From NCBI GenBank assembly GCA_013115135.1, contig JABANP010000021.1, forward strand, positions 228,325-292,324: a stretch of 64,000 nt of DNA, written 5' to 3'. The notes below the pieces were generated by a model that made no database searches, was not told the origin of the DNA, and worked only from the letters and a program-made list of their open reading frames with translations. Below, in pieces: positions 1-64,000 of the stretch. The stretch is from Perkinsus olseni. Taxonomy: Eukaryota; Perkinsozoa; Perkinsida; Perkinsidae. The number at the start of each line of letters is the position of its first letter. Within the stretch, counting starts at the first letter, position 1. Position numbers and translations under genes: made by a program.

Positions 1-1589
1 AAGATGGAGCATGGTCCAGCGCCCGCCGTGATTATCGATGCTGTCGAGCGGTGTATTTCCATGAAGACCTTGCGCCATGTGATGAACCCGAGGCCATAGT
101 GAGTGAGTGACAACAGAGTAATAGCAGTTGTAGCAGATAGCAATAGTGATGGGCAGGGAGTTCGTTTCCCCACGAAACGGATCAAGCCGTTTCCGTAGGG
201 CGAATGAGACATATACTGAATACATGGCCCATCTCGTAGGTGGCTTAAGGATGAAGGACCCCCGAGAGGTGAGGGCCTCACTCAGAGATCTAACCTTAAG
301 AGATTTTGAGAAAGCTCATGGCATTCACTAGAAAATAGGCATTGGAGGTTAGGTTACTCACAACCTGGGAGAAAAAATGCTCGCGGAAATGCTCACTGAA
401 AAGAGTTACAGGAATTACAAGTCGAGAAATGCACTCAAAATGCACGGGGGAGTTCAGAACTTGCGAGATGTCGTGTTCACGGATCGTACAGGGAAGCGAA
501 GCGAAACGGCGCTAAATCAACTTTCCGATGGTAAGAAGCCTTTTGAGGCATGGTTTGAAGGCGCGCCTACCCTGCCTCACTAGATCCTCAAGGAAACCTC
601 AGGCGGGGGACTTTAGTGAAACATCCTAAGCTTCCTTAAAGTGCTAAAACGAGAAAACTTGAGAAACCTGAAGGGAACTTAAAAGGATCTCCTAACGTTC
701 CTTAGCCCGTCCAAGTCACATCCTACGGTTAGATTCAAAGGATCCTAACTGGCAACGCCAAGGTGAGGCCTATGAAATAGGCCCACAGATAGGAGAGCAG
801 GAATCATCATAGTGCAGGGTACAACTGAGTTATACTGAATGATAGTGAGACTACTGCAGTTGAGCAACAGATACGTCTCAATACTTACGGGGAGCCGTTT
901 TCGTAGTAGCACACGCCTGGAAATTTTTTAAGCCGTCTTGACGAACCGTCGATGAGGATGTTGAATCAACATTGTTGACGTTCCAAACAGCTCAGATCGG
1001 TAGCAGAACGTATGCAGCCCCCTACCATTGTCCGCGTAGAAGTTGGATTTGGAATCTTGAGCTCCGGAGAGCTCCCGGGTCTCATTAGATGAATAGCCCA
1101 GTAAAGGATACCCCGACAGGACTCCTCATTCACGAACAGATGTGTAGTAGCTCATACCGCCGGAAACTATCACCGTATCCGTATGCGATTGACTTGGAAT
1201 CTAATACCAATGTCTGGGGTCCGAGGTAGACTTACCTTCTTGTGACTCTCCGCTTGCTACTGCATAGCTCGTCGCATGAGATGCGGGGACTCCATCGCCA
1301 TGCAAGGCGAACCTCACGCTAGTGAGGACTTTTCGGAAGGTCCGGTCTTGTTCATGTCATCCTCCTTTACCGAACGCACGTCGGAGGATTCGAAATCTCA
1401 CGACGACTCAACGCAACTCGTCCGATGAAAGACAGAAACGAATTAAACGGCACTGTTGAAAAAAATCACTATCCTACGTAAGATCGACAGAGTGGGAAAC
1501 TAGTCTGGAAACGAAGCACTAGAAATCACTAGTAGTCCATTAGTGGGAGTAGCACAGGAGCTGCTCCTGAGGAGCACGCTGGGTCATGA
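1..1589. other. No supported gene
   Basis: Short open frames at 146-331 and 377-583 show no recognisable domain, no signal peptide and no plausible splice extension, so I do not call them. About 590-750 has loosely repeated phrases around TTCCTTA/CTTAA that look like decayed simple sequence. I see no RNA gene here. Confidence 0.5.
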
Positions 1590-2840
1590 CTACTGATACA
1601 CCACACCGATATCACCACGGGGGCCATTGACGGCGATGACATGCCCACAGGGGCTCACTCGATATTCATAGTTCTCTAAAGGACCATAACGAAGGCAGAA
1701 GAGCTCCTCCCCTTCGGCCTCATCTTCGAGACTTGTGTCGTTCTCAGGCTTCTCATCAGACTTCTCGGCTTGGACAGCCTCGCGTTCTTCCAGGACCCGC
1801 GCCTGGCTTTCGAACTTTCTGCGGAAAAACTGTTCATCTCTCTTCTCGTGCGAGTCGTCAACTGCGGCACGCTTCTTGAAAGCGTCCAACCTCATCAGGA
1901 CGAACTCGATGCCGATGCAGCAGTCCATAACGCACACCACCGTGGGCGTAACAAACCGGACCATACGTACCGGTTCACCCGGAACAAAACGGCTTTTGAT
2001 ATCCCCTTCCTCGTCCACGAGATAGAGTGCATCACCGCACTCGGACGCACTGGCAAAGGCGTACTGTAGCTTTCCTTCGTAGTTGCGAATAACGTCAAAG
2101 TCAGACTGGAGAGGTGGCCCAGCGCCGAAGGTCCGCCATACAGCGGTGGGCGGGTCGTACTCGAGAATGACGGGATAGGGCTCGGCCCCAGTGCAAAGAT
2201 AAACTTTTCCTTCACAGCAAGTAGTATATCTCAGAACTTCGTCAGTATCTTCGATGTCGATCTCCTTGTCTCCGTTCCTCAAGTAGTGGAGGCCCCATGT
2301 ACGGGAGGAGATCTCCGGGGTCATCGAGCGGGAAAAGCAGGGCCTCAATAGCAGCACGTTCTTTGGCAGTAACCCTTCTGCCACCTTCGTCTACACTATC
2401 CTCATCCTCGTCACCATCATCGTCCAAGTCGGACAAGCTATCATCCGACAATGATAAGCCACGCCTCTTTTCCTTTTGGCTCCCCAGCCAAAATCATCGT
2501 CCAGATCGGAAAACTCTATTTCCTCAACAGTGTAGACCTCTTTCCTGACATCGTCGACGACCATCGCCTCCCGCTTGATGGCGTTTTGCCGCCACCATGT
2601 GCCCTTCAGGTTGCAGCATTGCCAGCATTTGATGTGTTGACCGAAGTCAAGCTCGATTGGGCTCCCGGCGGCCTATGAACTCCATGACCTGTTGACGGAT
2701 AATGTGTTGGCCTTGGACGGCACCCACGGCTTTATTGACCGCCACAATGTCGACAGCGAGGTTGAAGGATCCCCTGGGCATACCAAAGAGAAAAGACACA
2801 ACCCTGCTCTTGACGTGGTCGGAGTGGAAAGCCAAGCGGC
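1590..2840 (-). CDS. Hypothetical acidic protein, multi-exon
   Basis: I do not recognise a family. Reading right to left, a segment with a CWQC...WWRQN stretch runs into an acidic serine/aspartate patch (about 2520-2400). It then joins a longer frame ending at the stop at 1590. A 61-nt GT...AG intron (about 2371-2311) puts the acidic patch in frame with the segment that starts ISSRTWGLHYL. The last part has a charged, Glu/Lys-rich helix (about 1870-1720) and ends VNGPRGDIGVVYQ. Near 2460 one base appears to be missing between two parts that otherwise read as one protein, so either a further small intron or a sequence error is present. The start is not resolved; coding-like sequence extends to about 2840. 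Nuclear or cytosolic location is likely, since I see no signal peptide or membrane segment. Confidence 0.45.
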
Positions 2841-2879
2841 GTCGCTATGTATGTCACAGTCCTAAAATCTTTAGATAGA

Positions 2880-5103
2880 GTCAATTGTTAGTCTAGCATC
2901 CGTGTGTCCCCACACAGGCTCCACGCTCGCAATTGTACTCCTACAGTCATAGACGCTGATACTGATACAGGGGCGGATGATGAGATTGAACCGCAGCTAA
3001 ACCGCCGGAGGCAAGGAGCGGGACGATCATATGGAAGAACCACAAAATCTACAATATCTCGTTGGAGATGCGCCTGCATAACGCGTAAAACAGTTAACGC
3101 CCGTGTAATCAAGCGAAAAACGGGAAGTGTAGGGTATACACTTGGCGTATTAGCGCATGCGAAATACGCCATTACGCGTGATCACGCGAAGCTAATGCGC
3201 GTGTTAAGCCGTAGTACACCTAATGGCAGGTGTGAAACTCGATTTACACTTCGCGAATCCTCGACGCGGATCATGCGCGTTAAACCGCGTAAAATAACGC
3301 GTAAATACAAGTTATGACACGCAGTTAGAAGACAGTCGAGTGTAGTCTCACTTGGCACTTATGAAATTCAAAGCACCCCTGCCGCACAGAGAATCAGACA
3401 AGACACGTTCGGTACGGCTCCCGCGAGCTAGTCAATCAGTTAATGACTCATTATAGCCTCAGAGGCTCTGTGGAGGGGACTCCTGTTTGCCTCTATTTCG
3501 TGAAAGGTACTCGGGTTCTCTAGCTCGTTCGCAACTGGTTCACCAACTAATCACCCACTTGTAGTAGGTGAGCAGGCCACTCAAAGTAGGCCACTGTGTC
3601 CCGACGCTCGTCCGATAGGGGTTTTTAGAAAGAGTATCGGGGTCTACTGGGCGTCTACGACGCGCCTCGTTATTTGTGGAGGCTGGCGCGCGTAAGCCAA
3701 TTCCTTTGCTGCCCAACTAGTGAAGTATGTGCTGCTCAGAGTACTATGATAATAATACTATTGCGTGCTCAGCAGTGCGTACTCGCGAGGAGTCCTCGCG
3801 GCGTGTCACCTGTACGCGTAAAACTCCATCTACGATCTCACTAGCTCGCGAATCAGACGGTGGGAGGCGACGCAAGCGAGCAAGCTCCACAGACAGAGGG
3901 GCGGGACCATCCCAGGGGATAGAAAGCCATAATGGCCGACCCTCTATCTTAGGAGCTGTACTCGGTCAGTCGCTAACCACTCTCTTCCGATCCGAGACGC
4001 TTCCCACACAGGATTCTTTTCTAATGACACTTGCAATTTTGGCCGTGTGTACGTGTCACACTCGCGCTTACGTGCTTTCCGCCCTATCCCGGAGTTAGCG
4101 GATTTAATCTTGCTCATGTGACCTTGCAATACAAGGCTTGTATGTTCGTTCTCCGCGATAGCCCGTTGCAGAGTGGTCCGCTTGAGGTGCTGATATGAGG
4201 AGGTCCAGTCGAGGTCGAGATACGTGGAAGGAACTACCGGGTCTTGCGCTCGTGCACTCTAGGGGCTTTACCAATCTGGTCTGGGTTTTATTGAATTGCT
4301 CCGGGGTTTCACTAATTTGCTCTGGGTTTCACCAAGTAGGACTAGAAATGATGTACTCACTGTGTATTGTTAGTGACTAACGGTTAGCCATTAGCTATGG
4401 TTCTCTTATGATACCCATCTGACAAAATCCCGCGCCTTGCACTCGTATGCATGAGTATGCGTTCTAGGTTCGAACGTACGCTGGACTATATTCCGCCATA
4501 GATGCTCATTATCGAGCAACTCTTCTCGAGTCTACCACTCTCTGAGCCCCGTCTTGAATAACCACACTGTACTGGGTTATAATGCAGTAGTGAGTGACGA
4601 AGATACGCTATGCAACAGCCGCGGCCCTGTTCAGTACTACGGAGCTGTTAGACTCACCGCTGCAAGCTACTGCGTATCACTACTCTTAGATAATCCACTC
4701 GCGTGCATGAGTACGCGTTGTAGGCTAGAACTCACGTCAGGCTACGTTGCGCTGTAGACTCTCATCATCGAGCAACTCTTCTCGAGTCCGCTTTCACCAC
4801 TGTTGAGCCTCGTCTTAAATGGCCAAACTGTACTGAGTTCTAGTGCGCTCGTCTCTGTATTGCTGCAGCACTCCAGAATTGGTACACTCTCAGAGGACGC
4901 CCAGCCGTCCACAAGACAGCGTTCTTCTGTCTAGTGATGACACTCTTGTGTAATTAATCTCCGCATCTCCGTTGCGTTGCCCACATTTCGCGCCGGCGCC
5001 TATAGCTCGATGAATATCCTGCAATATAGGCGCAAAGTATACCTCAAGCGGCGCTCGAGAAGAACTTCTACTCGGTCGCTCAGCTTTGTTCTCACATCTT
5101 CTA
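2880..5103. other. Gene-poor interval with repeats
   Basis: No convincing gene. About 3060-3315 is dense in ACGCGT/CGCGTAA motifs and short inverted repeats. About 4439-4592 and 4695-4850 form a diverged direct duplication. Open frames here (for example 2904-3317 and 3727-4098) are biased by the repeats and lack domain signal. Confidence 0.5.
4439..4850. repeat. Diverged tandem duplication, ~256-bp period
   Basis: Blocks 4439-4592 and 4695-4850 share GCATGAGTA.GCGTT, CATTATCGAGCAACTCTTCTCGAGTC-like and ACTGTACTG.GTT phrases in the same order at a constant offset of about 256 bp. They differ at many positions. The unit contains a local palindrome (CTCGAG within ACTCTTCTCGAGT). No open frame is conserved between the copies. 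Confidence 0.6.
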
Positions 5104-5865
5104 ATGACGACCCCGACTACCAAGCTTTACTCCAGTACCTCTCGCGTCACCAGGGTCCGTTGCAGCGTCTTCTTGCTCGTCTGCATCGCCCACATGACGA
5201 CTGCGAGTTCCGACCAACCTTTCAGAACGGTCGCTGATTATCCCAAGGGTTGCTATCAGGGCCCAGGCTCGGCGGAAGGGGACAAGATCGAGCTGCTAGC
5301 TCCCTCCTGCATCTTCAGCCAGAAAGGCCAGAAGTCGGATGGGTCCTATCAACGGACCGGTGGCATTGTTATCAGAACTAACATGGCTGGCCAGTGGGGT
5401 GAAGTGAGGATTCAAGTCAATTTGGTAAAAAATCGTACAAGTGGTGAGACGGAGGTGAATGTGGAGACTAGTGGCTGGGCCCACCTATGGTTCGAATATG
5501 CTGGCATAGGCTTCCACTACAATCCAGCCCCTGGTAAGCAGCATTTTAGTGGGACCCCCGTAGTCCCTATGTCTTTGGCGTCTGTGGTCCACGTTGTCTA
5601 TCCTGATGGTGAGAAGGCGTGGTCCCCGTGGTATGGAATCGACGGCTTCGCTAGCAGCAAGCAGATGGAGCTACTCGCCATTCCTGAGCTGCATGAGGAC
5701 TCAGACGTGCCTCTCAAAGTGTGGAATGTATTCCGCATAGAGAAGGTGAAGGGAGGTTGGCAGTTCCATATCACTTTTACGGCGGCCGGTGAAGAACCCT
5801 TTACTCGTAAGATCTTCTTTTTTACTCAAAATATTGTTGATGGAGTGCTACATGATCGGCTTTAG
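5104..5865 (+). CDS. Secreted protein of unknown function
   Basis: This is a single open frame of 253 residues. I chose the ATG at 5104, just upstream of a signal-like N-terminus: a positively charged stretch followed by the hydrophobic run CSVFLLVCIAHM and a small-residue cleavage region TTASS (about residues 18-36). The mature part is rich in aromatic and Gly residues (WAHLWFEYAGIGFHYNP, WSPWYGIDGF) and beta-strand-like patterns such as VRIQVNLVKN and WQFHITFTA. I see no membrane anchor, cysteine framework or catalytic signature and do not recognise the family. The ORF ends at TAG 5863-5865 and is followed at once by three adjacent hairpins. Confidence 0.7.
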   Translation: MTTPTTKLYSSTSRVTRVRCSVFLLVCIAHMTTASSDQPFRTVADYPKGCYQGPGSAEGDKIELLAPSCIFSQKGQKSDGSYQRTGGIVIRTNMAGQWGEVRIQVNLVKNRTSGETEVNVETSGWAHLWFEYAGIGFHYNPAPGKQHFSGTPVVPMSLASVVHVVYPDGEKAWSPWYGIDGFASSKQMELLAIPELHEDSDVPLKVWNVFRIEKVKGGWQFHITFTAAGEEPFTRKIFFFTQNIVDGVLHDRL

Positions 5866-5878
5866 GGAATAAACGTAC

Positions 5879-5941
5879 AGAGCACGGTACACGGTGCTCT
5901 GAGTTAGAGCCTCTAACTCATCGCGTTTCCCGGAGACGCGG
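5879..5941 (+). promoter_or_regulatory. Three consecutive hairpins after a stop codon
   Basis: Immediately 3' of the secreted-protein gene three short inverted repeats lie end to end. 5879-5900 pairs AGAGCAC with GTGCTCT. 5901-5919 pairs GAGTTAGAG with CTCTAACTC. About 5923-5940 pairs GCGTTT with AGACGC, with one G-T pair. They probably lie in the 3' UTR. A role in RNA stability or 3' processing is inference. Confidence 0.45.
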
Positions 5942-6099
5942 CTCGCTCCCTAGGCTTTGTCAGGACGGAACATCACACTTATCAAAAGTTCTGTTCAAAG
6001 GAAAATATGATATTCTTTCACATCTCCTCTTTTCACGCCTGTATTCATGTTGCGTTCGACGCCAGTGACCTTTTGGCCAGCCTGGCACAGTTAGTTTCG

Positions 6100-6400
6100 A
6101 GGTTACGTAAGAACGATCATCGCACTTTTAAGAGAACCATCACACCTGCGCCTTACGGAATCCCCAAACGCGAGCTTTACCGATAGACTTGTCGACTTGT
6201 GAATCAACGAACTTTCCGACCCAATCGTTACCGTCACCGTGTCCTCTCGGAGGATTGCTCTTGATTGAAGTGAACAGAGCATTGCAATCGCCTTCTCCAA
6301 GAGGGCCGCCGAACTTGCCCTCAGTTAACTCGACCAAATGGCCAAAGAGATTAACTTCACGAAATACTTCTGCATCTCCCCAGGCGGCCCCTTGGCATGA
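6100..6400 (-). pseudogene. Unidentified coding-like remnant
   Basis: A minus-strand frame from about 6399 down to 6140 reads AWGDAEVFREVNLFGHLVEL and continues through a Gly-rich stretch (GKFGGPLGEGDCNALF) to a stop at 6140. The composition is protein-like but there is no start codon and no recognised domain. The neighbouring frame at 6757-6437 may hold another piece. It could be an exon of a multi-exon gene or a decayed copy. Confidence 0.25.
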
Positions 6401-6863
6401 CCGTACTTAGTCTTCTCTGGGCGCTCACTGACCACCTCACGACCAGGCATTTCCTGACGTGAAGCACGGAATCTGAAGCCACTTCTGGCAACGAGCTCCC
6501 AGCATTCTACATCCATGAACACGGAGACGGATATCAGTTGAAGTTGGAGAACTCACCATATCACACGGCTCAGGTGAAGTAAGGGTCGGAACCCTCATCC
6601 ACGGCCGGTGATGAATGAGGATACTCATCTCAACGGGAATAGGTATTCGCATAGGGAGAATGAAAGGAGCTATCACCTGAAACAACGGGAGAAAGGTTGC
6701 TCGAGCAAATACTGCGACGATGCAGTCCTCCGGCAACGGGTATCTTAGGCTACACAACGCTCAGAGTAGGCAGCCTCATAAGGACCTCGGATCATGTACT
6801 ACTCTCTCTACTGGCTACCAGAGCTTCAAAGCGACCTCTTCAGACGACGGGATGTTCAATACG

Positions 6864-6918
6864 TCCCAAATGAGCGTCTCGGGTTGAGAGTCTCAACCCG
6901 AGACACGCTCATTTGGGG
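6864..6918. repeat. Near-perfect ~53-bp palindrome
   Basis: The left arm begins CCCAAATGAGCG and the right arm ends CGCTCATTTGGG. The centre is GGGTTGAGA / TCTCAACCC with essentially no loop. The only interruption is a 2-base bulge (GTCTC versus GTGTCTC). It lies in a region with no gene, so it is not an obvious terminator of a neighbour. Confidence 0.8.
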
Positions 6919-6929
6919 TATCAACTTGA

Positions 6930-7950
6930 GACTATCAGGCAAAAAGATGCTGGGAGTGCTCTAGGGCATCGGGTGATCTATGGAAAACGGTCCATTTCAA
7001 TGCGCATCAACCTCCTGTACAGGCGTCAATCAGGAGACAGAAACTCCACCAGTGACCCACCCTCCACCTACCCTATGCCCTGAGGTAGTCAGCAGAGCTA
7101 TGGTGACCGTGGTCAGACGTGGGAGCATGAGGATCCCGTTCGCGACCCCAAGTGGGGGGTCCCCAACACAGACCCGCCAACACGGCAGCGTGCAGCGGTG
7201 CTTCTCGCCTGGTCGAGCGGTAGGACAGCGTGCTTCGCACCCGGAGGTCCCAGGTTCAATCCGCGCTGAGGTATTTTGTTAACAGTGGAGCCAAATGGCG
7301 TTTATCAGAGCATTACATTTGGGTCGCTCTCTGGAGCCTTTTTAAGAGCATGTTTCTTGACTACGATTCGAGTTGTCTCTCAGAAAGGCTCCTTGAAAAG
7401 GAGCGCGTCTATTGAACAGAATCTTTGAACGGGACCCTCTTCGCAAGCGCTTTTCAAGTGCGCTCCTGAGAGGAAACTCAACTTTGACTATTGAAAACTT
7501 CGGAACTTCGCGCGGGTGTTCGCTGCCCCGCGCGTGAGCGACTTTCGCATTAGCGCACGCCTTGTTCCCTTAGGCATACGCCGATGTTGGGTCGGACTAG
7601 AGAGGCATTCGTCACTTAGTCGTAAGAAATCAGTTGATTCTCGGGTCATCAAGATCGAGCACGAGCTTCCGACCTCCACTCCTGTGCAAGTTGGAGTCAC
7701 TAGCAGCCAAAGCCCGGTGGGGAGCGCCCGGGCCACATATCGTTGCTGTCCAAGGGACTGGGACTAGAACCTTTCTCCCTAACTGATGTGTGGCTCACTG
7801 CTGTGAGTACATTGTCAGCAGCGATGACTCCAGGAGTAAGGGAGCTGTCGCGTGCGTTGGTCGTTGACAGGGTTCGGGCCGCTCAGCCGTACTACAGTGC
7901 ATCATCATCTTCGACGTTGTAGTTTTTCTTTTATTATCCTATCTTACTTT
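6930..7950. other. Intergenic; degenerate tRNA-like A/B boxes
   Basis: No gene is supported. At 7211-7262 there is an A-box-like TGGTCGAGCGG followed by a B-box-like GGTTCAATCC at tRNA-like spacing, but the acceptor, anticodon and T stems do not pair well. About 7400-7560 has GC-rich short inverted repeats. The segment next to 7953 would contain the PEP carboxykinase promoter; no motif stands out. Confidence 0.4.
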
Positions 7951-7952
7951 GA

Positions 7953-10802
7953 ATGCTTCACAGTTGCGCTCGCAGGACTCTGTTGAATCTTGGAGCTTCC
8001 CAACTCGCGAGATCGAGTGTGCGGATCGCCGCCGTCCGCAACTTCTCCGTCTTCTCTCGGCTCAACGGCCTCCACCATCCCAAGGCTGCTGCGACCCCTG
8101 CTACCGTTGTCGGTCAGCAGACCAAGCTCGACAAGGATTTCCTCGCCTACGGGATCAGACCGTCTTCTGAACGGACTATCATGAGGAACGTCACATCTGG
8201 ATCACTGTAGTGCTGCTGCCGTCCTCGTACTCGTCGAAGTCATGCACGCTGGTTAGGTACGAGAGTGCCCTTCGTCATGAAACTGGGACCAAGATAACGA
8301 GCTGTGGAGCGCTTGCTGTCTACAGTGGAGCTAAGACCGGCCGGAGTCCCAGTGAGTGTCCCAGGCCGTTACTCGCCTGCTCGCCCAAGTACGTGCTCAT
8401 CAGGCGATAAACGGATTGTTGACAACGCCAGTGAGGACTATAATGATGACATCTGGTGGGGGAAGATCAATCACAAACTCAGCCCTGAGAGCTTCCAGAC
8501 CTTGAAGGCAGAGTAAGTCGAAGCAGCCCTGTGGCGTCGCTTGGATCATATTCCTTTCTGTCCCAGCGCTATCAACTACCTGGGCGGGCGTGATGAGCTT
8601 TACGTCGTTGACGGTTACGCTGGTTGGGATCCTGAGTACAGAATTAAGGTAGTGCTTTGCTGAGTGATGGGATGGTGAAGTCGGAGAGGATTCTTCAGAT
8701 ACGAGTAGTTGCCAGCCGAGCTTACCATGCCCTGTTTATGGAGAACATGCTGGTGATGCCCCCGCCAGAGGAGCTGGAGGGCTTCCAACCTGACTTCGTC
8801 ATTTTCAACGCTGGTCAGTGCAAGGCTAACCGGTGAGGAGAGGTCTTCGCAGGCAGGCTATGGTCACTCGGTTGTTGTTAGTAACATCGAAGGGCTCACC
8901 TCTGACACATCGGTAGCTGTGAACTTCAAGACCAATGAGATGGTTATTATGGGCACTGAGTAGCGTATTACTTGGCTATGGAGAAATAGTACAGCGTGCT
9001 TTTGTTAGATACGCTGGCGAGATGAAGAAGGGTATTCTTACACTGATGATGCAAGCCATGCCGCACAAGTTCGGACAGCTGCCTCTGCATTCAAGCTGTA
9101 ATATTCAGGTAATAGTCACAATCTGGTGGTGTTGCTGGTGATGGTGTTTTCCTATGATTCAGAAGGACCCGGAAACTGGGAAGCCGACGAACTGTACTTT
9201 ATTTTTTGGACTCTCTGGTACTGGAAAGACAACTCTCTCTGCTGATCCATCTCGCTACTTGATTGGTGATGATGAGCATGTGTGGACTGACAAAGGCGTG
9301 TTTAACGTCGAAGGTGGCTGTTACGCTAAGGCCATAGGGCTCACCAGAGAGACTGAGCCGGAGATCTACAATGCTATCCGTTTTGGAACAGTAGGGGGAG
9401 GTGTGGTATGCGCGCGGTGATGCTGCTGCTTTTGTTAGGTACTAGAGAACGTGAAAGTAGACCCTCGCACTCGTGAAGTAGATTTCAATGACACCTCTAT
9501 CACTGAGAATACTCGGTGTAGCTATCCTTTAGATTATATCGAAAATTCGCATATACCTGCCAAGGTAGCAATGAGGCCCCTCCTGTTGTTGCTGTATCGA
9601 CTTTTTCAGATTGACATCCACCCGTCTAATGTAATACTGCTCACTTGTGACGCCTTTGGGGTACTCCCTCCAGTAAGTGTTCTCACTCCTGACCAAGTCC
9701 AGTATTACTTTGTCTCGGGATACACAGCCAAGGTCGCAGGTAGCGTGTTCGATCAGGGATGCTCTACTGGCGGCAGTTGAGTCGATCAGGCACTGAGGAC
9801 GGTATCACTGAGCCAGTGGCTACTTTCTCCTCATGCTTCGGAGCACCCTTCCTGGTCTGGCACCCTACAGTGTATGCTGAGATGTTAGCCGACAAGCTAC
9901 AGAAGCACCACTGTAATAACCCCTAGGTCATCATCGTCTACCGGATCTGGACTACTCTCATGTCAGGCTCAGCATTCCTATTGAACACGGGATGGACCGG
10001 TGGTAGCTACACTAACGGCGGAAGCCGTATTAAATTAGAGTAAGCAGCCGCCTCTCAGGGACGCTCATTCATGACGGCGATACAGGTACACCCGTAAAAT
10101 GATCGATGCGATCCATGACGGGACGCTCAAGGCGATGGTGGACGCCAATGAGCTGGTATCAACTCCGATTTTCGGACTCAGGGTACTTTAGGGGCAGATT
10201 AGTCGCTACGCGGTGATGCTCAGTGCTGCTCGCTTGGAATACGCGAAATCGTGAGACCGTAATTCGCGTGTGGAACTGAATCGCTTTGGCTGTGGTCCGC
10301 TGCCGATGAAGTTCACGGATGTCTAGTTTCTGCAATACACAGATAATAATACATAGTCTTAGCGCTCATCGTCCAACGCTTATTGCTTCGTCCTAGGTGC
10401 ACAGTATCTTCATCCTGCTTGACTCTGTAGCGTCTTTCTGTATCTTTTGTGTGGCAGATTCCTAAGTCGCTGCCTGGTATACCCAGTGAAGTACTCGACC
10501 CTGCCAACGGTTGGGCTGATCAGGAGGCCTACCTCCAACAGCTCGAGCGTCTGGCCGGACTTTTCAATAAGAATTTCCAAGAATATGCCTCGAAGTGCCC
10601 TCCTGAGGTGGCCGCCGCTGGCCCTAGCCTGCCCGTAGAGAACAGTACTGACGGACAGCGGACGGAGAAGCCTCATTCAATCGTAACGAACCCTGGCGCG
10701 AAGAGGAACTACAAACCCACGACGGTGAAGGATGAGGTAGTAGTGGTTGATGATATCCAAGGTCGAAGCATGGCTTACTCATTTCCCTCTGGTCAGTTGT
10801 GA
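7953..10802 (+). CDS. PCK: Phosphoenolpyruvate carboxykinase (ATP), mitochondrial
   Basis: This enzyme converts oxaloacetate plus ATP to phosphoenolpyruvate in gluconeogenesis. I assemble 14 exons: 7953-8206, 8257-8351, 8404-8512, 8567-8648, 8699-8832, 8882-8959, 9009-9108, 9163-9390, 9439-9564, 9610-9739, 9790-9912, 9967-10039, 10086-10192 and 10458-10802. Diagnostic motifs of the ATP-dependent family occur in order: [18 protein letters not shown], kinase-1a [84 protein letters not shown]. The first about 45 residues are rich in Arg and hydroxylated residues and free of acids ([23 protein letters not shown]), a classic mitochondrial presequence. Twelve introns are 45-54 nt and one (10193-10457) is 265 nt. 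The C-terminus extends past the family's usual end with an unrecognised tail; the stop at 10800-10802 is reached whether or not a possible 62-nt intron at 10736-10797 is removed. Confidence 0.93.
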
Positions 10803-11150
10803 TGGTCCTCTTATTAAAATACTCGAGACTGCCGACAAGCCTCTGCGCTATCCTGTGAGAGGTCAGTAACCAGAGACCCCTACACCATTCTGTTGTATGC
10901 TCATTCTCAGGTTTCACTGATCAGTCATTTGATTATGAGGAAGCTGTTCTTTCCTCGATACCTGTTAGTATCACCTCGGTCGCCCTCGTGAGAGCGGCTA
11001 TGCTTCCCTCGCGGCGGCCTTATCTTTCTTTAATCGCAGTGTAACATAAAAGCCTTTTTTCTGGTGAAGGTGAAGACTGTAGGCGCTCCTCCGCGTCACT
11101 ACTTGTACTACAATTCTAATTACGACGAAGCGTGACATCCTAGATTTTGG
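10803..11150 (+). other. Coding-like segments between PCK and NUP155
   Basis: Three frames look protein-coding and can be joined by GT-AG introns: [21 protein letters not shown] (about 10806-10859), FTDQSFDYEEAVLSSIPVSI (about 10912-11038) and VKTVGAPPRHYLYYNSNYDEA (about 11071-11133). I find no start codon and no family match. They may be alternative 3' exons of PEP carboxykinase, a small separate gene, or a remnant. Confidence 0.3.
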
Positions 11151-11386
11151 ACTATCGTAACGATATAAGGGCATCTTTCACAGCTGTACTCCCTCTGCCG
11201 GTGGTACAGCTCTTGCTACTACTGTAGTCACCGACCACGCAGTTGGTACTATTGGATGCTATGTGATGATTGCTAGTGTTGAGTTTCAGTGCCGGCAATG
11301 GCAGGCAAAGGTGTGGGGTGAAACGACGGCCTTCATCGAGGGTGCTCGGGATTCTTGGTGGTATCTTTCAGCTTGCTGGGCGCAAG

Positions 11387-14300
11387 ATGCAACTTACCGA
11401 TGCTGATGCTGTCAATGGTTCGACAGTGTCCTCAGCTTCCACTGAGGCTCCCATCACTAGAGCTGTCGATGCGTTGTTGAACCAGGAAGGGGCGCACTCG
11501 ATCGACATGGCCCTGCCGTGCATTGATATGGCTAGCTTGGACGCCCCTGTTGGATTCAGTATCGGTGGAGAGACCCCTGTGCCTCCGGCCATACAGCAGC
11601 ACTTCAGTCGGGCGGTGTAGGCTGCTGCTGCTGCTGGCATCCCCTTTTGGGTGTCATCTGCCTTGTAGGTACAAGACCAACGTCGGCCTGCATGCACCCT
11701 TGTCACTTTTGTGGATGGCGGTGGATGACACGCTCTATCTGTGGAACTTTTCCAATGGTTCCCATACTTCAATACGTACGGCCACGGGAGGCAATACGTC
11801 GATGCTCGCATTAGGACGAAACTCTCCTCGCTGTAGTGGTATTAGCTGTATCTACTACTGTTGCCGACCTTCAGGGATGGACGGTGTTATCCTTACCTGC
11901 GCCATCGGCGAGCCTCGCGCTGGTGTCTTCGGAGACGTGGATCATGTAGGACCGTTCCTAGCTTCATCGCTTCTTCATCGAAGGGAGGGCATCTCAGATA
12001 CTTGCGGTTGTTACTGAGAGCACGGCATCGATACTTAGTCTTTCTGCGGACGCTAATGGAGTACTCTTGATAGACGTCCTTGAGGGCAACCAAGGAGGCC
12101 GATACTCGGTAGTAGCGAAAGTTGTGGTATTACTTATCTTGCAGTTGAGGTCTGCCTCGCTTTGAGAGCTTGATGGCTCCTCGTAGACCCGCTGCGGCTC
12201 TAATTCTCATGCACCGCCATCTGTTGGACATCGCTCGGCTGTTGCGAATGTTCAGGCCGCCCTATCGAAGGCTGTTGCATCCACGGTGACGCGAGTTACT
12301 GTCACCAGAGGCGGGAGGATCCTCCTATGGGGACCATCCGTCGAGAACGGCGTGTATGAGCTGGTCTATCAGCGATCCCCCGGCTGGGTTACTAGCCGGA
12401 CCTACCTCTCTCGGTGAGCCTCACTGGGGAGATGCGCTCCGGAGGGAATCTCTATCGGCAGGCACACGTTCACACGGAAGGGAATCTTTGGTCGAGCGTT
12501 GGGGTGGATAATGCCCGTACCTACTGCTGCGCCACGGAGCGAGGTGCCTGTCACTGCGCCATCCGGGAAGCATCATCAAGAGGAAATCTTTGCTGTTGGC
12601 GGAAGTGACGTCGAAGAGACCTTGGTCTATGCTAGCGTTATCAATAGGGAAGGTAGTGAGGTGATGGGTGGATCCCTCATGGCGAACCGGTGCGAGGAAA
12701 ATATTCGGAAGGCTCGCTTCGCCTACAGTGCTGCTACTAGGCAGCCGCGCAGCAGTGCACTCTCACACCCATCTCTCCCGTAGGCTGGCTCGGTGTATTC
12801 TCCCTCAACGTGAACACTAGCGGCCCGTGCGAGTCCGAGTGCCTGGGGTGGCTCTCGAAGCAGAGTATGGAGGAGGCCTTACGGAACGCTGGAGCCCCAC
12901 GGACAGCAGAGGGTAGTGCAATCGGTGGGAAGCTTCGGCATGATGGTTCGTGGTCAGTATCGATCCACAGTGTAATCCCGATGACGGCCGCTGACGGGTC
13001 TCCTCTGTGTATGCTGTTCACTACTCAAGGGGACAGGCTACTTGTTCATGCCCATCGTGAGAGGGAGACGGTATGGCCGGACGATTGGGCTCACTTTGGT
13101 CACAGTTCCGTTCTTAGTCGCCCTACACCATCTCTGTGGTATCGGTATCTCCATCGGGTGGTACTGACACCACGGCACTGGGGACAGCCGTTCCCTTGGG
13201 GAAGCGTCGACGTACGTGGCCTCCTCTGCTCCACTTTTTACGGGCTACTACTCAGGACGGCTAGGTGGCGACAAGCCCGTTCAACTGTCCTCCGCGACTG
13301 ATGTCATCTACTACAACAACGGTCTCACGTTGATAGCTACAGCGAACGATAAGTGTGTCCGTATTGGCGCTGTGGGTGAGTAGACTGCTGCTTGTCGTCA
13401 TCGCAGTATCGTTATCAGTAGGCTTCGCTCCTAAGGGCGAGATGGACGCCCTCACGTCGGGGCCATTCGCGGAGTATGTCGCGACAGTGGAGCTTCGTGG
13501 CCAGGTGGAGTCGGCTTCCAACGCGACACGTCCATCTTCGAGCCCTTCTGTGCAGGTGCTGGCTCTCGGGTCTGTCTCAGAGGAGGTAGAGTCCCGCGCT
13601 ACAGTGGGGCGTCGTAGGACTCGTCGTTGCTGGGTTCTCACTACCATGGGAGTAAGCCCGCTCACACTGGTAAGCCCGCCTCCTAAGTGCCCGTTTTTGT
13701 GCAAGGATCGTCTAACAGTTTTCCACTTCTGGGTATGAGTTCTCTGGCTCGGACGGCCTGACGACAGCGCCCGGGGACTCTGCTGAGGAAGTGGCCGATT
13801 GGTTCAGAGCTCTAGCGGAGCGAGGCTCCATCAGCTCAGTGTCGGCCCACATGTGGGACTGGTAGCGCCACCCTAGGTCGCTGAACAACAGTAGCGTCGT
13901 TGCTTGGCAGTTCCGATGTCTATGTGGCAGCCTACGCCTCCCAGTGTGAGTATCTGTCAAGGGTGGGCCGTATTGAGCCTACGCACGTTGGACGGTGGAT
14001 GAAGGGGCTGCTCATGTAGGGGCTATTTGGAGAGTCTATCGCTAGGACGATCGGGCGCCGTTAGATACCTCTCTTGCGATCTTTGGCCGATCTGGTCTCG
14101 GCCAATTTTGCGGCGCGCGGGAAAGAAGTCATCCAAGTCGCAGATAGGCCTTGGTGTCAGCGTGGCTCACGCCTCCGTCCCTGATCTGGAGGTCCTCATC
14201 GGCCGACTCAAAACCGTGGGCAAATTTGTAGGCAGATCACCGCGGCGAGCTCCTTCGATGGACTTACTCTCCTCAGGTGGCTGGGGTATGCAGTTTGCTT

Positions 14301-17300
14301 GAGAAAAGCCGCGTCGGCCCTTTGAATGCTGAACACCTTCCCGCGTACAAGCGCCGGCAACTAGTAGAAGTGGAAACCAACCAGAGAGACCATACTATGG
14401 TAGTGCAGGCTGTCGTCGTCCCTATCTCGCTTAGGCCTCTGGGGGTCGTTATCCTTGCTTTCAGGCTCGGTGTACTACCTTGCTCTGCTCCATCCGAGAC
14501 TCGATCGGCTTGACGTCGGAGACTCTGTCGTTGCTGGTGATACTGCAGACCGGCATTCATTCCGGCTATCGGATTCTCAACGACCACAACAACGACCATT
14601 GGATCGGTACACAGTCAACCCTGACTGGCTGCCCTCCTAACACCTCCCGGATCAGATGCTCTCTGCGAGACGCCCCTGTCGTCAGTGATCGAAGCTGGCC
14701 CGCAGTGGACGCAGAGCCGGTCTGCGCTATCACTGCTGGCATCGGCTGTGCTGAGGGAGTCTGGGTGCTCTAAGGACGTCGTTGAGGCCGTCTCCCGCCT
14801 GTGCCCCACAGTAGGGACATCGACCCCGTATTCAGTAGTAGTACTGCTTGCCCCTGCAGATCCTCGGTCATGTTGACGCAGCTGCAGTGACTGCAGATCG
14901 CCCGATGGGCGCTGTGAAGGGCGATGCCACGAGGGAACTGTTGGTAGGTTGTACTCAGTGTGCTCCCCTCAGAAGTTCTCCCACCTTAGGTTTCACATCT
15001 TTCTACTATACTCTCCTCACCGGCCCTCCAAGAGCTGCCAGAGTCTCTTGCCAGCCTTCGACGGTTGGCAGCTTATGACCCCAAGGGCGCCTTCGATCAG
15101 CTCCTCATGAAGTGCACGGAGGTACTGTCTCTCAAAGAACCATAGCTTATCGATACCATTGCTATCGTTATTCCCGTAGAAGACTAGCTGTTCTCGCTAG
15201 GTCAGCGAGAAGGCGGTCGAAGCCGTGCTGGATGCCGCCGCTCCGATGATGAGCAACAACTCCCAATGCCTCACTGACGTAGGTCTTGAACTCAGTGCTC
15301 TGTCGTAGTGCCCCCTAGGTCCTGTACGCCTGTGGTGAGCTCGCCACTGGAAGCTGCCCTCGGGCCCTCATGATCGCCTTGGGACGAGTCGTAGGCACAC
15401 CAGGGCTTGCCGAGGCCATTACTAAGGTAGGGCTCACCTCGGCCATCGGGTAGGGTATCCTGGGACGTCAGATACCCTCTGCTAATATCGTTAATAGGGT
15501 GCTGTTGATACTGAACGATGCCCTACATGGCGAGGAGGCCCCTGCAGAAGGTGGTCTCGTTCTGGAACCAGTAGCTGCTGGAGAGCTCCTACAGGCGGTA
15601 TATGTCCTTCGCGGGAAGCATGTGAAGGCAGCAACAGTAGGACAACAGGGGAATGATGTGCTCATGGTGGCTGCAGCAGTCTCGCTTCCACGTCCTTCGC
15701 TCGCCCCAGCCATCATCGGCAATCGTAAGGCATTGGCTGGATCACACTAACACTGATATAGCTCCAGTACTGAGATAAAGATCTCAGATGACCGTGCCTA
15801 TAATCCCTTATGCAACGACTAATGCTGAGCGATACCGTCTGTCAGACGACACGACACCATGGAGTCGTCTCCACCGTCTGCTGCCATCTCTGTCGCAGGT
15901 GTTGCGAAGCCTATCGACTATTCGCTCGCCGGAGGTGACACTGGAACAGAGGAAGCGTTGGCTCCAATCGGCTGTGGATTGTCTGAGGGTGGCCAATGAG
16001 GAGAAGTCAGAGCTAGCGGTGAGTAGTGCGAGCTTATCGACCCGTCCATTGAGGTCCCTCCCTCGGCAGGTCCAGATGGGCTACATACTCTGCACCACGA
16101 CCTACGTCCAGTTGCCAATGCTTCGTGAGACGGAGTACATGCTCAGACACGCCCATAGTCATGCTGGGTAGTGCCAACTAACAGAGATTAGGACCCCTTC
16201 ACATGCTTGGCGTAGGTCAATGACCTGGTCGAAGGAAGCGACGGCGGCGAGTGAGGAGCTGGCAGGGGAACTGCTGCCTCTCAGCACATTGTGAGGCCCT
16301 TCCCTTCCAACTCCGTTGAGGTCGAGTCTCTCCCAGGTTCACGTGGGCCAACAAGCTCCGCTTCCCACAGTTCCAGATGGTCTGCGTGACCAATTCCTTG
16401 CAGCAGACCGCCGTGTCTTCTGACGGTAGGGCCTCCCTACCACTGTACCCAATGCTGATCAGTCTCATGCAGATATCCTACACTACTGGGTCACCGTCTG
16501 CTTTCCCCCGCCGGACGGGCCCTACTGCCGCCTCTCAGCGATGCCGTAAGAGCCCCGAGCTTGAGTACCTGTGTCGTTATCGTTTGCCGTAGGTTCCGTA
16601 AACCAGCAGACCTCATGGGGCTACCTCCTCTACCCCGGTCGGGACGTTTCCTTCTTCATGAGATATGACGATGAAAGTCAGAGTAGTTCCAGAGCGAATG
16701 GAGACAGCCAGGACTTCGTGGGAGCCGCTAAGAGGTGGATAGTCGAGGGAGCAATCGGTGGTCAAGAGATCGGTTGCACCTGGTTGGGTTCAGGTTCTGT
16801 GGAGAGCTGTGCCAGATCGCCGAAGCCTGTCGGAATGGTAGTACCGGAGATTGAACACCGCATCCCAGAGAATGAAGTCAGATACGGTCTTCCAAGCCGA
16901 GATCGTCGCGGCTGTTTTGGAGTACTGCCATGCTGTAGTCAGGGAGTACAAGGGAGAGGAGGAAGATGAGAATGATAACGTATGCTTACCGTGAAGGGCC
17001 ATCCCCAGGAGCATTGTGCCCTCCTCAGATACTGGCTATTTGCCGTGGAGTGGTCTATGAATTCTGCGGTGTCTCCCTACGCTCCCTATTGACCATCTAT
17101 GAGCACCTCGAGAGTACCCACAGTAAGGCCCGCCGTATGCTACCATCAGTGGATTTACTAAACCCTCCTTAGAAACCTGGCTCCGACGTATTCGAGACCA
17201 CATGCCCTCAACAGCGGCACGATCGCCCCTTCATCTGCACCACACAAAGGTGAGGGAACTCCGTGAGGGATCTCGTGGCGAACTGCTCCCTGCTGTAGGT

Positions 17301-17448
17301 CCGAGCTCACATGCGGCTGGTACTAGAGGCCCTACGGTCCTGGGTGCGAGACGAGGAAGATCGTCTGCTGGATCGGAGCCAAGGTCTGCCGGCGCTAGGA
17401 GGCCCTCGCGGTTCGAACCCTCCCGCAGCCGTTGCAGGACTTACGTAA
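11387..17448 (+). CDS. NUP155: Nup155/Nup170-family nucleoporin
   Basis: This is a structural scaffold protein of the nuclear pore inner ring. The start chosen is ATG 11387, which opens MQLTDADAVNGS. It leads into an N-terminal motif like the metazoan family (AVDALLNQE...VPPAIQQHFSR), then an intron and LSLLWMAVDDTLYLWNF, matching the family's AWLTID.DIF.WNY segment. Further hallmarks: GGRILLWGPSVENGVYELVY followed by QRSPGWVTSRTYL (about 12310-12410), SVIPMTAADGSPLCMLFTT (about 12965-13025), VLTTMGV (about 13635), the solenoid motif SPEVTLEQRKRWLQSAVDCL (about 15930-15990) and ELLPLSTLFTWANKLRFPQF (about 16260-16375). The beta-propeller thus covers about 11.4-13.7 kb and the alpha-solenoid the rest. 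Introns are many and very small; I did not fix every junction. The 3' end (GLT stop near 17448) is approximate, because an alternative frame continues to about 17550. Confidence 0.85.
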
Positions 17449-17635
17449 CACTAATGTTAATCGGAACGCTACTACCAACGTTTCCAATGCTGCTCGAAGT
17501 GTTTCACTTCTGCGGGGCCCTGATCGCTTCCGGCGGAACGGCTAACGCCTGATGACGCGGATTCGATTGTTTCTGGTTTGTTGTTTCGTCGGCTCCCACT
17601 CGTCTCTAAGAGTGCCGGTGCTGTGATCAGACTAA

Positions 17636-19313
17636 ATGACATCCCCCAGCGGCGCCACACAGGCAGCAGCGACTCTCGCCGCCGCCCTACAGGAGCAGCA
17701 GGAGCCGCCTCCTGCCGATGGCCTGGAGCCTAATCACGTTCAGCTTATCCGTAATACAGCCTTGGGCGTTATACGTAACGGTCCTCAATTCGCTGAATGG
17801 TTGCAAACCAAACGTCGTGGAGATAAACAGTACACTTTCCTCTTCAAGGGGCTCGGGCACGACTACTATCAGTGGTGCCTCTCTAATCCTGAGGAGTGTA
17901 AACGATTAGAGGATGTCGCGCAGGAGCAGCAGGCTGATGCTGAGTCGGATTCTGATGCAAGCGATAGTGGCTCTGAGTCGGACAGGAGCTCGAGGAGTAG
18001 GGACAGGAAGCGAAAGTCTAGGTCCCGATCTCGAAATCGCCGCCGTCCCCGTAGCCGATCCCGCCGTAGCAGGCGCTCAGGCAGCCGACAAAGGCATCAT
18101 TCGCGGTCTCGCAGAAGGAGGTCCCCTCCGCCGTCATCTTGGCGAAGGCGCGACGCTGAACCGAGCCGTTATAGGAGAAGATCGAGATCTCGTAGGAGAT
18201 CGCGCTCGCCCCGAAGCAGAGGTCGGTCTGGATCCAGGAACCGACGCATGGAACGATCGAGCGAATCCAGAGAGAGGTTCCTAACGAAGGCTCGGGAGTG
18301 GTCGGCGGAGCGAAGGAAGAGATCGGAAAGTAGGATCAGGCGTATTAAAGAGAGGGACGAGGAGAGGGAGAGGGAGCGCGCCAGGGAGCTACCGACTCAG
18401 AGCTCTATGTTCCGTGATCGTCAGCCGCGCGGTTATCGTCCAGGACGGGATTATGAGAGGAGACCCTTGGGAGGCAAGGGCATGGGGAGCAGCTCCTGGA
18501 ACAGAAGTCCGTCGGCAAGGCAGGTTGCCCCTCGTCGTCCGAAGCCTGTAAAGGCGAATAAGATGTATGGGTGGAGTGATGATGAGTACGTAGAAGGGGA
18601 AAGTCCGAAATCTGATGGTGATAATAATGTTGAACACCTTCCTGCACGAGAGCATGTCATACCTGATGAGGCGAAGGGGTGGTATAGGGGCTCGGACAAT
18701 CGATGGAGACGGGCTAGGATCACAACAACGCCTGTATTGACCGTGAAATTAGATCATAAGGGGCAAGTCGTTCACGCTAAGAGCAGTGCTGAGCGTCTCG
18801 CTATGTTGAAGTCGAAGCTGTTGTCGGGAGGGAAGAAGGCGGACGAGAAGGATGAATCGCCTACTGCATCGTCCCCTTCGAAGAAGGCCGAGGCTGCTGC
18901 TGCTGTTACTTCCAATGAACAGCCGTTGCGGGATCCTAGTGAAGGAAGGGAGGCAGATACTGAAGGCGACACTCCGAAGGCGTCGAGGGTGAAGGTGAGT
19001 GCAGATAAACGGAAGGCCCGTAGCAGTACCATAAACGACGACGAGGAGAAGGAGAACGGTGAGAAATCACGTAAGCGGAGAAAGGCTACCGAGGAGGAGG
19101 AAAAATCGCAGGTTGAAGAGCAGGAGGCGGATGATAAGAAATATCCGAAAAGGAAGCTCTCACTGTCACCGAGGAAGGGGGTAGTACTCTGGCTGGGGGC
19201 CTAAGAACGCCTCGTCGATGGGTTGGCTTCTTTAGGCGTCCTCGTCACCTTCGGTGGAGGCTCGACAGAAACAACTCCGTGACAAGTTATTGGGATCGAA
19301 GCGGAGCAGGTAG
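17636..19313 (+). CDS. SURP-domain SR-rich splicing factor
   Basis: This is probably a nuclear pre-mRNA splicing regulator. Exon 1 (17636-19180) opens with an Ala/Gln-rich leader. A SURP (SWAP) module follows at about residues 34-90 (VIRNGPQFAEWL, YTFLFKGLGHDYYQWCL). Then comes a long RS domain (about residues 118-270: SRSRDRKRKSRSRSRNRRR and similar), a GYRPGRDYERR stretch, and an acidic/basic C-terminal region. A 55-nt intron (19181-19235) joins phase 0 to exon 2, which encodes ASSSPSVEARQKQLRDKLLG and a short basic end with TAG at 19311-19313. Such a short amphipathic end fits splicing factors of the SFSWAP/CLASRP/U2SURP group. An alternative final intron (donor at 19311, acceptor TTTTTTTAG near 19363) could change the last residues. 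Which subgroup it belongs to is not certain. Confidence 0.8.
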
Positions 19314-19684
19314 AGGAGCCCTCTCTGCGTACGTGTCTGTTCTACCGTTGTTTTTTTAGTGATGAAGGGACTGCCTGACGACGACTATGATGATGCTGAT
19401 GTGTAACAATGCTACGGCCGACTAAGCTGATATGGTTAAAGGCTGCTTTTTCCGCTACAGAAGTGTCTTGTGTTTCTGAGTACCACCGCGCATCTCAGCG
19501 ACCATCACACCGGAAGTTCCGAAAAGTGTGGTATTGAGTCGAAGCTAGCGCTTAACGCAACAATCCCGTACGGTATGAAAACCATGTTTATTATCATTTG
19601 ATTCTACCCATGGGTCGCATCGCCTTCGTGAGATCACTCTTCAATCTAGTAAATACTTCAACATCAGTCCTACCACATCTTCAC

Positions 19685-21296
19685 CTACTCAGCCAGCCTA
19701 TCCTGCAGCTCCGCATTCTCCTTCTCGACCTCTGCTATCAATCCCTTGTGTTCATAGATGTCCACCTCGCACTCGGCCTTTTCTGACAGCTTACTGTGCA
19801 GCTCTCGTTCAACGGTGGCCTTAGCCAGCTGAAGACCGCGAGGTTTAACCAGGCCGTCCTCAAGAGCGTTAGTGAGTTGTGATCGGATTTGCTCGAGGTG
19901 TCCGTCCGATCGGCACCCTTCTTCCTCTGCGTCATATTTCGACCTATTCTGCTGAAGGGCTGACAGTTGAGCCTTCATCTTCGCTAGTATGTCGGCGTTC
20001 CTCGACCGCTCGTTTCGAAGCTCCGATAAGTGGAAGTCAAGTCCTCTCCGTACGGCTGTGCTTTTCGACATCGTTCGACACAGGGATCTGAACCACACCC
20101 TTCATGCTCCTCTCAGCGTTTCTTTCCCCACTTGAACTCTTCGGTCCTCTGCAGTGCTACACGGTCTAGACACTCTCTAACGCGGTCCAGGAGTTCATAG
20201 TCTGCGGTGCTGACCGTGCTATTGTACGTCTCCCCATGATGGCCGGGCTTAGGCAGTAGTATCTCACCTGTGGCAGCCACCAGCACCATCGTCTGTCGCG
20301 GAAGCCTTACTCATCAGAGAGCCTTCCAGCGCTGTTCTGTTCTCTTGTAGCCGCCTAGTGGCCGACATCAGTCTCGGGTCGTCTATCCGTATGTTCGAGC
20401 CGTCCGCCAAACTAGTGGGGAATCGACACTCGATGATCTTGTCGTTGACACTGATACCACCCATAACCGTGTAGAGTCCTTCCTCACTCAGAGGGTTCTC
20501 CGCGATATCTGAACCTCCACAGTTCTCAGTGCCCTTCACGCCAGGCTCACCGAGTGCGAGTATCGATCGATTCCGCATCAAGAGCTGTTCGATCGCGGCA
20601 GCGTTAGAATCATCCAGAGCAGTTCCTCTCAGGTCCAGCTGAAGGCGCAACACCCTAGCAGCGTATCATGTTCAGAGAAGCTACTTCTTCGATGCTCGTG
20701 TGCGCCTCCAGGACCTCACAAATCGCCTTAAGTCCGCTACCGTCGCCACGATGGACCAACGGATTGTGACGAAGTGACAACCTTAAGGGAACTCACTCAG
20801 AGTACCATTCAGCGAACGAGCTTCGTCATCATTTTGAACTTATCACAAATCTGGGTCCCTTACGATTCCACCAAGTCGAGCGGCGGCAAGGTGAGGCTAC
20901 GTCTTCAGAAGTGGTGTATACCGCAAGGCCTGGGCCAACACCATCGCTCTGTCTGGTCTGAGGTCGACTCCCCGAAGGGTTATGCTCTTCAGAAGCGGGT
21001 TGTGTCTGTACGATGTTGCTGCTGCGAGAGGCAGGGTCGCTCGCCTACCGAATGTCCGCAACGAGTTCCTCGTAATCTGAGTCTTGCAGCTGGGAGAACT
21101 CCAACACGATGTGCTCATTACCGCTCAGCTGGGCCATTTTGGACAGGAAAACCTTTTCGTACACATACGCTAGGCCGTCGAATAAATCTTGCGCACTCGC
21201 ACACTCTTGCATTTTCGCTAGCTCACCTAACTTTCGCAGGTTGACTAACGCATTACGATATGAATGCAATGTGAAGGAGCTGAAACAAATTTATGC
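19685..21296 (-). CDS. Leucine-rich-repeat protein with C-terminal coiled coil
   Basis: The N-terminal exon (from about 21292 down to 21045) is helical: KLGELAKMQECASAQDLFDG. Next come ribonuclease-inhibitor-type LRRs: HNPLLKSITLRGVDLRPDRA, LSLRHNPLVHRGDGSGLKAI, LDLRGTALDDSNAAAIEQLL, ENPLSEEGLYTVMGGI. Introns of 44-48 nt join these in frame: one ends just before LDLRGTAL, and one of 44 nt near 20095-20138 links EEFK to SLCRTMSKSTAV. The last exon (to TAG 19685) is a coiled coil of about 130 residues (LRNERSRNADILAKMKAQLS...EVEKENAELQDRL). A TTTGTTTCAG acceptor at about 21293 suggests a missing upstream exon, so the start is open. If the 44-nt intron is not real, the coiled-coil ORF would be a separate 128-residue gene starting near 20068. 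Confidence 0.65.
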
Positions 21297-21641
21297 AATA
21301 AGAGTTTTGTTAAGGGGCGTACCCTCATTCTCTTTGGCGAGCACACGGGCTGATGTGACGTCAGACATGTATAAATGCTTTTACAGACCCCTTCATTTGG
21401 TGGGCATCACTGATGACTATCAATAAGAGGGTCCCCTCTGGACTGCCCGAGCCTAGCAGCTGAACAGGCTAGCTAGTACCACGTACACAGCGTTCTAGCT
21501 TGACCGTTCCTCGGCGCATCTGGTTCCAAACACTCCCCAGTGTTGCTAATAGAGCTGACCATTCGCCCTTCAATGTCGGTGGATGGCGGAACAAGCGTTA
21601 CCTCAATCTGCAGTTACTCAAGTTTATTTTCGATTTCGAAA

Positions 21642-22161
21642 ATGTTCAAGAAGGTGGCGCTATTCGTCTTATGCGCGCTTATGGCGTCGGATCTGTCAGG
21701 ATGCAGCTCCGACTCGACAACAACCACTCCCAAACGTAAGTGTGTGGGATGCTTTTGCTGGCTCAAGCGTCGGCCATCCTATGTTGATGTATTCAATGTA
21801 TTTTTCAGCTACCACGAACGACCCCGCGTCCACGCATGCTGCGCTTCGCACGACCACTCAAACCACTACTACCACCACAACAACCACTACGACATCGACT
21901 AGCACCGTGAACTGTATGAACGGTGATTACTATTGCCAAGTCATGTCCGGCAACAAGAATAGTTACTGTAGATATTATGGTAGCACTGGTGTTTGCCAAG
22001 GTCTAAGCATTCCGTGCAACTGCAATGAGATGCCTCCGACCACTAGAGCACCACCACCGACTACCTCCCCTAGTGAGGTGACTTCAACGCAGAGTGTTGC
22101 GACAACTTCTGCTCAACGTGGACTTGAGGCCGAGTATAGAGATGAAGATCAGTCTTTTTAG
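21642..22161 (+). CDS. Secreted Thr-rich protein with six-Cys module
   Basis: Exon 1 (21642-21735) encodes a signal peptide with a lipoprotein-like end (MFKKVALFVLCALMASDLSGCSS). A 73-nt intron (21736-21808) follows, then exon 2 (21809-22161); the protein is 148 residues. The mature part has a polythreonine linker, then a compact module with spacing C-x6-C-x10-C-x8-C-x6-C-x-C (CMNGDYYC...CNC). A P/T-rich tail with MPPTTRAPPPTTSP closes the protein. Polythreonine is a likely target for O-glycosylation. The neighbour at 22.6-23.2 kb carries the same module, so the two are tandem paralogues. I do not recognise the module as a named domain. Confidence 0.75.
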
Positions 22162-22632
22162 CACGCGCAACTGGTCAGTGCCCACGATGAGGGCCAGCAA
22201 TATCTCTAATAAGGATGTCCAGTATAAAATTCCGTTCCTTCTTCATGGTGAACCTATAGTGTTTCTTCTTCCTTAGTAACGTCTCGTGACTGTGGTGTTC
22301 GCCGTGGTTTTCCGACGACTTCGCCTGGGTTGTGTTGATTAAAGTTTCCGAAGGGCAACGCATATGAGGGGAGGCTCCCGCTCAAGTGGGCCAGCTGAAT
22401 CCTCATGAGAGGAATGTGGCCAGGAAATATGAAGCGAAAGCTCGGAGCGGTCACCAGTCGATAGTCAGCGCGCTTCATGCAGGGGTTGTCCAACTCCCTG
22501 GTGATTCGTTGTGGAGCTTGAGTGTGATGCTCACAGATGCTCTGATGGGGGTGAGAACTCGTGCACTGAGCCTCAAGTTAATGGCGTGCAAACAATGATC
22601 CGGAGGCGCGTGACGCTTGCTGCGGAGTGTGG
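22162..22632. other. Intergenic between the two Thr-rich genes
   Basis: No gene supported. It holds the 3' flank of the first paralogue and the 5' flank of the second; open frames here are short and lack domain signal. Confidence 0.5.
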
Positions 22633-23186
22633 ATGCGTCACGTCAGACACCCCGAGGTGACGCCAATACTACCAAACCCATGCCGGAGCCTGTCCATCTT
22701 CGTCACTTCCTTGGCAGCGCTTATCGCGTTCTTTTATCGGCGGTTGTGGCCCGGTGCCCACAAGAGCTCCAGAGAGAGGTAAGCTTCGTCCGGTATGAGT
22801 GAGGATCTTTTCGCCCCTCTGATTGTGTTGTGCCTGTCTTAGTCCCACGGCGAGCGACTCCCGAGATCCCTTCGAGTATTCGGGGCTACACGACGTCTAG
22901 TCCTGCGACTATAACCAGTACTACTACGACCACCACTACTACGACCACTACTACGACCACTACTACGACCACTACAGAACGTCCACAGTGTACGTACGGA
23001 GATATGGCTTGTCGGCTGGCATCACTTGATCTCGATGACCGATGTTTATTCTGGAAGACAGGGCACTGCGAAAGGCTCCCAAGTCAGCCATGCTCTTGCC
23101 TGCCACCGACCACATCCACGACTACCAGTCATAACTTGTCGGAAGTTTCACTAACTACAACGGCTCCTCCTGCCGATGTAACCTAG
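22633..23186 (+). CDS. Secreted or anchored Thr-rich six-Cys paralogue
   Basis: The ATG at 22633 gives MRHVRHPEVTPILPNPCRSL and then a hydrophobic segment (SIFVTSLAALIAFFY), fitting a signal anchor or signal peptide. One intron leads to the second exon beginning near 22842 (PRRATPEIPSSIRGYTTSS). A GTAAGC donor (22781) is the best consensus, but the frame is kept only by an upstream GTGCCC donor near 22757, so the exact junction is open. A pure Thr tract encoded by a 12-base minisatellite (ACTACTACGACC-like, 22918-22975) follows. The module C-x6-C-x10-C-x7-C-x7-C-x-C (CTYGDMAC...CSC) and a tail with LPPTTSTTTS complete it. Arrangement and cysteines match the gene at 21.6 kb. Confidence 0.6.
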
Positions 23187-23790
23187 ACTTCCCCACCGCA
23201 ATAAGACCTTCTTAGATGACGAGAGAATATTTAGCAGCTCACAGTCACCCTGTAATTGTTCACCTATCATGATATTATGGTTCCCGGCGTTGGTCTCAAA
23301 TCTTTTACCACAGCGCCTTCGTTCTATCTCGCCAGCTGCATCGCTAATCTACTGCGATTGTATCGGCTTATCTGTTGCTCAAGAGGGTTGAGTTGTCCAG
23401 GGTCGCTCGATTATATTCCTCTGCGAGGTTCCGACCGCTTCTGATTGAAGTTGTGAGTATCCCCGTCGTCCATCCGAAGCTCACATGCGATCGTTAGCGA
23501 GCCCGCAGCCATCACTAGCGCACGCAACACGTGGTGAACGGTCAAACGTATTGCCTGAGTCACCGCCAGATGGGGTCGTGTGAAACATCATCAGTTAGCA
23601 TCCTGAATGACTGCTCGGAGTAGACGTGGAATCGCGAGCGTCTCTTGCCGGCTCGTCGGACGATCTCTTCTGGAGCGTTCCAAAACTTTCTCTGCGGCGG
23701 AGTTCTGCAAAACTCCGAGTTTCTTCACGCGCGAAGCTCGGTCTTCCCTGCAGCCAGCAGCATCCTACCGAAATGCAAACGCAAGTAGCC
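23187..23790. other. Intergenic, no supported gene
   Basis: This lies between the stop of the Thr-rich gene and the stop of the GT47 gene on the opposite strand (convergent genes). The minus-strand frame to 23595 is the GT47 frame read past its last intron and is not coding here. Confidence 0.5.
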
Positions 23791-25925
23791 TCACAATTCA
23801 TTTGCGATGGCGATGTATGGGGAGCATTCATCAGCATCGGACCACCAGTCGAACCAGCAAGCCGCCGCGTTGACGTTGTGCATGAGCGTGGCAACCTGTC
23901 ATTGCTCGTGTAGGGGACCTCATCGGCACTCTCTACGCCTACTGTTTCGTCAGGAATGCTCTTGAGGAAGGGGTAGAGCTCAGCGAGACGCTCCTCCGGC
24001 CAGCGGATGCTCAGCTGTGACCAGTCGAGGAAAGCAGTAAAGGGGAGAATGAAGTCATCCGAAAGGATCACTGGTACACACCCTGACATCAGCGACAGGC
24101 CTGGTGCGAAAGGACTTCTGATCAACGCGCGTGCTACCCGCAAAGAAGGATTCATACAGGTGGTTGGTCCACGGGGAAGTCCCAGCGGGGGCGATGCAGA
24201 AACGAGACCTCCCCTGAACGGCGACCTTCCTCTTGATAGTCGTACATGCCACCCCACCTTGATCCCGAGGTAGTTGCCGGTAAAGCCCCCCACGCTGACG
24301 TCGGGGTATTGGGACAATTCACTCACGAGAGCATTGCGAACCTCACACCGTTTATACCTATCTCGAAGCGTCATCATGTTTCACGATGAGAGGGCTTGCT
24401 GGAGATGATGATGAACGCTCACCCTTCGTGAACCCCACCGTGACGGCCATGGAAAGTCAGCAGTATATCGCGCTCCTCTAGAGGCCTGGCGTGCTGCCTC
24501 ATGTACCTAGTCGGCAACCTCAGTCACCTACTTCCTGGAACCTCGCACATCGCTCGGCCACGGTCCGTGTGACCAGGTATGATAATGTCCTTCCACGGGC
24601 TGTAGCACTGCTTCACGTCTAGGTGATCACCGATGGGCTCGTTCCATGTGGGGCATCTTCCTGATCCACACCCTCACAGGGGACGTTAAATGACCGCCTA
24701 ACCTTCGACAAGAAGGAGGATCGGATTCGGTCTGAGGATATCATAGAAGGTGAACTGGTACCTGACCGTCAATGCTGTGGCCCCGTGCGAAATGACTTCA
24801 TCCGTACGCTCCTTGACCATCGGCAAAGAGGAAAATGTGATCGGCTCCGTCGCGGCGTTGCCACCAAGGGGAGTTGAGCAGCCACTTGAATAGAGGTTCG
24901 TATACCTTAACATGCTCCTTCTATTCAGGGAGGTAATGAGTGGCCTCTACCTCAGCTGTCATAGACTGAAGGCCCATGCCGTTTCGGGTTTGCAAACAGG
25001 TGCCGTACACTGGAACGTAGAAGAGGTCGGCGTCGGAGGGGTCTTTAGTTCGATTGGCGCTGGCAGCGGAACGCTCCTCTCCGGGACGGGCTAGGGGACC
25101 GCGGGACTCACTTGCTCAGGAACCATTTATGTACCAACACTTCCACTCCCCATTGCCCCATACCACAGAGCAGGGAGGACTGCTGCAGTCCGGTGAAGAT
25201 ATCTTCCGGTGGCTCATAAACGTAACTGCCGACCGTACCCCGCAGTGTCGAGAAGATGGCTGACTCACGTTACACCTTGAGGCTGCTGAATGACACAGGA
25301 GAAGGCTGGGCAAGCCCTAGCAGGGCGGGGTAAGTGTACGGCGTGTCCAACTGCCAGTCGGCCAAGAGGTGCTCCACCGAGGAGTCACCAGCCTCGGAAG
25401 CGGCAGTGACAAGGGACACGGCCCTCTGGTAACTGCCACTGGCGCTGGTGAACCCTCAAGGTGGAGGCACTCACAGTTTCCTGGCCTCCGAAGCGCCTTC
25501 GAATCTGGTCTCTAACGCCAGTAGGGCGTTGAGCATTATGTCGGCTAGTGGGGCGGGGCACTTCGGGGCCTGACACCCGGTGGTGCAGCGACAACGAGTT
25601 GCTGATTGGCGTACCTCGCCCGAGGCGTCCAACCTGTCGAGATAAGGTTCGACACACAGCCTGTAGATCGACGTTAGGAAGTACTGAGAGAGGTTCAGAT
25701 CTTCCCGCATGTATCTGGAGACAGTCGAGGTCGGTGCGGTAGTGAAGTCAGGCAGCTGGTCTCGGCGTGGCAGTGCAGCAGAGACGCCAATCGTACGTTG
25801 CTTGGAACTGTGCGAGGCCTCGGAAGAAGTCCTCGGTCAGGCAGTCGTCTATACCACCCGGGCACTGATTCACGAGATGATGGTCGAAAATTTACGATGG
25901 ATGGCTACCTCTAGGTGGGCGTTGT
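23791..25925 (-). CDS. Exostosin-family (GT47) glycosyltransferase
   Basis: This is probably a Golgi glycosyltransferase building a cell-surface or wall glycan. Exostosin hallmarks read 5' to 3' on the minus strand: KVYVYEPPEDIFTGL (about 25240-25200; family K.YVYDLP), MGQWEVEVLVHKWFLSK, DADLFYVPVYGTC (about 25020-24985), WWQRRDGADHIFLFADGQG (about 24865-24810), CYSPWKDIIIPGH (about 24615), then RFCIAPAGTSPWTNHLYESF plus FAG, joined by a 55-nt intron (24137-24083) to CVPVILSDDFILPF and LDWSQLSIRWPEE, the sugar-nucleotide-binding core. A 47-nt intron then leads to a WFDWWSDADECSPY terminus with TGA at 23791-23793. Upstream exons to about 25,925 encode a stem region (YLDRLDASGE, ADIMLNALLALETRF) and join in frame, but the first exon and signal anchor are not located. 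It converges with the Thr-rich gene and lies downstream of the EEP gene on the same strand. Confidence 0.8.
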
Positions 25926-26095
25926 AGTTAGAGAAGTTGCCAGAGATGAGAGGCCATAGGAGGAGATGAAGGGCACTTACCATCTACCATTGGTAGACTA
26001 CCAAAAGTACTGCACCTATGCCCGGCCGGGCACGGATCACAGGGTTCAATGGACGGGCTCGTTCCAGCGAATTGACCAACACAAAAAAAAGACTA

Positions 26096-27593
26096 TCAAA
26101 AGTCGACTGTTGGTGGCCAGTCTATTTCCGCCTCGACGATGGCATGGTCGGACGGGAAGCGGAGGTTCGGCAACGAGTGCCCGCCACTGCCTCCGTTATC
26201 AACCAAACTTTTCTCTATCGTCATCCCAGCATTCGTCAGCAGAATGTAATCCTTTGGGTTCTCATCAAGGACATTGGTCTTAGCCGATTGGGCCTGCAAG
26301 GGCGTCCTGAGGTTCCGTGTCGTCGTCATCGGTTGTGTGTGGTACAGGCCCGCATCAGCAACTGCCTTGAGGAAGTCCACCACTGCCAAGTTCCCCGAGG
26401 TGGCGTTTGGCGTAGCAGTTGGCATCTACACCGGCCAGCAGCGGGGCAGACCGAGGTTGCCCAAAACTTTGAGGGTCGGGATGGTAAGCCGGCCATTAGT
26501 ATCACCATGGAAGCTCGCGAGCAGAAGTGGATTATCATTTGGGGTAGTCACGACAGCAACGGACAAGTCGCCAGATGTCATGGCCTTGGCGTTCCCCTTC
26601 AGCCCGCATAGCCTCTCTCACCCTCTCTGAAGCAGCCACATCGATCTCTAAGCCACAGCCTTTCTTGATAAGAATCACTGAACGCTGCTTCGCTCCGCTG
26701 GAATTGGATTCGGCAATCAACTCGTAACCCCCGGCCTCATCCACTGACAGTATTCGGTTTTGTATATCGTCGGACACTTCCTGGAGCATGATGACGTCCT
26801 CAGACTCCGAGCAAGTGTTGGGCGATGTAGTTCACAAGCTGCTGGGGGCGTTGCGACACACACTCGATGCGCCCGAGCCGCATATCTCGCCAGTCAACGG
26901 ATGTCCGCTCAGCGATGGCGATGAGAAGTGAGTCGAATACTGCCAGGCCCACGACAGAGAAGGCGCGGTAGTTCTCCCTGTAGGGCGATGCAACGTTGTA
27001 CTTCTCCACACTGAGGGTCGGAATGTGCGCATCCGCCATGAACCGTATCCAACTATCCAGCCAGGCCTTGCTGGGGGAGAGCTCCTCAGTATAAAACAGG
27101 ATATCATCGATGGACGGCATCGGTCGTTCCCGACGACATTGGTGAAGCGGTCCGGCCAAGAGATGATACGACTATCCCCGATGTTCTTGCTGGCGAGAAA
27201 ACCAGACCAAACTCTGAGCTTGGCCAGAAAATCGAAGGCCTCAGCAGAGGACTCTAGGGAAGGCAGACCGAGTGCTCGGTAGTTGTCAAGCAGGGAGGAC
27301 CTCACGCTAAAGGGAAATGCCTCGCTCAAGATATCCCCGATAGTTGAGCCGCCGGCTTCAAGGGCTTCGGCATGGGATTGGAACTCCGCGAGGAAATGAG
27401 TGAACCGATGGTCAGAGTCATCGGAGAACTCTAGAGGGTTGGTCTGGACCGAGCCGATGTTCCACGTCGCCACTTTGATTGGAGTAGGTCTGGCTCTACT
27501 GACGGGACACTGCTGACCGCTGGTGTGCATGGCCTCGGAGAACCGGGCTCGGTCACCAAAAACGGGTGAGAGCAGGCCTTCCAGACGTCTCAT
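26096..27593 (-). CDS. Endonuclease/exonuclease/phosphatase-fold protein
   Basis: Start: ATG 27593 (MRRLEGLLSPVFGDRARFSE). EEP-family signatures appear in order: KVATWNIGSVQTNP (metal-site Asn), DVIMLQEVSDD (catalytic Glu), RSVILIKKG, TTPNDNPLLLASFHGDTNG, GVDAN, NPKDYILL, and the terminal SDHAIVEAEI (catalytic Asp-His), with stop at 26096. Introns of 53 nt (about 27139-27087) and 61 nt (about 26859-26799) restore frame. Near 26440 the reading frame of the expected GVDAN segment differs from both sides; a 42-nt GT...AG intron (GTTTTGGG...GGTGTAG) would keep the frame but remove GVDAN, so two compensating indels are an alternative. The enzyme could be a nuclease or phosphodiesterase; substrate cannot be told. 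No signal peptide is obvious. Confidence 0.7.
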
Positions 27594-27619
27594 GGAGTAA
27601 GAGGGGATTGTGAACACAC

Positions 27620-27944
27620 ACTGGACGGAGTGATGTACGGTCGCTGCTTTCCCATAAGCTTGTCAAAGTTTCAAGCCACGACTTTTAAAAGCGCATCCAA
27701 CGGCCTCGACGATTAACTGATTCCAGTGGCCGACGAACGACTGTTCTGGACTTCTCCGGACTGACCAAATCACTGCTAACGCAACAGATTGTCACGATGG
27801 AGCTGCAGCAAGGACAATGCTATAGGTAAGTGTAGCGAAAAGTATACGTCAACTTGTGGACTTAGCGAAAGCATAGGAGAACGAGGAAGAGAAATCGTGA
27901 ATGTTGACCTGCTACGATACTGAGAGAACAGGCCCCGGCCATTG
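27620..27944. other. Intergenic between EEP and chitin-synthase-like copy A
   Basis: No coding signal. It contains the 5' flank of the EEP gene and the 3' flank of the first chitin-synthase-like gene. Confidence 0.5.
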
Positions 27945-30856
27945 CTAGCTCGAGGCAGCTGATGAACTTCGATCGCTCTCTGAAACAATCAATGGCGATC
28001 CCCCACTCAGCCGCTGGCTTCCAAGCCGACCTCGACCTCGAGGAATGGGTATGAAGTCTTCTGTAGGCCCCGGGATGAAGTCCATGGACTCGGCATCCGA
28101 ATCGCTGACCGTGCTAGATAGATGAGAGCCAGACAAACATCCATCAATGCCGCTCCCAGAGGGGCTGCTAGAGTCGCTACTGCAGCTGAGGGCCTCCTGC
28201 TGGTCGCGTGGTGACTGAGTACACTGCGAACGCTTGAACAGGGAGGAAGACAGGCTACTCGTACGCGAAGGCACTGGCAGGAACAGGGAGGTCTGGCTTC
28301 CCATTGAGACCCACTCAGCAGGATTCGATCTCAAAGATGGCACGGTATTGCTGCCTGCAGTCCCCACACGTGAGGAGATTGTCACGACCGGCACCCTATG
28401 GAAACCGTCGACAACATCTCTGACGTAAATTCGACAAGGGTCTTGGCTGATCGGCTTTGGTCGCTTCCGCATAACTTTGCCCTCGCCCCACCAGTAAGCG
28501 TAGAGACGACGGAAAACAGAAATGGTTGAACCGAGGAGCCGTGGCAGGCTTATACCCCATGCGATGACATCGATGGCTGCAAGCGCCAATTGACTCGCTG
28601 CGTCTTCGCCGGGAGGGGACTGGTTGTTACTCGGATGGGCGATCCAGTAGCTGTAGGCGACGATAGGGGTGATGTTGAGTATTGTTCCGAAGACGACCAT
28701 CCACGACCGCACCTCCATACGCCTCGCTTGGGTCTCGGTCGTGGCCGGGTCGTTCGGATAAGCACCGGGTGTACCCCAGGGAAGGATATCGCTTTGACAG
28801 ATCGCGTAGAGACCGGATCCTAGTACTAGTGTTGTTGGCAAAAGGCAGAACCAATGGAACCAGCATAGAAAGAAGATGAAGATATCATCCAAGCTAGCTG
28901 ATACCAACGGTGTTATGACGTAAGGGGCGACGACTATACACCAGGCGACCAGATTAACCCTTGGCTCGTACAGTACCACACGGACCATAAAAAAGGCGAT
29001 AGAGAGTACCCATAGGAAGCCAACGATCACCGAGACGAACATGTAGGCGTACTGTATGCCTTTAGACAGGCCTCGACATCCGATGGACAGCTGTACGAGG
29101 ATGGTGAATAGTGCAGTTAAGAGGATGGCAAGAGGTATTCGAGCCCATGGTACGCTGATAGACAATGGTGCAACTATGATACTAGTGAGAATGGTGACAC
29201 AGAAGATACTCATAACACATGTAGCCAACCTCGGAATAATAATGAGGGGGAAGGACAGGACACCGCGCCATGACCATGAGAAGCGCCTAAGGCCAGTGTG
29301 AAGGTTAATCAGAGACATGAAGAAAGTGGTGGATGAGCGTCTCGTCATCTCAATCAGATCGCTGAAGGCAAACTCTTCGGCTGAGCCCGAAACAAACTTC
29401 TCGCTCAAGCGCGATCCTTGAGTTCGGACCCCTGTTAACATATCAACTCGGTAACCAGGCGCCGCGGCAAGAGAGAGCACCCGGTCGTCGGAGACATACG
29501 CGTTGCATCGAAACGGACCATAAACCCCTCTGTTCCCCGTTTTCGTGAGGGAGACGAAATACTGATCCGTCTGGACCCGGTCTAGCCTCAGGGCGCACAT
29601 CGCCACATTGACTCTGGTCGAGTTGCCACCCAGAGCAGACTCGGAGTTGCCATCTAAGAGATCGTCGATTCTTCGTTGCATGAGGAAGCCTGCCAGCGCT
29701 GGGTTTAGAGTCATCAGGTGCGGGGCCGGTGCGATAGGGATTTGGTGGTCGCTGTCTGAGATGGTATCACCGGACACGATGGCCACATCATCAAGACCGA
29801 GGACGTCGCTGAAGCGGAGGAGGGCCGAAGGGATGGGACAAATGCCACAGTCAAGGAATACGATCTGGAGCTCTTCGGAGTCGCTGACGGTTACAAAATG
29901 GCGGGCTATGCCTTCGAGCGCCCAAAGATGGCACTCAGGCCGACGGCTTATAGTGGGACCTGACACACAGAGAATTCGAAAGTGTTTGGTTACACGTGGT
30001 GACACGACTCACTTGCTGAGCTGATGCCCGCGAACTCCTTCACGCATGTCATAACCTGCAACGGCGGGAAGGAGTTCCCTCCAAGTTGAACCACCGTCTC
30101 AAATATATGCATGTACACTGCTTGGCCATGGTCCACCGTCAATGACCCCAGTGCTCTTGCTTCTCGATCCTCAACGAACAGCCTCTTGCAGCGGTCCATG
30201 GCAGCACCATCCTTCCAGAGAGCATCCACGTTGTAGTACAGCCCCATGTGCTGGAGGTCCGAGAGTAGACTCCGAGGCCCTTCAGGAGCGCCAATGCTGA
30301 ACTCTCTTCGACCATCAATAACAGCACACACAACAAAGTCGTTCCACACGAAGTTGCCTCGGTCGCAACAGTCCTTTATGCACTCCATGAGAGAGAAAAG
30401 CGTCGAGGTGAAGCCGGTGATGTTCGAACCTTGGATGTAGCTCGCTATCGTTATCGTGATCATTATCTTTACCTTCTGCTCCGGGCTCGACACAAACCGC
30501 AGTCGGAAGCTGCCGTCCTCGACCTTACCGTGGAAGAACCTTCGATAGAAGTCTGTGTCGAACATGTTGGCGATGGGTCGTGGGAAGGAAACCCCCAGCT
30601 CCCTGTAGTCGACGTTGTAGTGACGGACAAGCTCCTCAGAACGGATGGTGATCGGGGTGTACCGCAAGAATACAAGAGGGTTCTCGGGAGGGCCTCCGTC
30701 GAAGTCGATGTCGATATAGGAGCGGTAATCCGGTAAAGTCGGATGGACCGCTGGATGCACACCGTATGATGGACCATCCGCAGAGGGGGACACAGAGGAG
30801 GGTGCTTCACTCAGTACCCGGTCCCTACTCTGGGGGTCGGCTTCTGGGGCGGCCAT
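27945..30856 (-). CDS. Chitin-synthase-like membrane glycosyltransferase, copy A
   Basis: A GT2 chitin-synthase-type protein in two exons: 30856-30013, a 53-nt intron, then 29959-27945. I chose ATG 30856 (MAAPEADPQSRD); the open frame upstream lacks another convincing start. Family features in order: FLRYTPITIRSEELVRHYNV, FVVCAVIDGRREF, MHIFETVVQLGGNSFPP then LQVMTCVKE, CHLWALEGIARHF (family SHRWLFNAF), FLDCGICP (family IDAGTKP), LNPALAGFLMQRR, SALGGNSTRVNVAMCALRLD, NAYVSDDRVL (family EDR), a multi-pass membrane region and SDILPWGTPG (family WGTKG). The family QRRRW acceptor motif is replaced by IEMTRRSS, so activity is doubtful. The tail is Ser-rich and cytosolic-looking. Two paralogues follow upstream on the same strand. 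Confidence 0.75.
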
Positions 30857-31018
30857 TGGAGAAATACTACAACAATAAGAAAGTGCGATGCTGTAGCGGA
30901 AGGGAGGAGCGAGCTGGCCAGTCAGCATGCGCACGGTAAGACACGGCAAGCTCAAGGATGAGAGAGGCCGAACACAAGACGACAAGTGAGTGAATCGGGT
31001 ATTGAACCAAAGTAAAAG

Positions 31019-33763
31019 TTACTGAATTCTACTCATAACGATACGATCGTAGACTGGTGATTCTTGCCTCTTCCTCGGGCACGGCACAAAGACCGGATTC
31101 TGGACTACTATCTTCTCACCACTGTCCTCGTTTTCTGGATAAGAAAAATCGTCTTGTGCAGAGTCTGGCATGGCAGCACCGTCCACAGTAGCCGTGATCT
31201 CTGCCGCCCGTCGACCTCCCACCAAACCAAGGATACTTTTCGAGTAACGCTGCATCGGCTGTGATAAGAGTACACCCGTTGTGCTTATCAGTATTATACC
31301 CCTCTCGGATTCATAAAAAGAGTAAAGGCCTCGGTAAAATGAAGGAATGCTACTGGAGGACGGACTAGCTGTTGTCTCAGAAAAGTCAGAGAGCCACTTT
31401 GGGACTGCATTTCTTCGAGAACTCCAAGAGTCATAGACTCGTCGTATTGCGAATACCGTAACTCCCAGAAATCGCACTGAGGTGCGTAGGAGCGCATCAG
31501 CCAGAAAAACCCACACGATCACCTGAGTGATCGGTGTCAACTTGAGTCTCTCCGTGTCGTCAACCTCATCATCGTCCAAGTCTGTTAACAAGGCCAAGGG
31601 ATGGCCAGGGTCAATGCATATGACGTAAAGCAGGATGGGCAGGAGATTCACGGCGCTGATGAAGGCCACCAACCACGAGCGTCCCTCCATCCGCATCGCC
31701 AGAGTCTCCGCCGTCCGAAGGTCAACAGGATTCGGGCCTGGAGTGCCCCACGGTAACACATCACACATGCTCACACCATAGATGGTTGAGCCGAGGACTG
31801 AGGTGGTTGGGTAAAGGAAGGCCCATTGCAGGATGCATAGCGGCAAGACCTTGAACGTAAGGCGGGAGTCGGCGAAAAGAAGAATACACCAGGCATAAGA
31901 GAAGATCATAGCGAAGACAGCTCCCAGTGATAGATAGTACTTGGCGTAGATGAGGCAATATACTAGCTTAACCCACCCTAGGCCCCAGAGGATCCCCAGG
32001 AAAAGCGAACTTGATTGGAATACCAACAGAACCGGTGGCGTGAGGTCGCCAACTCCCAACACACAGCTGGAACATGACTATCGAGTAGAGCAGCAGCGCA
32101 CAGGCCAGCGGCACCTGTTCTTCCGCAGCGAAGAGCTCGGCTCCCAATAGAATGACAAAGCACATTCCCACCAGTGCAAGTAGAGAGACACAGACATCGA
32201 TAAGACGATAGACAAGCATTAGGGCACGCAGAGGAGAGGACCATGAGCAGTGGAGCCTCTCCCATGCCGCATACAACCTTCGTGTGGCTTGGAAGATGGA
32301 GGATACATCCAGCCTCGAGGATTCTATCAGTTTCTTATAGGAGAAGTCCTTGACATTCCGAAGGACGGAGTCCTTGCGCAATGGAGGGCAAACAACCGTG
32401 GCATTAGGAAGGAGCTCAGATCTCCATCCGTCGACCACTGAGCTGAGCATCGTCCCACCATCACTGACGTACATGTTGACAGCCAAAAGCCCTACTTGGG
32501 AGCTGTTACCTGCCTTAGTCAGGACAGTGAAATACCTCTCAGGGTCCAAGGCGTCGAGACGAAAACCACATAGGGAACCTTCCATCATTGATAGGGAGCC
32601 CCCTAGGCCGGTCTCCATGGCCGCGTCGGACACAGCACGCAAACGCTGGCGAAATAACCATGCGCAAAAGGCCGGGTTCCGCAGCATAGCAGAGGCTGTT
32701 GGATACTCGAGGAGCTGCAGGCTCTCTGGCGCGCAAGTGTCGGCCGAGACGACACCGACTTTCGGCTTGCTAAGTCGAGCCAACATAACGCTAAGGCAGT
32801 CCGCGGCTGGACACATGCCGCAGTCCATCGCGATGATAGGCAGACCACCCTCGTCTGACGAACGTGATGGCATGGACATGTTACTCAAGTGCCGGGCGAC
32901 ACCCATGATGGCCCATAGATGACAGGACAATCGCGACGTGACCAGAGTACCTGCAAAGGAGAATCTTATACGAGAGGCAGACTCACTCTACCGCTGCCCT
33001 CACCTGCCGAACCCTTGTCCGGAGACTCTTTTACACAGAGTGCGAGGCGGACTGGTGGGAAATGGCCTCCTTGCATCGTGATGGTAGCTTCATAAAGATG
33101 CATACGAACAGGACGACCTCCATCCACCGTCAGTGATCCCTCGTAGTACGCTAGACGGTCATCTAGTGTAACCCTGCCCGCCCTCTCCATCTCCCCTTCC
33201 TTCTCCCAAAGCTGGGCAGGTCGGTGATACACGCCCATCCTCTCTAGCTCGCCCAGCACCGACGTCGAGCCGTTCTTCTCAAGGCTCTCGAACTCCTCTC
33301 GGCCATTCACTACCACGCACAGGACAACTCTATCCCACTTAGCTTGGCCCGAGTCTTCCAAGGTCGCCAAGTTTTCCATCACCGCCCGCAAAGTAGCGTT
33401 GAAGCCTTCCGCCGTGGAGCCCTGCATACCGCTTCCGACCGAAACAACAATGAGGAGGTCCACCTTATCGTGTGGACCATCCACGAACTTCATACGGAAA
33501 AGCGGTATTCTAGAGGCCTTCTCACTGAAGAAGGTCGAGTAGTAGTCAGAATGGAAGAGCTCCTCGATGCCTCTGGTGTCCAAGTAGAAGTTCTCATTGT
33601 CGATGTTATAATGTAGAATGAGCTCCTCTTCACTTATCGTTATCGGCGTGTACCGGACAACTCGACTGTAGCTCAGGATGGGCGGCCGTAAATCGACGTA
33701 GGACCGAAATTGCGGGGTTGCCAACATCGATTCGGGGATGGCGAACCTCCCGCAGACGGCCAC
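31019..33763 (-). CDS. Chitin-synthase-like membrane glycosyltransferase, copy B (frame broken)
   Basis: Exon 1 runs from about 33763 to 33004; a 53-nt intron (33003-32951) follows; exon 2 begins at 32950. Matching motifs: VRYTPITISEEELILHYNID, MHLYEATITMQGGHFPP then VRLALCVKE, CHLWAIMGVARHL, AMDCGMCP, SMCDVLPWGTPG. The nucleotide-binding Asp seen in copies A and C is Asn here (VVVNGREEF). The EDR position reads VSDGGTM and the QRRRW position IESSRLD. Near 32045 the membrane region switches frame between QLCVGSWRPHA and PPVLLVFQ, with no room for an intron, so one base is gained or lost: pseudogene or sequence error. The second frame then runs through several membrane helices to the stop at 31019. 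Start is uncertain; the frame is open to about 33763 and the first in-frame ATG may differ. Confidence 0.65.
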
Positions 33764-33769
33764 TCTCCT

Positions 33770-34097
33770 CTATCCCGCAGGACTGGCTCCTTAACATTTG
33801 GCTGAGGGTTAGTAAAAACTGAGACGGTAATGATGGTGAGAGCGAGGCGAACAAGGGAGGAAGTGGTGTGTGGAAAGTGTATTAGTGAGATAGATGGTAA
33901 TTAGGGAAAGAGGACAGCAATAGCAGCAGCAGGGCGTGTGGCTGAGTGTGAGCAGCAGATGGCATGCAAACCACGCAGGACCTGGCTGAAGTTATGAAAC
34001 AACGGTAACAATAACGGTAATGATATAATAGTTCAACAACATGAGCACAACAACAGGACAATAACAGTACACGAAGAAGAACGGGAGGAAAAGGCAC
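33770..34097. other. Intergenic between copies B and C
   Basis: No gene. The stretch is AT-rich and holds simple GGTAAC/AACAACA-like repetition near 33990-34060. It presumably carries the promoter of copy B and the 3' end of copy C. Confidence 0.5.
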
Positions 34098-36838
34098 TCA
34101 CAACGGAGGGAACATATCCTTATGTCGAGCAGGAGAAGGCACGAAGAAATCATCATCATACTCATCATCATACTCATCACCGCCCGGAAGGTACGACACG
34201 TCGTAGCCGTTATCATCATCAGGAGAAGAATAACTGGACTCTGGCGAGTCGGCGGCTTCAATGCCACTAGAGCCCAGCACCTTCTCAGGATCCTTGCTCT
34301 TGACCACGTCAAGGTCCATAACAACATCGTACTGACTGATGCCCGACATCTCAGGAAGAGAGGGTTTGCCACCCTCTACAACAGACCGTGTGGCGGTGCC
34401 GAAGGTCCGAAGGGCTCTGGTTGAGGCAAAGGCCAGGATACCAATGGTGCGAGGAATGACCACTACGCCGAAGAGGTAACCAGTGAGTCCGAAGAAGACG
34501 TACTCATTGGCTGTACTAACATGCTTGAGGGTGCCCTTCTGTGTAGCTTGCCCCAATATCAGCGTGAAGACAACGATGGGAAGGAGATTGGCCGCCAGCC
34601 AGGCAGCGGTAAGCCAGGACCTGGTCTCCATACGACGGGCTTGAGTGTCAGCAGTCCGAGCGGCTAGTGGATCGGGCCCAGCTGTGCCCCAGGGTAAGAT
34701 ATCAGCCATACAGACACTGTAGACAGCGGAGCCCACAACAGTGGAGGCGGGTAGCATTAGGAACCATTGTACAACGCACAGAGGCAGCAACCATAGGACC
34801 TCAATGTCGCCCAGGAGGACCATCGCGGCGAAAGGGGACGTGCATACAGCGATGAAACCGGCCGATTCCAGTGGATGATAGCCATGAGCCAAGACGCACG
34901 AGAGACGGTAGAATCCCAAAAACCATAATACGCCAAGAAGCAAGCATAGTATTCTACAAAACAGGACCACCGCTCGGGACAGAGTGTAACTGCCGCACAG
35001 GAGTTGGGAGATGACGATCGATGCTATGAGGATAACACAGGCGAACGGGAGTTGCAGATAGTCGTTGAAGTTACTCAGACCAATGATCATGATAAAATCC
35101 AGGGCGACAAACGAGAATATGTCCGCGAAAAAGCTGCCAAAACGGTATATGGCGAGGAGTAGAGAGTTGCCGTAACCGGTACAAGTCGGGTCACTCCGAG
35201 CCAGCAGTTGCCGTATACTCGAGGCCATAATGAAGGGAGACCAAGTGTCAAACCGAGAGTGCTGTATGAAGTCACGGAAAGTGAAAGAGCGAGCATTGTG
35301 TTCGAGCACTTCCTTTTTCATAGCCTTAGGATTGTCCTTGGCACCGGGGAGCAAGACAACCGTACAGGACCCATGAGCAGAGCTGGCCAGCATACTCCCA
35401 TCGTTCAGTAAGATGTTGGCCAGCAGCGGATTCATACAGTCATTATTACCGGCCAAAGTGAGCTGTGTGAAGTAAGTGTCAGTATCCACTCTGTCTAGCC
35501 GGAAAGCACACATCGCACAGTTGACGTTACTCAGATTCCCACCCAGACCGCTGTCCATAGCGCCATCCGTAGCGATACGAATCCTCTGGCGGAGTAACCA
35601 GGAGGCAAGGCTCGGGTTGGACAGTAGAATCCGTATGCTCGGAACACATGGGATTTGGTTACTGGCTGTGACTATAGTGTTGCCACTCACTATGGCCACC
35701 TTATCGCTCTGCAGCTTCTGATACATGAGTGAGAGGCAGTTGTCATCGGGACATACACCACAGTCTAGCAGGGCGACCTTAATGTCATTCCTGGAGGAGG
35801 TGACATTGGCAAAGTGCCGAGCAACACCTTCAATAGCCCAGAGATGGCAGGCCATCCGAGACGTGACGATCGGATCTAACACCAGCATAGAAAGTGAAAA
35901 TAACTTCATTCCACTACGCCCGACACTCCAGGAGGCGATCCATTAGAGAATTTCCCACAAATTCCCCACGTTAGACGCATTATACCAACCTACTTTCCCG
36001 CGTATCTTCCCCCAATACTACCTGCTGAGCTCTGATCCGGATACTCCTTGACGCACAACGCCAACTGCAGCGGTGGGAACTCGTTGCCCTTCATTTGTAT
36101 AGTACTTTCGTACAGGTGGACGAACACTTCCTTCCCTTTATCGACAGTCAGTCGGCCTTGCTTTAACGCCTCTCTATCCTCTGGATATATTCTAGCCGCC
36201 CTGTCCAACTCCCCACCTGGCTTCCACAGCTCCTCAGCATTCATGTAGACGCCCATGCGTTGCAGCTCACTCAGAAAGGAGGCCTCATAGTCCTCCTTGG
36301 CCATCTCGAACTCGTTGCGGCCATCGACCACAACGCAGACAACGACTTGGTCCCAGGCGATAAGACCGGAATCACACATTCTCTTCACGTTCCTCATCAC
36401 ACATATGAGCGTTGAGAGGAAACCATTGGGCGTGGCTCCCTGTATGCCACGGCCTACTGCTATCGCTATAGTGAACTTGACCGTTTGAGCCACGGACTCG
36501 ACAAATCGCATGTGGAAGGGCCTAAGAGAGCTCCAACCACCAAAGAAGTCCCAATAGAAGTCGGTATCAAACATGTCCTGTATTCCGCGCAGGTCGATGC
36601 CCAAATCAGCATACTCGACGTTACAGTGTCGCACAAGCTCCTCATCTCGGATTGTGACTGGGGTGTAGCGGACGAAGTGACGATTGAGACGCTTCTTCGG
36701 GCAGAAGTCTATGTAGGAGCGGTAGTTAGGGTTATAGGGGTTTATAAAGGGGTGAGTGCATGATACCTCACTCAAGGGATGATGGGTAGTAGTAGCAGTA
36801 GTAGTCTCGGGGAGGCTGTCACCACGTCGGAGACGCAT
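34098..36838 (-). CDS. Chitin-synthase-like membrane glycosyltransferase, copy C
   Basis: Exon 1 is 36838-36022 (ATG 36838, MRLRRGDSLPE). A 146-nt intron (36021-35876) follows, then exon 2, 35875-34098. The architecture equals copy A: FVRYTPVTIRDEELVRHCNV, VVVCVVVDGRNEF, FVHLYESTIQMKGNEFPP then LQLALCVKE, MACHLWAIEGVARHF, LLDCGVCP, GLGGNLSNVNCAMCAFRLD, and a WGT box at ADILPWGTAGPDP. The EDR box is LLNDGSM and the QRRRW box IQHSRFD. At least seven hydrophobic segments follow (for example FFADIFSFVALDFIMIIGL, FCRILCLLLGVLWFLGF). The cytosolic tail is acidic and ends KDMFPPL. A hydrophobic frame runs upstream of the chosen ATG to about 36960 but has no ATG before a stop. It is the first gene of the array in the direction of transcription. 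Confidence 0.75.
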
Positions 36839-36959
36839 ACATAATACCGTACTCTTTGAGAGACGACGACGGCAAAACGAGACAACTGAAACGACCAGGC
36901 CGACTAACACCAATACCAATACTAGTACCACTACTACGACAACTAATCCCCCTATTGAG

Positions 36960-37516
36960 TCGAGTCATGGAGACTAATCCACGCACTTGCCTGTCTCGGG
37001 AGTTACGTACCCTATGTTGGGAATAGCGTGTGCTGGAGAAGCTCCGGCGGCTCTATTCGCGCCTGAAGGATAAAAAGGACCCCTTCGAGAGGGTAAAAGG
37101 GCTCAGCATCTTGAGACCAAATGAGACGCACAGATCAGTGATGCGGCGTCACCGAATCTTGGAAAATGGCATTCGTGAATCGATTTGTCAGCGGAGCGAT
37201 GCAAGTGCAAGCTCGCTGATGAGCGTTGTTGATAGTCGCTAGTGTAGGGTTCTAGTACCTCCATCGTTACCATAAAGACCCGAAATAGTAAAGCTGGCAT
37301 CTAGACTCAATTACGCGAGAAAATCATACTGTTTGGATGTCCCAAAACGCGAATTTGATAATCGCTAAGAACAATCAAGGACCGACGGTGGTCAGCCAAA
37401 CTCGCACTCACAGAAGGGAAGGATTAGGGGTTGGGCCACGGGTTCCGATCACGTACCGCGGTCTCGAGTAGGAGCTGATCTCCTGTTCTTCAGTTATATT
37501 TCACCCACCCTTAGTG
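36960..37516. other. Intergenic, no supported gene
   Basis: This is a divergent interval between the chitin-synthase-like array and TIM10. It contains one AGCGGAGCGA motif (37190-37200) that recurs elsewhere in the window. Confidence 0.5.
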
Positions 37517-37887
37517 ATGTCAACAGGTAGCACTATCCAGCAACCGGTAGCATGTCGTTTAATAGTATTTGTCTGATCAGAAGTATCCGCCGCCCAGATG
37601 GCCATCGCCGAGATGCGTGGTCTTGCTGACACCTTCTCTCGCTTGACTGAGGCTTGCTACAAGAAGTGTATTCCCAATGTTAAGGAGGGCCAACTCAACG
37701 TGGGAGAGATGAGCTGCACTGACAGGTACTCCATCTCAAAGGGGGATCGACTGAACTCAATGCTCATATTCCTCCCAGGTGTGTATCGAAGTACCTGGAC
37801 GTGCACACTTTGGTTGGCACTGAGCTCAACAACATCACACAACAGGCCCAGCAAGCTCAGCAGGCGCAGCAGGCCGGCCAACAGTGA
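37517..37887 (+). CDS. TIM10: Mitochondrial inner-membrane import chaperone TIM10
   Basis: A small TIM chaperone of the mitochondrial intermembrane space that shields hydrophobic precursors. Three exons: 37517-37546 (MSTGSTIQQP), 37598-37725 and 37779-37887; 88 residues in total. The first intron is 51 nt and the second 53 nt, and both joins keep frame. Twin CX3C motifs are present: CYKKC and CTDRC, with the Tim10-like context VGEMSCTDRCVSKYLDVH. A Gln/Ala repeat tail ends the protein. Tim10 is preferred over Tim9 because of the CVSKYLDVH segment. If exon 1 is not used, the in-frame ATG at 37598 gives a 78-residue form. Confidence 0.88.
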
Positions 37888-38140
37888 AGCTATTAACTGA
37901 TTCCCGAGGGCGGCCGCCTTCGAAATACCAGTACTACTGTTTCATTGCTCCGCTACTGCAGGCAAGGCGTTGAGTTACTCAGTCTAGGAAAATGGCCGGG
38001 TCGGAATGAGGGATTCGAGGTTAACGGTAACGGCCATATCCAACAGTTGCCAACTCGCTGTGTTATGACTGAGGTTGTTGGGATAGAAAAAGTCCACTAC
38101 AACTAACGGCAGCAGCAGCTCGGAAGGGTCACCAGAGCCG

Positions 38141-39100
38141 ATGGCTTCCACTGCTCCAGCCAAGGGTGCTGGGTATTGGGAGCTTCAACCACCCCCTCTC
38201 TTCCGGTACTCAGCCTGTGTCCGAGATCAGTGCCCTCAGTCGCTGCTGCGTACAGGTACTTTCCGCTACGACAGTTCAAGCTGGCCGCCGGTAGACAAGA
38301 TGGACATCATCAGTACGTGCATCGGCATAGCAACAAGTAAAAATCCAACACCCATCGGAGCGGCCGCTAGCTCTTCTTGGCAGTATATTCTTGGTCGGAG
38401 CAGCTCCTACTCACGTCATGTTTACTGAGAACCCCGGAGTCAAAGTGAAGTCTGTGAAGTACAGGGAGGGTATGACTACTACACAAGGTAAGACTTAGTA
38501 CGACGATTTCAGGCCGAACTTTTCCTACCACGACAAATTTCCTGCTTGCCGAAAATGCACGGTTTGTAGAGCAACAAATTGGGCTATGTGCAAACTGGAA
38601 AACTCTAGCAGCCAATTCATCGTGCTTCAGTGACTGGTAAGAGGAAGCGCGGTGCTGTATCCGTGAACCCTACCACAGTACTGGCCGATGTCACCATGGA
38701 GAACGGCAAAGTGTATCCGCTATGTGCGTGCATCAGAGGTTAGTCGTGCCACCAGCCGTCACCACTCTCCATTCCGAAGTGCACTACTGCTAGGTGATAT
38801 AATAGAGACCAATACACGCCTTTGTGGTGAGGACGCTCCCAAGCTGATGAGCCCGGACTATTGCGAGACGGAAGGCTTCGTCGCCATCCTCCTACTCAAG
38901 CTCACTCGATTGAACGACGGCAGGTAGTAGCAGATGGGGGATCCTCTGCATCTCTCGCTCAACCTGTTGTTCTTCTCAGTCAAGGACTCATAACGGAATC
39001 TGATTACCTTGAGAAGTTCCCCAACGCCCGAGGGCCCGTTCGGTCTCGGTATCGCACCACTATCCCGGACGCTCTGCCCTCAGAGGATGATGATGATTGA
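38141..39100 (+). CDS. ABITRAM: ABITRAM (Simiate/FAM206A)-like protein
   Basis: I recognise the family from the conserved order SVKYREGMTTT (human ISYQIS region), NPTTVLADVTMENGKVYPLC followed by ACIRG (human IYCSDGEEYTVSSCVRG), SPDYCETEGFVAILLLKL (human STEGYIAVVLPKF) and LITESDYLEK (human LLTQKQYEE). The start is ATG 38141 (MASTAPAKGAGYWELQPPPL). Stop is TGA 39098-39100 after a Ser-Glu-Asp-rich end. Several small introns split it; the segment IFLVGAAPTHVMFTENPGVK is one exon near 38386-38470. Introns between about 38200 and 38386 are not fixed. In animals the protein is linked to actin and transcription regulation; its role in a protist is unknown. Confidence 0.7.
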
Positions 39101-39282
39101 TTACCTCTACATTTCTACCATCAACCTTAATTGAGTTACTAAGTACTCGGGGCTAGACAACAGAGGAAGAAACCATGCATTATCGTGCTACTGTGATTAC
39201 AGTAACACGGCCGTGCAATTGCAGGGAAGTCCACGATTAACGCAAAAACTATCACAACAGTAGTGATGATAATGGCTCTGCA

Positions 39283-40483
39283 TCAATCCTTAGCGTCCTG
39301 GATGCCCTTGTTGCAAATTTCGAACACACAATCGCCCTCTGGGAGGTTGGGTGAGTCGATTATCTTCATGATCCTCTGCTCTCCCCTCCCCTTCCGAAGA
39401 GCGATTCGTGTGGTACCTCGAAAGTGGTAATGACGGTCCACATCAGTGGCCTTTAGCAGTACTGTAATGAGCCAGTACGTGACCTCCTATAGGTTTGGGC
39501 GGGTTAGCCGCAAACGACATTGCCGCCGCCGGATCCGCCATCACTTGATTCGTGATTACTACCGCCAAGTTATACCTAACATTCCCTCTGTAACCACAGT
39601 GTCACCACCACCACCACCACCACCGGGATACTACTCTTCGCTAAGCTTCTGAAGTCTGCTCATAACCCTAGAAAGGAGCTGCTGTCGCTCAGCCAAGTCA
39701 CCCCGTCCTGTGAAGTCTACTCGGAAGGGTCCCATAATACCTAAGGCTTGATCCATGCTTAACACGAAACCGACTTGAACCGTCTCACTGTCAACGACAA
39801 GGAGGGCATACTTTTCCTCGGCCATCTTTGCAGCTACACAGAGCAACAGCTGCACCAAATGCTCTGAGTTGTAACACCGAGCATAGATGATGTTGTCGAG
39901 GACCTGCTGCGGGTCGACCCCGAAGGCCTGCGCGATCTGCGTTATCCGGTCTGGACGGAAGGTGTTCTCAGTGTCGATGTAGCAGACCTTCCCGTTAGCA
40001 CCACCATACGACTGTGGCATCTGGGCGATGACGCTCAGGGAGTGGCACAATTGAGTCTTGCCGCAGCGGAACTCGCCGAAGAACTCGGTGATGCTGCAGC
40101 TCTCGACACCCCTCCTAGCAGCTGGTCAACCTTTGATGAGCCGGTCGAGAGACGAAAGCGCTTCTTGCACTTGGTACGGACGAACTCGCTCCCAGTGATG
40201 AAGCCCGCACTGGTGAGCTTCCTGGCAGCCTCCTGTATCTTCTCAACCTTCTGTTCCGACAGACCCTTGATGCTGCACAGATCTCTCTTGGTCGTGTAAA
40301 TGACAGCCATCGCTGTGTTGAGCCCAGCTTCCTTGAGCTTGCGCAAGTCGGCCGCGTTAATACCTAGGAGAAGGCTTTCGGACAGTACTCAAGTCGAAGG
40401 GGTTGCTAACCAGCGTCCTGGAGTTTCTCTATCTCCTGGAAGTCATCATCGGCATCATCCTCAACGTCCGAGGCCATATCCAT
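39283..40483 (-). CDS. DMC1: Meiotic recombinase DMC1
   Basis: A RecA/RAD51-family strand-exchange ATPase of meiosis. Exon 1 begins at ATG 40483 ([20 protein letters not shown]), and a 47-nt intron (40410-40364) precedes [15 protein letters not shown]. The domains follow in order: helix-hairpin-helix ([18 protein letters not shown]), [20 protein letters not shown], Walker [36 protein letters not shown], Walker [44 protein letters not shown], and [13 protein letters not shown] with terminal GIQDAKD. The DMC1-type ending (GI.DAK) and N-terminus favour DMC1 over RAD51. Small introns restore frame near 39592-39650 and 39410-39460. One base is missing in the G-run of LLGGGVE (about 40108-40112), which breaks the frame just before Walker A. 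Confidence 0.85.
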
Positions 40484-40574
40484 GTGAACCTACCAAGATG
40501 GGCTTGACGAGGGGAGTTGGTAATGATCTAGCCTACGTCTCCGCTGGCATGGGCCTCAATAGGCGACGCAGCAC

Positions 40575-40915
40575 CTAGGAAGAGGGTGGTGAAAGAGAGG
40601 GCTCAGGCTCTTGAAGGGGTCTACTCGCGGAAGGGGACGAAGCTGCTGGTGGCGACGGTAAACTTTGTGTTTGCGTCTTGTCCTTGCGGGGCCTCCCCTT
40701 GGCCTTTGGCTTCTCCACCGAGGTCTGCTTGGACGGGCTCGCCATCGATGCCACTGCCTGCGGAGATTCCCGCCACTACCACCACCACCGCTGCTGGAGA
40801 AGTAGTTCTCCGAACGTGATGAGGAATGCTGGTGTTGGGGCGAGGAGCCGGGGATTACCGCTGCGAAGTCGTCCTGGGTTGCAGTTGGTGATACTTGTGC
40901 GGCTACTGCTGCCAT
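40575..40915 (-). CDS. Small AT-hook-like protein
   Basis: A putative two-exon gene: 40915-40859 (MAAVAAQVSPTATQDDFAA) and 40757-40575, joined by a 101-nt GT-AG intron in phase 0. The second exon carries VEKPKAKGRPRKDKTQTQ, with a GRPRK core typical of an AT-hook that binds the minor groove of AT-rich DNA. A Ser/Pro-rich end and TAG at 40575-40577 follow. It is low-complexity and lacks other domains, so the call rests on the motif and intron fit. It lies just upstream of DMC1 on the same strand. Confidence 0.45.
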
Positions 40916-40919
40916 TGAT

Positions 40920-41380
40920 AATGAATACGCTAGAACCAACTTCTTTTTTTAGAGTAATCAATGGACAAAAATGTGAAACCAAAATGCGCTGATGAGCGGA
41001 GCGAGGCAAAAACTGCTAGTCACTTCACCCGTGCTTAGTCCCCTCTTAAAGGGCTGTAGCCATCGACGGTAGCGGTCTGTACACGCCTATAATGCAGGAG
41101 CTCCGTGCTCTGTCGCTTGCTCGAGGGAATATGCCATTACAGATTTCTGTACGTATCCTTGCGCTGATGGGGGACAGTCGACGCTAGACGCGTGCAGTGA
41201 GAGGGCAAGGAGAATGAACAATAGAAGTCGAGTCGAGAAAAATGGAATGCCTCTTTCAGCCATTACCAGATTATACTGGAATTATTTTTTTAATGAGCGG
41301 AGACGGTCACGCGGTAGAAGCAGACGAGGTCCCACACAAGAACCTGTCGCACACCACGGCAGGGTCTGATACATCTTTCC
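40920..41380. other. Intergenic, no supported gene
   Basis: This separates the AT-hook-like gene from the first permease. Two GAGCGGAG-type motifs occur (about 40994 and 41294), each next to an AT-rich run. Confidence 0.5.
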
Positions 41381-43022
41381 ATGGCTCCAAGTACTAGGGG
41401 GCGGCGTAGAAGCTTACCCGAGTCGAGGTCGTTCTTTTCAGTGCCCCTTCTACTACAGCTCAGACGCCACTCCTAAGTGGCAAGGAGCACCAGCAGCAGC
41501 AGGTACCAGTGTCGCCTAAGATCAAGCAAAGCTCGCTGGGTGTGACAATTGCGAACCTCATGAAGAACATCATCGGCGCTGGTAGAAGCTCCCCACTGGA
41601 GAACTGCAATCGAATTTTCTATTCCTCGCAGGGCTGCTGTCGTTGCCTAGAAGTTTTGCCCTCACTGGTAACGTCCTTGGCACCGCTCTCATCCTCCTGT
41701 TCGGAGCTTGGAGTGCCCTCACCTTCAGTCTAGTCGGGTACATGGGGCACAACACAGGTAGTAATGGCAGCTTCTGCGTCTCTGGTGAGGTCATTAGTCG
41801 GGGCTCAGGCACAGGCGATTTTGCACAGCTTTGGAACATATGCTTCGGCAAGAGATCTGCCTGGGTCGTCGATTTGATCATGTTCCTCTGCACTGGCTGC
41901 TTGTGCTTGGGATTCTCCATTATTGTAAGTGACCCCATCACCTTGGGTAACCCTCCTTCTACTGTCCTCGCTTTTTTCAGATATGCGACTTCCTCAGTGA
42001 GTTCTGTATGAGTATTGGTCTGCCTGGGTGGGCCTGCACCCGTTGGTTCGTTGGTATCATCGCCCTTATCCCCATCCTTCCACTGGCCTATTCTAAGTAT
42101 GACCTCGGTTACCCATACCACTCCCTCACCTATTCTCGCTCTTCAGGTCCCTGAGTTCGTTGGGTTGGGTCTCGGTCCTCGGCCTGCTGGCTACAGCATA
42201 TACATTCGTCTATGTCTTGGGGGACACTATAAAGTTCAAAGAGGATGGTGGTGATGCCAACTACGGTCACCCTCGATCAAAGATTACTCTAATGACTGTG
42301 CTGGAGGTAAGCTACTCTGATTAGTACCACATCTTCACCTCATCCTGTCCAGGCCGTCAGTCTCTTCGGCACAGCATATGTATGCCACTATAACGCTCCC
42401 AAGTTCAACACCCAGTTGAAGAACTCCACAGCTAAACGCTTTAACGAGGTAGGCTCGATGTCTTACCTTCTGAGCATCGTCATTGTGGGTCCCTTCAGGT
42501 CTCTCTGGTCAGCTTCATCGGCTCCGGTCTAGTATACGCTGTATTCGCCTGGGCTGGCCATGTTCGATTCGGTGATAGAGTTAGCGGTGATGTGCTTATA
42601 GACTATCAAGGTAGGAAGGGGGGCAAAGGTATACGGTTCTCCCCATCGATCGTCCTGCCTCAGGGCCCTCCGCCGGTATCGGTTGCATGCTGATGTGGCT
42701 GTTCATGGCCCTCTGCCTTATATGCGGCTATCCAGTGACCTATCTCTCATCACAGGAGTCTCTCTACAGACTGGGTGTCCATGTCCCTACATGGATCTAT
42801 GTCTGCCTCCTGATGCTCGGTGGTATACTAATCCGTAACCTATCATTCTTCTTAGCCCTGGAAGGCTCCCTCTTGGGAGTCACAGTGGGGTTCACTCTAC
42901 CTGGCGCGATGTTCGTAGCCCTCTATTACAAGACCGCTTGGGCTAGGACTCAACGCTCGATCATGTACTTCAGCTGGGCCAGCATTATTGTTGGTATTCT
43001 GTTCTTTCCTGTCACTCTTTGA
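41381..43022 (+). CDS. Amino-acid permease (AAAP/SLC36-38 type), copy 1
   Basis: A polytopic transporter of the amino acid/auxin permease family. Exon 1 is only 10 nt (41381-41390), joined over a 68-nt intron to 41459-41581, which gives MAPTQTPLLSGKEHQQQQVP. The family signature follows: NLMKNIIGAG, a 50-nt intron, then GLLSLPRSFALTGNVLGTA. Membrane segments in order: ALILLFGAWSALTFSLVGYM, a helix with FLCTGCLCLGFSIII, WFVGIIALIPILPLAY, a helix with VLGLLATAYTFVYVLG, then VSLFGTAYVCHYNAPKF (a conserved AAAP motif), VSFIGSGLVYAVFAWAGH, a helix of MWLFMALCLICGYPVTY, and the terminal IIVGILFFPVTL. Several further small introns are present. Copy 2 follows 199 bp downstream in the same orientation. 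Confidence 0.8.
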
Positions 43023-43220
43023 GGAATTCTGCTGTACATCCGTCCCTTGTGCTCTCCGGAAGTGGTTTACCATCGGGTCTTGACCTCTCTTCGATTACCA
43101 ACTTTTCCGGAGTTTCCAGGTCTAGCGTTTCCGGAATGGAGGGAACATTGTGGCTTTGGTGTATTAGCCTCTCGATCTGATCACGACAGTTTTTTTCATC
43201 GAACAACAGTACTTCATCCA

Positions 43221-45301
43221 ATGGCTGGTGACAAGAGCGCACCTCTCGCAGGGCAGTCTGCGCCGGCTAATCCCCGAGCGTCGTCCAAACCCAAGTTATC
43301 GCCTGGTGCTCAAGCCGATCTCGAGACTGATGCCGAGTCTTTCTCGCATACGCATAGTCCAGCAGCGGGTCCCATCATGCGAAAACATAGTCTAGAGTAA
43401 GTGGGAATACCAGCGCGTCTTCGAAGTGAACACCACGGCCGTTATTCTTATGCAGGACCGCCCCCAGCTTTAGCGAGCCTCTGTTGAACGCAACAGTCGG
43501 TCAGGAAGGCAGCGGAGCGAAGGCGTCAACAGGCAAAAGCTCTATGGCGGTATCTGTCATCAATTGCATTAAGAACATCATTGGCGCTGGTAATAACGAG
43601 GGGATGCTGTTGCTTCGGATTGAACCCGGGACCTTTTTCTGTAGGTATCCTCTCTCTCCCTCGAAGTTTTGTTCTATCGGGAGATATCCTGGGTACCGTG
43701 CTAATATTGTTATTTGCTTTCTGGAACGCAGGAAGTTTTGCTCTTATCGGATATATGAACCAGCGAACTGGTAATAGTAGTACGAGTAGTGATAATAGGA
43801 ATGGTTTTAGTTGTAGTGGTAGTAGTACTCTGCGTTGTCCATACAATAGTGGCATTCGTATGGCCTGCCAAATTTGGCAGTGTTGTTTCGACTGTGCCCA
43901 GGATTCTATTGCTGTCTACGTATCTCCGTTTTCTCCGTTCTTCCAGAAATTACGTTAGCCCATGCAAGCGGTAGCCTGTAGGTACGAATGATTTCAAGAG
44001 TTTGTGGAACGCCGGTTTCGGTCGTAAGACGGCCTGGATCGTCGATTTATTCATGTTCCTCTATACCGCATCTTCATGCTTGGGCTTTAATATTGTGGTA
44101 GGTGCTCTTCTTCTACGCTAAAGCTGTACGTCTCTGACGCCCTTGTGTCTCTTAGATCGACGATTTCCTCGTTCAATTCTGCGCAGGGATTCATCTCCCT
44201 GGATGGATCTGCAATCGATGGGCAGCGGCCGTGATATCTCTCCTTGGTATCATGCCCCTGGCCTATAAGAAGTACCATTCCTTCCCCGCTTCGCCCAGTC
44301 ATCATGGTCATTGTCAGGTCGTTGGATTCTCTCCGCTATGTATCGTTCTTCGGCATCGCAGCCTCCTTCTACTGTATCATCTACGTTATCGTCAACGCTA
44401 TAAGGTTCGCTATGGGAGATATCGTCGACAACAGCGTTGACAACAGCGTCCACGCTCCGGTTACACTCTTCTCGGCGGTACAGGTAGTATCTTCAGCATA
44501 GGTCCATGAGTCGGCCTTGATGGGTTATTGTTGTCAGGCTATGAGTATATTTGCTCCCGCTTATGTATGCCATTATAACGCTCCAAGGTTCAATAAGGAG
44601 CTCAAGCACACCACGCCTGGAAGATTCTCTGAGGTACCACTGATAACACCTAGGTCGCGCCCACCTGTTGGCTCGGGCTCCCTCTGGTGGCTTATGCATC
44701 TGTTCGTGGACGGTTTGTTGAAGTTATTGTTTCTGTTGTTTCTGTCAGGTATCCTATTTCAGTTTCATCTTTTCCGGCATAGTTTACGCAGCGTTTGCTG
44801 TAGCCGGTCATTATAGATTTGGCGATGCAGTGAACGGTGATGTTCTCACCAATTTCGGAGGTAATTTCGCTCCGTCCTCTCCTTCCTCGACTGATGGTCC
44901 TCCTCTCAGGTCGTAACGCTGACATATGGTGTCTACTCATGTGGCTGGCCATGGCCCTGTGCCTTATCTTCGGTTATCCTCTTACCTACATCTCATCGAA
45001 CGAGTCATTGGAGCGTCTCGGTGTCTCCTGCCCTCCCTGGTTGTACATTATCATCATGACCGTCGGTGGTGTCCTTATTAAGGACCTTTCGGTCTTCCGT
45101 TCGTACCAAGGAGCCATTCTGGGTATCTCAGTAGGCTTGACTTTGCCTGGGCTCATGTACATTGGCCTGGTCTGGAGACGAGTCCAATGGGCTGCAAAGA
45201 GGAGAGCACTCACATGGTTCAGCTGGGCCAGTGTTGCCATGGGCCTCTTCTGTATGATTGTAGGTTGTGTTGCTACGGCCCTCCAGCAGAGGAAACACTG
45301 A
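43221..45301 (+). CDS. Amino-acid permease (AAAP/SLC36-38 type), copy 2
   Basis: Start: ATG 43221 (MAGDKSAPLAGQSAPAN). It has a longer hydrophilic N-terminus than copy 1, then CIKNIIGAG, a small intron, and GILSLPRSFVLSGDILGTV. Parallel motifs: LILLFAFWNAGSFALIGYMN, a helix with DLFMFLYTASSCLGFNIV, ISLLGIMPLAYKKY, AYVCHYNAPRFNKEL, FSFIFSGIVYAAFAVAGHYR, MWLAMALCLIFGYPLTY and VAMGLFCMIVGCVATALQQR with TGA 45299-45301. The region 43775-43985 contains simple GTAGTAGTA-like repetition and is most likely intronic. Substrate specificity cannot be read from sequence. Same exon design as copy 1, hence a tandem duplicate. Confidence 0.78.
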
Positions 45302-45692
45302 TTGACCCTCTCGACCTGTAGCTATATCTTCTGTCTATGGAAATGGATAAATTTCGAATTCTGTGTGAACCCCGGGCTGGCTTACCCGTGCTTGATGATG
45401 ATATCTCTGTTTGGTGCGGGCAGCGCCGTATCCTGTAGCTCTTCTTCAACCATACTTTATCACATTCAAGGAACCATCGACATTGCTCCACTTTGTTTCT
45501 GCGTACGCTCTAGTGTTTATCCAGCGCCTGGTCTCTTAAGCGATTGAGGTGATAGTGTTGAGTTGCTTTAGTTTGGGTAGGGGCATTGGGGGGGGGTGTT
45601 CACATCTCCAAGCTTGCCGTCTTCAACACGATGTACCCTCCTCCTCCCACACAGTGTACTGCTCTTTGTTTCCCTCCTCCTACTACCAAGTC
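45302..45692. other. Intergenic, no supported gene
   Basis: Spacer between permease copy 2 and the phosphatase gene. It contains a G-run (about 45587-45596) and nothing else recognisable. Confidence 0.5.
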
Positions 45693-46625
45693 ATGGGAGG
45701 AGTCTGGTTACGTAACGCCTCAGTAGCCGCAATAGCCCTGTACCTATCATGGAGGGGCTGGAAGCATCTTAGTACATGGCAGCTGGTCACACTCCTGTGG
45801 ATTGCCGCTGTCCATAGTACTACGGCCTTCCTCAATGCTACACGGCTGTGCCCTGGCTTCCCTGGCAAGAGGTGACCCGCCGCCATCGCCTCTTCGATAT
45901 TAGTCTTCCTTCTCAGTCGCACATCAGGATCCCTGAACCTCTTCCGTACTGTATTGTTGTGGCCCTTCTTCCTCTTCCAATGGGGTTATGTCTCTACGGC
46001 TTTCCTTATTCACTTGTTACTGGCTGGTGGCTGGAACCCAGCCGAGTCGTGTGCGGAGGTGAGGCGGCAACAACAGCAGCAGGCGAGCATCATCGGGCCC
46101 CATGGCCTTTACAGGTTTCCTCTGGCCTGTTTGTCGGAGACATTATGGCGTCAGCGTTCGACAATGAGTGGGACGTCGTCTTGGATGTGACCAATGAGAT
46201 ACCGAGGCTCAGCTCGTCTCAAGACTACCACTGCATACCTACTTGGGACGGGTGCGCACGCTTCCTTCGTCGCTCTGCCCTTCACTACTCCCTTCAGGAC
46301 AGCGCCCACCGTCAAGCAATTGGACGAAGCCTGCGATTATATTCAGCCCTTCCTCAAGAAGAAGAATAAGAGTGGGCGTATCCTCATCCACTGCGCCCAT
46401 GGCAAAGGCCGCAGCGTTACGGTCATGACCGCTGTACTTTCTGGACTCGGCATCGAACCCGATTGGCGTTCAGCTTACTCTAGGGTAAACCTAAGATCCT
46501 ACCAGCCCTCGGACATGAGTCGGTCTTTGCGTCAGGTGCGAGCCCACCGTAGACAAGCTCACCTTAACGGTGTAATGCAACAGCGACTTGACGACTGGGA
46601 GACCGCCAGACGACGGAAGATGTGA
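45693..46625 (+). CDS. Membrane-anchored dual-specificity phosphatase
   Basis: The signature of cysteine-dependent phosphatases is explicit: ILIHCAHGKGRSVTV (HCx2Gx2RS), with the family's conserved lead-in SSGLFVGDIMAS and NEWDVVLDVTNEIP. ATG 45693 starts an N-terminal region with hydrophobic helices (VAAIALYLSWRGW, WQLVTLLWIAAVHST, then after an intron LFRTVLLWPFFLFQWGYVST, AFLIHLLLAGGW). Introns: 45872-45916, about 46052-46116 and about 46241-46287; all three joins keep frame, the last restoring WDGTAPTVKQLDEA. The C-terminus is basic (AHRRQAHLNG...ARRRKM), TGA 46623-46625. The arrangement resembles plant and protist membrane-bound DSPs acting on phosphoproteins or lipids; substrate is unknown. 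Confidence 0.75.
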
Positions 46626-46874
46626 AGTTCGCTCAGGGTCCACTGTATTGTCTATTATTACCACTAGTGTAGTTTTTGTACTGCTCACTGGTATCGAGTT
46701 AATCTTGGGTGTGTGGGAAGGGGAGGGTGTCAGAGGCCGCTGTCATGGATCGCTTGCCTAGAGTGTTCACCTTCCTGCTGTTACTTCTTATGTAAGATGG
46801 TCGCAACTATCATTAAATTCGAAACGTGAACTGCTTCGCTCCGCTAATTTCGTGGCGCGCGCCATCTCCCGCGG
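46626..46874. other. Spacer upstream of the retrotransposon
   Basis: No gene. At 46833-46860 it holds CTTCGCTCCGCT followed by AATTTCGTGGCGCGCGC, two phrases that recur at other places in the window. The retrotransposon's presumed target duplicate GCGG lies at 46871-46874. Confidence 0.5.
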
Positions 46875-47133
46875 TGTTGTACCAATGGCTAGACCATTGT
46901 GTGTCACTGTCCCCCTGTCCCAATTTTCGGCCCGAACGCAACCCTGTCCGCTGGATACTAAGCGTGCTGCAAGCTAAGCTATAGTGGTAGTTCAATAGCT
47001 ACAACGGACAACATAAGAACGATCGTATAAAACGTATACTTGGTTTTGGCTCTTTGTACGTCCGCTGTCGTACAACATTGTCACTGCTACTTGCCGCGTC
47101 TTGAGTTACGTATAAGGAGTCACTGGTCCTACA
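46875..47133 (+). repeat. 5' LTR
   Basis: 259 bp, TGTTGTACC...GGTCCTACA, matching 56509-56767 base for base as far as I can check. It contains TATAAAACG near 47025, a possible core promoter. Confidence 0.93.
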
Positions 47134-47138
47134 TAATT

Positions 47139-47148
47139 TGGTAGCAGC
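47139..47148 (+). other. Primer binding site, initiator tRNA-Met type
   Basis: TGGTAGCAG lies five bases after the 5' LTR. It equals the complement of the 3' end (CTGCTACCA) of eukaryotic initiator tRNA-Met, a frequent primer for LTR elements. Confidence 0.7.
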
Positions 47149-47195
47149 TCCTTGTTTACTTCGAGAACTTTCACACGAACGACATCTATTTGGTC

Positions 47196-50100
47196 ATGAA
47201 CCACGACAACGAAAACGAAGGTACTGGTGATAATCGTGAGATAGCCATTCAGACGGCTGAAGTTACGCCTCCGGGGACAGCTCCCCGCCCGCTAACCCCT
47301 AATTCTGGTGGTGATCCTTCGTCAGGATCACATTCGACGGCACCACCCAACGCCTCGGCACAGACGTCTGCTACCTCTAACTCTAGCACCACGCCTAATG
47401 GTTCGACACCTTCTACTAATACGCCTATGGTTACGACTGATTCTACTTCGAGTCCTCCTACTGACCGTAGTCTTCCTGCCCGGACTAAGAGACTTTTTCG
47501 TGCCCGTTCCCGAAAAGTTTGCTAATAAGCCTATGGACAGTATCAGAGATTGGTTCGAGTCCTACGAGCTCTACACCTATGGTAACCTTTACGATGATCA
47601 TTCACGTGCCCGTTTCCTAGGTGCTTTCCTCACTGGTGATCCGGCTAATGTTTGGAAGACCTAGCAACACTCGCAGCTGAGCCGCTAGACGTGCAACATA
47701 GGGTCAGGAGGTAGTGGAGTGCGATAGAGACCGTTTCAACCGGCGCTCCGCTTTGCCATATACAGTGAGCACAGCACAGCATGACCGACCATGTCACTAA
47801 GTTCTGTCTGTGAGGGACGTACGCGAGGGAGATCAGGCATTGGTAGACGAACAGACGGGGATGAACGCGCGATGAAGATCCAGGAGGAGGTGTGCGGCCC
47901 GGGCAGGTCTCCGACGGAGAACGCTGCCCGGGCCGCAAGATTGACGTGTGACTTCGTGGTTGAGCATAGACTCACCGGCTTGGAAGGTTAAGAAAACTGA
48001 ATCCCTGGGCGTCATTCGTACTGGCAAACATCTTCTTGAGCAAACCGGAAGGCGAAAATATGCGACATAGTACCTTATACCTCGAGCAGTAGTCCCGTTT
48101 TGTAGTACGGGTACATGCCAGCCTGTGATTCACAGGACGGGATTCCTAAGTCGGGACTCCCGACTCGGGAGTCGGGAGCATCACGATATCAGACCTGTAC
48201 ACGGCCACTAACGGCCTCCTTGTCCCGAGCCTAAACACCGAAAACCGAAGCCCAGTCCGGCTGCCATGGCGTGCGCTTTCGTGTTTATGTTAGCGCGCGC
48301 CCCCAAACACGATTTTCGTAGGTAGAGCCGCAACCAACGCGATTGAACCTCCCATACATTAGGATATGGATCTTATTGCCGTTGGGAATATTCTTGTCAA
48401 TTTTCGTGTTAAATGTGACTCATTTGAAGCCTGCACAGCGCACGAACGAAAATTGTGAAACGTGCACCATTATGGCAGCGGAGCGTAGTTCTGTCCCATT
48501 TGTGCGCCGCGTCACCTGAAATTCCCACGAGAAATGGTTGGTTTGTGGCGTGGATGTTTTCGTTTGGCATGAGACTGTGCAGGATTACTCATATGCATGG
48601 TAAGAGTACTCGTGCAAAGTTTGAGAAAATTTCATGGGCTAATTTCGAAAATCGCTCCGATTCGATGCAGATGTAATATGGTTGTTTCCGGTGGCAGAGA
48701 CCACCCGCGCTCGCCCTAGGCCCTCGCGGGGCCCTTCCCGCTCGGGCTAACATTTGTGAGGTACCCCGCATGGAACTCGCCCTCCGTTCACCTAGAGAAA
48801 GACGTCCTAAGGCCGCGAGCGCAAAAATGAGAGAAAACCGTGGAGCAGGAGCGCGCTGCTGGTCAGAGTCACGCCGGTAGGGCAGTCGAGTAGTGTCCAC
48901 AGCGTCGACGGTCTGCAGCTCGGTACGCTCGAACGTACGAGCGGCAATACATCGAGTGTAGGGCCGACAGATGTGACTGGCGCAATCTACGATGGGACGG
49001 TGACACGCAGCTGTCAGTAGGGTATGGCGATCCGGGCTCCCCCACAAGTGGGGACCCTGCCCGGATCGCAAGGTTACGTTAAGTGTGTAACAGTCGCCGG
49101 CGGGCGTGCGCGGTTGACGATGCGCAGTGGCATGGAGCGCGCGCCCTGACAGGTTTGGTGGACTTGCGAGGCAAAGTACGCAACAAGAAACCGATTGTGG
49201 CCCGCGAGGGCATAATGATGAATATCAGGATATAATTTATACGCCGAACAACCCACCGGCTAGAGAAGAGCAGTGCTAACTCGCTCATAACGTATAACCG
49301 CACGGACGCGGCTGTGGCGTGCCCTTTCTCGCGTATAGTAGCGCGCGCCCGTAATCCCCAATTTTGCCTCCTGCGGCGGTGCCAGGAGCCTCGAGCATTC
49401 GAGCGGCTAGGCTATGGGTCTGTAGGCACTGTGGAGTCTTGTGGCGAAGATCCAAGCGAAACCCGTTGCATCTGAGTACTCTACAGCGATGATTCGCAAA
49501 AGTGTGGAACGTGCGCCATTTTGAAGGCGGAGCGTAGTTCTGTCTCTTTTTGCGCCACGTCACGCGCGCGGCCCATGAAAATAAGTTAGTGTTTAAGTGT
49601 AAACGTTTCGTTTGAGACGAGATATAGCAGTGACACCATTTTAAGATAAGTAGAGTCGATTTGCAAAGTTTCAGCGAATTTTAACGGCTGGGAGTCGAGA
49701 TGGGTGTCTGGGTATAGCTTGGAACCTTTAGATATACACGGTCACTCTCCCGACCATTTAGCGCGCGCCTCGCTGGGGCCCTTCCCGCTCGGCGACATTT
49801 CCCTGGGCATACAGCATGGCGCTAAACCCCCGTCCACCCAGTGCTCCAAGACCAATTATGAAACGGACAAGGCAGTTCTCATTAAGACCTTTGAGAAGTG
49901 CCGCTTACCTGATGAAGCTTGGAGTCGGTTTGACAACTACCAGTGGGATCGTATCCAACCTCTGTCCGTTTACGCGGCCGCTCTTTCACGGTACCTGAAC
50001 GAGTACAATGACTTGTTGAAGCCCGAGAATCGGTTGTCTTCACCTGCTAGGGAGACGTTGTTGGTCGAGAAGTTGTCGAAGTTGGCCACAGGTGCGGCGA

Positions 50101-50561
50101 AGGCTGAAATCCGCCGAGCACGTCCCCGAACTGCTGCTGATGTTTGTGATCTTTTGGGTGCCTACGTCGACAATAGTGACCAGACTGGTGTTAATGCCGT
50201 CCGCTCTATTGAACCTAAGTTAGATGCTAGCATCGAGATGTTGTCGAAGTTACTTGGAGCGTTTGAGGGTGCTCAAACGCGGCAGGTCGAGCAGTTTGAT
50301 CGTCTTTGTGCTGTCTTGGGTACTCCACAACAACGCCAATTCAGCGGGCAAGGCCCGCAGAACGGTCAACTACGACGCCGAGGTCCTCGAAGGTGTGGTA
50401 TATGTGCAGGGCCGCACCTTACCTTGGAGTGCCAGCACAAGAAGTTTTCTACCGGTTGCGCAATCTGCGGTAACACAGAGCACTTCGCCCGTAACTGCCC
50501 GCTCCGTCCTACCTTTTTGGCTGGTATACAGGGCAGTGTTCCCGTTCCTTCGGGAAACTAA
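47196..50561 (+). CDS. Gag, interrupted by insertion and frame breaks
   Basis: ATG 47196 opens a Ser/Thr/Pro-rich N-terminus (MNHDNENEGTGDNREIAIQT). At a T-run (about 47490) the frame shifts to FFVPVPEKFANKPMDSIRDW and runs to NVWKT at 47660. There the 2.19-kb insert interrupts. The gag frame resumes exactly after it (NYETDKAVLIKTFEKC, from 49854), and removing the insert plus one AAGACC copy restores WKTNYETD in frame. The C-terminal part contains YQWDRIQPLSVYAAALSRYL (capsid-like) and zinc knuckles at about 50394-50500: CGICAGPHLTLEC and canonical CAICGNTEHFARNC. It ends at 50561. It forms the virus-like particle and binds RNA in this family. Confidence 0.85.
47893..47938. repeat. G/C-rich hairpin in nested element, unit 1
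   Basis: Arms GCGGCCCGGGCAG and CTGCCCGGGCCGC pair perfectly over 13 bp around a short loop. An equivalent hairpin is found in unit 2 at 49027-49070. Confidence 0.85.
49027..49070. repeat. G/C-rich hairpin in nested element, unit 2
   Basis: Arms GCGATCCGGGC and GCCCGGATCGC pair perfectly. The loop holds a second small stem (CCCCAC/GTGGGG). Arm bases differ from unit 1 while pairing is kept, and the flanking CAAG.TT.ACGT is shared. Confidence 0.85.
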
Positions 50562-50579
50562 TTCGACGGCCGGATTGCG

Positions 50580-53500
50580 GCTCCCGGTCGTCGGCACCGA
50601 TCTCTCTCTGTACTTTTGGTGAGGCTAATGGTCCGTTTATTTTTGCCCGTTTATCTGCTGGAGAAGCCCGTACTCCGTTTGTTAGGGCTCTTATCGATTC
50701 TGGTGCTCGTATAACGGTGGTTCCTAAAAGGAATTTGCCCAAGGGCATGCGACTCCAACCTGTACTCACTCATGCGGGCTCCGCTGACCCCGGTAATCCT
50801 ATTCTTCTGTTGGGCTCTGCGATTGTAAAATTGTCGCTGTATGATTCGCCTAATGGTAATTGTAACGTCTACTCCAGCCGTGCGCCGCGGGCTGGTAGTA
50901 CCTGTGTAAGTTTTGAATTTAAGGTCTATGTAGTAGAAGACTTAATTTGTGATATGTTGTTGGGCTTCGACTTCCTCTGGCACTATGGTCTTACCTTGGA
51001 GATGGCGGAAGGTCATGTCCGCTTGGTTGGTACTCGTGATCCTTTGGCGGGTCAGTATCGTGAACCTCTCCCAGAACCTGATGCACGAAGTGTTAGCGTG
51101 TCGTTGCCCTTTGCTCTACTTGGAACTACTGGTTCGACTGTGAAGCCGGTAGTTGAACCCGTCTCTCCCGAACAAGCCCAGGATGTGCTTACCCGAGACG
51201 TTTCCACCCAGACTTCTGGGGTGGTTGATGAGTCTGTGCAGACTATGCCGCCTACTTCTACCCCGAGTTCTTTGGACAAGCCCGTCAAGAACCCCGTTCG
51301 TTGTGCTAGGCCTCGTGATAGTCCGCCTGACTTTACGGTTGGAGGGGTATCTGATTCACTTCAGCTCCCCTCCCGCCACTCTGATGATGTCCGCTCTCAC
51401 CTTGGTTTTGGTGACGACGACGATGACTCTAGCCCCTCTCTGGCTCAGCGTAGAGCCTTTGCCGAAGCCGGGGCTCCTATCTGTCTGCTGCAACCTCCTG
51501 ACCCTTACGACTTCTATGACGACCCTGAGAAGGGAGAGCACACTGGTTTCGAGCCCTGGCCTGCTGACGATCAAGAAGTCTACGACGAGTTCGAGAATGA
51601 TGATATTGGTGGCAATTTGGACGACTATGCTGTTCCTCTTCTACCCGGCCCAGAAGAGCCTGATGTCGTCTTGCCCGACCTACCTGTTTCTGAACGTCCC
51701 GAGCTCCGTCCGATCCAAGATTTGTGCAACGACTTCTCGCAGCTTTTCCGCAACAAGATTGGTTTTGTCCGCTTGTCAACCATGACATTAAGACCACTGA
51801 CGAGAAGCCGGTAGCGCAGCGTCCGAGGCGAGTACCCCATAAGTGGCAAGCTGATATTAGAGGTCAGATCAATGACATGCTGAGAGAGGGATTATTCGGC
51901 CAAGCACGAGTGCTTGGCGCTCACCTGCGTCTACGTTAAGAAGAAGACCGGTGGTGTCCGTATCTGCGTAGATTACCGTGAGCTTAATCGGCGATCTCAG
52001 ATGTCCGCTTACCCTCTTCCTCGACCTGACTTCGTCCAAGATGACTTGAAGGGTGCCCGCTTCTTCACCTCTCTCGATCTCAAGTCTGGTTACTGGCAAG
52101 TACCTGTGTCCGCTGCTGATGTCGCCAAGACCGCCTTTTGCCCTGGTAATGGATTTCCGCTCTACGAGTTTGTTCGTATGCCGTTTGGCCTACATGACGC
52201 CCCCGCCACCTTCCAGAAGCTCATGGAGGATATCCTTGGTGACCTACCGTTTGTCAAGATTTATCTTGATGACATCCTGATCTTTTCAGCGGACATGGAG
52301 ACTCATGTCCGTCATCTTCGCGTGGTCTTCGAGAGGTTGTCCGCCGCCAACATTACCTTGGGTGCTAGCAAATGCGACTTTGCTATGGAGGAGATAGCTT
52401 ACCTGGGCCACATTTACGACAAGTATGGTATGCGCCCTGATCCAGACCGCGTCCGTTGTATCTCTGAGTGGCCGCTACCTGAGACGGTTCGTGATGTTCG
52501 GCGGTTTATGGGACTGGTTGGCTATTACCGCGCCTTCATCCCTCGGTTCACTGCTATGGCCAAGCCGGTTCAGGACTTGGTTAGTCGTTGTGCAGATCAA
52601 CCTGACACTATCCGTGTTCACTGGGGAGAGGAGCAGCAGAGATCCTTCGAAGCCTTACGATCTGCACTAGCCGGTTTGCCCGCTCTTGCCTACCCTGACT
52701 TCGACGCCCCGTTCCAGCTTTGTTGTGATGCGAGTGATTTCGCGATTGGTTCAGTTCTCGAGCAAGATCACCGTCCTCTGGCCTTCTTTTTCCCAAGTCC
52801 TCACCGGTGCTCAGCTTCGGTGGCATACCTATGAAAAAGAAGGCTATGCACTCGTCCGCTCACTCGAGAAGTTCCGTCACTACTTATTGGACACTCGGTT
52901 CAAGGTCACTATTTTCTCTGACCATCGACCACTACAACAACTGGCGAAGTCGAAGTCACCCCCGAGTTGAACGTTGGCTACTGGCAATGCAGAATTTCCG
53001 CTTTGAAGTCCGTTACAAGGAAGGTGTCAAGAATATTAATGCTGACGCCTTGTCCCGTCCCCAGTTGCCTGCTGCGCCCAAGCCCCCGCTTACTAAGACT
53101 TGCCCCGTCCGCTCTGGTGTTGAGGTTATCCCTCCGGACTCTGTGGTACCTGAGGAAGATCCTGAAATGTCTGGCCTGCTACCGGACACTATGGTGAAGC
53201 CTCTCATTGCCACGGTAGTCTTGTGCCCATTATGGTCGTGGGATAAACTCCGAGAAGCCCAAGAGCAAGACCGAGTAGTTCGAGAAGTTCGTGATCGAGT
53301 TTTGGTAGACGCCCCGCTTGGTCGCAAGGAGTTTACCTCTCGGCTATATATGCCTTATAGACGTATCTGGTCGGTCTTGGACGTTTGTGATGGAGTTCTG
53401 GTGCGCCTCCTGAAGACGGATCCCTTGGAACCCGTCCGCTGTGTAGCCGTGGTTCCTACCTCCTTGCGGAAGGAAGCTGTTGCTTATTATCATGATGAGA

Positions 53501-54855
53501 AGGGTCACTTTGCCGAGAAGCGCATGCTTGAGAACATGAAGCCTACGCTGTATTGGCCCAACATGCACGTCGAGATCAACGACTACTTACAGCAGTGCAC
53601 TGGTTGTACTGTTGCCCGTCCTGGTCGTCCGATTCCATCCCCTTTGGTTCCGGTTCCGGTAGGGAGGCCTTGGCATACGTTAGCTGCGGATTACTTGGAG
53701 ATTACCCCGCCCGCTGACGGCAAGAAGTACTTGTTAGTGTTGCAGGATTATTTCACCAAGTGGGCTGAAGCTTATCCACTTCAGCGGGCGACGGTGGAAG
53801 AGACCCTGCCTCACCTCTTGAACCTCTTCTCCAAGTTTGGCCCTCCTGTCCGCATACATTCAGATCAAGGCCCCCAGTTTGAGTCTATCCTCTTCAATCG
53901 GGTCATGGAGGCCTTGGGGATAAAACGGTCGCGCTCATCCGTCTATCATCCCCAGGGTAATGGTCTAGTTGAGCGATTTAATCGTTCGTTGCTCGACATG
54001 CTACGCCGACATATTGGGATTCCCGATTGGGTTTCTCATTTGCCCGCTCTTCTCTGGGTGTATAATACGTCGATACACTCGGTGACTGGCTTCAGTCCGT
54101 ACAAGCTACTCTTCGCTCGTGATCCTCCGTCCGACTTCCTGCCCATGACGATGTCCGCTGCTGATTTGATGATCGACCCGGCTACTTATGAGGCCTACTC
54201 GGAAGCACTACGAGCCTATTTGACGGATCAGGTCGACTTGGCTATTACTCAAGCAGCGGGCAATGCTAAGAGGCACTATGATCGGAATAATGCTCCTCAA
54301 GGATTCTTTGTTGGCGCTCGCGTTCTTCTACGGCTTATGAAGCACCAGAGGCCTACTAAACTCTCACCTATGTGGGAGCCGAACTGGTTCATCACGCAGA
54401 TTGTGGGTTCGTCTGATCCTATCAAGGTTGTCCGCTTGTTCCATCTGCCGTCGAAGCGAGTGAAGGTCTTGAGCGTGGACCATATCAAGGTTGACCCTTT
54501 GCAACCTGATAACATTCAGGAGATCATGCAGAGCTTCCCCGAGCCCCTACGTGATGCCCGTGAACCAAACCTAGCTAGTACCCATGGTTCTGCTGTTGTG
54601 TCGTCCGATGGCCTTCACCCAGAGCAACCTCATGTTCAATTCGAAGGTCTTGTCGGAGCGGGCACTGCGGGCGTCCGTCCGTTACAGGCTCAGCAATTAC
54701 CGGTTAATCCTGATGGACTCATTGGTGGAGAACGTATGGTATATGGTTCGAGTGGTGCTCAGCTACCTCGCTGGCAAGGGCTTGATGCGTTCCGTCCGCG
54801 ACCTGTGGAACCGGCAGGACCTCCGCAAGTATACGGCTTACGTATCGATACCTAA
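50580..54855 (+). CDS. Pol polyprotein: protease, RT, RNase H, integrase
   Basis: Aspartic protease: ALIDSGARITVVP (about 50690-50730) and MLLGFDFLWHYG. An acidic linker follows to about 51750. Reverse transcriptase: PLVNHDIKTTDEKP, VYVKKKTGGVRICVDYREL, FFTSLDLKSGYWQ, RMPFGLHDAPATFQ and the catalytic VKIYLDDILIFS (about 52255). RNase H: CCDASDFAIGSVLEQ, WHTYEKEGYALV, FSDHRPLQQL. Integrase: an HHCC zinc finger (H of KGHFAEKR and CTGC near 53600), catalytic residues in LAADYLEI, HSDQGPQF and GLVERFNR, and a GPY/F-type C-terminus. The frame changes at about 51760, 51895, 51922, 52790 (T-run) and 52965 (C-run), each by one base. Translation as one Gag-Pol or with frameshifting cannot be judged until those are verified. 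Confidence 0.88.
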
Positions 54856-55678
54856 TGACCGTCAAGATGATATCCAACGAGCACGCTCTGGTCCTATTAC
54901 CGTACCGACTCCGCCAGTAGTGGCCCCTAATGCAGAACGAGCCCCTCCGCCTGTGGACCCCGCTGCTGTGTCCGTTCCCTCTGGTGGTACTACTGATTTG
55001 AGGTCTGCCTCAAGCCATCGACTTTCCCAAGCTGCAGATGCCTCTGTGCTCTTGTCTACGCCACAAGAAGAGTCGCCCGCTACGCCGTCGGGTCCGTCTC
55101 TGTCATTGACTTCCCCGTCAGTACCGTCCATACCGTCCGTTCCGTCTTTACTGCTTACTTCCCCGGACTTGGCATCTAGGCCAAGTTCACCGGCCCCTGT
55201 TCCTGACAATATCAACAGTGGGCATGTGTCGGAAGCTACACCGTTTACTTCTCCTAATGCATCCATGGTTGATGCTCGTTCTGGCACATCGCCTTCTTCT
55301 AATTCGTCGTCCGTTGCCACTGAGCAAGACGCCGTCTCTGCTAACTCCGACTTTGACTCTACTACCCCTAATGTATCTTCAGATGCTGGAGAATCTCTTC
55401 ATGAAGAAGAATTGGCTGTTCCTGAGGAAGAAAATCCTGTCCTCGAACAAGAAGAAGCCCCGGTTCGCAAGGAAGAAGCGGATAGTCCCGCTCCAGTTGT
55501 AGAGCCTGCTACGGTATCTATGCCACTATCAAGGCCACGATATGCCACTAGATCCCGTACTGGTACTCTGCCCGGTCCTCGCGAACGATTCTCATCTGAT
55601 ACTTACGTCCCACTCGCCCTACGACGTGCCCGTTCTTCGTCTACCTCTAGTAATGCGCGTAGTCATGTGTCGAACTAA
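54856..55678 (+). CDS. Disordered C-terminal extension of Pol
   Basis: The frame overlapping the end of Pol (from about 54830) continues as a Pro/Ser/Thr-rich and then Glu-rich tail (PVPDNINSGHVSEATPF, ESLHEEELAVPEEE) to a stop at 55678. A short basic motif RPRYATRSRTGTLPGPRERF is near the end, like the R-rich tails that some gypsy integrases use to contact chromatin. One base separates it from the integrase frame. A separate ORF is possible but less likely. Confidence 0.5.
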
Positions 55679-56508
55679 TGCTATGCATGGCCTTAGTTCT
55701 GGTAGGGAGGAAAATGGTGTGGAATACGAAGCTACGTTATGCGGGCCCCCTCTTTTCCACATCTATCCCTTCACTACCCGGTTAGGAGTACGATAATCCG
55801 TTTAGCGGACGTCCTCTTCTCCTGCCCGTTTCCTGTGACTAAAGTTACTTCTGGTGGTTGGTTTCCGGAGACCATAACGAATTGAACAACAAGTACTGTG
55901 CTACGATGTCAAGCAAGTGCTCACGTCCGACATTGTCTAAGTTTAGAAGCTTCTACGTCTACGCAAGTCTACCGTCTGTTGGCCAACGTCTACCTCACTA
56001 ATGACTATAATTATCCTGCGCGGTCAATTTCGTGGCGCGTGACGAATTTCGTGGCGCGTGACGTAAATTTGGCTGCGGTTACCGCCCTCAACAATGTGTA
56101 ACGGTCCGTTTTATTGTTCGTTTGCTCTCGATTTATCTGCTCCTCGACAGCGTTATCCGTCCGCTCGATGTCGTTCTTCCCCGACCTACTCAAGGACGTC
56201 TATCTAGAAAGCGACTCCGGTCTTCTCTTCGCCTGAGAAGATTTCCTACGAGCATTTGGTTGAAGATCTGGCGAGGTTCTACGAGCAGTTGGCCCGTTTC
56301 CGCTCTCGCAACACTACGTCCGCTGACATCGAGGAGGTCGAGGATTAAGGTTGATGATGGAAGATGAGGATATCGTGTGAGATTTCATTTCTGTCCGTTG
56401 GAGTTCTGTGATTGATCGTCTAAAGATTTTTTATGAAGTTCTCGTGAAGTCCATTTTTGCCGCTTGTCCGTTGTGATTGGGCGTTGGTTCGGTCCTGGTA
56501 GGGAGGAA
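55679..56508 (+). other. 3' untranslated part of the retrotransposon with PPT
   Basis: No ORF of note. At 56027-56060 TTTCGTGGCGCGTGACG occurs twice in direct succession. The polypurine tract GGTAGGGAGGAA lies at 56497-56508, directly before the 3' LTR. Confidence 0.7.
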
Positions 56509-56767
56509 TGTTGTACCAATGGCTAGACCATTGTGTGTCACTGTCCCCCTGTCCCAATTTTCGGCCCGAACGCAACCCTGTCCGCTGGATACTAAGCGTG
56601 CTGCAAGCTAAGCTATAGTGGTAGTTCAATAGCTACAACGGACAACATAAGAACGATCGTATAAAACGTATACTTGGTTTTGGCTCTTTGTACGTCCGCT
56701 GTCGTACAACATTGTCACTGCTACTTGCCGCGTCTTGAGTTACGTATAAGGAGTCACTGGTCCTACA
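56509..56767 (+). repeat. 3' LTR
   Basis: 259 bp, identical by eye to the 5' LTR; preceded by a purine-rich tract and followed by GCGG. Confidence 0.93.
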
Positions 56768-56803
56768 GCGGTGCGCATTGTATATTTCTGAAGGGTGTTG
56801 AAC

Positions 56804-57141
56804 ATGTCGGAGTTGAAGAGACCTGCGGACTTGGAGGTAATCCCCCTCGAGCTCTTGACTCCGTCATAGCCGTACGTCTCGCTTCGGCCATCCGATCCGT
56901 AGCATTGTTGTCAAACGGTCTTGCCGAGCAAGCACGGCGTGAGTGCGATGGTCGACACGATCGGTCTTATGGTCAGGACATAGTGTCCCCTAGGGGTTCG
57001 AAGAGGGCGAGGTCGGCCACTGAGAGCAGGGGACCGCTGCTGGACGATGCATCCTCGGATGATGGAGGCCTCGATGGCCTTATGGGTACTAACAACTACT
57101 TACCACCAGCCTTCCGCCGCATCCAGCCCTGGGAAAACTGA
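56804..57141 (+). CDS. Hypothetical protein next to the 3' LTR
   Basis: ATG 56804 gives MSELKRPADLE, followed by a GTAATC donor and a TAG acceptor near 56900. A frame from there reads LLSNGLAEQARRECDGRHDR, then SPRGSKRARSATES, an acidic stretch LLDDASSDDGGLDGL and NYLPPAFRRIQPWEN with TGA 57139-57141. The simple splice does not keep frame by one base, so the junction or the sequence needs checking. A basic KRAR nuclear-signal-like patch is seen; no family recognised. The retrotransposon sits about 36 bp upstream of the ATG and may supply or disrupt its promoter. Confidence 0.4.
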
Positions 57142-57205
57142 ACCACCCCTCTCTGTGGTGAACTTCAGCCTTCGCAAAACTGAGCGATAAAATGTGATCT
57201 TCTTG

Positions 57206-57960
57206 ATGCCCCTGTCAGTCCGGCGGGTGTACGGCGAGCAAGTAGTCGTTTCAGGCCTTGTGTTCGACGACGAGCTCGCTGCTGGCCTTGACGACTCCTC
57301 CGGGATTGGCGAGGATGAAGAGATGCCCATCGAGAAGGACTTCACCACGGTTGAGGACGTCATTGAGCCGCAGGTACTAGTACCACTGACCGTGCGGCCT
57401 GGCAGTAGTCCTTGGGTGGGTTCAGGTATCGTGGACGTCGCCCCCGTTGCTCGACCGTTACACCCTTTGTGTCGTGCAAGATGGAGGTGCAGAGCTTACT
57501 GTACCCCTGACTTGGTACAGACAGCGTGACCCTGGAGACACGGCCAGCTCGATAAAAGAGTAGTGCCGGGCTTCCTGATAGGAGAGATGGATTCGGCGCT
57601 TCTTTTTAGGACCCCCGATTCCCCCCATACCACTCCGAGCTTCTTCCGCAACCCGTCCCAGAGGTAGTTGACGCATCCTCGGCTCGTTCCGGGGCAAGAG
57701 GGAACGCAAAATCCTGTGTAGATTGATAAGTCTGCCTTGTAGGTTCCCGTGAACACCCCGGGTAAATTCGATCCACGTTTTATTGAAGTATGCGATCATG
57801 ACGGTCGGGGAAGTCAGTACCAACATTGGCTCGCCCACGGATGCATATGGAAGAGTGGACTCATTTGCACTATGGATCAAGAGGTGCTGATTGAAGGGTT
57901 GCATTTATTCTCACCAATTCGAATGTGTCTTAGCGGAGCGATGCTGAGGTCTCGGGGGTT
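57206..57960 (+). CDS. Hypothetical protein, multi-exon
   Basis: ATG 57206 opens MPLSVRRVYGEQVVVSGLVF and DDELAAGLDDSSGIGEDEEM. A small intron (about 57376-57426) leads to VSWTSPPLLDRYTLC and VVQDGGAELTVPL. A further small intron leads to DPRFPPYHSELLPQPVPE, then another to VPVNTPGKFDPRFIEVCDHD. Junctions near 57520 are uncertain. YTLCVVQDGG loosely recalls PEBP-type proteins, but the DPDAP signature is absent, so I leave it unnamed. Confidence 0.4.
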
Positions 57961-58030
57961 GGGGTTGTGGTCTTTAGTCTGGCGGAGATTGACATCTTTT
58001 CTCTTGGGGTAGCACTCTCGTCCATCATGC

Positions 58031-59649
58031 TTGCAACCTAATTCGTCACGAGCTACCGCTGCCGCTGCTGCAACTACAGGAGGTCCATATAGTCCGAATG
58101 GGATACGTGCTGGTAGTACGGGATTGCATGGCGTAGGTCGTGGGTTCGATTCCTGGTCGACATTCCAGTCGAGTCGTATCTGTGATTCAATCCACGATGT
58201 TTCGGCTACAATTCTTCCGAGACTTTGGATCTCCCGTCAGCGGCTTTCCCTATTGTTCATCCATCCTCACTGTCATTCAGCCTCTTCCCCGAGAAGTTCG
58301 CATGCTTCACCAGCCAACGCTGGTAGCTCTACCCTAGCTCGGGCTCTGGCCGCGGTTAATGCAGGAGGGCCCGGGGGAGGTCAATCAAACCAAGCCATCA
58401 CGCAGCATCTCTTGTACTACAGGGCCGGGTGGAAGCGGGGTTAGTGCTTTGGCAAGATAGAGACGTTAGCAATTTTCGAGCTTCCGATGACGTGGCATTC
58501 ATATCATGAATAGCGTGGCATCTATTCAGGCAGCAGTTGAGAGCCGTCACATCGGCTGCAACGGCGGCCGCGAAGCGATCAGCTCATCCTATGCCGGCAG
58601 CGGCTAATGAGAAGGAAAAATCTCACCAGATGCGACGGGAGTGGGATAAACAAGTGAATAAGCTGGGTAATGTCGCTTCGCTCCGCTAGGTTCGATGAGC
58701 CTTTTTTCCATAGGCAAGCAGCTTATGATCGCCATGGGCTACAGGGGTCTGAATAGAGACAATCGTCTGAATGAATGGTGTGCATGGCTTGGTGTGAAGC
58801 TAACGTATATTGGTCTGTCGAATAACAGCTACTCCAAGCTCCCAGGCGTTGTAAGGGAACCCAATTGTAGTATTAGACGTTAGTGAGAATGACAGGTCCC
58901 AACTGGTGCGGTTGGTGATATCGATCTCTGCGGCAACGGACTGGAGGATGGGCATTTGCATGTTCTAGCATCCACGTTGAAGCCGTTCAACAGGCTCAGA
59001 GTGAGGGTGGGGCGAATGGGCTTCGTCGACGGGGCTACGGATGGTGCTAGGTGTTGAGGTTATCCCAGAATAACATTACTGATGGCGGCCTCGAGCTGCT
59101 GCTCTCCTATCCGTATTTGCAAGCTCTTCATTTGGATCGGAATAAGCTGACGGGCGGGCAGGTAGTCACCAGGTTTCGAGGCTTTGGCCAGCTCACAGGC
59201 TTCGTTTCAGCATCTACTCCACTTCATCGTGAATGCTGTAGCCCAGCTGAGAGAGACGAGGCATTCTCAAAGCGATCTCGAGTGGCGTTCACTGCCGCCC
59301 CTGTGGATCAATCTGGACGGCAATTACATACAGGACTCGACGGAGCTCATTCGACAACTCACCGGGGAGCCCTACGGACTATTCGTTTGCCATCCCGAGC
59401 GGACGGGCTGTGAACCGTAATAATAGCATCTTCTGCAACGTGCGAGTATCTGCCATAATCAGATCCGCTCTCTGCCGAGTATACGGCGAACGCTGTGATG
59501 TCCATATTGAGTGCCTCGGATGCCAACGTCCTATCGAAGACATCAAGTATCATGAGAGCTCCACAGCCCCTGTGGAGGGGGAAGCAGCGACAGTGATCGA
59601 CATGACGCCCACTGAGGTTGCCGATATTGTGGATTTAGAAGACGACTGA
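58031..59649 (+). CDS. Leucine-rich-repeat protein
   Basis: Ribonuclease-inhibitor-type LRRs are clear: VGDIDLCGNGLEDGHLHVLA (about 58910-58970), LSQNNITDGGLELLLSYPYL (about 59055-59115) and LHLDRNKLTGGQ, then LWINLDGNYIQDSTELI (about 59300-59350). Upstream, a helical segment MPAAANEKEKSHQMRREWDK (58590 onward) and KQLMIAMGYRGLNRDNRLNE (about 58707-58770) belong to the same protein. An Ala/Gly-rich stretch at 58310-58440 (LARALAAVNAGGPGGGQSNQ) may be its N-terminus. The end contains CNVRVSAIIRSALC and IECLGCQRPI and stops at 59649 (IVDLEDD). Introns are small; only the two LRR junctions were checked in detail. Confidence 0.6.
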
Positions 59650-60395
59650 AGGGCGTGGCCATTGCTCATACCATTATAATGATCTTTTATAGTTTCAGTA
59701 TTATAGACCAGATAGCATTGATGTATCATTTCCATCGGAAACGGAAGATTTTGGTTCACAAGTTTTAACGGAAATTTTTCCAACTTCAACGCAACAAGAG
59801 AGACGGCGGGGATATTCCGATAAAAATTCCCTCTTGTAGAAGTGTCGTTATACTATCCATGCGGCAGTCAATAATGGCAAAAAATAGCAACTCAAACGAT
59901 TGGACAACGGACAGAATTTTGGGACGCATGCAGTGAATGATGACAACTTATGGTGATAGTCGCTTTAGAAAAATAGTTGAAATGACACGATCACGCTCGG
60001 GCTTTTGCGAGCTCACCGGGCGCGACCGTGGATAGGGCGTCCCCGCCTGAACACAAACTGCTGGCGGTCGAGTGTCACTCAGAGGGGAGCGTACGTTCAG
60101 AAATGGTCGCTGCATTGGCGTCCTCGCAGACTTTACGGATAATCATCTCCCAATCCAGTTTGGAAGCGAGCTTAGGATACCCTGCTTCCCAAGCGAGCTC
60201 AGAGGCCACACGGCCTCGATTTGACAGCATTACGGGCGACCTGAGGCCTCCATACTACACTCTTTAAAGAGCACTAGGCGTACCGATTGGGTCCCTCTAC
60301 TAATGGATTCCACCACAGCCGTTGACGTGCCAGTCGTGCAGCTTGGTGGTGCCTGATGGGAAGCATGTTGCCGCAGGCAGCCTGTGGTAGTAGGC
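59650..60395. other. Intergenic, no supported gene
   Basis: AT-rich to about 59990, then GC-richer. No ORF with domain content. It separates two convergent genes. Confidence 0.5.
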
Positions 60396-62154
60396 CTACG
60401 CAGCAGGTCCTCCTTGGGTCCTCGCCCACATCTGAGTGCGGGGATCGGTCATCAGAATGTGACAGACGGCCGAATGCCCGCGACAGGCGGCGGCGTGGAG
60501 AGCCGTCATGCAGAACTTCCGGAGCGGGATAGGATCCACCTTCACGTGATGGGGACGGTGGGTCTGAGATGAATATCCTAGCGGAGCGAAGCCGAGTTGG
60601 CTGCTTACTTCTGCTGCAATGGAGGTATCCTTTTTGGGTGGGGAAGGAGAACTGACCATGGCGGAAGGGTCTGCGCCCCAGTCCAGCATGGCTTCAACCG
60701 CGATTCGAGATCCCGACGCGGAGGCAGCGACGAGATGCCAGTCCAACATCTGCTGTTCCTCGCAAGTACGGTCTGAGGGCAAGAGCTGCAGGGACCATCC
60801 GATCGATATCCCCGGTGCGTCGAGAGCGAAGCGAAGAGCTGGCAGCGGAGCCTGAACGGCGGTCCCATCGAGTACATGGGCAGTTGGGTGCTCTGAACTC
60901 TCTCCACAAAGCTGCCATTAAGAGCTCAGTGTTGTTATTGGAGGCTGCATATCGTAGACTGTGGAGGCCCCCTGAGGATGGCAGTCGGAGGAGTAGCCCG
61001 ACTTCATTCCCACCTTGACGCTGGAGTAGACTGTAGACCTTGCCCTTCCGAGGACACAGATCGAGCGGCCGCATCCCCTCACAGTCCTCCCCGTTGATAT
61101 CACAACCAGCTGCTAGAAGGGCATCAACCTGAGAACAGCAGAACGGGCGGTAGAATGTGGAATGATGTCGCGCGCCACGAAATTCACCGCATCATACGAA
61201 GAGGCAATGCTAGCAAGGGAGGCGACTCACACAGTCGCACACTCCAGCAGAGGCGGCCATGTGGAGTAGGAAGTGCAGGCAGGTGGGGAGGGGGGAGGGG
61301 CTATGGTCGAGTAGTTGTCTGAACATGGATCTGAAAGGGGCATAGGTCGACTGATGCTGCAGCAGCTCCTCCGGAGGGAGGGAAGGGCCGAGTGTCGAAC
61401 GATATTACGATTCTTTCCGGTCGACGGCCCAGGTGAGAGACTGAACTGATGGTTCAGCACCCGCCCCGAGGAGGATGTCCAGTATGTTCCTGATCGGCAG
61501 CAGCAGCCATAACCATACACAGCGCCGTCAACCTGCTCACCCTCTGCCCGTACAGATGGCCAAGCTCAGGGGTCCATGATGCTGGCAGTATGCTGGTGTG
61601 TGCCGTTGGCTGAGAGCTCGACCGGTATGGAGGTCATCGCCCCGAGGTCAACACCCGACCGGCCTGTCAGGGGAGAGTGAAACAGTGGTCGTCGAGCTAG
61701 GTCTTACTGAGGATTCCGACGGCCCGATCGTCGCCTCGGTAGACTGCGGCCATGAGGGCCTCGACCGTCAGCTTAGTAACTCGGCACACGGAAGGGCCCT
61801 AGAAGGGAGACCAAGCGTGACAAGGGAGGGAGTCCATTGGCGGCGTACAGCCCAGACGACATGGCCAGCGAGACCATACAGCCTCTCATCGATGAGAATG
61901 TCGAGCAAGGCGCGGCCATTGGCGTCCTCCGCAGCCCAGACCTGACGAGGCCAATCGGATGGTAAGGCAGGTGAGGTGATGGTCCTGACCTGTCGAGGCT
62001 CTAGTGCGACCCTGAGGACCAGGGCGCCCATGGCCAGCCGACTGAACTTGGCCATCAGAGCCAGCTCGACAATGGATGTGCAGCGGCCTAGCCATTGTGG
62101 ATAGTCTAGCGCTCTAGCGGTCTCTGAGAAGCAGTTGCACTGTCTACATAACAC
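60396..62154 (-). CDS. Ankyrin-repeat-like protein
   Basis: Ankyrin signatures read down the minus strand. MTALHAAACRGHSAVCHILM (about 60515-60450) is a textbook repeat. Others are weaker: WHLVAASASGSRIAVEAMLD followed by WGADPS (about 60735-60660), VDALLAAGCDINGEDCEGMR then PLDLC (about 61130-61060), SLRYAASNNNTELLMAALWR (about 60965-60905), and at the N-terminal side MAKFSRLAMGALVLRVALEP. Exons are short and separated by small introns. The N-terminal exon (62154-61768) lacks a certain start. The C-terminal exon ends at 60396. Such proteins are scaffolds; no partner can be inferred. Confidence 0.55.
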
Positions 62155-62299
62155 AATGGAGCTGTGCTCATACTAGCCTCGCATTATCACTCCATTCTCT
62201 CAACTATTCCGCTTACCTATCTGCTCTATCTCGTTCACTATGAGCCCAATCTACTTATGTTGTGTTCTACAACTACACCTACTGCAACGAGATAGTGCA
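62136..62299 (+). repeat. TRIM-like LTR, copy 1
   Basis: TGCACTGTCTACATAAC...ATAGTGCA. It overlaps the 5' end of the ankyrin-like frame on the other strand. Confidence 0.75.
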
Positions 62300-62329
62300 A
62301 CGTAGCAGCTCCTTGTTTCCAAGAAGGCG

Positions 62330-62760
62330 GTGCCCGTGCACCTGGTGAACTTCACCGAGTACAAGGCGAAGTGTGTCGGTATGCGGTTTAATGAAGGACC
62401 GATCCAACCCCACTTGGCGTTCATCAACGTCTTACGATCTGTGGTTCGTGGTCTCCCTACTTCATCATGTACGAGATCAGCTATGAGAATTCAGGTTTGT
62501 CGCTCATCTATAGTAGTCGTAAGTTGTTGTTAGTCGTTCTCGTGCGTCGTTTGCTTTGATCCTTAGTTCAGAATTCCCTCGTATCGACACGAATCACTGC
62601 CCCAAGGATGGATGGTGTTCTTCGAGTACGTTAATCACCAAGCGAAGCCCAGTTATGACCAGCGTTATGTAGCTAAGGTATCGATGACGCTTATCATGAT
62701 CAATTCGTCACATTGTGGATCAACTTCTGGTTCATCGAGACGGTGAGAGAGTCGTATCGC
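62330..62760 (+). other. Spliced coding-like segment inside the first internal region
   Basis: Frames VPVHLVNFTEYKAKCVGMRF and NEGPIQPHLAFINVLRSVVR are followed by a GTTTGTC...CCTTAG intron (about 62496-62568). Next comes FRIPSYRHESLPQGWMVFFE with YVNHQAKPSYDQRYVAK (about 62569-62679). A further piece, TVRESYRIDEKSRYSAAERT, recurs in the second internal region. No family recognised. Confidence 0.35.
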
Positions 62761-62961
62761 ATCGACGAGAAGTCACGCTACTCAGCCGCAGAGCGCACCT
62801 TGATGGTCCTGGCTCGAGCTTAGCTGGGTATAACGACTAACAGTCGCCCACTTCTCTTTCCATCAATTACTCTCGTACGCAGCCTCTCATGAATCACCAG
62901 TTTCCTTCTGTCGTGATTGTTTTCCCTTCCGACCTTTCGTTTCCCCGAGAAGAGGGGAATC

Positions 62962-63125
62962 TGCACTGTCTACGTAACACAATGGAGCTGTGCTCATACT
63001 AGCTTCGCATTATCACTCCATTCTCTCAACTGCTCCACCTTTCTATCTGCTCTATCTCGTTCACTATGAGCCCAATCTACTTATGTTGTGTTCTACAACT
63101 ACACCTACTGCAACGAGATAGTGCA
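62962..63125 (+). repeat. TRIM-like LTR, copy 2
   Basis: Same length and ends as copy 1, with scattered substitutions (for example ACGTAAC for ACATAAC and CTGCTCCACC for CTATTCCGC). Confidence 0.75.
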
Positions 63126-63640
63126 ACGTAGTAGCTCCTTGTTCCTATCAAGAGGGTCTTCATGTACTGAATACTTGGGTATGAGTTGTCTCAACAATGG
63201 TCGTCGTCGGCGACGACTCGTCGCCACTAAGGACGAATACGGGCGTTCTCCGAGCTCTTCATGATGTGGTCTGTGTGACGTGGTATTATGACACTCGGCA
63301 CTGCCGCTACGGCAGACTACCTGTGGTTATGCGACTATTGGCTAGTCAGCGTTCAAGCGGCTACTATGAAAGTGTATTTTAGCAGCGGCCAGGTTTGCAC
63401 TCGTTTGGGGCGTCTTTTAGAGCACTCGCGAGACTACTAGTTGTCGTGTCAGCCTATCCGAAATCCCATGAGCTCTCGCAATGTCGTATCTGGTGACAGG
63501 TCCAGAATCCGTTAGCACCGTCGACTTGATATGTCACGAGCCTGTCGGAGCCGAAGCTTAATGCTGACGAGTCGTATCATGTGACGTGAGGAGTGTTCCT
63601 TGTCTATTGCGAATTATTGTGTCTAACGAGACTTGTTCAT
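63126..63640. other. Unique part of the second internal region
   Basis: No supported gene; the frame at 63197-63382 has no domain. The part unlike the first internal region ends near 63640, where the shared ~230-bp block begins. Confidence 0.5.
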
Positions 63641-63866
63641 TGAGACGGTGAGAGAGTCGTATCGCATCGACGAGAAGTCACGCTATTCAGCCGCAGAGCG
63701 CACCTTGATGGTCCTCGGCTCGAGTCTAGCTGGGTATAACGACTAACAGTCGCCCACTTCTCTTTCCATCAATTACTCTCGTACGCAGCCTCTCATGAAT
63801 CACCAGTTTCCTCTGTCGTGATTGTTTTCTCTTCCGACCTTTCGTTTCCCCGAGAAGAGGGGAATC

Positions 63867-64000
63867 TGCACTGTCTACATAACACAATGGAGCTGTGCTC
63901 ATACTAGCCCTCGCATTATCACTCCATTCTCTCAACTATTCCGCTTACCTATCTGCTCTATCTCGTTCACTATGAGCCCAATCTACTTATGTTGTGTTCT
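63867..64000 (+). repeat. TRIM-like LTR, copy 3 (truncated by window end)
   Basis: 134 bp present, nearly identical to copy 1 over its length, with one extra C (CTAGCCCTCG). Confidence 0.75.

What the first reader, a model, noticed from the sequence alone, without database searches (positions are those of the whole stretch)
27945..36838. Tandem trio of chitin-synthase-like proteins with decayed catalytic motifs
All three copies keep the overall chitin synthase plan (RYTP.TI lead, PP.Q...C.KE, CHLWA, DCG.CP and PWGT boxes, multi-pass membrane part). The QRRRW box essential in known chitin synthases is IEMTRRSS, IESSRLD and IQHSRFD. The EDR box is partly kept only in copy A (SDDR). Established knowledge: these residues contact donor, acceptor or metal. 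Inference: they are pseudoenzymes, regulators of a true synthase, or enzymes for another polymer.
Basis: partly seen in the sequence, partly recalled or inferred. Interest (0 to 1): 0.8.

Follow-up and report, generated by a model that had tools for sequence, protein, structure and literature searches.

The report
Three inactive-looking chitin synthase relatives
A shellfish parasite keeps three neighbouring genes that share ancestry with its own chitin-making enzyme; their proteins have lost most of the parts needed to make chitin yet are still preserved by evolution, so they probably do a different, perhaps helper, job.

Summary
The window is Perkinsus olseni. Three tandem two-exon genes on the minus strand encode chitin-synthase-derived proteins (hhalign probability 100, E 2.8e-52 against the parasite's canonical synthases; one clade, 100/100). 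The genome also has a 14-intron synthase with all nine motifs and three more places with a QRRRW box.

Of twelve residues reported to matter in Phytophthora Chs1, A keeps 4, B 3, C 3 and the canonical enzyme 12. TMYNE, QxxEY, VLPGA and QRRRW are gone in all three; the general base survives only in A; some uridine-side residues remain.

They are not junk: silent sites are saturated but first and second codon positions conserved, and C is about 80% identical in P. chesapeaki. Databases say 'Chitin synthase, class 2', probably wrongly. B has apparent frame breaks here but is open in another P. olseni record.

Best reading: ancient, selected pseudosynthases, perhaps partners or regulators of the true synthase (inferred). 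AlphaFold models were too poor to judge the pocket.

The parts
27945..29959 (-). copy A, exon 2 (rest of GT domain, hydrophobic segments, Ser-rich tail, stop)
   Evidence: whole protein 97% identical to P. olseni P0004
30013..30856 (-). copy A, exon 1
   Evidence: GT-AG intron 29960-30012 (53 bp), same junction in P0004
29481..29489 (-). copy A, position of the EDR box, reads DDR
29334..29348 (-). copy A, position of the QRRRW box, reads MTRRS
31019..32950 (-). copy B, exon 2, with a frame break near 32060 (frames 32987-31968 and 32077-31019)
   Evidence: open in P0005 of another P. olseni record
33004..33727 (-). copy B, exon 1 as open in the window (P0005 starts about 70 bases further upstream)
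   Evidence: intron 32951-33003 (53 bp)
32454..32462 (-). copy B, position of the EDR box, reads DGG
32307..32321 (-). copy B, position of the QRRRW box, reads SSRLD
34098..35875 (-). copy C, exon 2
   Evidence: P0001 98%, P. chesapeaki P0002 77% identity
36022..36838 (-). copy C, exon 1
   Evidence: intron 35876-36021 (146 bp), same junction in P0001 and P0002
35394..35402 (-). copy C, position of the EDR box, reads DGS
35247..35261 (-). copy C, position of the QRRRW box, reads HSRFD
34131..34145 (-). C-terminal tail motif F[VI]PxP of copy C (also in the tails of A and B)

Best explanation
WELL SUPPORTED: the three genes are old tandem paralogues that share a chitin synthase ancestor with the canonical P. 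olseni enzymes. They lost most chitin synthase active-site and channel-entrance residues, and the proteins are still under purifying selection. INFERRED: at least B and C cannot make chitin, and A very probably cannot; they are pseudosynthases. INFERRED, less sure: they sit in the membrane as chitin-synthase-shaped subunits that keep part of the uridine pocket and the WG of the SWG loop, and act as non-catalytic partners or regulators of the true synthase, as CHPF does for CHSY in chondroitin synthesis. A plausible, untested origin: an intron-less copy of an intron-rich synthase gained one intron, then triplicated.
For: Homology: hhalign of the trio alignment with two canonical P. olseni enzymes gives probability 100, E 2.8e-52, 642 columns, 29% identity. 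The trio profile finds Phytophthora sojae Chs1 (7wjm) at E 3e-7, its best stretch collinear over the QxxEY, VLPGA, EDR, QRRRW and SWG positions. All PDB fold hits with E <= 0.001 are chitin synthases: 9 of 9 for the C model, 13 of 13 for A. Loss: of 12 PsChs1 residues whose mutation is reported to impair or abolish activity, A keeps 4 (D291, D382, D496, W742), B 3 (D382, L359, W742), C 3 (D291, D382, W742); canonical C48 keeps 12 (read from the alignments). Selection: between copies fourfold sites agree in 27-33% (shuffled third positions 26-28%), first and second positions in 45-66%; random sequence of the same composition would hold about 35 stops in A and 34 in C, none is present. In copy C, motif columns (kept and changed together) agree between P. 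olseni and P. chesapeaki in 37 of 40, other columns in 515 of 627. Places with a QRRRW box elsewhere in the genome: four. Origin: canonical C48 has 14 introns and none at the trio's single intron site. Known chitin synthases PsChs1 and CaChs2 are dimers; CHPF mainly stabilises CHSY (abstract).
Against: No expression, localisation or interaction data. In PsChs1 the two protomers work independently and dimer-interface residues vary widely among chitin synthases, so heterodimerisation can be neither predicted nor excluded. A keeps the equivalents of the general base D496 and of R538. Motif columns are not lost more than other conserved columns, and columns of C that changed from the chitin synthase consensus agree between species no better than average (55 of 68). 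The search with A found no P. chesapeaki orthologue, though it is word-limited. B has frame breaks in this assembly. The tree program warns of long branches.
Confidence: 0.5

Rival explanations
1. Changed enzymes: one or more copies, most likely A, still bind UDP-sugar and hydrolyse it or transfer to another acceptor, making something other than chitin.
For: A keeps the D291, D382, D496, R538 and W742 equivalents. In all three the E495 position is Asp, a conservative change. 68 columns are fixed in the trio with residues that the compared synthases lack, some of them in inserts.
Against: TMYNE, QxxEY, VLPGA and the Trp of QRRRW are gone in all three. B and C lack the general base; PsChs1 D496A has no activity. 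The E495 position in A is Asp; PsChs1 E495A loses about 95% of activity.
Confidence: 0.28
2. Decaying genes with no function.
For: B shows two apparent frame breaks against P0005 in this assembly.
Against: A and C are open over 952 and 864 codons; codon positions show constraint; C is kept at about 80% identity in P. chesapeaki and 79% in a partial third sequence; B is open in another P. olseni record.
Confidence: 0.07
3. Working chitin synthases with compensating changes.
For: Database name 'Chitin synthase, class 2'; PF01644 match above cut-off for B and C.
Against: 8 of 12 (A) and 9 of 12 (B, C) experimentally important residues changed; PF01644 matches stop before the QxxEY, VLPGA, EDR and QRRRW positions; canonical synthase genes exist in the same genome.
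Confidence: 0.04

Closest known systems
Canonical P. olseni chitin synthase on contig C48 (L019), with relatives on C491, C508, C531
   Same: Same order of domains; N-terminal RYTP.T box; a shared stretch of some 30-40 residues between the G[MVL]Y and TVD...HL[FY]E boxes that is much shorter in PsChs1 and ScChs1; 25-29% identity to A, B and C over about 680 aligned positions
   Different: C48 has all nine motifs and 14 introns; the trio has 1 intron, lacks four motifs completely and has C-terminal tails of about 100-175 residues
Phytophthora sojae Chs1 (7wjm), S. cerevisiae Chs1, C. albicans Chs2
   Same: Best solved relatives by sequence (PsChs1 and CaChs2) and by fold search; DxG of DVGT and WG of SWG kept
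   Different: TMYNE, QxxEY, VLPGA, QRRRW lost; EDR lost in B and C; 9-residue insert in the KASKL loop
CHPF/CHPF2, stabilising partners of CHSY1/CHSY3 (abstract read)
   Same: Proposed analogy only: a polymer-making glycosyltransferase with a related subunit that has no polymerising activity
   Different: Different glycosyltransferases (human chondroitin synthesis); no evidence here of a complex

Membership tests
chitin synthase (GT2, Division 1 type) | Common descent with chitin synthases | tested here: met
   hhalign E 2.8e-52; profile hit to 7wjm E 3e-7; tree, with long-branch warning
chitin synthase (GT2, Division 1 type) | Pfam PF01644 over its cut-off | tested here: inconclusive
   B 31.5 and C 37.6 bits over the cut-off of 25; A 17.5, and 19.6 for P0004, below it
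chitin synthase (GT2, Division 1 type) | Signature QxxEY, EDR, QRRRW (review) | tested here: not met
   A FLMQR/DDR/MTRRS, B WLFRQ/DGG/SSRLD, C WLLRQ/DGS/HSRFD in the window (database copy of C: NSRFD)
chitin synthase (GT2, Division 1 type) | Uridine-tub Asp of DGR and DVGT | tested here: inconclusive
   DVGT Asp kept in all; DGR Asp kept in A and C, Asn in B
chitin synthase (GT2, Division 1 type) | Chitin-synthase fold with multi-pass membrane part | tested here: inconclusive
   Fold hits at E <= 0.001 are chitin synthases only, but the models have pLDDT 36.5 and 38.2; hydrophobic segments are present
chitin synthase (GT2, Division 1 type) | Makes chitin | not testable with these tools
   none
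pseudoenzyme | Homologue of an enzyme lacking residues needed for catalysis | tested here: met
   4, 3 and 3 of 12 PsChs1 residues kept
pseudoenzyme | Protein maintained by selection | tested here: met
   codon positions, A, B (open part) and C; copy C conserved across species
pseudoenzyme | No catalytic activity | not testable with these tools
   none

The most novel reading that the evidence does not exclude
The former active site has become a new site. All five trio proteins compared (A, B, and C of three species) share four cysteines that the compared synthases lack, within two columns of the KASKL, DVGT (two: DCGxCP) and VLPGA motifs, beside the retained His of HLW. They could form a metal or redox site that senses the cell state and gates the true synthase, with the shared tail motif F[VI]PxP as the docking point.
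Probability: 0.1. Interest if true: 0.75.

Novelty: new variant of a known kind. Interest (0 to 1): 0.5.

Why it matters
Non-catalytic relatives are known for some glycosyltransferases (CHPF, abstract), but I found no paper describing one in the chitin synthase family (listings, titles and abstract beginnings only) and none on a Perkinsus chitin synthase (listings, the latter 25 of 42). Only open-access papers are held. If the trio partner the true synthase, they would be lineage-specific regulators of wall building in a mollusc parasite that has a thick-walled stage (passage). In any case, annotations that count them as 'Chitin synthase, class 2' are probably misleading.

Full report
What the window is. 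Copy C matches a protein named 'Chitin synthase, class 2 [Perkinsus olseni]' at 98% identity, a P. chesapeaki protein at 77% and an unnamed partial sequence at 79%. The window lies in contig C124 of a 61.5 Mb, 968-contig assembly. So the finding concerns an alveolate parasite of molluscs, not a fungus.

The genes. Three genes lie head to tail on the minus strand. A: 30856-30013 and 29959-27945, 952 aa. B: 33727-33004 and 32950-31019. C: 36838-36022 and 35875-34098, 864 aa. All share one GT-AG intron at the same place, inside a 9-residue insert of the KASKL loop; the database proteins of P. olseni and P. chesapeaki show the same junctions. B is interrupted in this assembly near 32060 and differs in frame near its 5' end from P0005, which reads through. 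I cannot say whether that is an assembly error or a real difference between strains.

They are chitin synthase relatives. PF01644 matches B and C over its cut-off, and A below it. Profile comparison with two canonical P. olseni synthases gives E 2.8e-52 over 642 columns. The trio profile finds P. sojae Chs1 at E 3e-7, aligned through the active-site boxes from QxxEY on; copy C alone found nothing relevant in the PDB. Fold searches with weak models returned only chitin synthases at E <= 0.001, 9 of 9 for C and 13 of 13 for A. A nine-row tree puts the trio in one clade (100/100) and, rooted on PsChs1 and ScChs1, next to the canonical P. olseni enzymes (98/97); the program warns that long branches meet.

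The same genome has canonical synthases. A QRRRW-type pattern hits four places: C48, C491, C508, C531. The C48 gene, joined by hand from 15 exons (14 introns), carries TMYQE, DGR, KEFNAGKL, DAGT, QNFEY, VLPGA, EDR, QRRRW and SWGTKG. C491, C508 and C531 are 94-96% alike in DNA. There are 11 GH18 (chitinase-family) matching stretches and no PF01522 deacetylase match. Beyond these places, the trio and a partial copy on C348, the searches listed no other relative, which is a lower bound.

What the trio lost and kept. The nine motifs and their roles come from a review (passages) and the PsChs1 paper (passages). From the alignments: TMYNE is lost in all (judged against C48 and C491 only). DGR is kept in A and C and is NGR in B. 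The KASKL loop is changed and enlarged. DVGT is DCG(I/M/V). QxxEY is lost. VLPGA is lost. EDR is DDR in A, DGG in B and DGS in C. QRRRW is MTRRS, SSRLD and HSRFD (the aligner places a gap at the Trp; read without the gap it is S, D and D). SWG is PWG. Of 12 PsChs1 residues reported as impairing or abolishing when mutated (D291, D382, L359, E495, D496, E432, Y433, V452, P454, R536, W539, W742), A keeps 4, B 3, C 3 and C48 12. So the acceptor and channel side is destroyed and the uridine side is partly intact. The partner residues E432/R536 and Y433/W539, which pair across the channel in PsChs1, are lost together in every copy.

Against a simple story of active-site decay: columns invariant in PsChs1, ScChs1, C48 and, where present, C491 are kept equally in and out of the motifs (A 15 of 30 against 40 of 89, B 12 of 30 against 34 of 89, C 12 of 30 against 35 of 89). 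The TMYNE motif is not in those counts, because the PsChs1 and ScChs1 segments used do not cover it. The whole protein diverged.

They are maintained. Between copies, fourfold sites agree no better than chance or little better (27-33%), while first positions agree in 45-55% and second in 57-66%. A and C carry no stop, where random sequence of the same composition would hold about 35 and 34. In copy C, motif columns (kept and changed together) agree between the two species in 37 of 40 cases and other columns in 515 of 627; columns of C that changed from the synthase consensus agree in 55 of 68, about the average. So the former active site is constrained like the rest, not more. The trio has 68 fixed columns with residues that the compared synthases lack (columns in inserts included), among them C282, C311, C314, C395 and C639 (numbering of P0001). 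Ten of the 68 lie within two columns of a motif, and four of those ten are cysteines, at motifs 3, 4, 4 and 6. Enrichment of cysteine is weak (P 0.044) and was looked for after the fact. All three tails hold an F[VI]PxP motif; the stretch downstream of the canonical C48 gene, read in three frames, has none.

How it probably works. Supported: descent, loss, constraint. Inferred: no chitin synthesis in B and C, and very probably none in A. Inferred with less support: a partner or regulator role, by analogy with CHPF (abstract) and because PsChs1 and CaChs2 are dimers. The retained uridine-side Asp residues would allow UDP-sugar sensing. Copy A is the one most likely to keep some chemistry. Heterodimer formation cannot be judged from sequence, since interface residues are highly variable among chitin synthases.

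Origin. The canonical C48 gene has 14 introns and none at the trio's site. An intron-less copy that gained one intron before two tandem duplications explains this simply; intron loss by other routes is not excluded.

Novelty. I found no paper joining Perkinsus and chitin synthase in a relevant way (listing of 9, 25 of 42 listed), nor chitin synthase with pseudoenzyme (1 unrelated paper) or with catalytically inactive and paralog (listing of 6). I saw titles and abstract beginnings only, and only open-access papers are held.

Noticed in passing
window 49650-54855 (+): Pieces of an LTR-type retroelement: zinc-knuckle gag-like ORF, reverse transcriptase, RNase H and integrase domains in neighbouring ORFs.
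   Followed up: no
window 23595-24380 (-): ORF with the end of an exostosin GT47 domain (42.8 bits, cut-off 33.4), another glycosyltransferase within about 4 kb of the trio.
   Followed up: no
window 17636-19204 (+): 522-aa ORF with a SURP module and a long Arg-Ser-rich stretch, splicing-factor-like.
   Followed up: no
L020, L021, L022 (contigs C491, C508, C531) and L023 (C348): Copies of a second canonical chitin synthase, 94-96% alike, on separate small contigs, plus a partial copy; recent duplications or unresolved haplotypes.
   Followed up: partly
tails of copies A, B, C (C: window 34131-34145): Shared C-terminal F[VI]PxP motif, twice in A; next to acidic residues in A and C.
   Followed up: partly
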